IMG/VR virus record: IMGVR_UViG_3300025030_000193
Coordinates: 1-44,372 of that record
Direction: 5' to 3' (one strand)
DNA: 44,372 bases
From: a virus
A model generated the notes under the pieces. It was not told where the DNA came from. It worked only from the letters and a program-made list of their open reading frames with translations, and made no database searches. This document shows positions 1 through 44,372 of the stretch, piece after piece (position 1 is the stretch's first letter; each line of letters begins with the position of its first letter). A program made the position numbers and the translations under genes.

Positions 1-2
1 AG

Positions 3-338
3 GGAGAAGTTTGGGCAGCCTTACGTACACGTTATACATTCCCTTTGACCAAAAACTCCTCATTTTTGAGGAACATCGTCAGGGATATGGCAGTCGGGTT
101 TGTCTGGCTTGACCAATATGCCGGAAATACTGAAAAAATTAGGTCGGCTGAAGACAGACTGAAACAAGCAAGAGAGCGTTTGGACGGATTAGCGGACGGA
201 ACGTATACGCTTTATGATGAAGACTTAGCGACAGACCAGGCTGAAACAGGTAGAGGTGGAGGCTTGTCATACTATCCCGACGAAACAACAGTAGATACGG
301 ACGATGACCGTATGTTTGAGTTAAAGGATGAGTTCTAA
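3..338 (+). CDS. Gp36/DUF1320-like head-tail joining protein (5' partial)
   Basis: The frame is open to the left edge, so the N-terminus is missing; an in-frame TTG at 45 is not needed as a start. The visible 111 residues contain the helical part typical of the Mu Gp36/DUF1320 family (RDMAVGFVWLDQY, then a K/R/E-rich helix and a glycine turn) and an acidic C-terminal tail. The family lies between capsid and tail genes and is thought to act at the head-tail interface. The next gene is a Gp G-like morphogenesis protein, the order seen in Mu-like heads. The family call rests on pattern recognition and gene order. Confidence 0.65.
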   Translation, partial: GEVWAALRTRYTFPLTKNSSFLRNIVRDMAVGFVWLDQYAGNTEKIRSAEDRLKQARERLDGLADGTYTLYDEDLATDQAETGRGGGLSYYPDETTVDTDDDRMFELKDEF

Positions 339-343
339 AAAAT

Positions 344-793
344 ATGCCAGATTATTTTCGTCTCCGCTTCACAATTGAGGGTGTGCCAGAATTACACAGC
401 ATTCTTATTGATAAAATGAGGCAGGTTTCCAATTTCAAGAAACCTTTGCAGGCGTCTGCTGGTTTTGTTCGGAGTGATGTTGAAACCCAGTTCAAGACCG
501 AAGGTGCTTTAACTGGTGGTTGGCAACCCTTAACAGAAGGAACAATAAAGGGCAGAATTAGGGCTGGGTTCGGAGCGAGTCCGATTTTACAGAGGACTGG
601 TGCTTTGAGAAGAAACTTTTATTCGTTTGTTGACGAAAAAAAGGCTATAATCAGCAGTAGGTCGCCGTACTTTGTTTACCACCAGAGCAGACAACCTAGG
701 AAAGTTTTGCCAAGACGTGCTATGCTTGTATTGACAGAATATACAAGACAAAACATACAAGAGGAGTTTCACAAATTTTTGAGGTTCCAGTAG
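344..793 (+). CDS. Phage virion morphogenesis protein (tail completion, Mu GpG / P2 GpS-like)
   Basis: This 149-residue protein matches the virion morphogenesis family in its landmarks: a GGWQPLTEGTIKGR segment near residue 65, ILQRTGALRRNF near 81, a YFVYHQS segment near 109 and an RRAMLVL segment near 124. P2 GpS and Mu GpG relatives act at the neck/tail-completion step. It starts five bases after the Gp36-like gene and is followed by a likely tail terminator gene, a normal connector gene order. The length is usual for the family. Confidence 0.75.
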   Translation: MPDYFRLRFTIEGVPELHSILIDKMRQVSNFKKPLQASAGFVRSDVETQFKTEGALTGGWQPLTEGTIKGRIRAGFGASPILQRTGALRRNFYSFVDEKKAIISSRSPYFVYHQSRQPRKVLPRRAMLVLTEYTRQNIQEEFHKFLRFQ

Positions 794-802
794 GAGAAAA
801 TT

Positions 803-1276
803 ATGAACATTCTTGCAGACAAAATCGTTGAACTTCTTCGAGAACACCTTGCTGAATCAAGGCAGGTCAAAAGGTTCTACCTCGGAAATCCTATTGAGCT
901 GGCAGTATCCGAACTTCCCGCAATTTTTGTTCAACCGCTTCGGAAGTCCGTCGAGCAACTGGATAACGTCTACGACCAGATGACGTGCGATTTTATCATC
1001 GGCGTGTGCGTCGACCCAGCGAAGTACCAGCGGAAAGACCTGAACGAAGGAACAGCAGAGCGCTTCCTTATGGAGATTGAGGGCGGAAGGAATGCGGACG
1101 GCACCCCGATTGAACAATCTGTTACCTATGTTATGCGAAATCATTTTACGCTTGAAAATACAGCGGTTTATCAGGAACAGGATACCGTATGGGGAGAGAG
1201 GGAAATGACCGGCGGGGTGGCGAAAGAGATACACATGTATTTTACGATAAAAGTAAAAATCAGGAACACATCTTAA
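803..1276 (+). CDS. Putative tail terminator / minor tail protein
   Basis: The 157-residue product has a regular alpha/beta pattern, with an N-terminal helix and alternating hydrophobic strands such as LPAIFVQPL and MTCDFIIGVCV, and no signal peptide or membrane helix. I do not recognise the family from sequence alone. Its place between the virion morphogenesis gene and the tail tube gene is where siphovirus tail terminators normally lie, and its size fits. An AGGAGA ribosome site precedes the ATG. The function is inferred from context. Confidence 0.5.
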   Translation: MNILADKIVELLREHLAESRQVKRFYLGNPIELAVSELPAIFVQPLRKSVEQLDNVYDQMTCDFIIGVCVDPAKYQRKDLNEGTAERFLMEIEGGRNADGTPIEQSVTYVMRNHFTLENTAVYQEQDTVWGEREMTGGVAKEIHMYFTIKVKIRNTS

Positions 1277-1292
1277 AAGGAGGTGAGCGAAT

Positions 1293-1469
1293 ATGGCAGA
1301 AGAAAATGTTGGAATCAAGGCGGGAATCACCGCAAAATTGGTTTCAAAGGACGCGGAAGGGAAGAAAAAAACCACGTTCTTTTTTCCTGACCTTGGCGTG
1401 AGCGTTGAAGCTGCCGACGAGAAGGAAGCTCACGCACTTGCAGAGGAAAAGGCAAAAGAGAAAAAGTAG
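1293..1469 (+). CDS. Small lysine/glutamate-rich tail-operon protein
   Basis: A 58-codon gene starts at an ATG eight bases after a perfect AAAGGAGGTGA ribosome site and ends in TAG. The product begins MAEENVGIKAGIT, has a short hydrophobic FFFPDLGVSV strand in the middle and ends in a charged AEEKAKEKK tail. It sits between the tail terminator and tail tube genes. I do not recognise the family. The strong ribosome site and compact spacing support a real gene. Confidence 0.7.
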   Translation: MAEENVGIKAGITAKLVSKDAEGKKKTTFFFPDLGVSVEAADEKEAHALAEEKAKEKK

Positions 1470-1505
1470 AGTATGATACCATGATGAAAGGAGGTGAAAA
1501 AAAAT

Positions 1506-2477
1506 ATGGCGACACAAATTGGGAGACTTATAAATGTTGGTATTGGGAGAGAAACAGCGAGAGGAACAGCGCAGGCGAGCGCGACGTACTGGATTCCTAA
1601 AGTAGATTTTGACTACAACCCACGGGCAGATTATGTGGTGAATGAGTCAGGTCTTGGTGTTATCGACGGAAGGTCAGACGCGAAAGTGGTAGAGAAGGTG
1701 GGCGAGGGTTCATTCGGAGGAATTGTCTATGACAAGGATTTCGGATTGTTACTGGCAGCCTGTCTTGGTACTTGGTCATCAAGCGTCATTTCAGACGCAG
1801 CCTACACGCACAGTTTTACAAGACTTAATACGAATACGCATCCGGCGTTGACGATATTTCACAAGGATTCGAACGTGGACGAAAAATTCGCCTTGGGAAT
1901 GCTGAACCAACTGACGTTGAACTGTGTTTTGAAGGATTTCGTGAAGTACACCGCTGGCTTTTTGTCGAAGGTGGGAGCGACCACAAGCTCGACTCCATCG
2001 TACATCGCAGAAAATCCGTTCTTAGCAACACACGTAACCGTCAAGTTTGCAGCGACAACCGCAGCTTTGGCTACGGCGAGCGCAACAGCTGTTCGAGCGA
2101 TAAATTTGACCATCAACAAGAACGTAGAGGATTGGCTGAATCTAGGAAGCAGCGAACCAACAGACATCGTGAACAAAGCATTGAGCGTAACAGGGGATTT
2201 GGAGCTTCTTTTCGATGACACGACCATAAGGGGTTATGTCTTAGACGGAACACAGAAAGCCTGTTTGATCACAATCCAAAATAGCGATGTCCTCATTGGG
2301 ACAGCGAGCCGTCCGAAGCTGGAAATAACTCTTGCCCCGATGTCATTCAGAGATTGGGGGAGAGCAACGGGTCAAAATGACGTTGTTACGCAGACAGTTG
2401 CCTTTGACGGTAACTTCGGATTGACCGATACTAAGACGCTCAGCATTCAACTGGTGAATGCGGTCGCGTCCTACTAA
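1506..2477 (+). CDS. Major tail tube protein
   Basis: The 323-residue product looks like a phage tail tube protein: an N-terminal RETARGTAQ segment after a short hydrophobic start, long alternating beta strands, and SFGGIVYDKDFGLLLAACLG near residue 75, a segment typical of Phage_tube_2 proteins. I chose the ATG at 1506 because GGAGGTG at 1490-1496 lies ten bases before it; an upstream GTG at 1494 is part of that ribosome site. The next genes are the frameshifted chaperones and the tape measure, the canonical siphovirus order. Such proteins polymerise into the inner tail tube. Confidence 0.75.
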   Translation: MATQIGRLINVGIGRETARGTAQASATYWIPKVDFDYNPRADYVVNESGLGVIDGRSDAKVVEKVGEGSFGGIVYDKDFGLLLAACLGTWSSSVISDAAYTHSFTRLNTNTHPALTIFHKDSNVDEKFALGMLNQLTLNCVLKDFVKYTAGFLSKVGATTSSTPSYIAENPFLATHVTVKFAATTAALATASATAVRAINLTINKNVEDWLNLGSSEPTDIVNKALSVTGDLELLFDDTTIRGYVLDGTQKACLITIQNSDVLIGTASRPKLEITLAPMSFRDWGRATGQNDVVTQTVAFDGNFGLTDTKTLSIQLVNAVASY

Positions 2478-2504
2478 GAGGAGATTTGAAGGGAGGTGTT
2501 AATT

Positions 2505-2840
2505 ATGGACAGACCTACAAACGAAGTTGCGTTGCCGGTCTCCGGTGTCGAGGTGGAAGTCTACACCTACTACCTGCGAGGGGAGAGGAAGCAGATCGAA
2601 GCCGTGATGCTGGAGAGCGCCGAGTTCGAACAGGACGCGGACGGCAAGCCTAGATTGAAGAAAGTCGACGCCACTTATCGCTCCAAGATGGAGGATAAGG
2701 CGGTCTTGCTGGCGGTGAAACGCCTGACTGACAAGGAGGGCAAGGAGCTACTGAAAACAACGGAGACCCTTGACGGTCTTCCCGACGAGGATTTTGACAA
2801 GTTGCAGGAATCCCTACCCAGTCAGCCAAAAAAAAAATAG
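2505..2840 (+). CDS. Tail assembly chaperone, short form (lambda gpG-like)
   Basis: This 111-residue acidic protein (VEVEVYTYYLRGERKQIE near the N-terminus) ends in three lysines encoded inside a ten-base A run, then TAG. In long-tailed phages the gene between tail tube and tape measure encodes a chaperone made in a short form and a frameshifted long form. The arrangement here fits: the downstream open frame is -1 relative to this one and has no start of its own with a good ribosome site. The ATG at 2505 follows GGGAGGTG. It is predicted to coat the tape measure during tail assembly and to be absent from the virion. Confidence 0.75.
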   Translation: MDRPTNEVALPVSGVEVEVYTYYLRGERKQIEAVMLESAEFEQDADGKPRLKKVDATYRSKMEDKAVLLAVKRLTDKEGKELLKTTETLDGLPDEDFDKLQESLPSQPKKK

Positions 2841-2857
2841 ATTTTGACGCTGTCAAA
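2828..2857 (+). promoter_or_regulatory. Programmed -1 ribosomal frameshift site
   Basis: Ten consecutive A residues (2828-2837) contain the A AAA AAA slippery heptamer, immediately before the TAG of the short chaperone. Five bases after the run, TTTGAC (2843-2848) can pair with GTCAAA (2852-2857) around a three-base loop. This is the classic spacing for a stimulatory hairpin. The -1 frame is open from the A run to 3079. Confidence 0.75.
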
Positions 2858-3079
2858 GACTTTTTAGTGAATAAGGGCAGTTCGAATAAGGTGCCTGTCG
2901 AGTACTGGGAATACCGGCTAGTCGAGGAGCACTTTAGGGGCAACTGGGATATGTACTGGAATATGCCCGAACCCTGGATCGATTTGATCGTAGGGTTTAG
3001 AACTGCCGAGGGGGAAGCGGAAAAAAGGCAGATAAAGCGCCTCGCTCAGGAGAAACAACATGGCAGACCAACAAACTGA
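2837..3079 (+). CDS. Tail assembly chaperone, frameshift extension (gpT-like part of G-T fusion)
   Basis: This open frame is read after a -1 slip on the A run and adds about 80 residues (starting IDFDAVKDFL) to the short chaperone, giving a fusion of about 191 residues. The extension has the W/Y-rich helical look of gpT-like segments (WDMYWNMPEPWIDLIV) and a K/R-rich end. A GTG at 2867 could start the frame but has no ribosome site. It overlaps the tape measure start by 20 bases, as expected if the long form recruits the tape measure protein. The slip itself is predicted, not observed. Confidence 0.7.
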   Translation: MDFDAVKDFLVNKGSSNKVPVEYWEYRLVEEHFRGNWDMYWNMPEPWIDLIVGFRTAEGEAEKRQIKRLAQEKQHGRPTN

Positions 3080-5747
3080 TTTAGCAATAGTCATCGAGGC
3101 AGTAAACAAAGCCTCAACTCAGTTAAAACAAGTTGAAAAGGATTTGGGGGGGTTGACGGACGCTGTGAGAAGCGATGGCGTTGCAGCAACAACAGCCTCC
3201 CTCGGATTCGGGCAACTTGTCGCCGGCGTCGCCACCGGGACGGTCGTAGCACAATTAGCTATGAGCGCATTTCGAAAACTCGCGGACGCCCTCGCCCTCC
3301 TTCCAAAGTCCTTGTTTGAGGCAGCGAAATACGCCTCTGAAGTTCAGGGTCTTGGAATAGCCATGCACATCGTCGCCAACAACGCGGGGATCGCAGCTAA
3401 AGAAGTCGATACCGTGCGCGACTCGGTCATGGAGCAGAACGTCACAATGGAGGCAGCAAACCGGCTGATGACAGACCTTATCCGGAACCAACTCGAGTAC
3501 TCTCAGGCAACGGAGATAGCAGCAGCAGCGCAGAACATCGCCGTCGCTTCAGGTATGGACTCATCAGAAACGATTGAGCGCATATCCGAGGCGATCGCAT
3601 CCGGGAACACTTGGAACCTCAGACAACTCGGACTGGTGGAGCACCTTGACAACGTTTACGAACGATACGGTGAGACGCTGGGGAAGACCTCTGAAGAGAT
3701 GAGCGAAGCGGAACGGAAACAGGCAATAGTTAATTATGTCCTTCAGGAGGGGGCGAAGTACGCCGGTGCGTACGGGGCTTCAATGGAGAACGCAGCCAAA
3801 GTGATGAGATCGACGGTTGGGCGACAGTTCAAGGAGGTTCAGCGAATCATCGGGACGGAATTTACCGAGGGATTGAACTTTGCAGCCCTGGAATTTTACA
3901 AGGCAATGAGTGCGATCCTCTCTTGGGCTGAGGCAAACGAGGGGAAGCTTCGCACAATTTCCGTTGCCGTCGGAAACTTCGTGAAAAACGCGGTCGGCGC
4001 AATAAAAAGTTTCGTCGCTGGTATTCCTTGGGAGACAATAATAGACGCCTTCAATGTCGTCATTCGTCAGGTCATAAGCTTCGGGAACTCACTCCGCATC
4101 GTCTTCAACGCGATACAGATATTCTGCAACGGCGTCTCCCAACAGATCAACATGATCAAGTCGCTGGGGGCAGCGCTCAATGCGCTTGTCCGGGGGGACT
4201 TCGCCGGTCTGCAAACCGTGTACGCGGACTGGCGCGCGAACAGCCAAAAGACGAACGAAGCGATAATCGGGAACCTCGACGACATTGGCGACGCGTTCAA
4301 AAGCACATATGAGACCCAGTCATTTGACTTAGAGAAGTGGTGGAAAAACATGAAAAGCACAAGCGAGTCCGCTTGGGAGGATGCACTGAAGGCTGCTGAA
4401 AATGCCGGTGAAAAGTTGACAAAGGAGCAGAGGACTACTCTTGAGAAGCTCCGCCACGACCTCGAGAAAGAGAACAAAGACTACCAGCAGGCGGTCGCGA
4501 AGCGCGCGAAGGACTTCTCTGACAGCTTCGAAGACCTCGTGATTTCCCACAGGGACAAGATCAAGGAGATCACCGACGACCTCGCCTCGGAAAGCCGAAA
4601 CTACAAGGAAAAGCTCACCGACCTACTTTCGGACTACAACGAAGCAATGACGGACATCGAAAAGAGGCATGCGGACAAGACCAAAAGCGTCATGGAGGAC
4701 ATGGAGGAGGAACGGAAAAAGGCGCTCGAGGAAATCGAGAAGATCACGGAGAAGTACAACGAGGAGCGTGTGCTCATCGAGCGCGAGGGCGAGGACAGGC
4801 TGAGCACCCTCAAGGCGCAACTGGACAGGGAACTTGCGCTCGGCGCGAACGCGAATCAGGCGAAGATAGAATCGCTCCGGCAGATGATAGCGTACGAGGA
4901 GAGCGGGCTCGCCTTGTCGCTGGACGAAAAAAAGGCGAAGTATGACGAGGAGGTCTCCGACGTCAACGAGGCGCTGGACGACAAGTTGCAAAAGCTCAAG
5001 GATTCCCTTACCGAGGAGGACACGGCCTACGCGGAGGCTTTTGCGAAGCGGAAAACGCAGTACGAGGAAGACCTTGCCGACGCGAAAGCCTCCTACGAAG
5101 AAAAGCGCGTGGAGCTCCAGAAGAACCTCGACGAGGAGACCTCGATCCGGACAAAGTACGCCGACGACTTCAAGCGAATCGGGGACAAGATCGCCGACGA
5201 TGACATTACGCGTTTAGTCAGTACATACAACACAACAAAGGCGGAAATGGAGCGGGAGCACCAGGAGCGCCTAGCGGAAATCAAGTACCAAGCGTTCAAG
5301 GGTGGGGAGGAGTTCGGTGCGAGCTACGCCCAGGGATTCGACGCCAGCTACCCGCAGGTGAAAAGCCGGCTTGCGACTATGCAAAACGACATTCAGAGGA
5401 CGATAAACTATGTTGATGAGCTTTCTCAAAAAGCACGGTTTGCTTCAGGTTTTTCTTCAGGGTACGCTGGTGGGGGTGGGGGAGGCGGGGGTGCTGGAAG
5501 TTGGGCTGAGGGAGGGGTTGTTACAAAGCCTTCGTTCGGAATGGTCGGAGAAAGCGGTACGGAGGTTATACTTCCTCTGAACTTCCCGAAGCGAATGGCG
5601 AACATCATGAAATCAATGGGAATAGGCGGAGGAATTGGCAGTCAGGTTACGCAAACTTTCTACATTACAGTTAAAAACGTTCAGGACGTAGACCTACTCA
5701 TGGAGAGGGCAGGCTTCGCGATGAGGACGGGGGGCGGGTACAGGTAA
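3060..5747 (+). CDS. Tail tape measure protein
   Basis: The longest complete gene in the window (895 residues). It has an N-terminal helical part, hydrophobic stretches near residues 45-80 and 300-345, and a very long charged coiled coil from about 423 to 743, rich in E, K, R and D. A poly-glycine run near 805 is followed by the common tape-measure ending AEGGVVTKPSFGMVGESG. Such proteins set tail length and may form a DNA channel in the host membrane. A predicted 895-residue ruler implies a tail of roughly 130 nm by the usual 0.15 nm per residue rule. An AGGAG ribosome site precedes the ATG. Codon use in the coiled coil is GC-rich. Confidence 0.92.
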   Translation: MADQQTDLAIVIEAVNKASTQLKQVEKDLGGLTDAVRSDGVAATTASLGFGQLVAGVATGTVVAQLAMSAFRKLADALALLPKSLFEAAKYASEVQGLGIAMHIVANNAGIAAKEVDTVRDSVMEQNVTMEAANRLMTDLIRNQLEYSQATEIAAAAQNIAVASGMDSSETIERISEAIASGNTWNLRQLGLVEHLDNVYERYGETLGKTSEEMSEAERKQAIVNYVLQEGAKYAGAYGASMENAAKVMRSTVGRQFKEVQRIIGTEFTEGLNFAALEFYKAMSAILSWAEANEGKLRTISVAVGNFVKNAVGAIKSFVAGIPWETIIDAFNVVIRQVISFGNSLRIVFNAIQIFCNGVSQQINMIKSLGAALNALVRGDFAGLQTVYADWRANSQKTNEAIIGNLDDIGDAFKSTYETQSFDLEKWWKNMKSTSESAWEDALKAAENAGEKLTKEQRTTLEKLRHDLEKENKDYQQAVAKRAKDFSDSFEDLVISHRDKIKEITDDLASESRNYKEKLTDLLSDYNEAMTDIEKRHADKTKSVMEDMEEERKKALEEIEKITEKYNEERVLIEREGEDRLSTLKAQLDRELALGANANQAKIESLRQMIAYEESGLALSLDEKKAKYDEEVSDVNEALDDKLQKLKDSLTEEDTAYAEAFAKRKTQYEEDLADAKASYEEKRVELQKNLDEETSIRTKYADDFKRIGDKIADDDITRLVSTYNTTKAEMEREHQERLAEIKYQAFKGGEEFGASYAQGFDASYPQVKSRLATMQNDIQRTINYVDELSQKARFASGFSSGYAGGGGGGGGAGSWAEGGVVTKPSFGMVGESGTEVILPLNFPKRMANIMKSMGIGGGIGSQVTQTFYITVKNVQDVDLLMERAGFAMRTGGGYR

Positions 5748-5762
5748 CAGGAGGAAAAAACT

Positions 5763-6548
5763 ATGATAGCAAACATCACACTTCCAATCGCAATAGGGCA
5801 GGCATCTGAGTATTATACGTTGAAAGATGCAGAGGGGTTTGGGTCGGCAGCCCTTGAGGTGGTGAAGTGGAACAGACCAGGCTTTCATGGGATTAAAACT
5901 CCGAGAGCTTTTTGGAGAGAACGCGTCATGCGGTTGATTGTTGGGGTGCGTTCCACAACTTCGTCCGACTACGAAACACGGCGTAGGGCGCTGGAAGCAG
6001 CGTTTGATACTCCGAGGGACGGACTGACATGGCTCAAGTTCACGACAGTTGGCGTTCTTGCACTTCAAACACAATTTCACTTGAACTCAGAGATACAAGC
6101 CCCGCTCAAGCAGGGAGAGGTAACAATCGGGGACTTTCGGATAGAACTCATAGCGGAAGACCCTGTTCTTTACTCCCAAACGCAAAGCGTTCCGGAAATT
6201 ACCTTCGCAGCCGGTTCCGGCGCAGTTACCAACGCGGGGAACGCAGCGGTCTACCCTGTCATCCGGGTTCACGGCGCAGTGACCGACCCCGTCATCACCA
6301 ATACCACACTTGGAAAAACAGTGTCTTTTACGGGGCTCACAATCGGCGCGGGACACTACATCGACATCGACATGCTGAACGAAACAATCCTTTACGACGG
6401 GGCGACGAACTACTACTCGTATATTTTGGCGGACGACTTTTGGTGGCTCGCCGAAGGAAGCAACACAATCACCATCTCTGGAACCCTCGGCGGTTCGGGG
6501 GACAGGAAGATTGTTTTGACCTTCCGCGCGGGCTACATGGGGATTTAA
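5763..6548 (+). CDS. Distal tail protein (Dit)
   Basis: The 261-residue product lies directly after the tape measure and shows the two-part Dit plan: an N-terminal tail-hub domain with GIKTPRAFWRERVMRL, and a C-terminal galectin-like beta domain with NAGNAAVYPVIRVHG near residue 155 and EGSNTITISGT near 237. Dit hexamers form the baseplate hub between tail tube and tip. An AGGAGG site precedes the ATG. The next gene, a Tal-like tip protein, starts two bases later. No carbohydrate-binding insertion is visible. Confidence 0.75.
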   Translation: MIANITLPIAIGQASEYYTLKDAEGFGSAALEVVKWNRPGFHGIKTPRAFWRERVMRLIVGVRSTTSSDYETRRRALEAAFDTPRDGLTWLKFTTVGVLALQTQFHLNSEIQAPLKQGEVTIGDFRIELIAEDPVLYSQTQSVPEITFAAGSGAVTNAGNAAVYPVIRVHGAVTDPVITNTTLGKTVSFTGLTIGAGHYIDIDMLNETILYDGATNYYSYILADDFWWLAEGSNTITISGTLGGSGDRKIVLTFRAGYMGI

Positions 6549-6549
6549 T

Positions 6550-7599
6550 ATGGCAGGAGAAAAAAGCGAATGGCGCTACAAGATTAAAGACCCCGCGACG
6601 GGGAAATTCGTCGCAAGCCTGACGAACGCCCGGAGCAGGTGGTTCACTCAACGGCTCAACGACGAATCGGAAGCGGGGTTTGTTCTTGATGCAGACGATG
6701 CAAAATGTATCGAATCTATCCTTGTTTTGGGAGTAAACGAGCTTCATATCTATTTTGGTTCAACGCTCATGTGGGCGGGACAACCTGCCACGATAAAAAA
6801 GGTTGTCAAAGAGGACGACGTCTATTGGGAGATCACTGCGAAGGACTGGGTCGCTCATTTAGGGAAACGGTTCTGCGGGGTCGAGGACTTGCGGGAGTTC
6901 ACGACGACGGACGCGGGGCAGATCGCGAAGACCCTCATTCAGGAGACGCAGGCGCTCGCAAACGGCAGCTTCGGGATAACCTACGGGACGATACAGGCCT
7001 CGATCGTCCGCTCGCCCTCGTACGACCGGAAGAACATACTCGATGCGATCAAGGAGCTCGCCAACCAGGGCGACGACGGCTCCGCGAGCTACGGCTTCGA
7101 CTTCGAGATCACGCCCGCGAAGGTCTTCAACGTGTACTACCCCTACAAAGGGACAATCCGGAACGAGGTGGTGTTCCGCTACCCGGACAACATCACGAAC
7201 ATGGAGGCGCTGGTCGACAGCTGGGGAATCGTGAACCAGGAGTGGGGAATGGGGAAGCACTGGACGGGCAACACGGCGATCGTCTCCCGCTCGGACGTCA
7301 CCTCGCAACTCACCTACAAGAGGCGCGAGGCTATCAAAAACTACAAGGACATGCTGACCCTCGAGTTTCTTCAGGACATGGTATACCAAGATGTTCAATG
7401 GCTCAAAGACCCCTCAATGGTTATCAAGTTTGACGCACGGGTTGACAGTAAGACAGCGATCACCGCGTACAACGTCGGGGACGGAGTAACGGTGGTATGC
7501 GACAAGTTCAACATCGACGAGTGGCTATGGGTGTACGAAAGGAAAATAGAAATACAGGAAAACGACGAGTTGAAAGTGTCACTCGTTGTGGGGAGCTAA
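6550..7599 (+). CDS. Tail tip / baseplate hub protein (Tal-like, gp27-type)
   Basis: A 349-residue beta-rich protein between Dit and the tail fibre, the position of the tail-associated hub protein. It begins with a strand-rich part containing SRWFTQRLNDESEAGF, continues with NELHIYFGSTLMWAGQPATI and ends in ENDELKVSLVVGS, all typical of gp27-like minor tail proteins. There is no clear lysozyme or peptidase motif, so it is probably a structural hub only. The middle (about 6880-7330) uses strongly GC-ending codons while both ends do not, suggesting mosaic ancestry. Confidence 0.65.
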   Translation: MAGEKSEWRYKIKDPATGKFVASLTNARSRWFTQRLNDESEAGFVLDADDAKCIESILVLGVNELHIYFGSTLMWAGQPATIKKVVKEDDVYWEITAKDWVAHLGKRFCGVEDLREFTTTDAGQIAKTLIQETQALANGSFGITYGTIQASIVRSPSYDRKNILDAIKELANQGDDGSASYGFDFEITPAKVFNVYYPYKGTIRNEVVFRYPDNITNMEALVDSWGIVNQEWGMGKHWTGNTAIVSRSDVTSQLTYKRREAIKNYKDMLTLEFLQDMVYQDVQWLKDPSMVIKFDARVDSKTAITAYNVGDGVTVVCDKFNIDEWLWVYERKIEIQENDELKVSLVVGS

Positions 7600-7601
7600 C
7601 T

Positions 7602-8981
7602 ATGAGAAGACGCATTTTTCCAAACATGATAGGGGACGTAGCCCAGCTTGAGGAGCGCCAGGAGCGCATGGAACGGGTCATGCAGATGCTCGGCGTCACG
7701 CCGGAGTACCCCTATACTTTCAACGTTAACGACGGGACGTTCAACCGCGTACGTATCGGGCTCATCGGCGCGGACTACGGGATCCAGATCGTCGACAACG
7801 CGGGGAACAGCATACTCCTCGCCAACGGCACGATCGTCGCAAACGCGATAAAGACGGGGACGCTGGACTGCTCGCTTTTGACCGTCACGAACCTCAACGC
7901 CGGAAGCATCACGACAGGCACGCTTTCCGCCTCCTACATTCAGGGCGGGACGCTGAATTGTAGTCTTATGACTGTTCAGAACCTCAACGCGGGCTCTATC
8001 ACAGTCGGAACATTTTCAAGCCCAAACAACAGGTTTACTGATGAATCATTGAGTGGGGTTAAAATCTCACAAAACACTATTTACGGGAATAGGATAATCG
8101 TCAATACCGTTGACGCTGATAGAATTAAAACTCATACAATTACTGCTAATGAAATTACCGCTCAAACGATTACAACAAATGAGCTTTTAATCAACGGGGT
8201 AAATGCAGACAGGTTGGTTAACGAATCAATCACCAACGCCAAGATAGCGAACGCCACAATTACAAATGCGAAAATAAATGATCTCAGTGCTTCAAAAATT
8301 AATGCCGGAACGATGTCCGCTGACAGAATTTATGGAGGTACGATCCAAGGTGCAAGTGTTACCATTCGAAACGGTGTTTCAAATTTAATTTTTCAAAATT
8401 CAGGTGGTGGTGAGGAAGGAAGAATTTATGGAGGTTCAGGTTATCTCTATATTCAGGGAAATAGTGGAATTGTGATGACAAATGATCTTTATTTTACTAG
8501 TGGAAAGCGAATATATGTTGACTATCTTACGGTTTCAAATGCCCCAACCATTCAAGGTAAGACACTTCGATTAAATCAAAACCTGACTATTGACAGCCCG
8601 ACGTGGATTGGTTCGGGAGTGATTTCAAACGGGGCGGGGCAATTTGCATGGTGGAACGGAAAAACCGCTATCATTCCGACTAAAAGTGGGTATAGGGCTT
8701 TGTACTGTATGGAAGCACCGGAAGTTTGGTTCATGGATTTCTGCGAAACAAAAGATAGTATTGACCCAATGTTTCTGGAAGTGACTGAGGGAGAAATGAA
8801 ATTTATCAAATGCGATGACGGGACATATCAGGTTTGGAGAAGAAGAAAAGGCGTTGCCGACAGGCGATTTGATGAAAGAAGTGAGAGGGAGTACAAAGCA
8901 AATAACGTCTTTTGGAATACACCAAAACAAATGGCAGAAGCGACAGAATTTGTAATACCAATCATAGAAAGTCCATTATAA
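7602..8981 (+). CDS. Tail fibre / receptor-binding protein
   Basis: A 459-residue fibre-like protein. An N-terminal helix (DVAQLEERQERMERV, near 12) is followed by imperfect beta-solenoid repeats: NLNAGSITTGTL and NLNAGSITVGTF, then TITANEIT, TITTNEL, SITNAKI and TITNAKIND units up to about 270. A distinct C-terminal tip contains YRALYCMEAPEVWFMDF and ends SEREYKANNVFWNTP...IIESPL. I chose the ATG at 7602, three bases after the previous stop. Codon use shifts from GC-rich to AT-rich near 8,000, so the distal fibre was probably acquired separately. A fossil copy of the tip segment follows at 9002. Confidence 0.7.
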   Translation: MRRRIFPNMIGDVAQLEERQERMERVMQMLGVTPEYPYTFNVNDGTFNRVRIGLIGADYGIQIVDNAGNSILLANGTIVANAIKTGTLDCSLLTVTNLNAGSITTGTLSASYIQGGTLNCSLMTVQNLNAGSITVGTFSSPNNRFTDESLSGVKISQNTIYGNRIIVNTVDADRIKTHTITANEITAQTITTNELLINGVNADRLVNESITNAKIANATITNAKINDLSASKINAGTMSADRIYGGTIQGASVTIRNGVSNLIFQNSGGGEEGRIYGGSGYLYIQGNSGIVMTNDLYFTSGKRIYVDYLTVSNAPTIQGKTLRLNQNLTIDSPTWIGSGVISNGAGQFAWWNGKTAIIPTKSGYRALYCMEAPEVWFMDFCETKDSIDPMFLEVTEGEMKFIKCDDGTYQVWRRRKGVADRRFDERSEREYKANNVFWNTPKQMAEATEFVIPIIESPL

Positions 8982-9001
8982 AAAAGAAATAAAACTTGAG
9001 A

Positions 9002-9113
9002 TGGGGAAAAAGGAAAAACCTCGGAAAAATCCGTTTCGAGGAAAAGTCGGAAAAAGAGTTTATCGAAAACAACAAATTTTGGGACACGCCCTACATGCGA
9101 GCGAGGAGGTGAT
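9002..9113 (+). pseudogene. Remnant of a second tail-fibre tip (C-terminal fragment)
   Basis: The frame starting with TGG at 9002 encodes a 30-residue segment aligning without gaps to the tip of the upstream fibre (8835-8924), with 15 of 30 identities and many conservative changes. Shared landmarks are RF-E-S-E-E, NN and FW-TP. The frame has a TAA just upstream at 8990 and no start, so it is not independently translated. It ends with TGA inside the next gene's ribosome site. I read it as the leftover end of an older or alternative fibre after tip replacement. Confidence 0.7.
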
Positions 9114-9117
9114 TTTT

Positions 9118-9294
9118 ATGAAAGTATCAGTAAGCTTGAACGTCAATCCGGAAAGCGACCAGGAGACCAAGGACAACCCGAACTCTTACCAGTCGATAAG
9201 CTACACGCTCAATGGGTTTGACCCGAAAATCAGCCTGAGCGACTTGAACGACGTCATCTACAACTGGCTCAAGGAGCAGACAAAAAAGAAATAG
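9118..9294 (+). CDS. Small conserved-looking protein between fibre and endolysin
   Basis: The 58-residue product (MKVSVSLNVNPESDQ...) has N-terminal beta strands and a C-terminal NWLKEQTKKK tail. I chose the ATG at 9118 because GAGGAGGTGAT lies directly before it. A longer reading from 9001 in the same frame would only translate the fibre-tip remnant out of frame and has no good ribosome site. I do not recognise the family. Location between fibre and lysis genes suggests a late role. Confidence 0.65.
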   Translation: MKVSVSLNVNPESDQETKDNPNSYQSISYTLNGFDPKISLSDLNDVIYNWLKEQTKKK

Positions 9295-9334
9295 GAGCGC
9301 AGATGTGGTACGATGGTATCGAAAGGAGTATTTT

Positions 9335-10312
9335 ATGACAATTACACCGATGGGGCAGCGTGACTCCCGATGGGCTTCAAAGCTCTTGGGGTTCAACACG
9401 CTATCCAAGTATACGATAGGAAACTACGGGTGCCTCATAACCGCACTCTCCATGTATTTGACCGCGATAGGAAAGCCGGAGACGCCGGACACCTTCAACG
9501 AGAAGGTGAAGGCGCTGAAAGACGCGAACGGGAAGCCAAACGGGTTCGTGAATGGAGGAGACCTCGTCTGGTCCGCCCCCGAAAGGATATGGGGGGTCAA
9601 GTGCGTCTACCAGTCGCCCTACTACGAGGGGCTGGTGACCTCGCAGGGCACAGCGAAGATGAAGGCGCTCATCGACGAGGGAAGACCTCTCGTCTGCCAC
9701 GTGGACTTCGACCCGAACGACCCGGACGACGACCAGCATTGGGTTTTAATTACAGACTACAGCGGAGATAACTTTTTCTGCAATGACCCATGGACAGGAC
9801 AGCATGTTAACGTAGATGTCTATGGAGGGTCGGTACAAAGGGCTGTAATTGAATGGAGGGCGTACGAACCCAAAGTAAGCGTTGAAGGTTCAGTTATGGT
9901 ACAGGTTGAGAGTAAAGTATTTGAAAACCTAGTGAGAAAATCAACATTGTATGACTGGATAATTCAGACGCTTGGTATTACCGATAGCGAAACAGTCGTC
10001 AAGGATACCATCAACCAGACAATAGGGTATGAAGACACAATAGCGAAGCTTGAGGCGGAAAAGAGGAATGTCAGTCAACAGGCGAAAGATTTGCAGACTC
10101 AGCTTGAAACAACAAAAAAAGAGCTTCAGGAAACTGAATCGCACAATGCCGTTCTCACAAAGGAAGTGCAGAAAAATCAAGAGATGATAGATATTCTCAC
10201 AATAAAGGTAGACAGCCTATCCGTAAAGTTACACGAGCTGGAAACTGAATCGCAAAAACCGGTTCAAAAACCATGGTACGTTAAGTTGTGGGACTTTTTC
10301 GTGAGGAGGTGA
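9335..10312 (+). CDS. Endolysin, C39-like cysteine peptidase with coiled-coil tail
   Basis: The 325-residue product has an N-terminal C39_2-type papain-fold domain: GQRDSRWASKLLG, the catalytic Cys33 in NYGCLITALSMY, His135 in DQHWVLITDY and an Asp/Asn pair around 150 (CNDPWTG). Residues about 225-310 form a coiled coil, followed by a basic aromatic end (KPWYVKLWDFFVRR) that could bind the membrane or wall. There is no signal peptide, so release would need the downstream holin. The ATG at 9335 follows AAAGGAG. Peptidase-type endolysins cut peptide cross-links of peptidoglycan; the exact bond is not shown by the sequence. Confidence 0.75.
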   Translation: MTITPMGQRDSRWASKLLGFNTLSKYTIGNYGCLITALSMYLTAIGKPETPDTFNEKVKALKDANGKPNGFVNGGDLVWSAPERIWGVKCVYQSPYYEGLVTSQGTAKMKALIDEGRPLVCHVDFDPNDPDDDQHWVLITDYSGDNFFCNDPWTGQHVNVDVYGGSVQRAVIEWRAYEPKVSVEGSVMVQVESKVFENLVRKSTLYDWIIQTLGITDSETVVKDTINQTIGYEDTIAKLEAEKRNVSQQAKDLQTQLETTKKELQETESHNAVLTKEVQKNQEMIDILTIKVDSLSVKLHELETESQKPVQKPWYVKLWDFFVRR

Positions 10313-10318
10313 GAAACT

Positions 10319-10603
10319 ATGAACAGCGAGATATTTTCGGGGCTTATCGGATTCGCCATGCCCTACATCGTAGAAATTGTGAAGGCGAAGCTTCCGGACA
10401 CGAAAGGAAAGTGGCTCGGATACGTTCTGTCGTACGGTATCGCAATTATTGTCGGCGCATTGAGTTCCTACTACGAGGGGAAGTTCGACGCGGAGAACGT
10501 GCTGGCCTCGGCTGGCTCGGCGCTCATCGTGTCGCAGGGGTTCTACAACCTCTATTTCAAGGCGAAGAAAATCGACGTAAAAATTCAGAAGGCATTGCAG
10601 TAG
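10319..10603 (+). CDS. Holin
   Basis: A 94-residue membrane protein directly after the endolysin. It has hydrophobic segments at about 5-22 (FSGLIGFAMPYIVEIV) and 33-52 (WLGYVLSYGIAIIVGALSS), a weaker one near 62-78, and a charged C-terminus (KAKKIDVKIQK). Size, topology and position behind a peptidase endolysin fit a phage holin that makes membrane holes to release the enzyme. GAGGTGAG precedes the ATG. A strong terminator follows. Confidence 0.75.
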   Translation: MNSEIFSGLIGFAMPYIVEIVKAKLPDTKGKWLGYVLSYGIAIIVGALSSYYEGKFDAENVLASAGSALIVSQGFYNLYFKAKKIDVKIQKALQ

Positions 10604-10611
10604 GCAAGAGA

Positions 10612-10670
10612 AGAGCGCGGTCGCAAACACAGTTCAGCCAAAGAGCCTGTTTAGTACCGCGCTTTTTTCG
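10612..10670 (+). terminator. Rho-independent terminator of the tail/lysis operon
   Basis: AGCGCGGT (10614-10621) pairs with ACCGCGCT (10656-10663), the stem extending with A-T and one G-T pair, followed by a run of six T. The loop is long (34 bases). It separates the late lysis genes from the early promoter at 10710. Confidence 0.75.
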
Positions 10671-10709
10671 TGGTTTGGAATGGGACGCCAAAGCGGGATA
10701 ATTTGGTAC

Positions 10710-10738
10710 TTGACAAAGAACAAAAAGCAATCTATAAT
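10710..10738 (+). promoter_or_regulatory. Early promoter P1 (consensus sigma70 type)
   Basis: A perfect TTGACA (10710-10715), a 17-base spacer AAGAACAAAAAGCAATC and a perfect TATAAT (10733-10738). It lies just after the lysis terminator and opens the early region. The predicted transcription start, seven bases after the -10, is the A of an ATG at 10745. The spacer is nearly identical to those of promoters at 14751 and 16402. Confidence 0.85.
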
Positions 10739-10744
10739 GAGTGT

Positions 10745-10840
10745 ATGATACCTGAAACTATCAAAAAACATAATCGAGAGATGCAAACAATGAAACGTAG
10801 AAACATTAAAAGACTGAAAAAATTAGGTAGGTTAATATGA
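10745..10840 (+). CDS. Possible leaderless 31-residue basic peptide
   Basis: An ATG at the predicted start site of promoter P1 opens a 31-codon frame (MIPETIKKHNREMQTMKRR...) that ends in TGA overlapping the ATG of the next gene (ATATGA). The product is strongly basic. There is no ribosome site, so translation would be leaderless and could couple to the next gene. Its shortness leaves open that it is only an untranslated leader. Confidence 0.4.
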   Translation: MIPETIKKHNREMQTMKRRNIKRLKKLGRLI

Positions 10841-11229
10841 CATACACGAAAGAACAAAAAGACGCTTACTTCAAGGAATTACGAGCGCGTTGGAAATCGT
10901 CAAAAGAATTAGCTGACGCCGACCAAACGGCAAAGGCGCTTTGGCAGGAGACCGGCGGTAAAGTTTCCTACTACTCTTTCTACTTCACCCTCATGGATAT
11001 GCGCCGGCTCGGATATGATGGCTTGCCCTATGTTGACTGCAAAACTTTCGTAGGGTGGAAGGATACCGGCTTCCTAGTCAAAAAGGGTGAGAAATCAAAA
11101 ATCAGCGGAATTGTTTGGATTCACTCAGTAACGAAGAACGAGGCGGGAGAAGAAGAAATAGACGAAAACGTATATCCTAAAGTTTATCATTTATTCCACC
11201 GGACTCAGGTGGAGGAAAGGAAGGCATGA
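10837..11229 (+). CDS. ArdC N-terminal-domain-like protein (possible anti-restriction)
   Basis: A 130-residue protein whose middle resembles the ssDNA-binding N-terminal domain of ArdC (DUF1738-like): CKTFVGWKDTGFLVKKGEKS, then a strand with IVWIHS, then YPKVYHLFHRTQVE. Full ArdC proteins carry a further metalloprotease domain; no HExxH motif is present, so this is a stand-alone N-terminal domain. It is the first substantial gene behind promoter P1 and is coupled by ATGA to a DUF2958 gene, a family that also occurs beside anti-restriction genes. Early expression fits protection of incoming DNA. The function is inferred. Confidence 0.55.
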   Translation: MTYTKEQKDAYFKELRARWKSSKELADADQTAKALWQETGGKVSYYSFYFTLMDMRRLGYDGLPYVDCKTFVGWKDTGFLVKKGEKSKISGIVWIHSVTKNEAGEEEIDENVYPKVYHLFHRTQVEERKA

Positions 11230-11546
11230 AATTACTAACCAAAGAGCTGATAGATAGGTTTGCGAAAGTCGGAAGACAAGAGGAAATAAAAGACCCCATT
11301 GTAATTGCTAAGTTTTTCAATCCGACTGGCGCGGGATACTGGTTCGCAACAGAATACGACCCGGAGGAAAAAATGTTCTTCGGGTATGTTTCAATCTTTG
11401 GAGACTACAATGACGAGTGGGGTTCTTTCAGCCTTGCTGAATTAGAGGAGTTTAGAGGAGTGGGAGGGCTTGGAATTAAAAGGGATTTGTATTTTACAGA
11501 AACACCAATGAGCGAAATTATTAAAAAGTATACGAAAGGAGTTTGA
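11226..11546 (+). CDS. DUF2958 family protein
   Basis: The 106-residue product follows the DUF2958 pattern: KDPIVIAKFFNP near residue 22, WFATEYDPEEKMFFGYVS near 38, FSLAELEEFRG near 66 and IKRDLYFTETP near 84. The biochemical role is unknown; members sit on plasmids and phages near anti-restriction and mobilisation genes. It overlaps the ArdC-like gene by ATGA with AAGGAAGG as ribosome site, so the two are probably co-translated. Confidence 0.7.
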   Translation: MKLLTKELIDRFAKVGRQEEIKDPIVIAKFFNPTGAGYWFATEYDPEEKMFFGYVSIFGDYNDEWGSFSLAELEEFRGVGGLGIKRDLYFTETPMSEIIKKYTKGV

Positions 11547-11547
11547 T

Positions 11548-12123
11548 ATGGAAATACCAAAAAGTGAGTTGCAGGTTCTTGAGAAAGAAATATCCCCGCT
11601 GGTCAAGAAGGCGGGAAGCTATGAAATCAACAGCGTTGAGGCGGTCGACGACGCTTCGGTTTTTCTCCGAAAGGTCAAGGACGCCGAGAACAACATAGAG
11701 GCGAAGCGGAAAGAGTTCACCGAACCGATAAACCAGTCCCTCAAGGCGATCAACGAGACGTTCCGGCAGATGCGCGCACCGCTCGAGCAGGCGCGGGCGC
11801 TCCTCACGAATAAAATCCTCACATGGAAAAGAGCCGAGACAGACCGGCTGGCGAAAGAGGAGGCACGCCGAAGGGCGATTCAGGAAGCCCACGAGAAGGC
11901 GGGACACGAGGTCAGCGCGCCGGTCGTCCTTGAAAGGCCGGAGGCGAGGATAGGGAACACCCAGACCCGAAAAATATGGACGTTCAGCGTTGAGGACTTT
12001 TCGAGGGTTCCCGATCAATACAAGTTCGTCAATCAGACTGCGGTTCACGCAGCCATCAGAAACGGCATCAGAGATATATCAGGTATAAAGATTTATCAGG
12101 ATGATGTATTGTCGATTGTATGA
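11548..12123 (+). CDS. Coiled-coil phage early protein of a recombination-associated family
   Basis: A 191-residue protein with a long helical region (about 1-105: repeated E/K/R heptads, EAKRKEFTEPINQSLKAIN) and a C-terminal folded part, RKIWTFSVEDFSRVPDQY then VHAAIRNGIRDISGIKIYQ. This ending is familiar from uncharacterised phage proteins encoded near ERF/RecT-type annealases and SSB, which are also present here. No catalytic motif is seen. It may bind DNA ends or a nuclease; I assign no function. Confidence 0.55.
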   Translation: MEIPKSELQVLEKEISPLVKKAGSYEINSVEAVDDASVFLRKVKDAENNIEAKRKEFTEPINQSLKAINETFRQMRAPLEQARALLTNKILTWKRAETDRLAKEEARRRAIQEAHEKAGHEVSAPVVLERPEARIGNTQTRKIWTFSVEDFSRVPDQYKFVNQTAVHAAIRNGIRDISGIKIYQDDVLSIV

Positions 12124-12329
12124 AAACGCTTTTTTACCTTTTGTTCATATTCGGAACTACGTGGTTTTTCACCGGCGTTGTTTTGAGGGCAATCGACGTC
12201 AGCATTCAAAATCAAGACCGGATGTTGTGTTTTAGTGCTCAAAAATCTGGCAATAAAGAATATCTTGAAAAATGTCAATGTTTTTATAAAACCAAAGAAA
12301 TTATTTGTCTACAGGAGAACTCAAAATGA
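12120..12329 (+). CDS. Small one-helix membrane protein
   Basis: The 69-residue product has an N-terminal membrane segment (LFYLLFIFGTTWFFTGVVL, 4-22) and a short outer or inner tail with four cysteines (CFSAQ, CQCFY, ICLQE). It overlaps the previous gene by ATGA. It is AT-rich like the HNH gene that follows. The family is not recognised. Confidence 0.6.
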   Translation: MKTLFYLLFIFGTTWFFTGVVLRAIDVSIQNQDRMLCFSAQKSGNKEYLEKCQCFYKTKEIICLQENSK

Positions 12330-12685
12330 CAATGTTAGGTAAAAAACATTCCGAGGAAGCAAAAAGGAAAATGAGTATAGCAAGGTTGAAACAAAACCCA
12401 CAACCATTTGCTGGTAAAAAACATAGTAAGACATGGAAAGTAAAATTGAGCAAGAAAAGAAGAGGTATATATTTTAAGGAAACTGTCAAAATGAGGGGAT
12501 TGCACGATAGAATGAGAATCAAAATACCAAAATCAAAATTATGTCAGGATTGTAAAAAAAGACCATCTTTCGATTTGACAAACATTAGCCAGCAATACAA
12601 AGAGGATATTTCAGATTGGGAGTGGCTTTGTAGGTCTTGTCATATGAGAAAAGACGGAAGAATTAAAAATTTGAAAAATCAATGA
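12326..12685 (+). CDS. NUMOD3 / HNH-type homing endonuclease-like protein
   Basis: The N-terminus holds a NUMOD3 DNA-binding motif (GKKHSEEAKRKMSIARL) with a second half-copy (FAGKKHSKTW). The C-terminus has paired CxxC motifs, CQDC and CRSCH, framing a short HNH-like zinc site (WEWLCRSCHMRKD). The combination is typical of free-standing phage homing endonucleases. The ATG at 12326 follows CAGGAG. The region 12130-12690 is clearly more AT-rich than its neighbours, consistent with recent acquisition. No intron is evident around it. Confidence 0.65.
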   Translation: MTMLGKKHSEEAKRKMSIARLKQNPQPFAGKKHSKTWKVKLSKKRRGIYFKETVKMRGLHDRMRIKIPKSKLCQDCKKRPSFDLTNISQQYKEDISDWEWLCRSCHMRKDGRIKNLKNQ

Positions 12686-12698
12686 AAGGGGATATTTT

Positions 12699-12923
12699 AT
12701 GTCTGCAAAAATAGACGAAAGAAAATACTTTGCAATGCTTGGATTCAGCCAAGACCTCCGACTAGAGGTAGCCGGCAACATGACCAAGTTTGGCGGAAGC
12801 TTTGTGCAAGGACTTGCGCAATGCCTTTTGAGGGCGGATTCAAGCAACCTCGTCAAACTCGTGGGCGCTTTTCCGGAATACTTTTTAGAATACCACCCGG
12901 ACAAGTGGAGAAAAGACAAATAA
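12699..12923 (+). CDS. Small early protein of unknown function
   Basis: A 74-residue, mostly helical protein (RKYFAMLGFSQDLRLEVAG, then a second helix LAQCLLRADSSNLVKLVGAF) with an aromatic, basic end. AAAGGGGA precedes the ATG. There is no recognisable motif. It lies in a run of small early genes between an HNH gene and RNase HI. Confidence 0.6.
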   Translation: MSAKIDERKYFAMLGFSQDLRLEVAGNMTKFGGSFVQGLAQCLLRADSSNLVKLVGAFPEYFLEYHPDKWRKDK

Positions 12924-12924
12924 T

Positions 12925-13146
12925 ATGAATGAAAAGATATTTTTTCCATTATATCTGATAGACGGAGATCAGATTTTAGATACAAAAACCCAGAAGGTCT
13001 TGTACGAATGTCACACAAAAAAATTCAACTTTTCCTTTTTAGGTTTGTTTAAAGTAAAGACACACAAAGGTCTTGCTATAAAAACTCAAGAGGGATTGGA
13101 TAGACTAATAAAAGCATATAGAAAGGAAACCCATGATAACCATTAA
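12925..13146 (+). CDS. Small early protein of unknown function
   Basis: A 73-residue basic protein with alternating strands (IFFPLYLIDGDQILDTKTQ, then FSFLGLFKVKTHKGLAIK) and a helical end with KAYRKE. It begins two bases after the previous stop and overlaps the next gene by 14 bases. The family is not recognised. Confidence 0.55.
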   Translation: MNEKIFFPLYLIDGDQILDTKTQKVLYECHTKKFNFSFLGLFKVKTHKGLAIKTQEGLDRLIKAYRKETHDNH

Positions 13147-13315
13147 AGACCTCCTGCGGGACTTCCAGCAGGAGACAATCGACATCCACGAGGAGCAGGG
13201 TGAGAACGAGGTGACCGGCAAGGGGATACAGGAGTACAAGGACGCGCTCGCCGACCTTCTCGACGAGGTGGTTAGAAAAATCAGGATGTCATTTTTTCAG
13301 GCGATTTTCGAGTAA
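13133..13315 (+). CDS. Small acidic helical protein
   Basis: A 60-residue protein, very acidic in the middle (ETIDIHEEQGENEVTG) and helical at both ends. GAAAGGAAA precedes its ATG inside the end of the upstream gene. No motif is recognised. GC-rich codon use separates it from the AT-rich gene before it. Confidence 0.5.
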   Translation: MITIKDLLRDFQQETIDIHEEQGENEVTGKGIQEYKDALADLLDEVVRKIRMSFFQAIFE

Positions 13316-13319
13316 ACCT

Positions 13320-13514
13320 ATGGAACAACAGTACGCAAACGAAACTGAACACCATCTTGACGACCTTCTCATGGCGGAAGTCGGATCATTGAAGGACGTT
13401 TGCGACGAGTGCGGGCAAGTCCTGCCTTCGCCGGTTTGCGAGGCGCGGGAGGGCGGGTACTCGGAGACAGTAATAAACTGCCCATGCGGGGCGACGTACA
13501 CGGTGAACCTATGA
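13320..13514 (+). CDS. Zinc-ribbon-like small protein
   Basis: The 64-residue product has an acidic helical start (HHLDDLLMAEVG) and two cysteine pairs, CDECGQVLPSPVCE and CPCGATY, likely binding one zinc. Such ribbons often mediate nucleic acid or protein contacts. It overlaps the next gene by ATGA. Its function is unknown. Confidence 0.6.
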   Translation: MEQQYANETEHHLDDLLMAEVGSLKDVCDECGQVLPSPVCEAREGGYSETVINCPCGATYTVNL

Positions 13515-13699
13515 AAGATGAAATAAAAGTCGGCGATAAGGTTCGGGTTATTGCAAACTACTGCATGCACGGGATTCCTATTGGCGCAATCAGAGAAGTC
13601 AAACAGGTCATCACGCAGGGTCAGATTGGCCTTGACGCTTCACCAGCCAAACGCTTTTGGTGGGTTGGCAGTGATGAAATTGAGAAGGTAAACCTATGA
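13511..13699 (+). CDS. Small SH3/KOW-like beta-barrel protein
   Basis: The 62-residue product opens with KVGDKVRVIANYC, followed by short strands (GAIREVKQV, FWWVGSDEIEKV), the pattern of a KOW/SH3-like barrel. It is joined by ATGA overlaps to the genes on both sides and so is part of a translationally coupled string ending in RNase HI. Confidence 0.55.
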   Translation: MKDEIKVGDKVRVIANYCMHGIPIGAIREVKQVITQGQIGLDASPAKRFWWVGSDEIEKVNL

Positions 13700-13839
13700 A
13701 CCATATAATTTTTGCTTTCATTGCTACTGTGATTATGCTATTTACTATAGGTATCATTTGTGTTATTGCCCTTTTTTTCTATCAGCGTGAATATATTAAA
13801 TGGGAACGGGATACGTTTCACGGAGGCAAAAATGATTAA
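13696..13839 (+). CDS. 47-residue single-helix membrane protein
   Basis: A 47-codon gene starting at the ATGA overlap with the previous gene. It encodes one strong membrane helix (FAFIATVIMLFTIGIICVIA and on to FF) followed by a charged tail, YQREYIKWERDTF. The end overlaps the RNase HI start by eight bases and carries that gene's ribosome site (CGGAGG). Its function is unknown; it is probably a small inner-membrane protein. Confidence 0.6.
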   Translation: MNHIIFAFIATVIMLFTIGIICVIALFFYQREYIKWERDTFHGGKND

Positions 13840-14317
13840 AGTATATTTCGACGGTTGTTGCGAGCCGGTCAATCCAGGAGGAACGGCAGCCTACGGGGTC
13901 GCCATCTACAACGATTTTCAAAGGATTTGGGAGGAGAGCAGGGTTTTCGTTCCCAAGGCCGGTAGGGAACGCGAAACAAGCAACAACGTGGCGGAGTATT
14001 CCGGTTTCATCGCGGCGCTCGATTGGTTACTGAAAGAAAAATTGGAAAACGAGAGCATTCAGGTCTACGGCGATTCGATGCTCGTTCTGTGCCAGATGCT
14101 CATGGACGACCCGACGTACGGGATACGGTGGAAAATCAAAAAGGGGCTCTACAAACCTTTGGCCCACAAGGCGCTAAGGTTGCTGAAGAAGTTCCCGAAC
14201 ATTCGGGGTCAATGGATACCGCGGGAGGAAAACTCCATAGCCGACGAGTTGTCGAAGGCGGAATTGATAAAACGGGGCGTACAGTTCAAAATTCAACCGG
14301 AGGAGGGTAAGTTATAA
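13832..14317 (+). CDS. rnhA: Ribonuclease HI
   Basis: A 161-residue RNase H-fold enzyme with all four acidic residues in place: Asp7 in VYFDGCCEPVNPGG, Glu55 in NNVAEYSGF, Asp81 in VYGDSMLV and Asp138 in NSIADELS. It cleaves RNA in RNA-DNA hybrids with two metal ions, for example primers or R-loops at the phage origin. I chose the ATG at 13832, nine bases after CGGAGG. Length and motif spacing are normal. It stands upstream of the annealase and initiator genes, fitting a replication role. Confidence 0.88.
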   Translation: MIKVYFDGCCEPVNPGGTAAYGVAIYNDFQRIWEESRVFVPKAGRERETSNNVAEYSGFIAALDWLLKEKLENESIQVYGDSMLVLCQMLMDDPTYGIRWKIKKGLYKPLAHKALRLLKKFPNIRGQWIPREENSIADELSKAELIKRGVQFKIQPEEGKL

Positions 14318-14556
14318 ACTCCCAAGATTTCAAGGCACTTCTGGACTCCCTAAACCGCATTGCAGAGGCGATAGAGGGTAAAGCGGGCAGTTCCCCCGAA
14401 AAAATTGTGAACAGGTTCGCGGGGGTCTACAGGGCGCTTGATAACCTTGAAAAAATGTGCGAGGGGCGCGATCAATCCGGTTTGTCTGGGGAGGTTCTGA
14501 AAATCAAAAAAATGTACACCAAAATAGCAGGGGAGGTGCTCAATGAAAATCGTTAA
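14314..14556 (+). CDS. Small helical protein with an apparent AUA start codon
   Basis: An 80-residue frame (NSQDFKALLDSLNRIAEAI..., ending KIAGEVLNENR) runs between RNase HI and a zinc-finger gene in the usual coupled layout. In frame there is a TAA at 14308 and no ATG, GTG or TTG before residue 31. ATA at 14314 lies in an ATAA overlap with the RNase HI stop, mirroring the ATGA overlaps of this operon, seven bases after AGGAGGG. I therefore propose AUA as start. A later GTG (14404-14408 region) has no ribosome site. The family is not recognised. Confidence 0.55.
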   Translation: MNSQDFKALLDSLNRIAEAIEGKAGSSPEKIVNRFAGVYRALDNLEKMCEGRDQSGLSGEVLKIKKMYTKIAGEVLNENR

Positions 14557-14746
14557 CGTCCCCAGCAAGTCAAACCCGAAAATCAACCGGCAAGTCCGGG
14601 TGAAGGAGAACATCGACGGGTCGCTGACCTACGAGTGCTCCTGCCCCGCGAACGTGTGGTACCGGGTGTCGAACGGGCGGAGCGGAAAGGCGGAATGCTC
14701 CCACATTCGGGACGTGAAGGACGGGATTTGCGGTCAGGAGAATTGA
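14543..14746 (+). CDS. SWIM-like zinc-finger small protein
   Basis: A 67-residue basic protein with the arrangement CSCP...CSHI (YECSCPANVWYRV and KAECSHIRDV), resembling a short SWIM zinc finger (CxC...CxH). SWIM motifs bind nucleic acid or proteins. It starts inside the previous gene after GGGGAGGTG. It ends directly before promoter P2. Confidence 0.6.
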   Translation: MKIVNVPSKSNPKINRQVRVKENIDGSLTYECSCPANVWYRVSNGRSGKAECSHIRDVKDGICGQEN

Positions 14747-14750
14747 CGTA

Positions 14751-14779
14751 TTGACAAAGGACAAAAAGCAATCAATAAT
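14751..14779 (+). promoter_or_regulatory. Early promoter P2
   Basis: TTGACA (14751-14756), a 17-base spacer AAGGACAAAAAGCAATC and AATAAT (14774-14779). The sequence differs from P1 at only two positions over the 29 bases. It drives the ERF annealase gene, whose ATG lies at 14823. Confidence 0.75.
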
Positions 14780-14822
14780 GGATGCAGTGAGCATTTTTAT
14801 ACAGAGAGGGGGTGAAAGACAC

Positions 14823-15479
14823 ATGGAAAACGAGGCCAAAAAAACAGAGAAACCAAGGGTTCCCGTCCAGGTAACCGAAACAAACATTTTCAAGGCGCTC
14901 GCTAAAATACAGCAGGACTTGAAGGCTCCCAAGGGGCAGCTCAACAAGTTCGCGAACTTCAGTTACCGCTCGTGCGAGGACATCCTCGAGGCGGTAAAGC
15001 CACTTCTTCAGGGTTTGGTAATCCTTATGCGCGACGAGGTGGTGCAGGTCGGCGAGAGATACTACCTCAAGGCGACCGCGACACTCACGAACGGCAAGGA
15101 GTCGATCGACGTTCCTGCGTTCGCGCGGGAGTCGATGGACAAGAAGGGAATGGACGACGCGCAGATCACGGGGGCGACGAGCTCCTACGCGCGCAAGTAC
15201 GCGCTCAACGGGCTTCTCGCGATAGACGACGCGAAGGACTCGGACACGAAGAAGGAGGAAAAGGTCAGCGCGGAGAAGCTGATAAAGCCGGAGGAGCTGA
15301 AGGCGATTGCCGGTGTTTTGCAAAGCATCACCAACGCGAAGGACGCGGGTGAGTTGTTGAAAATTGGAGCGGAGGTCAAGAAGGGCGACGAGGCGAAAAG
15401 GTATACCGCCAGTCAGCTCAAGGTTTTGAGGGAGGCGTACGACGGGAAGAAAAGGAAGTTTTTCCCGAACGCAAAGTAA
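14823..15479 (+). CDS. ERF-family single-strand annealing recombinase
   Basis: The 218-residue product matches the ERF superfamily: NIFKALAKIQQDLKAPKG, YRSCEDILEAVKPLLQ, then strands YYLKATATLTNG, and the signature GATSSYARKYALNGLLAIDD near 120-139. ERF proteins anneal complementary single strands in phage recombination and replication. The start is the ATG after GAGGGGGTG; an upstream in-frame TTG lies inside promoter P2. The next gene is a RecB-like nuclease, the usual partner that supplies single-stranded ends. Confidence 0.85.
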   Translation: MENEAKKTEKPRVPVQVTETNIFKALAKIQQDLKAPKGQLNKFANFSYRSCEDILEAVKPLLQGLVILMRDEVVQVGERYYLKATATLTNGKESIDVPAFARESMDKKGMDDAQITGATSSYARKYALNGLLAIDDAKDSDTKKEEKVSAEKLIKPEELKAIAGVLQSITNAKDAGELLKIGAEVKKGDEAKRYTASQLKVLREAYDGKKRKFFPNAK

Positions 15480-15480
15480 C

Positions 15481-16233
15481 ATGAAATTGAGCGTTTCCAA
15501 AATCAACACGTTCCTCGAAGACCCCAGGAAATACTGGTACGTCTACGAGATGGGCATTAAGACAAAAAAGTCTGAGGGGTTCTTCTTTGGGAGCGCGGTG
15601 CACGAGGGTCTGGAGAACTACTACACCAAGAAAGACCCTATGCAGGGGGTGAGCCGAGCCCTCTTTGGCAAGAAGTCCTCCATCGCGGAGGAGGCCAAGG
15701 AGGGCGTCGACCCCCACAAGCTCTACACGCAGGCGCGGAGAATCTTCGACGTGTACGCTTCGAAAGCCCCGAAGTTCAAACCGTTATTCGTGGAGCACAA
15801 GTTCGAGGTAAACCTGATCCACCCGCAGACCGGCGAGCAACTGCCGGCGACGTTTACGGGAAGGGTCGATTTGATCACTGTGGAAGGTGACGTTGTCGAC
15901 CACAAGACCGGCGGGAACTTCGGGAGCCACTACTTTGACGACTCAAATTGGGTGCAGTCCACCGGGTATGCCTACTTCTACTGGGTAAAATTCGGAAAAC
16001 TTCCCCGGAGCGTGATCTTCAACCAGATCAGCCGAAACAAAGTGACGACATTCGAGAAAAAAACGCTCAGCCCAGACATGAAGGATTTGGGAAAATTCAT
16101 CGACATCTGCAAGGACGTGCTGGGGAAAATATCGCGAGGCGAAACGAAAGACTATCCGAGCGAGAAGCACTATCGGGTGTGCCCGTGCAAGGACATCTGC
16201 CCGTACTGTAAAAAGGAGCGTGAGCAACTATGA
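15481..16233 (+). CDS. PD-(D/E)XK exonuclease, RecB/Cas4-like
   Basis: The 250-residue protein begins LSVSKINTFLEDPRKYWY, the opening helix of RecB/Cas4-type nucleases. It continues with His41 in FGSAVHEGLE, Asp130 in GRVDLI, Asp140-x-Lys142 in VVDHKTG and a later QSTGYAYFY helix. Four cysteines near the end (CPCKDICPYC) could bind zinc or an Fe-S cluster as in Cas4/AddB. Directly behind the ERF gene it probably resects DNA ends for annealing, like lambda Exo with Beta. Confidence 0.82.
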   Translation: MKLSVSKINTFLEDPRKYWYVYEMGIKTKKSEGFFFGSAVHEGLENYYTKKDPMQGVSRALFGKKSSIAEEAKEGVDPHKLYTQARRIFDVYASKAPKFKPLFVEHKFEVNLIHPQTGEQLPATFTGRVDLITVEGDVVDHKTGGNFGSHYFDDSNWVQSTGYAYFYWVKFGKLPRSVIFNQISRNKVTTFEKKTLSPDMKDLGKFIDICKDVLGKISRGETKDYPSEKHYRVCPCKDICPYCKKEREQL

Positions 16234-16397
16234 GGAAACGAAAAATTATCAATTTCAGGAGGCTGTACCCCTACATCTGCAAGGGGTGCCACAAGAGCCG
16301 AGGGACGAAGGTGTATGTCCGGCGGATCGGGGAACTGTGTACCTTGTGCAAGAGGGAAGAGATCGATAAAAACCAGCTCTCGATGTTGGAGGATTGA
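16230..16397 (+). CDS. Small zinc-ribbon protein
   Basis: A 55-residue basic protein with two cysteine pairs, YICKGCHKS and LCTLCKRE, set 21 residues apart, a treble-clef or ribbon-like zinc site. It overlaps the nuclease gene by ATGA and ends five bases before promoter P3. Its role is unknown; it may bind nucleic acid. Confidence 0.6.
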   Translation: MRKRKIINFRRLYPYICKGCHKSRGTKVYVRRIGELCTLCKREEIDKNQLSMLED

Positions 16398-16401
16398 CCT
16401 G

Positions 16402-16430
16402 TTGACAAAAGAAAAAAAGCAATTCATAAT
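16402..16430 (+). promoter_or_regulatory. Early promoter P3
   Basis: TTGACA (16402-16407), a 17-base spacer AAAGAAAAAAAGCAATT and CATAAT (16425-16430). The spacer shares the AAAAAGCAAT block with P1 and P2. It reads into the GIY-YIG and initiator genes; the first ATG (16445) would have a leader of only about eight bases. Confidence 0.75.
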
Positions 16431-16444
16431 GAAATTATACGCTT

Positions 16445-16960
16445 ATGAAATACAGAACATACTTTCCCTACGAACCGATGAACTTCTTCTTTTTTAGGGA
16501 CAAAAAGGGGAAACTAAGCGCTACTACAAATGGTTCTGGTTTCCCTGATAGAAAAACCCTTCTTGAAATGTTTGACGTTTTGAACGATATTATTTTGATT
16601 GACGAAAAAGAACTGGAAAGGATAAGTTTGGGAATTATCGAACGACGAAAAAGGGCAGACATGGAATGGAACGATGGTATGCGAAATAGAAACCATAAGC
16701 GTGAACCGGAGGAGGGATACATATATTTGATAAAAAGCCTCAATCTCTACAAAATTGGTCGATGCAAAAGTCTAGACAGGATTGGAGCATACCGGACGGA
16801 AAATCCGCACAAAATAGAACTGATTTTTCAGGTAAAGGTTTCAGACTACAGAGAAACCGAGAGGTTACTGCTCAAAAAATACTTCAACAAGCAGTACAAA
16901 GGGGAATGGTTTAGGCTGGACAAACAAGACATATTGGATATTCAAAAAACACTTTTATGA
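16445..16960 (+). CDS. GIY-YIG nuclease-like protein (T5orf172/MUG113 type)
   Basis: A 171-residue protein. Its C-terminal half has the GIY-YIG landmarks of the T5orf172/MUG113 subgroup: GYIYLIKS (91-98), LYKIGRCKSLDRI (101-113), YRTENP, Glu139 in a YRETERLL helix and GEWFRL (153-158). The N-terminal 90 residues are unrelated and charged. Members include phage and mobile-element nucleases. It heads a two-gene unit with the replication initiator, overlapping it by ATGA, so it may act at the origin or be a selfish element beside it. Confidence 0.7.
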   Translation: MKYRTYFPYEPMNFFFFRDKKGKLSATTNGSGFPDRKTLLEMFDVLNDIILIDEKELERISLGIIERRKRADMEWNDGMRNRNHKREPEEGYIYLIKSLNLYKIGRCKSLDRIGAYRTENPHKIELIFQVKVSDYRETERLLLKKYFNKQYKGEWFRLDKQDILDIQKTLL

Positions 16961-17730
16961 ACGAAGAAAAATTCAAAGTTCGAGACTTCAGGAACAAGGG
17001 TTTTTTCATGATAGACGATGTTTACCTGAATGGTTGGGCTAAAAGACTAAAACCAACAGCTACGGCGGTCTATATTTCCCTTTGCAGGCATGCCGACAAA
17101 GAACAATTTTGTTTCCCATTACAAAGTTTGATAGCAAAACAACATTCAATTTCAAGACCCTCTGTTCAAAGGGCAATAAAAAAACTCGTCGAGTTTAACA
17201 TTGTCAGATGCGAGCAACAAAGAAGCCTGAGGGGAAAATTCAAAAGAAATGTTTACTATCTTTTAGACAAGTCAGAATGGGAAAAAGAAACCGTGCATCA
17301 AAAACCTACTACGGTGATCCGTGCATCAAAAACAACGACATCCGTGCATCAAAAACAACTCAATAAGGATACACATTATAAGGATACACAATTAATACCA
17401 TTGCGTCGAGACGCTGGGTTCGAAAACATGAAAACTTTAATTGAAAAACACGACAACCATGTTTTAGAGGCATCCGCGATCCCACAGAAAAAAATCGGGG
17501 GCGCGACGTACGCGTGGCAAGACGCAGCGGTTCGGTGGTGGAAGAAGCTCGGATTATCAGGAAGTCCAGCGACAGGTTGGTTCAAGATTTTCAAGACCAA
17601 TACTGTTCTTGCCGAGCGAGCCTGTTCGTGGACTTCCGATTCGGGCGGACGCGACCCGGAGAAGTTGGCATATTGGGCGTTCGCGCAATTCAAAAAAAAC
17701 GGGAGGATAGTCTATGCGCCGAAAACCTAG
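16957..17730 (+). CDS. Replication initiator with winged-helix domain (replisome organiser)
   Basis: The 257-residue product has a winged-helix DNA-binding domain at about 22-105 (TATAVYISLCRHAD, then ISRPSVQRAIKKLVEFNIV, then RNVYYLL wing). A low-complexity Thr/His/Lys linker (about 110-145) is followed by a C-terminal domain (WQDAAVRWWKKLG, FAQFKKNGRIVYAP) of the type that loads host replication proteins. DNA encoding the linker carries iteron-like repeats (17291-17390), as in lambda O-type initiators that contain their own origin. No helicase or polymerase gene is seen nearby, so the host replisome is presumably recruited. Confidence 0.7.
   Translation: MNEEKFKVRDFRNKGFFMIDDVYLNGWAKRLKPTATAVYISLCRHADKEQFCFPLQSLIAKQHSISRPSVQRAIKKLVEFNIVRCEQQRSLRGKFKRNVYYLLDKSEWEKETVHQKPTTVIRASKTTTSVHQKQLNKDTHYKDTQLIPLRRDAGFENMKTLIEKHDNHVLEASAIPQKKIGGATYAWQDAAVRWWKKLGLSGSPATGWFKIFKTNTVLAERACSWTSDSGGRDPEKLAYWAFAQFKKNGRIVYAPKT
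17291..17390 (+). repeat. Iteron-like repeats inside the initiator gene: candidate replication origin
   Basis: CCGTGCATCAAAAAC occurs three times exactly (17291-17305, 17319-17333, 17342-17356). Then ATAAGGATACACA occurs twice (17363-17375, 17378-17390), followed by an AT-rich stretch. The first and third copies encode VHQK but the second is read in another frame as RASK, so selection is on DNA rather than protein. Position inside an initiator gene is where many theta-type phages place their origin. Confidence 0.7.
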
Positions 17731-18205
17731 GAATATCGTAATAATCGCGGTTGTTGCCTGTGCAACTACTTGCGCAATGCTATTTATTGTGGGAAGGACG
17801 GTGAACCATGAAAAAAATATCACTCCAACAACAGCAACCATCCCTGCCGTCCAACGCGCTCGAGAGGACGTTGCTGTTGGAGGGGCTGAGCGGATCGGTG
17901 GTCGGGTATCGTGGTACGGGCAGGAGTACTGCGACAAGCATAATCCGAAGTGCCTTACCGCGTCCGGGGAGAGGTTCGATGAGGGCGATCTTACCTGCGC
18001 TTGCGCTGACTGGATACCTCTGCGTTCGCGGATTCTGGTATCTCACGAAGGTAGGTCGGTGGTTGTGGTTTGCAACGACAGGGGCAACTTCGAGAGCAAG
18101 GGTAGAGTTCTGGATTTGTCGAAGGCGTCTTTTGCGGAGCTTGCGCCGGTCTCTAAGGGCGTTATCGACGTAGAAATCGAGGTCATCGGAAAGGAGGAGC
18201 TATGA
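17714..18205 (+). CDS. RlpA-like double-psi beta-barrel protein, membrane-anchored or secreted
   Basis: A 163-residue protein with an N-terminal membrane/signal segment (NIVIIAVVACATTCAMLFIV, 7-26) and an RlpA-type domain from about 62: GGRVSWYGQEYC, LTASGERFDEGDLTCA, VVVVCNDRGNF and GRVLDLSKASFAELA. The Asp in the NDRG block is the residue linked to catalysis in RlpA lytic transglycosylases. The domain cleaves or binds peptidoglycan lacking stem peptides. It is unusual in being far from the lysis genes, in the replication region. Confidence 0.7.
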   Translation: MRRKPRNIVIIAVVACATTCAMLFIVGRTVNHEKNITPTTATIPAVQRAREDVAVGGAERIGGRVSWYGQEYCDKHNPKCLTASGERFDEGDLTCACADWIPLRSRILVSHEGRSVVVVCNDRGNFESKGRVLDLSKASFAELAPVSKGVIDVEIEVIGKEEL

Positions 18206-18357
18206 GGGATTTATTGATGTTTGCTTTCGGGGCGGTTCTTGCGACGGTCATCGTCGGCGGGGTGATACTTTACGAAGCGACAAAGTCGTACTACCCGCCA
18301 AGCTATCCAGAAAGGGGAATTTATGACAACTATAGAGGATTGGGAAAAACAATTTGA
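18202..18357 (+). CDS. 51-residue single-helix membrane protein
   Basis: A 51-codon gene starting at the ATGA overlap with the RlpA-like gene, behind AAAGGAGGAG. It encodes one membrane helix (MFAFGAVLATVIVGGVILY, 6-24) and a Tyr/Pro-rich tail (SYYPPSYPERGIY). It overlaps the next gene by 35 bases. It may be the membrane partner of the RlpA-like protein or a small holin-like protein; neither is shown. Confidence 0.55.
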   Translation: MRDLLMFAFGAVLATVIVGGVILYEATKSYYPPSYPERGIYDNYRGLGKTI

Positions 18358-18601
18358 TAAGGAATTTGGACATTGGGGAGAGATTTGGAATGGAAAAAGA
18401 TGCTCAAAAGATGAATTAGAAATGAAAGACTTTATCCATTCCTTACTTCTCCAGCAAAAGAAACAAACGATAAAGGAAGCATATACAAAAGCAATAGACT
18501 TATTCTCTGCATACAAAAACGAACCAATGACAGGAAATGTCGTTATTCTTGAAATAAAAGGTTTGCGTGGTGATTTTGAACCAGAAAGTGAGGATGTATG
18601 A
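18323..18601 (+). CDS. Paralogous small early protein A (EPMTGNVVILE family)
   Basis: A 92-residue acidic protein: WEKQFDKEFGHW start, FIHSLLLQQKK helix, and the block YKNEPMTGNVVILEIKGLRG near 68-87. The last block recurs almost exactly in the gene at 19187. The first half resembles the gene at 18598. The three form a small paralogous family. The gene is AT-rich in its third codon positions, unlike genes before 18300. Its function is unknown. Confidence 0.6.
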   Translation: MTTIEDWEKQFDKEFGHWGEIWNGKRCSKDELEMKDFIHSLLLQQKKQTIKEAYTKAIDLFSAYKNEPMTGNVVILEIKGLRGDFEPESEDV

Positions 18602-18882
18602 AACCAACTATAGAGGAGAAATGGGAAAAAGAGTTAAAAAAACAATTTCCCGATAGGGATTTACGAATTGATGCTTTTATCCGTTCCCTTCTTCTCTCCC
18701 AACATACACAAGATATGAACAGGGTAAAGGAAGCGATACCAAAGGCAAAAACAACAAGCGTTTTGAAACAAATAGAAGTGGCAAAAAAGTATCCTAATAC
18801 ATACGGATTAAGAGATATACGAAATATAGTTAAAGGTTGGAACGCATTTAGGAAAGAAGTATTAACAAAATTAAATATATGA
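18598..18882 (+). CDS. Paralogous small early protein B
   Basis: A 94-residue basic protein sharing its N-terminal half with the preceding gene (TIEEKWEKELKKQFPD, then IDAFIRSLLLSQH against DFIHSLLLQQK). It lacks the EPMTGNVVILE ending and has a different C-terminus (KKYPNTYGLRDIRNIVKGWN). ATGA overlaps join it to both neighbours. It looks like a duplicate that has recombined its 3' half. Confidence 0.55.
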   Translation: MKPTIEEKWEKELKKQFPDRDLRIDAFIRSLLLSQHTQDMNRVKEAIPKAKTTSVLKQIEVAKKYPNTYGLRDIRNIVKGWNAFRKEVLTKLNI

Positions 18883-19160
18883 TTAGACAAATAGAATACT
18901 GCAAACATGGCATACCATTACCGAATCCTAAGACTATGTGTAAAGGACAGTGTGAAGGAACAGGTTGGTATCCTACACAGGGAAGAAATAGAAAAGGACA
19001 GATAGTTTACATTACAGAAATAAACGATATTGATTTGAAATTATGGGATGAGGCACATAATAAGGGGAATTTTTTTCAAAGACTATGGCATAAATTTCAT
19101 TGTGACGGATGGCATTTTGTTAAGTGTCCCGATTGTAAAGGAACAGGAAAACGTGTCTAA
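18879..19160 (+). CDS. DnaJ-type zinc-finger-like protein
   Basis: A 93-residue protein with two CxxCxGxG-like elements, one near the start (MCKGQCEGTGWYP, 19-31) and one at the end (KCPDCKGTGKRV, 82-93). They resemble half-sites of the DnaJ central zinc finger. An N-terminal CKHG adds a further cysteine. Between them lies a W/H/F-rich segment. It could be a small RNA- or protein-binding zinc protein. It is AT-rich like its two upstream neighbours. Confidence 0.6.
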   Translation: MIRQIEYCKHGIPLPNPKTMCKGQCEGTGWYPTQGRNRKGQIVYITEINDIDLKLWDEAHNKGNFFQRLWHKFHCDGWHFVKCPDCKGTGKRV

Positions 19161-19186
19161 CCTCCCTCTATAGGGGAAAGGAGAAT

Positions 19187-19474
19187 ATGAAAAACGCAGA
19201 GGAACGACTAAAGAAAAAGCTGTGTGAGATAGTCGAGGAACGCTTTCCGAAGGGAGAAAACAAGGAGCGCGGGAACGCGACCGTGGCGATGACACTTCTT
19301 CTGCTTGCTTCTCTGGAGGAAATTAAACGGGCGAGAAGGGGCGGACTCACAGAGGCGATAAAACTGCTTTTTTCAAAATACCGGAAGGAACCCATGACCG
19401 GCAACGTGGTCATTCTCGAGTTGCAGGGATTGAGGGGAGATTTCAACGAGAAGGAATTGAAGGTCAATTTATGA
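19187..19474 (+). CDS. Paralogous small early protein C (EPMTGNVVILE family)
   Basis: A 95-residue protein ending with YRKEPMTGNVVILELQGLRG, matching the block in the gene at 18323. Its N-terminal half (AEERLKKKLCEIVEERFPKG, then TLLLLASLEEIK) keeps the family layout but is GC-richer. GAAAGGAGAAT precedes the ATG, and the gene ends in an ATGA overlap with the methyltransferase. Its function is unknown. Confidence 0.6.
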   Translation: MKNAEERLKKKLCEIVEERFPKGENKERGNATVAMTLLLLASLEEIKRARRGGLTEAIKLLFSKYRKEPMTGNVVILELQGLRGDFNEKELKVNL

Positions 19475-20124
19475 GAAACCTATACGCAGAACTGGCAGAT
19501 TACACCGGAAGACCGCAGGTTTTGGTCGAAGCTCGAAGTACGCACGCTTCGGTCGAGCTCGCGTGGCTTTTCGAGGAGCACAAGGATAACCCTCTCGCGC
19601 ACTACCGCTCGACCAACCTCTACCTTTTCGCCTCCACGCGCTACCAGATGGAACTTCAGGCGAACAATATGTCTTCTTGGTATCAGAGCATTATCAAACG
19701 GCATGGTTGGAAGCGGGGTCTTGACCTAGGCGGGGGAATAGGCGAGCAGACAATTCTTGCGCTTGAGGCGGGAGTGGAGAGAATGACGTTCGTTGAGGTT
19801 AATAACAGCCCCACTATGGAATATGCGGTATGGAGATTTGACAATCACAAATGTTGCGAAAAAATAGATGTAATGAGTGAGGATTACAAGGTTGAGAAGA
19901 ACTTCGACTTTGTCGTTGCCATGGACGTATTTGAGCACATGGAACGCCCCACGCCGGTCATAAGGGCGGTAGCCGAGCACACCGGCTGGCTTTTCTGTAA
20001 CCCTACGGAAATCAAGTACAACTGGCTCTATCCTCAGCACATCAGCCAGTACACCCTCAATCCCTACTTCAAAGAAATCGAAGCGTATCTATACAAAAAT
20101 ACGGGAGGGGGTGAGCGCGCATGA
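19471..20124 (+). CDS. SAM-dependent methyltransferase (class I)
   Basis: A 217-residue Rossmann-type methyltransferase. Motif I is GLDLGGGIGEQT at about 83, followed by an acidic strand end (TFVEVNNSP), and the motif IV-like strand FDFVVAMDVFEHME at about 149. The DVFEH signature is typical of small-molecule or sugar/lipid methyltransferases (UbiE/TylF-like) rather than DNA methylases; no DPPY/NPPY or PC motif is visible. The fusion gene at 24747 carries a similar domain (VALEFLEHLD), so the two may act on related glycan or base substrates. Confidence 0.7.
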   Translation: MRNLYAELADYTGRPQVLVEARSTHASVELAWLFEEHKDNPLAHYRSTNLYLFASTRYQMELQANNMSSWYQSIIKRHGWKRGLDLGGGIGEQTILALEAGVERMTFVEVNNSPTMEYAVWRFDNHKCCEKIDVMSEDYKVEKNFDFVVAMDVFEHMERPTPVIRAVAEHTGWLFCNPTEIKYNWLYPQHISQYTLNPYFKEIEAYLYKNTGGGERA

Positions 20125-20270
20125 TTGAACAAACAGCATATCCGAGGGTGTACGTTTCGGCAGCGACCCACAAGAAAGTCAAGAAACTTGCCGAGAAGAT
20201 GAATCTTCCCATGAACAAAATCGGGGACAAAATTGTCAAGGCTGGATTGATGGTTTGGGAGGAAAAGTAA
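20121..20270 (+). CDS. Small ribbon-helix-helix-like protein
   Basis: A 49-codon gene at the ATGA overlap with the methyltransferase, behind GGGGGTGAG. The product has a strand (PRVYVSAATHKKV) followed by two helices (KKLAEKMNLPMNKI, GDKIVKAGLMVW), the shape of an RHH/Arc-type DNA-binding protein. It could be a small transcription regulator of the early region. The fold is inferred from pattern only. Confidence 0.55.
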   Translation: MIEQTAYPRVYVSAATHKKVKKLAEKMNLPMNKIGDKIVKAGLMVWEEK

Positions 20271-20297
20271 AAATTGGTTTTTCGACTGGAGGAACGT

Positions 20298-20699
20298 ATG
20301 AAATGCATAAACGAGGTAACACTGTTGGGCAATTTGACACGCGACCCGGAGTTGCGATACACGCCCGACGGGAAAGCAGTAATCGGTTTTTCTATCGCGA
20401 CGAATAGGGATTGGAAGACGGAAGCCGGCGAGAAGAAAGAAGCAACCGACTACCACGATATTGTTTTCTGGGGCAAGGCTGCCGAGATAATCAACCAGTA
20501 CGTGAAGAAGGGAACGAAGATTTTGGTCAAGGGAAGGCTTCAGACCCGAAGCTGGGAAAAAGACGGTCAAAAAAGGTATAGGACAGAGGTTGTCGGAGAC
20601 GACTTCATCCTGTTTGACAAGATGACCGAACCGGTCAAAGAGCCGGAAAAGCCGGAGGAAACGGCGACACCAGAAGAACCGAAGCCGGATTTTAGTTAA
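20298..20699 (+). CDS. ssb: Single-stranded DNA-binding protein
   Basis: A 133-residue OB-fold SSB: NEVTLLGNLTRDPELRYTP, VIGFSIATNRDW, DYHDIVFWGKAAEIINQYVK, GTKILVKGRLQTRSWEKDGQ and YRTEVVGDDFILF. The tail is Pro/Glu-rich and ends in PDFS rather than the DDIPF tip that docks host proteins, so host partner binding may be altered. The ATG at 20298 follows GGAGGAA. It coats single strands during replication and works with the ERF annealase. Confidence 0.92.
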   Translation: MKCINEVTLLGNLTRDPELRYTPDGKAVIGFSIATNRDWKTEAGEKKEATDYHDIVFWGKAAEIINQYVKKGTKILVKGRLQTRSWEKDGQKRYRTEVVGDDFILFDKMTEPVKEPEKPEETATPEEPKPDFS

Positions 20700-20729
20700 A
20701 TTTTCGCAGTTGAAAGGCGGGTGAGTTTT

Positions 20730-20942
20730 ATGAGCACAAAACAAACGCACGGAATGCCAGCGCTTCTTTCCTTTTTCATCCCCGGACTGGGGCAGATGAT
20801 AAAGGGTGAGATTGCGAAGGGAATCTTTATTCTGATTGGATTCTGGATTTCCGTTGCAATGACATTTATTCTGGTTGGATTCATCACGACCCCGATACTG
20901 TACATTTGGCAGATAGCGGACGCGTACAACAAGGAGGTATAA
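20730..20942 (+). CDS. Small two-helix membrane protein (TM2-like)
   Basis: A 70-residue membrane protein. An amphipathic ALLSFFIPGLGQMIKGEIAK segment with the P-G-x-GQ-x-x-xG pattern seen in TM2/DUF5683-like proteins is followed by two hydrophobic stretches (IFILIGFWISVAMTFILVG, TTPILYIWQIADAY). GAAAGGCGGGTG precedes the ATG at 20730. Its role in the phage is unknown. Confidence 0.6.
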   Translation: MSTKQTHGMPALLSFFIPGLGQMIKGEIAKGIFILIGFWISVAMTFILVGFITTPILYIWQIADAYNKEV

Positions 20943-20944
20943 GC

Positions 20945-21550
20945 ATGACAAAAGACATAACCGTAAAAGAGGGAGAGGGTGCGTTCGAGGTACATCAGAC
21001 CATTCTTGCGCTCAAAAAGACAATGGGCATGGCGTTCGTGGAACTCGGGCGCCTGCTGAAACGGATACGGGACGAGGGGTACTACCAAGTTCTGGGATAC
21101 GACAGCTTCGGTTCGTACGTCGTCAACTCGGAGCTCGGCTTCAAGCGCCGGACAGCCTACTACTACATCGAGATTTATGACTGGTTCATCGAAAAGCTGG
21201 GGTTCACGCCCGACTACATAGGAGCAATCGGTCAGGACAAACTAATGCGGGTTCTGGAAATTCTCAAAGAGGAATTTTCACAGTCGGAGAAATACCCATT
21301 CAACATGCTCAAGGAGCGCGCTGAAAGTCTGATGACGGAGGCGGAGGAGCTTCGCCCCGTAGATTTCGAGAAGAAGCACCACGACGAGAAGAAGCAGGAG
21401 GGACACAAGGACTACCTCGCCCCGCCGGAGTACTTTCGGTGCGAAAAGTGCGGGAAGTGGAAGATTGTTGTGCCGGTTGATGAGTGTTGTCCTGACTGGA
21501 TTTTGGAATTCAGGAATACAATAGAGAAAAAATATGGTAACAAAAAATGA
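20945..21550 (+). CDS. HTH-like phage regulator with C-terminal zinc ribbon
   Basis: A 201-residue protein. Residues about 18-85 (ALKKTMGMAFVELGRLLKRI, YDSFGSYVVNSELGFKRRTA, then YYYIEIYDWF) resemble the helical DNA-binding segment of ParB/DUF3102-like phage proteins. A charged His/Lys/Glu linker follows. The end contains two cysteine pairs, FRCEKCGKWK and DECCPDW, a likely zinc site. AGGAGGTATAAGC precedes the ATG. It may regulate early genes; the function is inferred. Confidence 0.5.
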   Translation: MTKDITVKEGEGAFEVHQTILALKKTMGMAFVELGRLLKRIRDEGYYQVLGYDSFGSYVVNSELGFKRRTAYYYIEIYDWFIEKLGFTPDYIGAIGQDKLMRVLEILKEEFSQSEKYPFNMLKERAESLMTEAEELRPVDFEKKHHDEKKQEGHKDYLAPPEYFRCEKCGKWKIVVPVDECCPDWILEFRNTIEKKYGNKK

Positions 21551-22151
21551 TTTCATCGTGAAAGACCTGTATAGGGAAGACCTAGTCAAAATCTGGCAAT
21601 ACGTCAAGGTGCATTTTCCTGAGAGTAGATACGACGAGCAGACGATAAAGGACAACTGGATAAATCTGGAGAAGCCGAACCCGAACTATACGGGCATTGT
21701 GGCTGAAAGGGCGTTTTTTGACGAGATAAACGTTGAGTGGTTTTTGGCGAATAGACCAACGCAACCGGACATGGGGGACGGAATAGCGTATCCCCATTAT
21801 CAGCGCGCTTTGGTTTTTGACATAAAGGGGGCGTTTTGGGACAACTCCTATTCATTCGACCTTTTCCGTCCGAACTTCTTGGCGCTGGTCAAAGCCGTCA
21901 ATATCGAGATGGCAAGAGAGAGGGGAATCGACGCGTTTGTTTTCGGAGTGATAAAATCCGACGAGATGAAATGCTACTACACTGGCTGGATTGGCAGGGA
22001 GGACTTGGCAACAAAGGGGACAGAAAGAAACGTGGGGGCGTTCCGCCTTCTCGGAATAGAACACCGGCGACTCAATCCTCTGTCAAGCCTTTGCGCGTAC
22101 GGGTGCGAGCAGTTCACCCAAAAAATGCTTGAGAAAAAAACACCGGATTGA
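21534..22151 (+). CDS. Putative PD-(D/E)XK-fold nuclease
   Basis: A 205-residue protein with the spacing of a restriction-like fold: GIVAERAFFDEI (Glu near 57), GDGIAYPHYQRALVFDIKGA (Asp and D-x-K near 80-99), then strands ending FVFGVIKSD. This is consistent with a PD-(D/E)XK core, though no close family comes to mind. It overlaps the regulator-like gene by 17 bases. Phage enzymes of this type process recombination intermediates or cut foreign DNA. Confidence 0.45.
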   Translation: MVTKNDFIVKDLYREDLVKIWQYVKVHFPESRYDEQTIKDNWINLEKPNPNYTGIVAERAFFDEINVEWFLANRPTQPDMGDGIAYPHYQRALVFDIKGAFWDNSYSFDLFRPNFLALVKAVNIEMARERGIDAFVFGVIKSDEMKCYYTGWIGREDLATKGTERNVGAFRLLGIEHRRLNPLSSLCAYGCEQFTQKMLEKKTPD

Positions 22152-22176
22152 CAAAAGAAAAAAACAAAGTTATAGT
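22148..22176 (+). promoter_or_regulatory. Early promoter P4
   Basis: TTGACA (22148-22153), a 17-base spacer AAAGAAAAAAACAAAGT and TATAGT (22171-22176). The -35 overlaps the stop of the upstream gene. The ATG at 22188 would follow the start site by about five bases, so the transcript should be nearly leaderless. Confidence 0.75.
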
Positions 22177-22187
22177 AAGTTTAGAGT

Positions 22188-22670
22188 ATGGAAAACACTA
22201 ACCTATTTCGAAGCAAAAACAACCACCTCCTTCATAAGGAGGCAATCGACCTCATAGTCAGTTCCCTCCCGGGAGCTGTGAGTATGGACGCCATATCGGG
22301 GTACGACGCACCCTACCACGTGGATTGGAACGGGCTGAAGTTTCTGGTCAAGGTTGCCCGTCCCTCGCGTAAGCTGAGTCAGAAGCGCGCGAAGTGGTTC
22401 TACGCCCTGCGGAAGAAAGACCACGAGGCAGCCGACTTTTTCATCCTGTTCTGCCTCATGGAGAGCGCTGTGGAAGCCGTGTACGTTATTCCCCGCCCCT
22501 TTGTCCCCAAAGTCTACATCACCATCACAAGGCTCGCTGGCAACATGCGGTACGACTACTTCCGAACCACGATCCAAGACCTCCCCAATAAAATCATGGA
22601 GGTGAAAAACAACCTGCCGAAGCTCGCGCGCATATACCGCAACGCGGAGGCTCTGAAAGGGGACGCATGA
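22188..22670 (+). CDS. Possible restriction-fold endonuclease-like protein
   Basis: A 160-residue protein with an alpha/beta pattern: an N-terminal helix KEAIDLIVSSLPG, strand pair YHVDWNGLKFLVKVARPS, a basic helix with KWFYALRKKDHEAADFFILF, then EAVYVIPRPFVPKVYITIT. Strand D...VKV followed by ADFFILF is the layout of PD-(D/E)XK-like phage proteins, but the central acidic residue before the Lys is not evident. It is the first gene from promoter P4. Activity is uncertain. Confidence 0.4.
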   Translation: MENTNLFRSKNNHLLHKEAIDLIVSSLPGAVSMDAISGYDAPYHVDWNGLKFLVKVARPSRKLSQKRAKWFYALRKKDHEAADFFILFCLMESAVEAVYVIPRPFVPKVYITITRLAGNMRYDYFRTTIQDLPNKIMEVKNNLPKLARIYRNAEALKGDA

Positions 22671-22927
22671 ACAAACTTACCGTTGCCGAAGTGTTTGAGG
22701 GATTTCCTGATAAACAAGCGTTGTATTACGCTGATGCTTTTTTGTTCTCGGTATACGGTTGGACACCAGAAAAGGTTCACAAGATGAGATTGGAGTCGGT
22801 AGCCCGATGGGTCAAACTTGCAAAAAAGAGAATGACTGTTGGCGACATATACAGGATGCAGAGGCTTATTGAATCGAAGCCGGAAAGACCGTTATGGAAG
22901 AAAATACTCTCAAGGATAGGTTACTAA
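22667..22927 (+). CDS. Small helical early protein
   Basis: An 86-residue protein with helices (LTVAEVFEGFPDKQAL, WTPEKVHKMRLESVARW, TVGDIYRMQRLIES) and a basic end (PLWKKILSRIGY). It overlaps the previous gene by ATGA and the next by 34 bases. The repeated short helices suggest a small helical bundle. No family is recognised. Confidence 0.55.
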   Translation: MNKLTVAEVFEGFPDKQALYYADAFLFSVYGWTPEKVHKMRLESVARWVKLAKKRMTVGDIYRMQRLIESKPERPLWKKILSRIGY

Positions 22928-23325
22928 TTTGTAAGGATTGTCACCGAAGGTTCATTTTCGCCGTTAAGGAGCAGATGGATTGGGGGGCGAAAGGGTGGGC
23001 TGACCCCGTCCGGTGCCGGTATTGTCGAAGAATGAAGTCAATCCGGACGGTTGCGCTCAAGGATAACGTTCGAATAGGAGACGAGGTGCGCTTCTCCGAG
23101 GAGTGCGCAAAGTGTCATAGGTCGTTTCTAACCAAAAAAAGGAAGCAAACAGGGATAAATCTGTACTGTGATGACTGCTGGGCAGAGATAAAAATGGAGA
23201 AACCACATGAGGAAAATAGGCAGGAAAACAGCGGAATGGATGAAGGAAAAGCCGGCGCTAATCAAGGAGTATCAGGCACGGGAGATAACACGGTGCGAGA
23301 TCAGCAACAGCCGGTTCGCCCTTGA
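22894..23325 (+). CDS. Two-zinc-ribbon protein with a long overlapping tail
   Basis: The 143-residue product contains two CxxC pairs: CKDCHRRFIF with CRYCRRM (13-50), then CAKCHRSFL with CDDCWAEI (70-105), both in the style of the zf-trcl ribbon. The last 40 residues are hydrophilic (EENRQENSGMDEGKAGANQG) and lie over the first 119 bases of the next gene in another frame. The zinc domains are intact, so the tail may be a recent read-on. Probable nucleic-acid-binding protein. Confidence 0.6.
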   Translation: MEENTLKDRLLICKDCHRRFIFAVKEQMDWGAKGWADPVRCRYCRRMKSIRTVALKDNVRIGDEVRFSEECAKCHRSFLTKKRKQTGINLYCDDCWAEIKMEKPHEENRQENSGMDEGKAGANQGVSGTGDNTVRDQQQPVRP

Positions 23326-23629
23326 CTTTCACCACATTCAGAAAAGGAGCAGCCAGAGGGCGGAGCATACGTTCGAAGAGACGCGCCTCCTCAATCAGGA
23401 CTGGCACGACTTTTGCGAGTACAACAAAGAGGCGAACAGACTGCTGATTGAGAAGCCGAGGGGATTCAATAAACTATATTTTGAGAAGTTTAAGGCTATG
23501 AAAGACGAGAAGAAAAAAGCGAGTACAAAAAAGGCAGCCTGGGAGCAACCCCACAACTGCGCTCACTGCGGGAGGATTTGCTACATGCTTATTTGTCCTC
23601 ACTGCGGAAAAATGTCAATAAAGAAATGA
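23207..23629 (+). CDS. HNH-like endonuclease with zinc ribbon
   Basis: A 140-residue basic protein. Its core FALDFHHIQKRSSQ followed by HTFEETRLLNQDWHDF has the two histidine positions of an HNH/NinG-like fold. The first cysteine pair is reduced to one Cys (TRCEIS), so it may be degenerate. The C-terminus carries a zinc ribbon, CAHCGRIC...CPHCGK. It begins within the tail of the previous gene and is followed by a coiled-coil protein. Confidence 0.55.
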   Translation: MRKIGRKTAEWMKEKPALIKEYQAREITRCEISNSRFALDFHHIQKRSSQRAEHTFEETRLLNQDWHDFCEYNKEANRLLIEKPRGFNKLYFEKFKAMKDEKKKASTKKAAWEQPHNCAHCGRICYMLICPHCGKMSIKK

Positions 23630-23640
23630 GGTGAGGTTTT

Positions 23641-23874
23641 ATGGCAGTAAAAACAAGACTCGAGATACTTGAAAAAGACTACAGTTCAGCCCTAGACCAG
23701 CTTATTGAAAATGAAATCAATCTTATTTCACTTGAGCGGAGAATGATAGCAACTCCGCCTGGGAAGGACTACGATGCGCTTCAGGCGTCTATCGTAACGA
23801 AGAAAAACAACATAAAACAAATTAAAGACATTGTCGAGATTATCGATGAGCTTATAAAAAAGGAGGGAAAATAG
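23641..23874 (+). CDS. Small coiled-coil protein
   Basis: A 77-residue protein that is almost entirely helical with heptad spacing (LEILEKDYSSALDQLIENEI, then NNIKQIKDIVEIIDELI). GAGGTGAG precedes the ATG. It probably forms a dimeric coiled coil. Its function is unknown. Confidence 0.6.
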   Translation: MAVKTRLEILEKDYSSALDQLIENEINLISLERRMIATPPGKDYDALQASIVTKKNNIKQIKDIVEIIDELIKKEGK

Positions 23875-23875
23875 C

Positions 23876-24136
23876 ATGGCACCGAAAACATACAGCCTAA
23901 CAAAGGTCGAGAGCACGCGCCTAGAGAACATCCTCAACGTCGCGCGCATTCAGGAGGAGATGTTCAACTCCATCACCCTTGCCTACAAGGACTACCTCAT
24001 TTCCGAGGTGTTCAAGAGGTGCGGGGTTGATCCGAAGGACTTCCCCAACAGCGTCGTGAACTTGCAGAGAGGGGAGCTTGTCATCAACGAACCGCCGAAA
24101 GCGCCGGAGGTTCCGGCGGAGAAAGGAAAACCGTGA
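23876..24136 (+). CDS. Small early protein with Pro/Glu tail
   Basis: An 86-residue protein. It has an N-terminal helix KVESTRLENILNVARIQEEM, a short folded core (YKDYLISEVFKRCGVDPKDF) and a Pro/Glu/Ala tail (PPKAPEVPAEKG). AGGAGGG precedes the ATG. It ends in a GTGA overlap with the next gene. The family is not recognised. Confidence 0.55.
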   Translation: MAPKTYSLTKVESTRLENILNVARIQEEMFNSITLAYKDYLISEVFKRCGVDPKDFPNSVVNLQRGELVINEPPKAPEVPAEKGKP

Positions 24137-24420
24137 GCCCGTTACCCGACGACAAGCCGTTGGACATAGAGGGCTTGAACGTTCCTCCGGAGCCGGTTTT
24201 CGAGAAGCTGGGCGATTTCAAGCTCAAGGACAAAGTCGGAAGGAACACGGTGAAAATTGACCTGACGACCCTGAAAAAACCATTGACCGAGCTTCTCAGC
24301 CTGTATATTTTCAAGGTTCGCGGACAGAACAACGGGATACGGGTAGGGTTGGAATGGAAGCCGAAGTTGGAATCGCCGAAGACAGAGGAGGAAAAACATG
24401 ACGAAATACCGAAACCGTAA
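24133..24420 (+). CDS. Small early protein, GTG start
   Basis: A 95-residue protein starting at GTG in a GTGA overlap, with GAAAGGAAAA as ribosome site. It is proline- and lysine-rich at both ends with a central TVKIDLTTLKKPLTELLSLY and strand YIFKVRGQN. It overlaps the DUF1064 gene by 23 bases. No motif is recognised. Confidence 0.5.
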   Translation: MSPLPDDKPLDIEGLNVPPEPVFEKLGDFKLKDKVGRNTVKIDLTTLKKPLTELLSLYIFKVRGQNNGIRVGLEWKPKLESPKTEEEKHDEIPKP

Positions 24421-24742
24421 GACATTGTGCAGTCAAATGCACTGGCACGCTTCCAAAAAGGAGGCGTATCGGTGTACCGAGTTGACGCTTTTGGAGCGGG
24501 CGGGAAAAATCAAGTTGCTCAAGCAACAGCCGATTTTTCCGATTCAAGGGAAGTTTCGGTTCGGAAAAGAGGCAGTTCGGGCGATTGACTACATTGCGGA
24601 TTTCAGTTACTTCGACAATGAAAAGAAAATGTTCGTTGTCGAGGACACGAAGGGGTTCAAGACTAAGGACTATCTGATTAAAGTAAAAATGCTGAAAAAA
24701 ATCATGCAGGACAGGGAGGACTTTCTGTTTATAGAAAGTTGA
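24398..24742 (+). CDS. DUF1064 family endonuclease-like protein
   Basis: A 114-residue protein with all landmarks of DUF1064: HASKKEAYRCTELTLLERAG near 15-34, LKQQPIFPI, then YIADFSYFDNEKKMFVVED and TKGFKTKDYLIKVKML near 70-100. The conserved Glu, Asp and E-D-x-K positions form a PD-(D/E)XK nuclease core. These proteins are common in Gram-positive siphoviruses among replication genes and are thought to process branched or damaged DNA. GAGGAAAAAC precedes the ATG. Confidence 0.75.
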   Translation: MTKYRNRKTLCSQMHWHASKKEAYRCTELTLLERAGKIKLLKQQPIFPIQGKFRFGKEAVRAIDYIADFSYFDNEKKMFVVEDTKGFKTKDYLIKVKMLKKIMQDREDFLFIES

Positions 24743-24746
24743 AAAT

Positions 24747-26132
24747 ATGGCAAACAAAGTACCGTTAGACGAAAGAATAGCAATAGGACTTCCAAGGGGG
24801 GCTGATACGATGTATCACTACGAAACGATAGAGTCGCTTTTCTCAATGTTTGGGAATAGCCCCTGTAACTACAAGATGATTTCGGTTGACAAGGTTCACC
24901 ACGTCGCCCGAAACGAAATAATGCAGCACTTCCTCGAAACAAACATGAATTACCTGCTGTTCATTGACTCAGATATGATTTGGGAGCCGGACTCCCTCGA
25001 GCTCGCCTACAACCTCATACAGCACCCGCAAGTTGACATTGTTACCGGCATCTATTTCACAAAAGGCGCTCCGCACCTGCCGGTCATCAAGAAACTCGAC
25101 CTCGAGGCGGGGTGCTACAATATCTTCGTCGAGTGGGAAAATAACCCTTTCGAAGTAGACGGGGCAGGGATGGGCTTCATGCTCATCAGCAGAGCCGTCC
25201 TGGAGGCGATGAAGCAGCCGATGTGCACGTGGGACGGGGGGTTCTCCGAGGACTTGAACTTCTGCCTCAAGGCGAAGAAAGACCACGGCTTCCGCATTTG
25301 GGCGCATCCGGGTATCAAGATTGGTCACATAGGAAGCAAAATTATCACGAATTTTGACTATATGCAGCAGTTCAAGCCAGGAGTGAAGGCGTATATCAGG
25401 GAGGCGATGGCAGGAACGAAAAAGTATCTGAAGGAAAACTACCCAAACTGGCGGGAAGATTTAGGTATTCACCCGATGATGTTCAAGAACATTAACACGA
25501 AGGAGTACTGGGACAAGCTATACGAGCAGGAGGGTGGGGCGGACAAGAACTGGCGGAGATATCCGGAAAAGTTCAGCTTCATCGTGAACGAGCTTTTGAA
25601 GGACGTACCCCTTGACTCGAGGGTTCTCGAACTGGGGTGCGGGGTTGGGGTGTTCGCGCAGGCGCTCAAAAGCAAGTACCCCTCCCTTGAATACTACGGA
25701 ATGGACATATCGGAGGTGGCGATCGACGAGATTACAAAGTTGGGACTGAAAGGGAACGCGCAAAGCATACCGCCGATAAATTTCGCGGAGAGCACAGACA
25801 TTGTGGTTGCCCTTGAGTTTTTGGAGCACCTCGACGACGAGCCGAGGCTTCAGGTCGTGCAAGAGGTTGCGCAACTCATAGGGGAAAAGGGGCGGGCGAT
25901 CTTCAGCCTTCCCGACGACTGCATGTCGCCTGAGGAGGTGGCGGAGCACAGGGTAACCTACACGAAGGAGACGTTTGAGGAGTTTTTGAAAAAGGCGTTT
26001 AGCGAGGTGAAGGTTCATCAAATCAAGAGCCGACCGTCGACGTTCTCCGAGGGTATGTTCAACTTTCTTGTCGGTGAGTGTTCAAACCGGAAGCCTATTG
26101 AGGTAAAACCAGAGAAGAAAGGAAAAGTATGA
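24747..26132 (+). CDS. Glycosyltransferase (GT-A, family 2-like) fused to a SAM methyltransferase
   Basis: A 461-residue two-domain protein. Residues about 10-235 are a GT-A glycosyltransferase: RNEIMQHFLETNMNYLLFID, the metal-binding DSD at 73-75, DIVTGIYF, FEVDGAGMGFMLISRAVLE and a likely catalytic SEDLNFCLKA. Residues about 250-450 are a class I methyltransferase with VLELGCGVGVFAQAL near 294, then MDISEVAI and IVVALEFLEHLDDE. Such fusions add and methylate a sugar, as in surface glycan synthesis; phage DNA or virion glycosylation is also possible. The N-terminal half is related to the protein at 41953. Confidence 0.75.
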   Translation: MANKVPLDERIAIGLPRGADTMYHYETIESLFSMFGNSPCNYKMISVDKVHHVARNEIMQHFLETNMNYLLFIDSDMIWEPDSLELAYNLIQHPQVDIVTGIYFTKGAPHLPVIKKLDLEAGCYNIFVEWENNPFEVDGAGMGFMLISRAVLEAMKQPMCTWDGGFSEDLNFCLKAKKDHGFRIWAHPGIKIGHIGSKIITNFDYMQQFKPGVKAYIREAMAGTKKYLKENYPNWREDLGIHPMMFKNINTKEYWDKLYEQEGGADKNWRRYPEKFSFIVNELLKDVPLDSRVLELGCGVGVFAQALKSKYPSLEYYGMDISEVAIDEITKLGLKGNAQSIPPINFAESTDIVVALEFLEHLDDEPRLQVVQEVAQLIGEKGRAIFSLPDDCMSPEEVAEHRVTYTKETFEEFLKKAFSEVKVHQIKSRPSTFSEGMFNFLVGECSNRKPIEVKPEKKGKV

Positions 26133-26311
26133 AAGATATAAGAAAATTTGTTTTGTCATCAACGCCGTTCATCAAAATTTTGGATGCGGAAAAAAAGGTA
26201 ACCGGCTGGTGGACAGGCGGGGACAAGATTAACAAAGGGCTCAAGCTTTACGAGGTAAAGTCAACCTACGACCTAAAACTGAAGTTTGTCAAGCGGAAGG
26301 AGAAAAAATAA
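26129..26311 (+). CDS. Small basic protein
   Basis: A 60-residue basic protein with strand-like segments (STPFIKILDAEKKVTGWWTG, then LKLYEVKSTYDLKLKFVKRK). It overlaps the glycosyltransferase-methyltransferase gene by ATGA and is behind AGAAAGGAAAAG. A small beta-sheet protein of unknown role. Confidence 0.55.
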   Translation: MKDIRKFVLSSTPFIKILDAEKKVTGWWTGGDKINKGLKLYEVKSTYDLKLKFVKRKEKK

Positions 26312-26312
26312 T

Positions 26313-26756
26313 ATGACAATACCATTTCGTTCAAACCCGAAAATCACCACAAACTGGATTCATTCAAGGACAGGAAAAGTTCAGAAGGAGAAGGGCAAGA
26401 AAGCCTACTACGAGATTTACACTAACACCGGCAAGGGGCTTGGTATTCGGTTCCGTGAGGAAAAAAAGCGCCTCGGGGGTTCGGCAGAACGGGAAGAACA
26501 CTGGTACGGGTATTTGGGCTTTGAGTTGGATTCGACATTCGCCAAAGACCTCAAAATGTTTCTGAACGAATACGTCAAAGGTGATGCGCCGGAAGCAGAG
26601 AACACCATTAGAATTTACAGGGAGAAGCACCAGTGGTGCGCACGGAAGGGGAAAGAGGTGTTCGTCTATGGAGAAACTATAGTCAAGGCAATCGAAAATC
26701 TGGCGAAAAAGGTGGAAGAAACGGAGCAAGGCAAGGGCGGGGAACCATGCAAGTAA
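26313..26756 (+). CDS. Conserved-looking early protein of unknown function
   Basis: A 147-residue basic protein. It has strands AYYEIYTNTGKGLGIRF and HWYGYLGFELDSTF, an FLNEYVKG segment, and a helical end (VKAIENLAKKVEETEQG). I chose the ATG at 26313 after GGAAGGAG; a GTG further upstream has no ribosome site. It resembles no family I know. It lies between the glycosyltransferase fusion and the ParB cassette and shares an overlap with the next zinc-finger gene. Confidence 0.55.
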   Translation: MTIPFRSNPKITTNWIHSRTGKVQKEKGKKAYYEIYTNTGKGLGIRFREEKKRLGGSAEREEHWYGYLGFELDSTFAKDLKMFLNEYVKGDAPEAENTIRIYREKHQWCARKGKEVFVYGETIVKAIENLAKKVEETEQGKGGEPCK

Positions 26757-26926
26757 AGATCCTCCACCCAGAGGACTGGCGGAAATGCCTGCACAAGAAC
26801 GCATATAGGACGTCGTTCTGCGGGGACTACTGCCCCGACTGTGACAAGAACATTGAGAGGCGCGGGGATAAAGAGGAAGAAAAAGGTGCTATCCCCTCCC
26901 CTATTCTTCAGGGTTCTAAAAAATGA
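26747..26926 (+). CDS. Small zinc-finger protein
   Basis: A 59-residue protein starting within the previous gene after GGCGGGGAA. Cysteines in KCLHKNAYRTSFCGDYCPDC form a likely zinc site (C, H, C, CxxC). A charged and then proline-containing tail follows. Its role is unknown, possibly protein or nucleic acid binding. Confidence 0.5.
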   Translation: MQVKILHPEDWRKCLHKNAYRTSFCGDYCPDCDKNIERRGDKEEEKGAIPSPILQGSKK

Positions 26927-26984
26927 CATTTTGAGGCTGGGAAAAAAAGGGGAGTGGGTGCGAGAGAGTAGGGGAGTGGGCTAT

Positions 26985-27212
26985 ATGAACAAATGCAGAG
27001 CGTGTGGTAAACCAACAGAGCGACCCATGTATTGCTCAGACTCCTGCCAAGGGAAGGGCTGGAAGTTGCACAACCGCGAGCGATACCTTGCAGGAAAGCG
27101 CCTGTACCAACAAACGCACAAAAAGGAAGTCGGAGAATACAACAGGACGTGGCGGTTCGCAAACAAGGACAAAGTAAGCCAGTACAATAAAACGTATAAA
27201 GAAAAGAGGTGA
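26985..27212 (+). CDS. Small zinc-finger protein with basic aromatic repeats
   Basis: A 75-residue basic protein. The N-terminus has CRACGKPTERPMYCSDSCQG, a FYVE/MYND-like short zinc site. The rest repeats a Y-N-(R/K)-T-(W/Y) theme (GEYNRTWRF, SQYNKTYKE), as seen in small HNH-related phage proteins. GGGGAGTGGG precedes the ATG. It lies three bases before the ParB gene and may belong to the same unit. Confidence 0.55.
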   Translation: MNKCRACGKPTERPMYCSDSCQGKGWKLHNRERYLAGKRLYQQTHKKEVGEYNRTWRFANKDKVSQYNKTYKEKR

Positions 27213-27215
27213 TAT

Positions 27216-27860
27216 ATGGAAATCAAAATTGTCAGACAAATTGAAGTAGTGCCCATTGAAACCATTCATTTGTATCCGGAAAACCCTCGGGAAATCGAGG
27301 AGTCACAGTTCAGCAAGCTGAAAAAGTCCATTCAAACATACGGATTTATCGACCCGCTCATCGTCAACAAGCGAAGCCACAAAGATTTTGACGCGGACAG
27401 GGTTTCAACGGCAGTTGGAGGAAACATGCGCTATCGCGCAGCAAAAGACCTCGGATTGACCGAAGTGCCGGTTGTTTGGATTGACGTGAACCGGAACGAG
27501 GAACGAATAATCAATATCGCCCTGAATAGGATTAGTGGAAAATGGGACGTGGGAAAACTCGAAAAAATGGTGTATGAGTTGAGCGATAAAGACCTCGCAC
27601 TCGACCTTGAAATGACCGGTCTGGAGGACTGGGAGTTAAAACTCTACAATCCTGCCGAGGACATTGACGCGGAAGATATTGAAAAAATAGTCGGCACGGA
27701 TGAAAAACCAACGTATATTCTCAAAATCGTATTTGCAAGCGAAGATGAATTTTCAAGGGCATCAAAACTACTGGGCGGAGACAAGCGGATTCGAAACATT
27801 ATTCGAGGCGACGCTCTGATGAAAGTTCTTGATGTTTATGAACAACACACCCAAAACTGA
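27216..27860 (+). CDS. ParB/Srx-fold protein of a DNA modification cassette
   Basis: A 214-residue protein with a ParB N-terminal-like domain: VVPIETIHLYPENPREIE, FSKLKKSIQTYGFIDPLIVN, then the GGNMRYRAAKDLGLTEVPVV block (the GxxR nucleotide-binding box) and NEERIINIALNRISGKWD. Residues after about 130 form a separate acidic region. This ParB class occurs in phages beside DNA methylases and other base-modifying enzymes rather than in partition systems, and no ParA is present. Here it overlaps the radical SAM gene by 29 bases, supporting one functional unit. It may guide modification or act as a CTP/ATP switch or nuclease. Confidence 0.75.
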   Translation: MEIKIVRQIEVVPIETIHLYPENPREIEESQFSKLKKSIQTYGFIDPLIVNKRSHKDFDADRVSTAVGGNMRYRAAKDLGLTEVPVVWIDVNRNEERIINIALNRISGKWDVGKLEKMVYELSDKDLALDLEMTGLEDWELKLYNPAEDIDAEDIEKIVGTDEKPTYILKIVFASEDEFSRASKLLGGDKRIRNIIRGDALMKVLDVYEQHTQN

Positions 27861-29175
27861 ACGGAAAGATACCTACGTAAGCCCTCGTTGGTCGGCGGAG
27901 TTTTTGGATTGCTCCATGCCTATGACGTTCGACCAGTACAATTTGTGTTCTTACCGCTGTCAATACTGCTTCTCTTTTTATCAGCGTATCCACATGAAGG
28001 ACTATGCGGAAAACAATGCAAAATTTGTCAATGTGGAAAAGGTGAAAGACATTTTTTTACACCCGGACGATTCTGAGTTCGGAGAGTACGTCAAAAAGCG
28101 GATACCTATGCAATGGGGGGGACTGAGCGAACCTTTTGACATTTACCTTGAGCCAAAATATGGTATTGGTTTGGAGTTGATGAAGTTTTTTCGAGAAATT
28201 GATTACCCCGTCGCATTCAGCACAAAGTCAGTATGGTGGTTAAAAGACAGCCGATATACCGACATTGTTCGAAATGCAAAAAACTTTCATTTCAAGTTTT
28301 CAATTATTACGATGGATGAAGAAAAACGCCGGATCATTGAACAGGGTGTACCAACAACAGCAGACCGGCTGTGGGCACTCGGGGAAGTGGCAAAACTAAA
28401 TACCGCCGGTGTCAATTTGCGTTTGCGACCTTTTATGATTGGCGTGAGTAATCCTACACACTTACAACTTATTCGGGAAGCAGCCAATCGGGGAGCTGGT
28501 GCACTCACAACAGAGTTCTTTTGTTTGGAGTCTCGGGCAGACCTTCGGGTGAAGAAGCGATATGCCATTATGTCTCATGCGTGCGGGTTTGACCTATGGC
28601 AGTTTTATAAAACAAACAGTCGGAGAATGCAGGGATATTTGAGATTAAACTACGAAATCAAACGCCCCTTCATTGAAGAAATGCAGGCGCTTTGTAAAGA
28701 GTTGGGTATAGGATTTTTTGTGAGTGACGCGCACCACAAAGAAAAATGTGTCCTTGCTGACAAGTGTGCGAAAAAGTGTCCGCAGGCTGACGGAAATACA
28801 ATGGACGATACCCAGTGGGGCAGTTGTTGTGGGTTGCCAAACGACACATATTTCTCAAACCATGCAAAATGCCAGTTTACGCAGGCGATAACCCTCGCAA
28901 AAAAGAACGGAGAGGTAAGATTCAATGAAATCGATAAAGAATTTAACGAATATCTGAAAGGAACGAAGGTAAACACAGTGCTTCATGCTGGCGATATGGC
29001 ACAGCACTACCATAAAACCATGTACGATTACATGAAATATATCTGGAACCACCCTACAGCCTCACAAAGCCCGTGGCGATATTTTGATAAACTGATGATA
29101 CCTGTCAGGGTTGATGAGGACGGAATGGTCGTGTATAAATTCAATCAGGAAAAATATGACAACCACACCGTATAA
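27832..29175 (+). CDS. Radical SAM enzyme with auxiliary cysteine cluster
   Basis: The 447-residue enzyme has the radical SAM signature CSYRCQYC at 39-46 (CxxxCxxC), followed by the Phe typical of spore-photolyase-like members. Later come WGGLSEPFD (GGEP-like block), VAFSTKS, FKFSIITMDEEKRRIIEQG and LRPFMIGVSNP. A C-terminal set of cysteines (CVLADKCAKKC, then GSCCGLP, then a later Cys) could hold a second Fe-S cluster. Such enzymes use a 5'-deoxyadenosyl radical on difficult C-H bonds. Sandwiched between ParB and a TET-associated glycosyltransferase, DNA base chemistry is the most likely role. Start could be 27832 or 27838. Confidence 0.75.
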   Translation: MFMNNTPKTERKDTYVSPRWSAEFLDCSMPMTFDQYNLCSYRCQYCFSFYQRIHMKDYAENNAKFVNVEKVKDIFLHPDDSEFGEYVKKRIPMQWGGLSEPFDIYLEPKYGIGLELMKFFREIDYPVAFSTKSVWWLKDSRYTDIVRNAKNFHFKFSIITMDEEKRRIIEQGVPTTADRLWALGEVAKLNTAGVNLRLRPFMIGVSNPTHLQLIREAANRGAGALTTEFFCLESRADLRVKKRYAIMSHACGFDLWQFYKTNSRRMQGYLRLNYEIKRPFIEEMQALCKELGIGFFVSDAHHKEKCVLADKCAKKCPQADGNTMDDTQWGSCCGLPNDTYFSNHAKCQFTQAITLAKKNGEVRFNEIDKEFNEYLKGTKVNTVLHAGDMAQHYHKTMYDYMKYIWNHPTASQSPWRYFDKLMIPVRVDEDGMVVYKFNQEKYDNHTV

Positions 29176-29941
29176 AATAGTAATTCCATCATACAAGCGC
29201 GCTGAAACGCTCCGCGATAAGACGCTCAAGTTACTAGCTCATTACAATATACCAGTGGAGAAAATCCATATTTTTGTTGCAAATAAAGAGGAAGCAGAGA
29301 TATACGGAAAAACGCTTGATCCAAAAACATTCGGAGTAATAATTATCGGTGTCCCCGGTATGCGGGCAATTCGCAATTTCATTCAAGACTGGTTTTTAGA
29401 AGGCGAGTACATTGTAAACATAGACGACGACATTCAGGCAATCAAGGTTCGATTGAATGACTACGAGTGCAAGGACTTGCACAATTTAGATGAGTTTATT
29501 ACTTCCGCATTTGATATGTGCGACAAAAAGGTATGGGCAAGCTTGTGGGGGGTCTATCCGATGATCAATCCACTTTTTATGCACAATGATATCACCCTCG
29601 ATTTGCAGTACATAATCGGCGCTTTTTGGGGAGTTATCAACACTCACGACCCTGAAACCTATGTTACCGGCGAGGGCAAGGAAGATTTTGAACGCACGAT
29701 AAAATTCTATATTCGCGATAACAAGGTTGTCCGATTTAACAATGTTGGCATCAAGACCTCCTACTACACCGAACCCGGAGGTATGCAGGCCAACGCCACA
29801 AAAGAGGAACGGCAAAAAGAAGAGGTACGGTGCGGAAGAATCCTACTTGAAAAGTATCCAATGTTCTGTGAAGTGAATAAAGCAAGGAAGAGGCGCTTTG
29901 AAATCCGGCTGGTTGACAAAAGGAGAAAACATGGACGATAG
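29156..29941 (+). CDS. TET-associated glycosyltransferase (TAGT) family DNA-base glycosyltransferase
   Basis: A 261-residue GT-A enzyme with the TAGT pattern: YKIVIPSYKRAETLRDKTL at the start, KIHIFVANKEEAEIYGKTL, GVPGMRAIRNFI, the metal-binding IDDDI at 89-93, then GAFWGVINT, a GKEDFERTIKFY block, VVRFNNVGIKTSYY and EPGGMQ. TAGTs were predicted by comparative genomics to glycosylate hydroxymethylated pyrimidines in phage DNA, usually beside a TET/JBP oxygenase. No TET gene is visible here. The ATG at 29156 follows CAGGAAAA and overlaps the radical SAM gene by 20 bases. Confidence 0.75.
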   Translation: MTTTPYKIVIPSYKRAETLRDKTLKLLAHYNIPVEKIHIFVANKEEAEIYGKTLDPKTFGVIIIGVPGMRAIRNFIQDWFLEGEYIVNIDDDIQAIKVRLNDYECKDLHNLDEFITSAFDMCDKKVWASLWGVYPMINPLFMHNDITLDLQYIIGAFWGVINTHDPETYVTGEGKEDFERTIKFYIRDNKVVRFNNVGIKTSYYTEPGGMQANATKEERQKEEVRCGRILLEKYPMFCEVNKARKRRFEIRLVDKRRKHGR

Positions 29942-30395
29942 GCTCTTGCGGTTTTTGAAGGAGAGTAACGCGATCGAGGGTGTGTACGACGCCGAATCGC
30001 TGGGGCAGGCGGTGTTCGCGTGGGAGTTCCTCGAGTCGCAAAAGGAGATGAGCATAGGCGTGGTTCTCAAGACCCACAAAGTACTCATGCTCCACCAAAA
30101 ATTGAGACCGGACGAGAAGGGATATTTCCGGAAAATTCAGGTTGAGGTCGGGGGCAGGGAGGGAATCAAGTGGACGTTCATCCCCGAGGCGATGCAGGTG
30201 TGGTGCATGAACGCGCAACTCTATCCCAAACAATGGAAGGAGCACCATATTCGGTTCGAGCAGATACATCCCTTCGTCGACGGAAACGGGAGGGTGGGAA
30301 GAATGCTCATGAACTGGGAGAGGCTCAAGGACGGGAAGGAAATAATCGTCATCAAGGAACTGAGGAAGTACGAGTACTACCAGTGGTTTGAGTGA
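29931..30395 (+). CDS. Fic-domain AMPylase with N-terminal inhibitory motif
   Basis: A 154-residue Fic/Doc protein. The catalytic loop HPFVDGNGRVGR (113-124) is intact, including the His and the DGNGR anion hole. The N-terminus has SNAIEG (12-17), matching the (S/T)xxxE(G/N) inhibitory helix whose Glu blocks productive ATP binding. So it is probably an autoinhibited adenylyltransferase of the N-terminal-inhibitor class. Targets cannot be read from sequence. AAAAGGAG precedes the ATG; it overlaps the TAGT gene by 11 bases, placing it in the same transcript as the modification cassette. Confidence 0.85.
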   Translation: MDDRLLRFLKESNAIEGVYDAESLGQAVFAWEFLESQKEMSIGVVLKTHKVLMLHQKLRPDEKGYFRKIQVEVGGREGIKWTFIPEAMQVWCMNAQLYPKQWKEHHIRFEQIHPFVDGNGRVGRMLMNWERLKDGKEIIVIKELRKYEYYQWFE

Positions 30396-30496
30396 ATGGC
30401 GCCAAGGAAAAGTCAACGGGGAAGGGGGTCGCTTCACTCAGGCTAGGTACGAAAGTGAATAGGAAATGAACAATAAGTGAATAAAAATCGTACTTA

Positions 30497-30505
30497 TGAT
30501 ATGCT
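30497..30505 (+). promoter_or_regulatory. Possible extended -10 promoter upstream of terminase genes
   Basis: TGATATGCT fits an extended -10 element (TGn plus TATGCT). The same nine bases recur before the protease gene at 35614. The -35 region is poor. The element overlaps the first arm of a long hairpin, so it may instead be part of that structure. Confidence 0.35.
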
Positions 30506-30587
30506 GGTCTGATGAGAGAGCGATGGCGACCGCCCGAGGGCGAGGACGGGAAAAGGCACGACAACCCGCATCACGCCGGTCAGCATA
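30500..30587 (+). other. Structured non-coding element: candidate packaging site or ncRNA
   Basis: The 280-base gap between Fic and the terminase region holds nested complementarity. TATGCT (30500-30505) pairs with AGCATA (30582-30587), and the adjoining GGTCTGATG pairs with CATCACGCC (30569-30577) with one wobble and one mismatch. Inside are a CGCC/GGCG hairpin (30531-30542) and a CGGG/CCCG hairpin (30547-30568). This is a three-way-junction-like fold. No credible gene lies here. Position directly before the terminase small subunit suits a pac/cos site. Confidence 0.5.
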
Positions 30588-30615
30588 GCCATTTAATGCG
30601 GATACAAAATGCAGA

Positions 30616-30646
30616 CGATATGCGGGAACTTGCGGGGCAAGTATCG
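30616..30646 (+). other. Second hairpin upstream of the terminase unit
   Basis: ACTTGC (30628-30633) and GCAAGT (30637-30642) form a perfect stem around GGG, flanked by CGATA (30616-30620) and TATCG (30642-30646). It may be part of the same packaging or regulatory region. There is no T run, so it is not a terminator. Confidence 0.4.
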
Positions 30647-30675
30647 ACCGCGGACCAACGAAAAAAGGAGGAGCT

Positions 30676-30981
30676 ATGGACAACATAGAAGAAATCATGA
30701 TGGGCAAGGACTGGGTAATCACCGTATCCATCAAGAATTTCCTGCTCACGAAGCACCCCATTCTCGTGCAGGAGCTTCAGAACCAGATACAGTTTGCTTT
30801 GCTTGCTTTCAACCAAAAAGTGAAAACCTTGGAAAAAAACATGGAGGGGGCAGTTGTTTCAAAGCCCAATCCTTTCTCGGACAAACCGGAGAAGGACAAA
30901 GAGGTAGAAAAAGCCTACATCGCCGTCCTAGAGGAAGAAAAGAAACGACGGGAAGGCGGAGGAGGAAGGGGCACGCTATGA
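30676..30981 (+). CDS. Small helical protein preceding terminase
   Basis: A 101-residue protein with a central helix (HPILVQELQNQIQFALLAFN), a Lys/Glu-rich C-terminal helix (KEVEKAYIAVLEEEKKRRE) and a glycine tail. AAGGAGGAGC precedes the ATG and the gene ends with an ATGA overlap with the small terminase gene. It is unrecognised; its place suggests a packaging accessory or regulator. Confidence 0.55.
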   Translation: MDNIEEIMMGKDWVITVSIKNFLLTKHPILVQELQNQIQFALLAFNQKVKTLEKNMEGAVVSKPNPFSDKPEKDKEVEKAYIAVLEEEKKRREGGGGRGTL

Positions 30982-31535
30982 AAACACACGCAAGGATCGA
31001 CTGGGGTAAGGCTCGGCAAGAGTTCACCGCCACGAAGGGCATGAGCCTCAAGGACGTCGCCGAGAAGTACAAGATGAGCTACAGCATGGTTCTCAAGGTG
31101 TCGATGAGGGAGGGGTGGGTGAAGGAAAAAGAAAGGGTCTGGGGCGAGGCGGAGAAAGGGGCGCTCGTGGAGACGGAGGGCTCGATAAAAGACCTTATTA
31201 CCCGTCACTCGAAGGTCGCCCGATTCCTGCAAGCGGGTGCACTCAACCAGCTCAAGATAGTCGTTCAATATCTCCAGGAACATCCTGCGGTCTTGCAGAC
31301 TACGAACCTCGTCGCACTGGCAAAAATAATCCAAGCTCTGACCGGAATGTCCGGGGAGGGACTGAAGGCGGAGCGGGAACTCTACCCGAAACAAATGAAG
31401 CTCGAAGGCGACCTCGACGTGAAATATACGGAAGTGTCGCCCGAGCTTAGAAAGGCAGCCCATGACGCCCTTGTCAAAGCAACGAGCAGCAAGCCAAGAG
31501 AAAGAACTGGGGATAATCGAAAGAAACAAGGTTGA
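30978..31535 (+). CDS. Terminase small subunit
   Basis: A 185-residue protein with an N-terminal helix-turn-helix (MSLKDVAEKYKMSYSMVLK, 23-41, then VSMREGW) of the type used by small terminases to bind pac/cos DNA. A long helical middle (ARFLQAGALNQLKIVVQYL) is suited to ring assembly, and the end is basic. I chose the ATG at 30978 after GGAGGAAGGGG. It overlaps the large terminase gene by 74 bases, an unusually long overlap that implies tight coupling. Confidence 0.7.
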   Translation: MKTHARIDWGKARQEFTATKGMSLKDVAEKYKMSYSMVLKVSMREGWVKEKERVWGEAEKGALVETEGSIKDLITRHSKVARFLQAGALNQLKIVVQYLQEHPAVLQTTNLVALAKIIQALTGMSGEGLKAERELYPKQMKLEGDLDVKYTEVSPELRKAAHDALVKATSSKPRERTGDNRKKQG

Positions 31536-33105
31536 CTATTTTTACGACTGGTCGATAGACAACATCTGCACCCCAAAGGGTGAGAAGCTGGATTTTTTTG
31601 ACCACAAGTACCTCGTCGGTATCTACAATGATACTTCACGGGACATACGCATCAAGAAGGCAGCGCAGATAGGCGTATCCACTTATGCAATCAACAGGTC
31701 TCTTTGGTTCGCGGACACGCACAACGTATCCGTGATATACACGTTCCCCACCGCCTCCGACGTTGCGGACTTCTCAAAGGCAAGGATCGCGCCGGTCATT
31801 CAGGCGTCGCCCCACCTCGCCCGCATCGTCGAGGGAGGGATAGAGCTCAAGCAGGTGGGCGCGTCGTTTCTTTACTTCCGAGGCGCATGGTCGGAACGGC
31901 AGGCAATCGCCGTGGACAGCGACTTCAACATACACGATGAGATTGACTTCTCGAAGCCCGACATAATCGAGATGTACAAAGAGCGTCTGTCCCATTCGAA
32001 GTACAAGTTGTTTCTGGCGCTTTCAACGCCGACAATCCCCGAATTTGGTATTGACTACCTGTTCGGCAGGAGCGACAAGAAGGAGTGGTTTGTTACCTGC
32101 CCGAAGTGCAAAAAGAAGCAGATACTCAAGTTCCCCGACTCGATCAGGGGCGACGCGCTCGAAGCGCGGTATGCCTGCGTTTTTTGTCGGGCGACCATTA
32201 CAGACGACGCTCGTAGACAAGGGGAATGGAGGGCAACCGGTGACTCAAGGTGGGGCGCTTCTGGGTATCACATATCGCAACTTATGGCTCCGTGGATCAG
32301 CGCAACAGAAATCTTACGAAAAGAAGAAGCGAGCAGAATACGACCCACTCAGCAGCTAAGCGGAATAAAAGACTTCTATAACTTTGTGCTAGGCGAAGCC
32401 TACGGCGGAGAGAATGTTCCATTGAATAGAGATATACTCCTTTCCTGCATACAAAACAAGTACGACCTCGAGCAGAAAGGGAGGAATACGATAATGGGGG
32501 TAGACCAGGGCGACAAACTGCACGTCACGATTTGGAACAAGGAAAGCCCGACGGAGATACGGCTCATCCATACGGGTGTGTATGAGTCGTTCGATATCGA
32601 CCTGCCGAACCTCATGGAGAAGTACAATGTCACGTTCTGCCTCATCGACGCCCTGCCGAACAAACATTCTGCGCGCAAGTTCGCCTTGATGTACATGGCA
32701 AAGGTGTGGCTCGTGTACTACAACGACACCCAAAAAGAATTTATTAAATGGTATCAGGAAGAAGAAACGAAAGAATACCGCGTTATCGTCAACAAAATGG
32801 AGTCGCTCGACCGCATGGCGGACAAATTCAAGAACCACATGATTATCCTTCCGAGGCTTTCACAGGAGATTGACCTGCTGATACGCCATTTGTGCAACTG
32901 GGCGAAGGACAAGGAGGAGAAGCCCGACGGCAGGGTCGTGTGGGTATACAAAAAGCTCGGAGCCGACCACTTGACAATGGCAAGTAACTATGCAATGCTG
33001 GGGATTGACAAACTGTCGACGGGCTCTTTGGCTGAACCTAAGGCGGAGGATATTCCCATGAAGGAACGTCCCATCACCGCCGGAGTTTTGAACAAAAAAT
33101 TTTAG
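31462..33105 (+). CDS. Terminase large subunit, GpA-like
   Basis: A 547-residue packaging motor. The ATPase part has a GpA-type Walker A variant KKAAQIGVST (65-74), strand VSVIYTFPTASDVADFSK, and Walker B NIHDEIDF with DE at 159-160. A zinc site typical of GpA proteins lies at 213-242 (CPKC...CVFC). The nuclease part starts with IMGVDQGD (Asp348) and includes CLIDALPN and a late DHLTMASNYA. It is about 90 residues shorter than lambda GpA. The family is used by lambda, some P2-like and many Mu-head-type phages to cut and translocate DNA. Confidence 0.88.
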   Translation: MTPLSKQRAASQEKELGIIERNKVDYFYDWSIDNICTPKGEKLDFFDHKYLVGIYNDTSRDIRIKKAAQIGVSTYAINRSLWFADTHNVSVIYTFPTASDVADFSKARIAPVIQASPHLARIVEGGIELKQVGASFLYFRGAWSERQAIAVDSDFNIHDEIDFSKPDIIEMYKERLSHSKYKLFLALSTPTIPEFGIDYLFGRSDKKEWFVTCPKCKKKQILKFPDSIRGDALEARYACVFCRATITDDARRQGEWRATGDSRWGASGYHISQLMAPWISATEILRKEEASRIRPTQQLSGIKDFYNFVLGEAYGGENVPLNRDILLSCIQNKYDLEQKGRNTIMGVDQGDKLHVTIWNKESPTEIRLIHTGVYESFDIDLPNLMEKYNVTFCLIDALPNKHSARKFALMYMAKVWLVYYNDTQKEFIKWYQEEETKEYRVIVNKMESLDRMADKFKNHMIILPRLSQEIDLLIRHLCNWAKDKEEKPDGRVVWVYKKLGADHLTMASNYAMLGIDKLSTGSLAEPKAEDIPMKERPITAGVLNKKF

Positions 33106-33119
33106 GAGGTCAAAGACCT

Positions 33120-35363
33120 ATGAAAACAAAACCGGTTAAAAGCAAAACGTTTGCAACAGCAACGCGTGCAGAGATAGGGGCTTCTGGTACTACAAATCTT
33201 CTGGGCTACATCGACACCGACGAATACGTCTCCGATCTGACAGGAACGACACTTTACACGACAGTCGACAAAATGCGCTGGTCTGACGCGTCCGTTCAGG
33301 CAGCGCTTCTTCTTTGCGAGCTCCCCATACGATCCGCAGAATGGGACATCGAGCCAGCGGGAGACGACCCGTTGAGCGTCGAGATTGCGGACTTCGTGAA
33401 GAACAACATACTCAACGGGCTCACAATCCCTTGGGAGGACACACTCCGGCAGATACTCCTCATGCACCCCTATGGTTGCATGGTCTTCGAGGTAGTGTAC
33501 AAAATTACGGAGGACAACAAAATTGGTTGGAGAAAATGGGCTCCACGACTTCCCAAAACAATAGAGAAGTGGAACTCCAACCCGAATGGGGAACTCGAGA
33601 GCGTCATGCAGCGGGTGTACAAAGACAACAAATACATTCAAGTTGTTATTCCGGTTCAAAAATTGATGGTGTTCACCCACCGGCGCGAAGGGGACAACTA
33701 CCTCGGAATCTCATTGCTCCGCCAAGCGTACAAGCACTGGTTCTTCAGGGACAAGTACTACAAGATAGACGCCGTGGCGCAGGAACGGCTGGGTATTGGT
33801 ATCCCCGTCATAACGCTTCCCGTCGGATATACGGACGACGACTATAACAAGGCTGTAATAATGGCGACGAACCTGCGGGGACACGAGAGGGCGCACGTCA
33901 TCAAGAAAACGGGCTGGGAGGTTGAGATGCTTGACCTCAAGGCCTCGACCCTGAAAGACCCCTCCGTCATGCTCGAGCACCACACGCGCGAGATCCTGAA
34001 GTCCGTCCTTGCGCAGTTCGCCGACCTCGGCTCAAAGAGCGTGGGAAGTTTCGCGCTGTCCGAAGACCAGTCGACGCTTTTCCTCCAGTCCCTTGACGCA
34101 TCGGCGAAAGTCATCGAGGAAATCATCAACGGGGAAATCAAAAAGCTAGTGGACTACAACTGGACGGTGGACGAGTACCCGAAGCTCACGCACGCAGACC
34201 TCGGCATTCGGGACTTCAAAGCACTTTCAGAGGCGATACAGTCACTCACGTTCGCAAATGTTTTGACTCCCGACCCGGAGCTTGAGGACTATATGCGCAG
34301 GGTGATGAAACTGCCGGAGAGACCGGAGGAGATTGTCGCTTCGTCCGATGTGAAGCAGGAGAAAGACCAGCTGGGGCTCGACGGGCAGAAGATACAGCAG
34401 GACAACCTCAAAAAGGGAGTGATCCAACTCCCGGGTGGCAAGAATCAGCCCCCTCCAAAGAAAGCACACGAGTTTGAGTACAAGCGCGAATTGACCACAG
34501 CGGAGAAACGAGTCAGGTTTGACGAGATACGCGACTACATGGACGAGGCGGAGCGCAACATCGTGAATCGCATGACGATGATTTTCAACAGGGAGAAGAC
34601 GGCGCTCCTGCCCCTTTTCGAGGAGGCGATAAAACGTAAAGACTACGCAGACCTCCACCGGCTGAGCTTCAAGGTGAAGAGCATGTACATGCAGATGCTC
34701 TCCGAAGAAATGAAAAAGCTGTTTGAGTACGGGAAGCTGAAGTCGAGCTATGAGATAAAACAACCCGCCCCGATGACAAACTCGGAAATAAACCGGAGGA
34801 TCACCGAACGCGCCTTTTTTCTTGCCAACCGGCACGAGAAAATGCTCATGGAGGAACTCAAAGGCGTGGCAGCAGTCGGAATGATGAACCCCGAAGTGAC
34901 GGACAAAGACACTCTCGCGAACGTGTCGGCGGGGTTCGAGCGCTTCACCCAGAAGAACATACCGGCAACGGCAGCGCTCGTCACGACGGACGAGATAAAC
35001 AATGGCAGGATATTCACCTTCGACTCATTCAAGGACGAGATTTACGGGTACCAGTGGTCGGCGATCCTCGACACTAACACGTGCAACTACTGCTCGAGCA
35101 TCGACGGAAAGGTCATCGGGATTGAGGACAAGGCGTTCCACGAGTATAAGCCCGGAGCCGTCCACTTCGGCTGCCGGTGCATTTGGGTTGCAATTTTGAA
35201 GGAGGAGGCGAGCCCCCCGCCCTTCACGGGCATACCCGAGCAACTTAGACCGCAGTCGGCGGTCGCGACGTGGGACTTCAAGGACATAGGATTCCCGTTG
35301 CCAGGCTCCGGAGGGCGGAAAATGCCCTATGGAATAGGTGTTTATAAGGAGGGAAAAAAATAG
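33120..35363 (+). CDS. Portal protein (Mu gp29/DUF935-like) fused to GpF-like head morphogenesis domain
   Basis: The 747-residue protein joins two proteins that are separate in Mu. Residues 1 to about 430 match DUF935 portals: RWSDASVQAALLLCELPI, SAEWDIEPAG, HPYGCMVFEVVYKI, and FFRDKYYKIDAVAQERLGIG. A Pro/Gln-rich linker (QLPGGKNQPPPKK) follows. Residues about 450-710 form a GpF-like minor head domain with YQWSAILDTNTCNYCSSIDG (Cys pair near 652-655) and HFGCRCIWVAI near 681-691. Both parts act at the portal vertex. AGGAGG precedes the ATG. Confidence 0.85.
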   Translation: MKTKPVKSKTFATATRAEIGASGTTNLLGYIDTDEYVSDLTGTTLYTTVDKMRWSDASVQAALLLCELPIRSAEWDIEPAGDDPLSVEIADFVKNNILNGLTIPWEDTLRQILLMHPYGCMVFEVVYKITEDNKIGWRKWAPRLPKTIEKWNSNPNGELESVMQRVYKDNKYIQVVIPVQKLMVFTHRREGDNYLGISLLRQAYKHWFFRDKYYKIDAVAQERLGIGIPVITLPVGYTDDDYNKAVIMATNLRGHERAHVIKKTGWEVEMLDLKASTLKDPSVMLEHHTREILKSVLAQFADLGSKSVGSFALSEDQSTLFLQSLDASAKVIEEIINGEIKKLVDYNWTVDEYPKLTHADLGIRDFKALSEAIQSLTFANVLTPDPELEDYMRRVMKLPERPEEIVASSDVKQEKDQLGLDGQKIQQDNLKKGVIQLPGGKNQPPPKKAHEFEYKRELTTAEKRVRFDEIRDYMDEAERNIVNRMTMIFNREKTALLPLFEEAIKRKDYADLHRLSFKVKSMYMQMLSEEMKKLFEYGKLKSSYEIKQPAPMTNSEINRRITERAFFLANRHEKMLMEELKGVAAVGMMNPEVTDKDTLANVSAGFERFTQKNIPATAALVTTDEINNGRIFTFDSFKDEIYGYQWSAILDTNTCNYCSSIDGKVIGIEDKAFHEYKPGAVHFGCRCIWVAILKEEASPPPFTGIPEQLRPQSAVATWDFKDIGFPLPGSGGRKMPYGIGVYKEGKK

Positions 35364-35364
35364 T

Positions 35365-35607
35365 ATGGAAAATATAGAGAAACTGGCAAACTTGGGAGGA
35401 ACAGTAGTGACGGTGATTCTTTTCCTGTATTACTTGGCGAAAAAGGACGCAGGGATTGACAAGATGATTTCCAACCACCTGCAGCATTCCAGCAAGATAA
35501 TCAAGGAAAATAGCAAGGCTCTCAACAAGGTGGCGCTAAACATCAAAGAGTTGTCGATGATGATTGGCAAAAACACTAAGAGCCAGGATAATGGAAACAA
35601 AAGTTGA
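35365..35607 (+). CDS. Small membrane-anchored helical protein
   Basis: An 80-residue protein with one membrane segment (LGGTVVTVILFLYYLA, 9-24) and a long charged helix (HLQHSSKIIKENSKALNKVA). It resembles small bitopic phage proteins such as holin-like or hemolysin-XhlA-like products, but sits among head genes. I chose the ATG at 35365 after AAGGAGGG. Its function is unknown. Confidence 0.6.
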   Translation: MENIEKLANLGGTVVTVILFLYYLAKKDAGIDKMISNHLQHSSKIIKENSKALNKVALNIKELSMMIGKNTKSQDNGNKS

Positions 35608-35613
35608 CTTTTG

Positions 35614-35622
35614 TGATATGCT
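35614..35622 (+). promoter_or_regulatory. Possible extended -10 promoter before the protease/scaffold gene
   Basis: TGATATGCT again fits TGn plus a -10 (TATGCT), and the ATG of the next gene lies 28 bases after it with an AAAGGAGGA ribosome site between. A TTGACT at 35604 is too close to serve as its -35. The match is moderate. Confidence 0.4.
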
Positions 35623-35649
35623 ACCATTAAAGTGTAGAAAGGAGGACAT

Positions 35650-37044
35650 ATGCCAATGACATTTCCTGCCGGCTTCGACAAGTGCGTTAGGGAAGGCGGA
35701 AGGGTTAGGACAATCAAACCCAAAGAGGGAGAATACCTCCACGTCTGCTACGACAAGGCCGGAAAGTCCCACTCCGGAGAGGTGAAGACCTCGAAAAAAG
35801 AGGCTTCCGAAATTTCCGCGTTTCTTCGAAATCAGGGATACGTCGAAAAGGACGGCGAGTTCGTGAAGGGCTCCGAGATGAAGCTCCGCATGCTCATACC
35901 GCAGATCGAGCTGGCTAGCGTTTTTTCCTCGAGCAAGCCGACTTCGGAGATAGAGATAATGGCTTCCGGAAAGTGGGAGCATCCGCAATACGGGGACGTG
36001 CAGATAACGGAGGCGGACATCGACAAGTTCATTGCGTCTTTCGACGATAAGGTTCGGAAGGTCGACATCGCGGTCGACCAGGAGCACATGCCCGAGAAGG
36101 GTGCAGCCGGCTGGTACAAGTCGATGAAGAAGGTTTTCGAGGACGGCAAGACAAAACTGAAGGCGACAATCGAGTGGACGAAGCTCGGGACGCAACTCAT
36201 CCAAGACGGGATTTTCAAGTACTTTAGCCCCGAGTTCGACTTCGCCTACGAAGACCAGGAGACCCACGAGCAGTACGAGAACGTGCTCCTCGGCGGGGCG
36301 CTTACAAACAGACCGTATTTCAAGAGTCTCGCCCCTGTGGCGCTCTCTGAGAATATGTTCGCCGGTTTCACCGGCAAAACAACTGTGAAAGGAGGTGAAA
36401 ACAACATGACCAAAGACGAACTTAAAGCAAAATTGGTAGAAGATTCCGCATTCGCGCTTGCCGACGACGCCTCGGAAGAGGAGAAAAAGTCGCTGGAGGA
36501 GGCCAAGGCGGAGTTAGCCAAGGAGGCTGAGGACAAGGCAGCAGCCGAGAAAGCTGATGTTGAAGCGAAAGAGAAAGCAAAAAAAGAGGAAGAATTGAAA
36601 AAAGCGGAAGACCTGAAAAAGAAAAAAATGAGTGAACAGTTTATCTCGCAAGCCGAGCACACTAAGGAGATGAATGAATTGAAGTCAAAAATGGGGATTA
36701 TGGAATCCAAACTTCGGTTCAAAGAAGTCACCGAACAAGTGCAAGGATTTGTGTTCTCTGAAAGCAATCCCTCTGGCGTGCTTTTACCCAAAAACAAGAA
36801 AGCAGCGGTCGACCTATTGATGGCTGCTACACCGAAAGTTGCTGAACTTTTCAGTGAATTTCTGAAAGGCTTACCGGCAGTTTCCGCCAAACTCTTCAAA
36901 GAGGAAGGCGGGGACGGCGAGGGGGCAACCAAAGAAACTCAGAAAAAGGAAGCGATTGACAAGAAAATGTCCGAGAACAAAGGGTTGACGTATGGCGAAG
37001 CAGTAAAACTTGTTTCGCGGGAACAACCGGCTCTTTTCAAATAA
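35650..37044 (+). CDS. Capsid maturation protease-scaffold (Mu GpI-like)
   Basis: A 464-residue protein in three parts. Residues 1-76 are an extra N-terminal domain (FDKCVREGGRVRTIKPKEGE). Residues about 77-250 match the Mu GpI protease: IMASGKWEHPQYGDVQITE, FDDKVRKVDIAVDQEHMPEK, GAAGWYKSM and FKYFSPEF. Residues from about 253 are a Lys/Glu/Ala-rich scaffold with KAEDLKKKK and a conserved-looking C-terminus. The protease would cut the scaffold, head proteins and itself. An in-frame ribosome site and ATG at 36406 allow the scaffold to be made alone. AAAGGAGGA precedes the first ATG. Confidence 0.82.
   Translation: MPMTFPAGFDKCVREGGRVRTIKPKEGEYLHVCYDKAGKSHSGEVKTSKKEASEISAFLRNQGYVEKDGEFVKGSEMKLRMLIPQIELASVFSSSKPTSEIEIMASGKWEHPQYGDVQITEADIDKFIASFDDKVRKVDIAVDQEHMPEKGAAGWYKSMKKVFEDGKTKLKATIEWTKLGTQLIQDGIFKYFSPEFDFAYEDQETHEQYENVLLGGALTNRPYFKSLAPVALSENMFAGFTGKTTVKGGENNMTKDELKAKLVEDSAFALADDASEEEKKSLEEAKAELAKEAEDKAAAEKADVEAKEKAKKEEELKKAEDLKKKKMSEQFISQAEHTKEMNELKSKMGIMESKLRFKEVTEQVQGFVFSESNPSGVLLPKNKKAAVDLLMAATPKVAELFSEFLKGLPAVSAKLFKEEGGDGEGATKETQKKEAIDKKMSENKGLTYGEAVKLVSREQPALFK
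36406..37044 (+). CDS. Nested in-frame scaffold protein (internal start in GpI-like gene)
   Basis: Within the protease-scaffold gene a perfect AAAGGAGGTGAAAA ribosome site is followed by ATG at 36406 in the same frame, giving a 212-residue scaffold (MTKDELKAKLVEDSAF...). This mirrors lambda C/Nu3 and Mu I/Z, where scaffold is made in excess from an internal start. The product is highly charged and helical with a C-terminal KGLTYGEAVKLVSREQPA segment likely to touch capsid protein. Confidence 0.75.
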   Translation: MTKDELKAKLVEDSAFALADDASEEEKKSLEEAKAELAKEAEDKAAAEKADVEAKEKAKKEEELKKAEDLKKKKMSEQFISQAEHTKEMNELKSKMGIMESKLRFKEVTEQVQGFVFSESNPSGVLLPKNKKAAVDLLMAATPKVAELFSEFLKGLPAVSAKLFKEEGGDGEGATKETQKKEAIDKKMSENKGLTYGEAVKLVSREQPALFK

Positions 37045-37093
37045 GGGCTCGGAAATTGTATTAAAACATTCATCGCAAGGGAGGTGAGTAAAC

Positions 37094-37492
37094 ATGGCAC
37101 AATCATCAAATCAAACTGTTAAGTCGTTTATCGCCGGCGAGTCTTTTGCAAGCAAGCAATACTATGCCGTCCAGATAAGCGGGGCTGACAATACCGTAAT
37201 ACTTGCGGGTACGCCTGCTGCTGAAGGGACGCACGTTGTTGGAGTTATCCAGAACGAACCCGCAAGCGGAGAGGCTGCATCTGTGGTTATAGGAGGAACG
37301 TCGAAGCTTCAAATGGCTGCTACGTGCGACCGGGGAGAGAAAATCATGTCCGCAAGCGGGGCAGGGACTCCCGTTGACGCAGACCAAAAGTCTGTTATCG
37401 GTATCGCTCTGGAATCAGCTGTTTCGGCTACGAGCATCATTGAGGTACTCGTAACTCCGGGCGGTGTTGCACAGGCAAACGAATCTAACTAA
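37094..37492 (+). CDS. Capsid decoration protein (DUF2190-like)
   Basis: A 132-residue Ala/Gly/Val-rich beta protein: FASKQYYAVQISGADNTVIL, THVVGVIQNEPASGEAASVV, TCDRGEKIMSASGAGTPV and KSVIGIALESA. This is the pattern of DUF2190/cement proteins that stud the capsid surface. Its place between scaffold and major capsid genes fits. GGGAGGTGAG precedes the ATG. Confidence 0.75.
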   Translation: MAQSSNQTVKSFIAGESFASKQYYAVQISGADNTVILAGTPAAEGTHVVGVIQNEPASGEAASVVIGGTSKLQMAATCDRGEKIMSASGAGTPVDADQKSVIGIALESAVSATSIIEVLVTPGGVAQANESN

Positions 37493-37565
37493 ACATTAGT
37501 TGCTCTTAGCCGTTCCCAGAGCGTAAAACCCAAGAATGGCAAACGATGAAGGGAGGTGAAAAAAC

Positions 37566-38549
37566 ATGACATACAGTGAAATTCTAAAGATGAAAGAAAT
37601 GTCCCGCCTTGAGGGCGAGATGAAATTTGCGAATCCAACAGAGAAAGATGTACACGTAGATTCGGTGCTTTCGGGTGTTTCTATCCGATACACCAATGAT
37701 GAGTTAATCGCTGACCAGGTTCTTCCCGTGGTTCCCGTCAAAAAGGAATCCGACAAGTACTACACATATACCCGCGCTTGGAAGCTTCCCCAGTCCGAGA
37801 GGGCTGCCGGTGCTGAAGCAAACGAGGTAGAATGGAATGTTGGCACAGACACGTATCAATGTGAGGAATATGCGTTGAAAGACCTTATCCCTGACAGAGT
37901 GCGCGACAACGCCGACAATCCGCTCGATATGGACGTAGACACCACGGAAAATCTGACAGAGTTGATTCAATTAGGGCGAGAGAAAAGAGTTGCCGACATC
38001 GTTTTTGCTGCCGGCACGTATGGTTCTCAGACCTCTGCTTTAGCTGGAGTTAACCGCTGGGATGACTACGCAGGTAGCGACCCCGTCGGAGACGTCCGCA
38101 CAGCAAGGAGCACAGTTCACGCTGCCACTGGCAAGATGCCCAACGTCATGGTTATCGGGTATCAAGCTTACTTGAAACTTCTTGACCATCCCGACATTCT
38201 GGAGAGAATAAAATACACGCAACGCGGTATCGTAACCGCCGACATCATAGCTGCCGTCTTCGAAGTAGACAGGCTATTGGTCGGAAAAGCGTTGTACGAC
38301 TCCACACAGGAGGGCGTTGCAGAAAGCTTGGGATACGTCTGGGGAAAATCGGTTGCACTGCTTTACGCGGAACCGTCACCAGGCTTGAAGAAAGTGTCAT
38401 TCGGCTATCAGTTCCAGAGTAGAGGTTTTAGAACCAAGAAATGGAGAGTCGAAGGCAGAGAAGGGGATTTTGTAGAGGCAGGAGAAATCCGGGACGAGAA
38501 AATAGTTTCTGCCGGATGTGGGTATCTTTACACCACAGTCGTATCGTAA
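37566..38549 (+). CDS. Major capsid protein
   Basis: The 327-residue product is the head shell protein by position and content: an N-terminal arm, YTNDELIADQVLPVVPVKKE and YYTYTRAWKLPQSERAAGAE as in the Mu-like HK97-fold capsid proteins, EYALKDLIPDRVRDNADNP, then the spine-helix region with VNRWDDYAGSDPVGDVRTAR, PNVMVIGYQAYLKLLDHPDI, and an ending GREGDFVEAGEIRDEKIVS. GGGAGGTGAAAA precedes the ATG. No separate capsid gene is seen, so this is the main shell subunit. Confidence 0.85.
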   Translation: MTYSEILKMKEMSRLEGEMKFANPTEKDVHVDSVLSGVSIRYTNDELIADQVLPVVPVKKESDKYYTYTRAWKLPQSERAAGAEANEVEWNVGTDTYQCEEYALKDLIPDRVRDNADNPLDMDVDTTENLTELIQLGREKRVADIVFAAGTYGSQTSALAGVNRWDDYAGSDPVGDVRTARSTVHAATGKMPNVMVIGYQAYLKLLDHPDILERIKYTQRGIVTADIIAAVFEVDRLLVGKALYDSTQEGVAESLGYVWGKSVALLYAEPSPGLKKVSFGYQFQSRGFRTKKWRVEGREGDFVEAGEIRDEKIVSAGCGYLYTTVVS

Positions 38550-38567
38550 AGAAAACCTTTTTGATAA

Positions 38568-38618
38568 CGGGGTAGGGGCAGTGAGGACAAACAATACCTG
38601 CTCAAATATCCTAACCCG
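38568..38618 (+). other. Stem-loop leader between capsid gene and next structural gene
   Basis: CGGGGTAGG (38568-38576) pairs with CCTAACCCG (38610-38618) with one mismatch, enclosing GCAG/CTGC (38578-38581 and 38598-38601). There is no T run, so it is not a normal terminator. It may be a processing or stability element that separates capsid mRNA from downstream genes. Confidence 0.35.
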
Positions 38619-38659
38619 AAAAAGGAGTTGACACTCTGTAAAGGAGGTGAAAAGCAACT

Positions 38660-39268
38660 ATGATTATCAAAAACAAATGGGCAACATATTTAGGCTATGG
38701 TTATGCTGGCTTATTCGGGGTTTGGGCGCAGAGATGGCTCGCTCCGGACGCAGCAGCCGTAGCGGTCGTTCACGCAGCAATAACCTGCACAACGGCGGTT
38801 CAAACAATCACAACTGGTATTACTAACCCAGACTTTGCAAGGACGCTCGTTGCGAAAACAACGAAAGCGGGCGGAAGCATGGCTGGGAAGATAGTAACGA
38901 TTTACGGAACCGACATTAGGGGAACTGCAATTTCAGAAGAAATTACCTGTGGTGATGACACCGCAGCGGGAGGCACAAAAGCATTCAAGACTGTTTCGTC
39001 AATCGTTATTCCGACTAGGGTAACAGCAGGAGACACAATTTCGATCGGCATAGGCGACAAACTGGGTCTGGAAATGATTCCCTACATAGCGGTCGCAATT
39101 TCAGCGCATCATGGAGCAACACTGGAGGGTACACTTCCAACGATTACAAAAGGGGCATCCATTGACCTGTGCTTAGCGGATTTCAATAGCGCCTGCGGGG
39201 CGGATCACGACCAACACGTTGTGTACTATACGGCTGACAGACCGACGAGATTGAGCAGGACAAGCTAA
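38660..39268 (+). CDS. Structural protein of unknown role downstream of the capsid gene
   Basis: A 202-residue Ala/Thr-rich beta protein. It has an aromatic start (WATYLGYGYAGLFGVWAQRW), strands MAGKIVTIYGTDIRGTAISE and VSSIVIPTRVTAGDTISIG, and a more polar end. The pattern resembles capsid-associated or neck proteins of environmental siphoviruses. AAAGGAGGTGAAAA precedes the ATG. I cannot name the family. Confidence 0.55.
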   Translation: MIIKNKWATYLGYGYAGLFGVWAQRWLAPDAAAVAVVHAAITCTTAVQTITTGITNPDFARTLVAKTTKAGGSMAGKIVTIYGTDIRGTAISEEITCGDDTAAGGTKAFKTVSSIVIPTRVTAGDTISIGIGDKLGLEMIPYIAVAISAHHGATLEGTLPTITKGASIDLCLADFNSACGADHDQHVVYYTADRPTRLSRTS

Positions 39269-39272
39269 GTAG

Positions 39273-39318
39273 TGTTATAGTTTAGTTGTGCCAAGCGGTT
39301 CCTCTGAAACGCGGGCAC
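39273..39318 (+). promoter_or_regulatory. Extended -10 promoter with a 5' stem-loop leader
   Basis: TGTTATAGT (39273-39281) is an extended -10. The predicted start, about 39288, is the first base of a hairpin: GTGCC (39288-39292) with GGCAC (39314-39318), continuing inward with GCGGTT/AAACGC. A hairpin at the very 5' end would protect the mRNA. The gene at 39358 follows, behind GGGAGGTGAAAA. Confidence 0.5.
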
Positions 39319-39357
39319 GTAAAATATACAAAAAAATTAAAGAGGGAGGTGAAAAAT

Positions 39358-40122
39358 ATGGCATTACCTAGAAGTTTGGGTGCTAGAGAATATGGTAAAT
39401 TCCGTCCTACAAGGCACGGAGAGGTAGCTGTTGGCGTGACCAACGAGGATGAGGCTGACCCCATTACGTTGAACGTTACCGCCAGCGGTGATACCGAAAT
39501 TATCCCTACCCCTGGGGCGGGCGAGAACATTGTTGTCAAAGGATTCCATTTCAGCAACGCCGGTGCTTCAAAAATTACAGTTTCCCTGAAGGCAGGGTCG
39601 GGCGGGCAAGAGAAGTTTTCTACCTGCTTGGTTGCGGATGGCGGGAGCTTCGACAAAAACCTGATAGGCAGGTATTGGAGACTTCCCCTCAACAAATCCC
39701 TTGTGGTTGTGTTGAGCGGTGCGGGAGACGTGCTTGTTACGATAGAGACAGAAGGCGGGACAGAGCCAGCCCAAGAAGCTGCAACCCTGACCGACGCATT
39801 AGTAATTACCGAGGCATTAGCCACGGAAACAGGTAAGCAAGTAACTGATGCTCAAAGCATTGCGGTAGCTCTTACAAAGAAAGCTGCTGGTGCAGGAAAG
39901 AGCGAAGCCCTGCCGATTGCGGAGCAGTTAGCGAACGTGACTACCCTGACGTTGAGCGACACCTTGAGCATTGCGGAAAGTGAAATTGAGGAGGCAGGGG
40001 TTAGCGGATTAGCTGACTCGATTGCTATTGTGGAGTCACTTGATACAATAGAAGTAGGCAAGAACTTTTCTGAGTCCGTTGGTATCAACGAGGCGGAAGT
40101 GATTGTTCATACGCCAGGTTAA
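39358..40122 (+). CDS. Virion protein with beta-sandwich domain and D-S-I-x-I-x-E repeats
   Basis: A 254-residue protein. Residues about 15-145 form a compact beta domain (DPITLNVTASGDTEIIPTPG, NIVVKGFHFSNAGASKITVS, GDVLVTIETEGG). The rest is at least six imperfect repeats of 15-20 residues: LTDALVITEALA, VTDAQSIAVALT, SEALPIAEQLAN, LSDTLSIAESE, LADSIAIVESLD, FSESVGINEAE. One similar unit (ALSDSISFSESLS) appears in the tail-spike-like protein at 42810. I chose the ATG at 39358 after GGGAGGTGAAAA. A likely head fibre or decoration protein. Confidence 0.6.
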   Translation: MALPRSLGAREYGKFRPTRHGEVAVGVTNEDEADPITLNVTASGDTEIIPTPGAGENIVVKGFHFSNAGASKITVSLKAGSGGQEKFSTCLVADGGSFDKNLIGRYWRLPLNKSLVVVLSGAGDVLVTIETEGGTEPAQEAATLTDALVITEALATETGKQVTDAQSIAVALTKKAAGAGKSEALPIAEQLANVTTLTLSDTLSIAESEIEEAGVSGLADSIAIVESLDTIEVGKNFSESVGINEAEVIVHTPG

Positions 40123-40143
40123 AAAAGAGGGAGGTGAAAAATC

Positions 40144-40506
40144 ATGAAAATCAGAGTATTACTTGGCTCTATCAAGCTTGATGATACCGTTTATGCCAAG
40201 GGTCAAACTTTGGAATTGGACGACACGCAAGCAAAAGCGATAATCCGAGAAGGGGTAGCCGAAGAAGTGCAACTACTTGCACCGGCGGAAGAACCCAAGA
40301 AGGAAGAGACCCCTGTTGAGGAAAAAGCCGACGAGAAGCCCAAGGAAGCACCCGAAAACACGGTTAGTGCCGAACCTTCATTGGATTGGACACGCAGAGA
40401 GTTAGTGGCTCACGCTACCAGTCTTGGAATTGAGGACGCCGACAAACTGGGAGCTAAAGAAAAGATTTTAGAGGCAATCCAAGCAAAGGGGGTGAAAACA
40501 GCATGA
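40144..40506 (+). CDS. Virion-associated protein with linker and C-terminal HeH/SAP-like domain
   Basis: A 120-residue protein in three parts: an N-terminal strand-rich piece (IRVLLGSIKLDDTVYAKGQT) ending in a helix with AKAIIREGVAEEV, a Lys/Glu/Pro linker, and a C-terminal helix-extended-loop-helix (WTRRELVAHATSLGIEDAD...ILEAIQAKG) like HeH/SAP motifs. N-terminal pieces of this type appear in FluMu-like structural proteins. GGGAGGTGAAAA precedes the ATG. Confidence 0.6.
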   Translation: MKIRVLLGSIKLDDTVYAKGQTLELDDTQAKAIIREGVAEEVQLLAPAEEPKKEETPVEEKADEKPKEAPENTVSAEPSLDWTRRELVAHATSLGIEDADKLGAKEKILEAIQAKGVKTA

Positions 40507-40685
40507 GTATTAAACTGACAAAAACTATTGATGGCAAAAAGGTCGAGCTCGACTTGATTTTTCTTAACGGAAAGTCTGTCGTGCGAGATAGCAACCTCAA
40601 GGAATTAGAAAAAAAAGGAGTAACCAAGTCTGTTTTGAAAAAAGCGGGATTTGACGTTGAGGCGGATGAATTGAAGAAGGTTTGA
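40503..40685 (+). CDS. Small protein of unknown function in the head operon
   Basis: A 60-residue basic protein with strands (KLTKTIDGKKVELDLIFL) and a helix (NLKELEKKGVTKSVLKKAG). It overlaps the previous gene by ATGA behind AAAGGGGGTGAAAA. It may be the last member of the head accessory unit; the gene after it has its own strong ribosome site. Confidence 0.55.
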   Translation: MSIKLTKTIDGKKVELDLIFLNGKSVVRDSNLKELEKKGVTKSVLKKAGFDVEADELKKV

Positions 40686-40748
40686 CAACACCGCTTTCAT
40701 TTGACCCCAAAAGGGTAAATTTCATTATGGAAAGGAGGTGAAAAAAAT

Positions 40749-41207
40749 ATGAATGCAGGACTAAATATAGTAGGACACGGACGGGCAGTCCTTCGGGACG
40801 AGGCGGGAAAAATCAAGGAGCTTCGTGAGTTCGACAACGTCTTTACCGACGTAGGAGACGCCCACGTAGCAGACCAGATGGCTTCGATTCCAGGTGAGGG
40901 AGCAATGTCTGATATGTCTATTGGAACAGTGACTACTACTTTGACCGCAGGCGACACGCAACTCGGAGGAGAACTGGATAGAAATACCCTAACTTCCTTC
41001 ACGCAGGGCGCAGGAGGCGACGACAACAAAGTGGTTTACGTAGGAGACTGGGCAGCTGCAGATGGTACTGGTGCTATTACAGAAGCAGGTATCTTCAACA
41101 GCCACACAGCTGACTCTGGAACAATGTTATGTGCGCAGACGTTCTCGGTCATCAACAAAGGAGCGAGTGATACTTTACAAATCACGTGGACAGTAACCTT
41201 CGGTTGA
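40749..41207 (+). CDS. Structural protein (fibre- or tail-associated, unknown)
   Basis: A 152-residue beta-rich protein: LNIVGHGRAVLRDEAGKIKE, NVFTDVGDAHVADQMASIP, NKVVYVGDWAAADGTGAITE, AGIFNSHTADSGTMLCAQTF and the end LQITWTVTFG. Alternating G/T/D turns suggest a beta-sandwich virion protein, similar in style to phage proteins annotated as tail fibre or capsid components. The last eight codons are repeated, with synonymous changes, after the next gene (41815-41841). AAAGGAGGTGAAAA precedes the ATG. Confidence 0.6.
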   Translation: MNAGLNIVGHGRAVLRDEAGKIKELREFDNVFTDVGDAHVADQMASIPGEGAMSDMSIGTVTTTLTAGDTQLGGELDRNTLTSFTQGAGGDDNKVVYVGDWAAADGTGAITEAGIFNSHTADSGTMLCAQTFSVINKGASDTLQITWTVTFG

Positions 41208-41211
41208 GGAC

Positions 41212-41241
41212 TTGAATAGTGTCGTTTGGGTATGTTATAAT
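41212..41241 (+). promoter_or_regulatory. Promoter of the HNH endonuclease gene
   Basis: TTGAAT (41212-41217), an 18-base spacer and TATAAT (41236-41241), with TGT before the -10 giving an extended element. The predicted start is the A of the HNH ATG at 41248, so this mRNA should be leaderless. The promoter lies inside the inserted segment. Confidence 0.7.
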
Positions 41242-41247
41242 TAGGTT

Positions 41248-41805
41248 ATGAAACCCAAGTGGCATTGGATGAATCAACCAAGAGTCAAATATCAAGAAGC
41301 TCTTAGAGGAATGTCTAAGGGCTGGGGAAAAAAGCCAAGAACTGGAAAAACATTAAAATGTTCTATTTGTAACAGAGATTTTTACCTGAGACCATCTCTT
41401 ATCAAAAGAGCCAAAAAAAACTATTGTTCAAAAAGATGTTTTAATGAATCTAAGAAAGGCTCAATTCCAAAGAACATTAAAATAGCTCAAAAGAATAGCC
41501 CGATAAAATCTGGCAAGGAAAATATTAATTGGAAGGGTGGAATTACACCTTACCCAAAAGAATGGACAGGCTCTTTGCATTACAGGGTTTGGGTAAGGGA
41601 TAAAAACGCTTGCCAGAAATGCGGTAAAGTCGGGGTAAAAAGAACAGACCTTATTGTTCACCACAAAGACTTTATCAAGGAGAATTGTGGGATTGGCAAT
41701 CTAGTTCTCCTTTGCAGGTCTTGCCATATGAGGGTTCACTGGCAAGCCAATAAAGGAATACCAGGGTTGAAAAAATTTAATAGGATTCTTTTAAGAGCTT
41801 CTTGA
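41248..41805 (+). CDS. Free-standing HNH endonuclease
   Basis: A 185-residue basic protein. It has an N-terminal zinc ribbon (LKCSICNRDF, NYCSKRCFNE, 37-75), a middle linker with NWKGGITPYP as in phage HNH homing enzymes, and an HNH domain: RDKNACQKCGKVG, DLIVHHKDFIKENC, NLVLLCRSCHMRVHW. These enzymes nick or cut related genomes lacking the insert and so spread. It has its own promoter but no ribosome site, unlike its neighbours, and is AT-rich. A partial copy of the upstream gene's end follows it. Confidence 0.85.
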   Translation: MKPKWHWMNQPRVKYQEALRGMSKGWGKKPRTGKTLKCSICNRDFYLRPSLIKRAKKNYCSKRCFNESKKGSIPKNIKIAQKNSPIKSGKENINWKGGITPYPKEWTGSLHYRVWVRDKNACQKCGKVGVKRTDLIVHHKDFIKENCGIGNLVLLCRSCHMRVHWQANKGIPGLKKFNRILLRAS

Positions 41806-41814
41806 TAGACTAAG

Positions 41815-41841
41815 GCTACCTGGACGGTAACCTTTGGTTAA
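41815..41841 (+). pseudogene. Duplicated 3' end of the upstream structural gene
   Basis: Codons for ATWTVTFG then TAA repeat the end of the gene at 40749 (ITWTVTFG then TGA at 41181-41207). The DNA TGGACRGTAACCTTYGGTT is shared over 19 bases, differing only at third codon positions, and the stop differs (TAA against TGA). An in-frame TAG at 41806 shows it is not translated. It is a divergent homologous fragment, not a simple target duplication. Confidence 0.65.
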
Positions 41842-41866
41842 AATTGAAATCTAATCGAACATAAAG

Positions 41867-41887
41867 AACGACTGTATCTTAGTCGTT
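41867..41887 (+). other. Hairpin upstream of the glycosyltransferase promoter
   Basis: AACGACT (41867-41873) and AGTCGTT (41881-41887) form a perfect seven-base stem around a seven-base loop. No T run follows, so it is not a standard terminator; it could be an operator or the end of the HNH transcript. Confidence 0.4.
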
Positions 41888-41906
41888 GGAGCGGAGCGGG
41901 TGGGAA

Positions 41907-41935
41907 TTGAAATTTACATCAAAAATTGTTACTAT
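41907..41935 (+). promoter_or_regulatory. Promoter of the late-region glycosyltransferase
   Basis: TTGAAA (41907-41912), a 17-base spacer and TACTAT (41930-41935), with TGT directly before the -10. The next ATG is 41953 behind a weak AGGGG. This gives the glycosyltransferase its own transcript. Confidence 0.6.
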
Positions 41936-41952
41936 GGTTTTAGGGGTTTCTT

Positions 41953-42624
41953 ATGGACAAAATCAGCATACTCGTAGCGATTACCCACACCGGCGACGTT
42001 GTTGCCGGTCTTGAGTCCAAGCTTTCGAAATGGATTTACGAAAGCCCTAACCCCGCGGAGCTTCACTTCTCGCAGATCAACCCGACGTATTCAAACCGGA
42101 ACACGGTTGTTAAGTACTTCCTTGAAAAAACTGCTCATACGCATCTTCTTTTCATCGACTCCGACACGGTTCCCTTCGACAATCCCCTTCCGATGGCGGA
42201 GCTGGGGCTGGACATCGTCGGCGGAGTGTATCCCATGTGGCGGATAGACCATTACGAGTGGCTTGCCATGCTTCATCAGCCGGACGGGCACTACAAAATG
42301 CTTCCGGCGGACAACCGGAAGGGACTCGTCGAGTGTGACGGGATAGGCGCGGGGTGCATGATGATCAAACGTGAAGTCCTGAAATCGCTCACAGCGCCCT
42401 TTGTTGACAAGGTGCGGGAGGACGGTCGGCGGGAAATCGGGCACGACTACTACTTCTGCGAGCGCGCGAAGGCTCTGGGGTACAAGGTTTTCGCGGATTG
42501 GGAAGTACTCTGCGACCACGTCAAGCAGGTGCCACTCATCGCCATCGTACAAGCCCTAAAGCGCAGTTTTGACGAGGGCGTGAAGGTGGGGCTTGACAAG
42601 GCAAAAGAAAACTCGGTAGTATAA
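41953..42624 (+). CDS. GT-A glycosyltransferase (family 2-like)
   Basis: A 223-residue GT-A enzyme. It has SILVAITHTGDVV at the start, a NRNTVVKYFLEKTAHTHLLF helix-strand, the metal motif DSD within LFIDSDTVPFD (about 71-73), DIVGGVYPMW, ECDGIGAGCMMIKREVLK and GHDYYFCERAKALGYKVF with its likely catalytic Asp. The layout parallels residues 20-200 of the glycosyltransferase-methyltransferase fusion at 24747. It lies among virion genes with its own promoter, so virion-protein or host-glycan modification is possible. Confidence 0.75.
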   Translation: MDKISILVAITHTGDVVAGLESKLSKWIYESPNPAELHFSQINPTYSNRNTVVKYFLEKTAHTHLLFIDSDTVPFDNPLPMAELGLDIVGGVYPMWRIDHYEWLAMLHQPDGHYKMLPADNRKGLVECDGIGAGCMMIKREVLKSLTAPFVDKVREDGRREIGHDYYFCERAKALGYKVFADWEVLCDHVKQVPLIAIVQALKRSFDEGVKVGLDKAKENSVV

Positions 42625-42667
42625 GATGATGTGGAGCGGTGGGGGCAAAATGCCCCTGCTGCGACAC

Positions 42668-42688
42668 GGTAGCACCCGAGGTGTTACC
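42668..42688 (+). other. Hairpin in the leader before the tail-spike-like gene
   Basis: GGTAGCACC (42668-42676) pairs with GGTGTTACC (42680-42688) through one G-T pair around CGA. A smaller GGGGCA/TGCCCC stem lies just upstream (about 42641-42656). Together with the terminator at 42767 these make the 185-base gap strongly structured. Confidence 0.5.
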
Positions 42689-42713
42689 ACAGGAAGTTAA
42701 AGGAGGAAATTTA

Positions 42714-42806
42714 ATGGAGACATTTACACAAGATTTTCTTGCGTGCAATAAGTTGCATAATTCTGTGCTCTGTCTTTTTGATGGCAGGGCTTTTTTTATG
42801 GAGTAA
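42714..42806 (+). CDS. Possible 30-residue leader peptide
   Basis: A strong AAAGGAGG ribosome site precedes an ATG opening a 30-codon frame (METFTQDFLACNKLHNS...). It ends in TAA three bases before the tail-spike-like gene. The 3' half of the frame is itself a terminator hairpin (42767-42797). Either it is a leader peptide whose translation affects the terminator, or a chance frame. The ribosome site is the main support. Confidence 0.4.
   Translation: METFTQDFLACNKLHNSVLCLFDGRAFFME
42767..42797 (+). terminator. Rho-independent terminator before the tail-spike-like gene
   Basis: GCTCTGTC (42767-42774) pairs over eight bases, including two G-T pairs, with GGCAGGGC (42783-42790), followed by seven T. 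It would end the glycosyltransferase transcript just before the ATG at 42810. Confidence 0.65.
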
Positions 42807-42809
42807 CCT

Positions 42810-44372
42810 ATGGCAGCAATAGAGCTTTACCAGACCCTTCTTTTCAACGACGCAGACCTTGAGGCGTACTGGCGGTTTGAGGGGAATTCCAACGACTCAA
42901 AGGACTCGGCGAACGGCTCGGATACCAGCATCACCTATGGGAACGACTATGGGAAGTTTACTCAGGGTGCTCTTTTCAACGGCTCCACCTCAAAAATCGT
43001 CGTTGCCGACTGCGCTGCCGTTTCCCCGACAGGGGACTTCACGCTGAACATCTGGGGGAAGTGGACAAACCTACCCCCTGGAGGGGACGAATACTTCGAC
43101 GCCCTGTTTTTGAAAGCCTCCGCATGGGCGACCAACTGGTCGTATTCATTCATGTTCGCAGCGGGCGATCTGTGGATATATCTATCTTCTAATGGGGGCG
43201 AGCCGACAAGCAAATATGTAAGCTACACGTTCAGCACGGGGACGTGGTACATGCTTACCGTGGTCTACGACGCCTCAGCGGGGAGCGCAAAGTTCTTCGT
43301 GAACGGATATCAGATAGGAACGACGCAGACAGGTCTTCCCACGAGCATTTACGACTCGAGCGTAGACCTCATTATCGGGCACAATTATACCGACCCGATC
43401 TATGTCTACGGGATGGACGGAAGCTTCGACGACGCAGCGATATTCCACAGAACCCTTTCAGACCAAGAGGTGGAAGACCTATACGAAGGGACGGGACCAC
43501 AAGCGCTTACAAAAGCGCTTTCGGATTCAATAAGCTTTTCTGAATCTTTGTCCTCGGAAATTGGGTGGGGAAAGGAACTCGCCGAGGAAGACCAGACCGA
43601 GCCCTTCATGATTGACTTTATGGAGTTCGCCACGGACGGCGACGCGCAGGCAAAGTACATAACCGATTCTGCCCCTAACCTTCAGTCCTATTCCGAGCCG
43701 ACGATAAAAACGCAAGGGTCGTACGCGCTCAAGGGGGTGGCAAACACGAGCGCCCTGAACAAAGTTCTCCAAAGGACGTTCGCCGGAATTACTCTGACCG
43801 ACTACGGGAGTAACCCCATCATGTCCGCAGCTGAGCCTTCACTTATCATGGACGGGGAGCAGTGCGACCTGTGGCACGCGTGGTGGAACGTGGGGGACAC
43901 GAGGATCAGCGACCTTTTTTACAAGTACGCAACCAACGCTGGGCTCGACAATTGGGCTTCGGGCGGAGACCGCATCCTCAATAACGTCGTTTACCCCTGC
44001 GTCATAAAGGTTGGCTCGACGTACTACCTATTCGCGAACCTGGTGGGAGACCCCGGAGAGAGGGTTCACTTGTGGCAGAGCACCAACAAAACGACGTGGA
44101 ACATAATGAACGGCGGAGACCCAGTGTTCGACAACAGCGGGCTGGCTACCGACGACCCATTCAGGTATGTCTGGAACGTGCACGTCGTGGTGGTGGATGG
44201 GATTTGGCACATGCTTCTCGAGGCGGGAAGCCAAGCAGACCAGAGCGACGTCGCGCTCCGGTACGCGTGGTCAACGCTCGACGAGCTCGACTGGTTCGCT
44301 CACAGGAGCGAGAACGCCGTCCTCCCTTCCGGCGGAAATCCGCACCTGCACCACGTCCCCAACAGGAACGCG
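42810..44372 (+). CDS. Tail-spike-like protein: LamG/ConA-like lectin domain plus beta-propeller (3' partial)
   Basis: A frame open from ATG 42810 to the right edge (521 codons seen). Residues about 15-230 form a LamG-like jellyroll: LEAYWRFEGNSNDSKDSANG, GALFNGSTSKIVV, DFTLNIWGKW, TWYMLTVVYDASAGSAKFFV and the ending GSFDDAAIFHRTLSDQEVED. A short repeat unit ALSDSISFSESLS links to a second part. From about 330 it resembles a GH43-type five-bladed propeller (DLWHAWWNVGDTR, YPCVIKVGSTYYLFANLVGD, VHLWQSTNKTTW, VDGIWHMLLEAGS). This suggests glycan binding and perhaps cleavage. There is no ribosome site of its own close to the ATG; an upstream mini-frame ends three bases before it. Confidence 0.7.
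   Translation, partial: MAAIELYQTLLFNDADLEAYWRFEGNSNDSKDSANGSDTSITYGNDYGKFTQGALFNGSTSKIVVADCAAVSPTGDFTLNIWGKWTNLPPGGDEYFDALFLKASAWATNWSYSFMFAAGDLWIYLSSNGGEPTSKYVSYTFSTGTWYMLTVVYDASAGSAKFFVNGYQIGTTQTGLPTSIYDSSVDLIIGHNYTDPIYVYGMDGSFDDAAIFHRTLSDQEVEDLYEGTGPQALTKALSDSISFSESLSSEIGWGKELAEEDQTEPFMIDFMEFATDGDAQAKYITDSAPNLQSYSEPTIKTQGSYALKGVANTSALNKVLQRTFAGITLTDYGSNPIMSAAEPSLIMDGEQCDLWHAWWNVGDTRISDLFYKYATNAGLDNWASGGDRILNNVVYPCVIKVGSTYYLFANLVGDPGERVHLWQSTNKTTWNIMNGGDPVFDNSGLATDDPFRYVWNVHVVVVDGIWHMLLEAGSQADQSDVALRYAWSTLDELDWFAHRSENAVLPSGGNPHLHHVPNRNA

Follow-up and report, generated by a model that had tools for sequence, protein, structure and literature searches.

Which enzyme makes the hydroxyl group for a phage DNA glycosyltransferase whose gene stands beside a radical SAM gene and not beside a TET gene? 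Kinases and glycosyltransferases both require a hydroxyl, and TET forms this hydroxyl from a 5-methyl group using oxygen. To our knowledge, every hydroxymethyl base in DNA has one of two origins, a folate-dependent synthase acting on free nucleotides or the oxygen-dependent TET/JBP enzymes. The viral record IMGVR_UViG_3300025030_000193, analysed here over its whole length of 44,372 nucleotides (the window), carried three overlapping, intact genes on the + strand at positions 27216-29941, encoding ParB, a radical SAM enzyme (rSAM) resembling spore photoproduct lyase (SPL), and a TAGT glycosyltransferase. The likely answer is that rSAM is an oxygen-independent counterpart of TET/JBP, because it occupies the place of TET in one modular cassette, and that a glycosylated pyrimidine would be made in this phage without oxygen. 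The base hydroxylated is probably thymine.

Results

Gene content of the cassette

As shown in Table 1, the cassette was located between an upstream GT2-like glycosyltransferase-methyltransferase fusion and the terminase genes. With ATG starts at 27832 and 29156, the overlaps between the genes were 29 and 20 bases, in agreement with the original prediction of this trio. The rSAM protein had 447 aa from the ATG at 27832 and 448 aa from the alternative TTG at 27829, and the ORF of TAGT was open from a TTG at 29111. The ParB gene started with AGAGGTGATATATG. The CSYRCQYC motif, the C-terminal cysteines, the IDDD motif and the EPGGMQ block were all present as had been claimed.

Table 1. Features of the cassette and its surroundings in the window
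Feature	Position	Strand	Evidence
ParB N-terminal-domain protein, 214 aa, candidate DNA-targeting partner	27216..27860	+	PF02195 4.7e-12; phrog_620 2.8e-31
SPL-like radical SAM enzyme (rSAM), candidate oxygen-independent methyl-pyrimidine hydroxylase	27829..29175	+	AF2 model; weak NCBIfam PA0069/Rv2578c
CxxxCxxC 4Fe-4S/SAM motif of rSAM, CSYRCQYC, residues 40-47	27946..27969	+	invariant in 61/61
Cys28 of rSAM, invariant, 12 residues ahead of the cluster motif; candidate catalytic cysteine	27910..27912	+	predicted role
C-terminal cysteine cluster of rSAM (C307, C333, C334, C348); candidate auxiliary Fe-S or metal site	28747..28872	+	
TAGT glycosyltransferase, 261 aa from ATG	29156..29941	+	PF20691 above cut-off; GT-A fold
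DDD metal/sugar-nucleotide motif of TAGT	29423..29431	+	alignment
EPGGMQ block of TAGT, common to TAGTs of Mycobacterium and Arthrobacter phage TET cassettes	29771..29788	+	alignment
Fic/DOC domain protein, same gene run, not conserved alongside the cassette	29934..30395	+	PF02661 2.1e-12
GT2-like glycosyltransferase fused to SAM methyltransferase, possible accessory	24747..26132	+	
Terminase large subunit, landmark shortly 3' of the cassette	31462..33105	+	

In profile searches, ParB scored 46.2 bits (cut-off 26.3, Pfam PF02195) and TAGT 41.5 bits (cut-off 27.5, Pfam PF20691), while rSAM, at 16.1 bits, was under the cut-off of 29.5 for Pfam Radical_SAM PF04055. The TAGT model (AF2, pLDDT 94) had a GT-A fold and matched GT-A enzymes in Foldseek. 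The TAGT gene thus belongs to the PF20691 family, and its predicted activity is the addition of a sugar to a hydroxymethylated base of DNA.

The gene order was ParB-rSAM-TAGT-Fic-TerS-TerL, with tail genes towards one end of the window and a giant repeat protein towards the other; genes for terminase, portal, a Mu-like protease and capsid lay 3' of the cassette. Terminase was likewise close downstream in most rSAM loci and in the TET cassettes of Mycobacterium phages. The GT2-like/methyltransferase fusion stayed upstream in the closest relatives, loci L017, L018 and L022.

Fold and cysteines of the radical SAM protein

The predicted structure of rSAM (AF2 pLDDT 89.8, pTM 0.90) had 36 structural matches at E <= 0.001, the best of them radical SAM proteins (Foldseek, VIA-align). 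Judged by this model, the protein has a clear radical SAM fold, and it is by fold rather than by Pfam score that it was recognised. The best PDB matches were all spore photoproduct lyase, with a Z of 20.2, and the next family reached 16.3. NCBIfam linked rSAM weakly to the PA0069 and Rv2578c families. The PDB, when searched by sequence, yielded nothing informative, and a fold search of BFVD returned distant viral radical SAM proteins only.

Seven cysteines, C28, C40, C44, C47, C232, C333 and C334, were invariant in all 61 family members aligned; C307 was kept in 77%, and many members had a Cys at 348 or 351. Judged by spacing along the sequence alone, rSAM has no invariant Cys where SPL carries its H-donor after the cluster (C141 in B. 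subtilis), and the invariant C28 precedes the cluster.

Search for other acceptor-making enzymes

The window, an incomplete linear viral contig, and its near-twin IMGVR_UViG_3300025012_000308, which is 99% identical and reaches 3.5 kb further, contained no match to TET (PF12851/Tet_JBP), thymidylate synthase, DNA C5-methylase or ThyX. The extra 3.5 kb encoded a single giant repeat protein and the beginning of a further ORF, with no new modification gene, and a hydroxymethylase hidden in the missing end of the window was rejected as far as this extension shows. The earlier statement that TET, hydroxymethylase and thymidylate synthase homologues are absent from the window therefore held for both records, and the two findings named as able to overturn the prediction, failure of the TAGT profile and an additional TET or hydroxymethylase gene, were not seen within their reach.

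Among 42 rSAM records, the window included, none had thymidylate synthase, and many of them had an hmU-type kinase and ADDT (amino-acid:DNA transferase). TET was found in 3 of the 42, and C5-cytosine methylase was lacking in 38, the window among them.

Distribution and neighbourhoods of the rSAM family

Scanned with a profile, IMG/VR gave at least 190 viral relatives of rSAM, of which 80 were kept, and one scan of prokaryote genomes found 28 loci. By tblastn against 50,697 phage records, no sequenced isolate matched at E 1e-5, and one chance-level match appeared at E 10. The family is thus large, without counterpart among sequenced phage isolates, and nearly always near ParB and a hydroxyl-requiring transferase. 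Named hosts of known physiology were Bacteroides, Phocaeicola, Prevotella, Clostridia, Lachnospiraceae, Selenomonas, Victivallales and rumen Spirochaetaceae. Two carriers were prophages in cultured isolates, L114 (kinase type) in Selenomonas ruminantium S137 and L107 (ADDT-kinase type) in Bacteroides fragilis S82.

Neighbourhood counts covered 54 non-redundant loci that came with flanking sequence. ParB was near rSAM in 53, P-loop kinase in 24, ADDT in 21, TAGT in 20, GNAT in 15, SAM synthetase in 11 and TET in 1. Each ParB, TAGT and kinase match was co-oriented with rSAM, and ADDT was always accompanied by a kinase. The kinase profile of these loci matched the 5hmdU kinase of phage M6 (1.3e-18), and their ADDT matched that of M6. 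Ten of the 54 loci had neither TAGT nor kinase; a GT-B-like gene was present in five of these (L018, L043, L046, L053 and L126, the last assigned by eye), and the transferase was unassigned in five. L126 also had a PIG-L-like gene by motif, with a Pfam score of only 12.5 bits. In L072, rSAM was beside TAGT, a phosphotransferase-like gene and a nucleotidyltransferase-like gene. A C5-cytosine methylase adjoined ParB and rSAM in L021 and L123.

The transferase changed while rSAM stayed. We counted 13 TAGT/kinase exchanges on the rSAM tree, and the rSAM of the window and its two nearest relatives, L017 and L018 (66-69% identical), had three unrelated transferases in one slot, namely TAGT, kinase and GT-B. 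In L055, rSAM and TAGT were naturally fused (PF20691 6.5e-22). In ORF-based counts TAGT and kinase never occurred together in the 54 loci, the exceptions being the fused TAGT of L055, which also carries kinase and ADDT, and the redundant locus L087, which has both kinds. Because of L055 and L087, the TAGT and kinase modules are usually, not strictly, alternatives. The sole constant enzyme of these loci able to supply the hydroxyl is rSAM.

Comparison with TET cassettes

Two IMG/VR scans with TET profiles yielded 62 non-redundant loci; an IMG/VR scan based on three TAGTs gave few, owing to its narrow patterns. Partners in the 62 TET loci were ParB (59), kinase (41), ADDT (35), TAGT (16), rSAM (2) and SAM synthetase (0). 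Apart from the oxidising enzyme, TET and rSAM cassettes have all core parts in common: ParB plus TAGT, ADDT-kinase or GT-B. The neighbourhood survey called for by the original prediction thus revealed one architecture with one enzyme swapped. In Mycobacterium phage Acadian the order was ParB-TET-TAGT-deacetylase-kinase-terminase, and gene 2 of the Mycobacterium phage, which carries the annotation queuine tRNA-ribosyltransferase, matched Tet_JBP at 21.6 bits (under the cut-off of 34.9). Synechococcus phage S-CBWM1 had TET-TAGT-phosphatase-thymidylyltransferase, with which L072 forms a second rSAM/TET parallel.

In a quick TAGT tree of 52 rows, TET and rSAM settings were mixed, with 8 changes, and in a careful tree of 29 rows a single clade of rSAM-linked TAGTs was rejected (p ~5e-56). 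The window TAGT fell outside the main rSAM-linked clade, in a set with 99% support in the quick tree in which 13 TAGTs were partners of TET and 2 were partners of rSAM, its placement being unsettled in the careful tree. These trees show that TAGT genes pass between TET and rSAM cassettes. ADDT showed only 3 setting changes on its tree, and this module therefore moved rarely.

A phage SAM synthetase was near 11 of 54 rSAM loci versus 0 of 62 TET loci (p 1e-4, uncorrected for shared ancestry), which is consistent with genome-wide spending of SAM by the enzyme. TET-phage hosts were Mycobacterium, Arthrobacter, Synechococcus and Caulobacter. With oxygen use taken from host names, rSAM hosts of known physiology are anaerobes and TET-phage hosts are aerobes.

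Discussion

Alternative explanations

Chance gathering of unrelated genes in one phage lineage can practically be dismissed. Only the small size of a single window speaks for it, and the survey refuted it: the neighbourhood recurred in 54 non-redundant loci, with different types of terminase and in hosts of different phyla, the genes always shared one strand, and there was one natural fusion. The near-constant presence of ParB also speaks against chance. It is very improbable, too, that the target of the cassette is a glycan, a protein or RNA, of the phage or of its host, with TAGT and ParB incidental. Radical SAM enzymes have many substrates, and a second glycosyltransferase, fused to a methyltransferase, lies upstream; against this, ParB is near-constant, the substrate of the ADDT and hmU-kinase partners is DNA, the enzyme nearest in fold targets thymine in DNA, and the cassette adjoins terminase in a layout common to TET.

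The choice of base and the place of rSAM in the pathway weigh more. The same design might serve another base, rSAM oxidising the methyl group of 5-methylcytosine or another base rather than of thymine. TET acts on 5mC as well as T, T-even phage TAGTs glycosylate hydroxymethylcytosine-derived bases (PMC13216743), and the methylase genes of L021 and L123 suggest that 5-methylcytosine may be the base in some phages. We regard this as unlikely for the cassette, given that C5-cytosine methylase is missing from the window and from most records and that the ADDT and kinase partners are thymidine-pathway enzymes. Slightly less unlikely is a tailoring role, in which an unseen host enzyme or a missing gene makes the acceptor and the part of rSAM is to rearrange the base or its adduct, or to decorate it, as the M6 isomerase reportedly does. 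L089-L091, which pair TET with rSAM, speak for this role. M6 has ADDT, kinase, thymidylate synthase and an SPL-like rSAM in one region, and its gp53, the nearest characterised phage rSAM of about this kind, is reportedly a tailoring isomerase that acts after the amino-acid transferase, not a hydroxylase. An hhalign comparison tied the M6 rSAM to the family of the window (E 5e-5, 172 columns, 20% identity), whereas the family HMM missed gp53 even with filters off, so that gp53 would be at best a distant relative. In the window there is no amino-acid adduct for rSAM to rearrange, because ADDT and kinase are absent. The lack of thymidylate synthase and the rarity of TET in rSAM records also tell against a tailoring role, as does the constancy of rSAM while its partner varies.

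The proposal that rSAM makes the acceptor as TET does elsewhere was supported by the architecture, the switching of TAGTs, the rSAM-TAGT fusion and the missing thymidylate synthase. Some loci weigh against it: five of the 54 had no clear transferase, and L089-L091 had ParB-TET-ParB-rSAM-TAGT plus a second radical SAM gene. Because these three relatives have TET beside rSAM, the replacement of TET by rSAM is not universal. Both oxidisers coexist there, perhaps for two bases; rSAM may act otherwise in these phages or on a second base.

Proposed mechanism and significance

Under the preferred reading, in which rSAM takes the part of TET, ParB would bring rSAM to DNA, and the 5'-deoxyadenosyl radical formed by rSAM would take a hydrogen off the 5-methyl of a pyrimidine, most likely thymine. 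The resulting allylic radical would be oxidised and take up water, giving 5-hydroxymethyluracil, and the conserved extra cysteines could house an electron-accepting site. This sequence of hydrogen abstraction, oxidation and hydration is proposed because the reaction of spore photoproduct lyase goes via a thymine allylic radical, quenched by cysteine (PMC5368176), and because BciD is a precedent for methyl hydroxylation by a radical SAM enzyme (PMC7242693). TAGT would then add a sugar to the new hydroxyl, and the base-J-like nucleotide so formed would stop host nucleases. A hydroxymethyl kinase and ADDT, or a GT-B enzyme, would be supplied by the same rSAM in sister phages.

With less assurance than for this cassette, we lean towards a wider conclusion, that a family derived from the SPL fold hydroxylates the thymine methyl in DNA without oxygen. 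As an anaerobic counterpart of TET/JBP, this family would serve hypermodifications of three or more unrelated kinds in phages that infect anaerobes, those of gut and rumen included. If true, a radical SAM route that works on DNA after polymerisation would add a third chemistry for making such bases, would account for DNA hypermodification by phages of strict anaerobes, and would provide an enzyme tool with which bases could be oxidised without oxygen. Many phages of anaerobes, so far unexplored, would become testable with standard nucleoside mass spectrometry.

Comparison with known systems

TAGT homologues occur alone in 288 of 753 phage genomes with glucosyltransferase homologues, for which novel transferases were suggested (PMC13216743); the rSAM-type family could account for some of them. 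The T-even TAGT, beta-glucosyl-HMC-alpha-glucosyltransferase (PF20691, phrog_842), shares its Pfam family and GT-A fold with the window TAGT, but adds a second sugar to glucosyl-hmC, whereas the window TAGT is the sole transferase of its trio. BciD, of bacteriochlorophyll e biosynthesis, resembles the proposed enzyme in radical SAM hydroxylation of an aromatic methyl; its substrate is a tetrapyrrole, and the comparison is one of chemistry. Spore photoproduct lyase (PDB 4FHC and relatives) has the closest fold and performs radical SAM chemistry at DNA thymine via an allylic radical. However, rSAM is only 14% identical to it and has a longer, cysteine-bearing C-terminal region, and dimer repair would be unexpected.

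The thymidine hypermodification of M6 and Salmonella phage ViI likewise transfers a group onto a hydroxymethyl pyrimidine. Homologues of its kinase and ADDT are present in sister rSAM loci, and M6 also has the SPL-like rSAM. In contrast to the window, which has no thymidylate-synthase homologue and uses a glycosyltransferase, M6 makes 5-hmdU before replication with such a homologue.

The nearest systems are the phage TET/JBP-TAGT cassettes (Acadian gp1-gp5 and Indlovu; Arthrobacter phages Altadena and Lilmac1015). The window has ParB and a hydroxyl-directed transferase as they do, without their TET/JBP dioxygenase; it carries an SPL-like radical SAM enzyme in place of TET and no PIG-L deacetylase, and the hosts of the rSAM family are anaerobic. 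Like the window cassette, they place ParB first, followed by a base-oxidising enzyme and a TAGT of the same clade, and in Mycobacterium phages they lie directly 5' of terminase, as the window cassette lies shortly before it.

Genes beside the rSAM and TAGT, and other genes of the window

A phage-encoded S-adenosylmethionine synthetase gene lay beside the gene for the SPL-like radical SAM enzyme (rSAM) in 11 of the 54 rSAM loci (e.g. L069 and L101), compared with none of the 62 TET loci. The DUF362 protein of locus L023 is a possible electron partner of the rSAM. The 716-aa rSAM ORF of locus L055 carried a C-terminal TAGT glycosyltransferase domain, a natural fusion, and the TAGT part of the 597-aa rSAM ORF of L053 was weak and apparently degenerate. 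Three loci (L089, L090 and L091) encoded ParB, TET, a second ParB, rSAM and TAGT, plus a second, SPASM-like radical SAM gene; a separate ParB thus preceded each of TET and rSAM. These are cases of a single phage with two base-oxidising enzymes, TET and the rSAM, for which this role is proposed.

The window's GT2-like/methyltransferase fusion, which might methylate or extend the sugar, was retained upstream of ParB in its nearest relatives (L017, L018 and L022). The Fic/DOC protein was not seen in the other loci. The window phage also carried three different homing-endonuclease-like genes.

Coordinates of the genes named here
Locus	Position	Feature	Remark
Window	12305-12685	NUMOD3/HNH homing-endonuclease-like	
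Window	16445-16960	T5orf172 GIY-YIG-like homing-endonuclease-like	
Window	24747-26132	GT2-like glycosyltransferase fused to SAM methyltransferase	
Window	29934-30395	Fic/DOC protein	HPFxxGNGR motif; overlaps TAGT end
Window	41248-41805	HNH homing-endonuclease-like	
L023	3667-4590	DUF362 protein	4Fe-4S motifs; directly after rSAM
L097	813-1691	Acadian gp2	

Probable misannotations in TET and kinase cassettes

Mycobacterium phage Acadian gp2 and its cluster-mates matched Tet_JBP; despite this match, many records label them queuine tRNA-ribosyltransferase or DpdA-like. Acadian gp5, recorded as a terminase small subunit, matched PF18751 (3e-61) and is a P-loop nucleotide kinase. The same label is carried by gp54 of Pseudomonas phage M6, which is a 5hmdU kinase.
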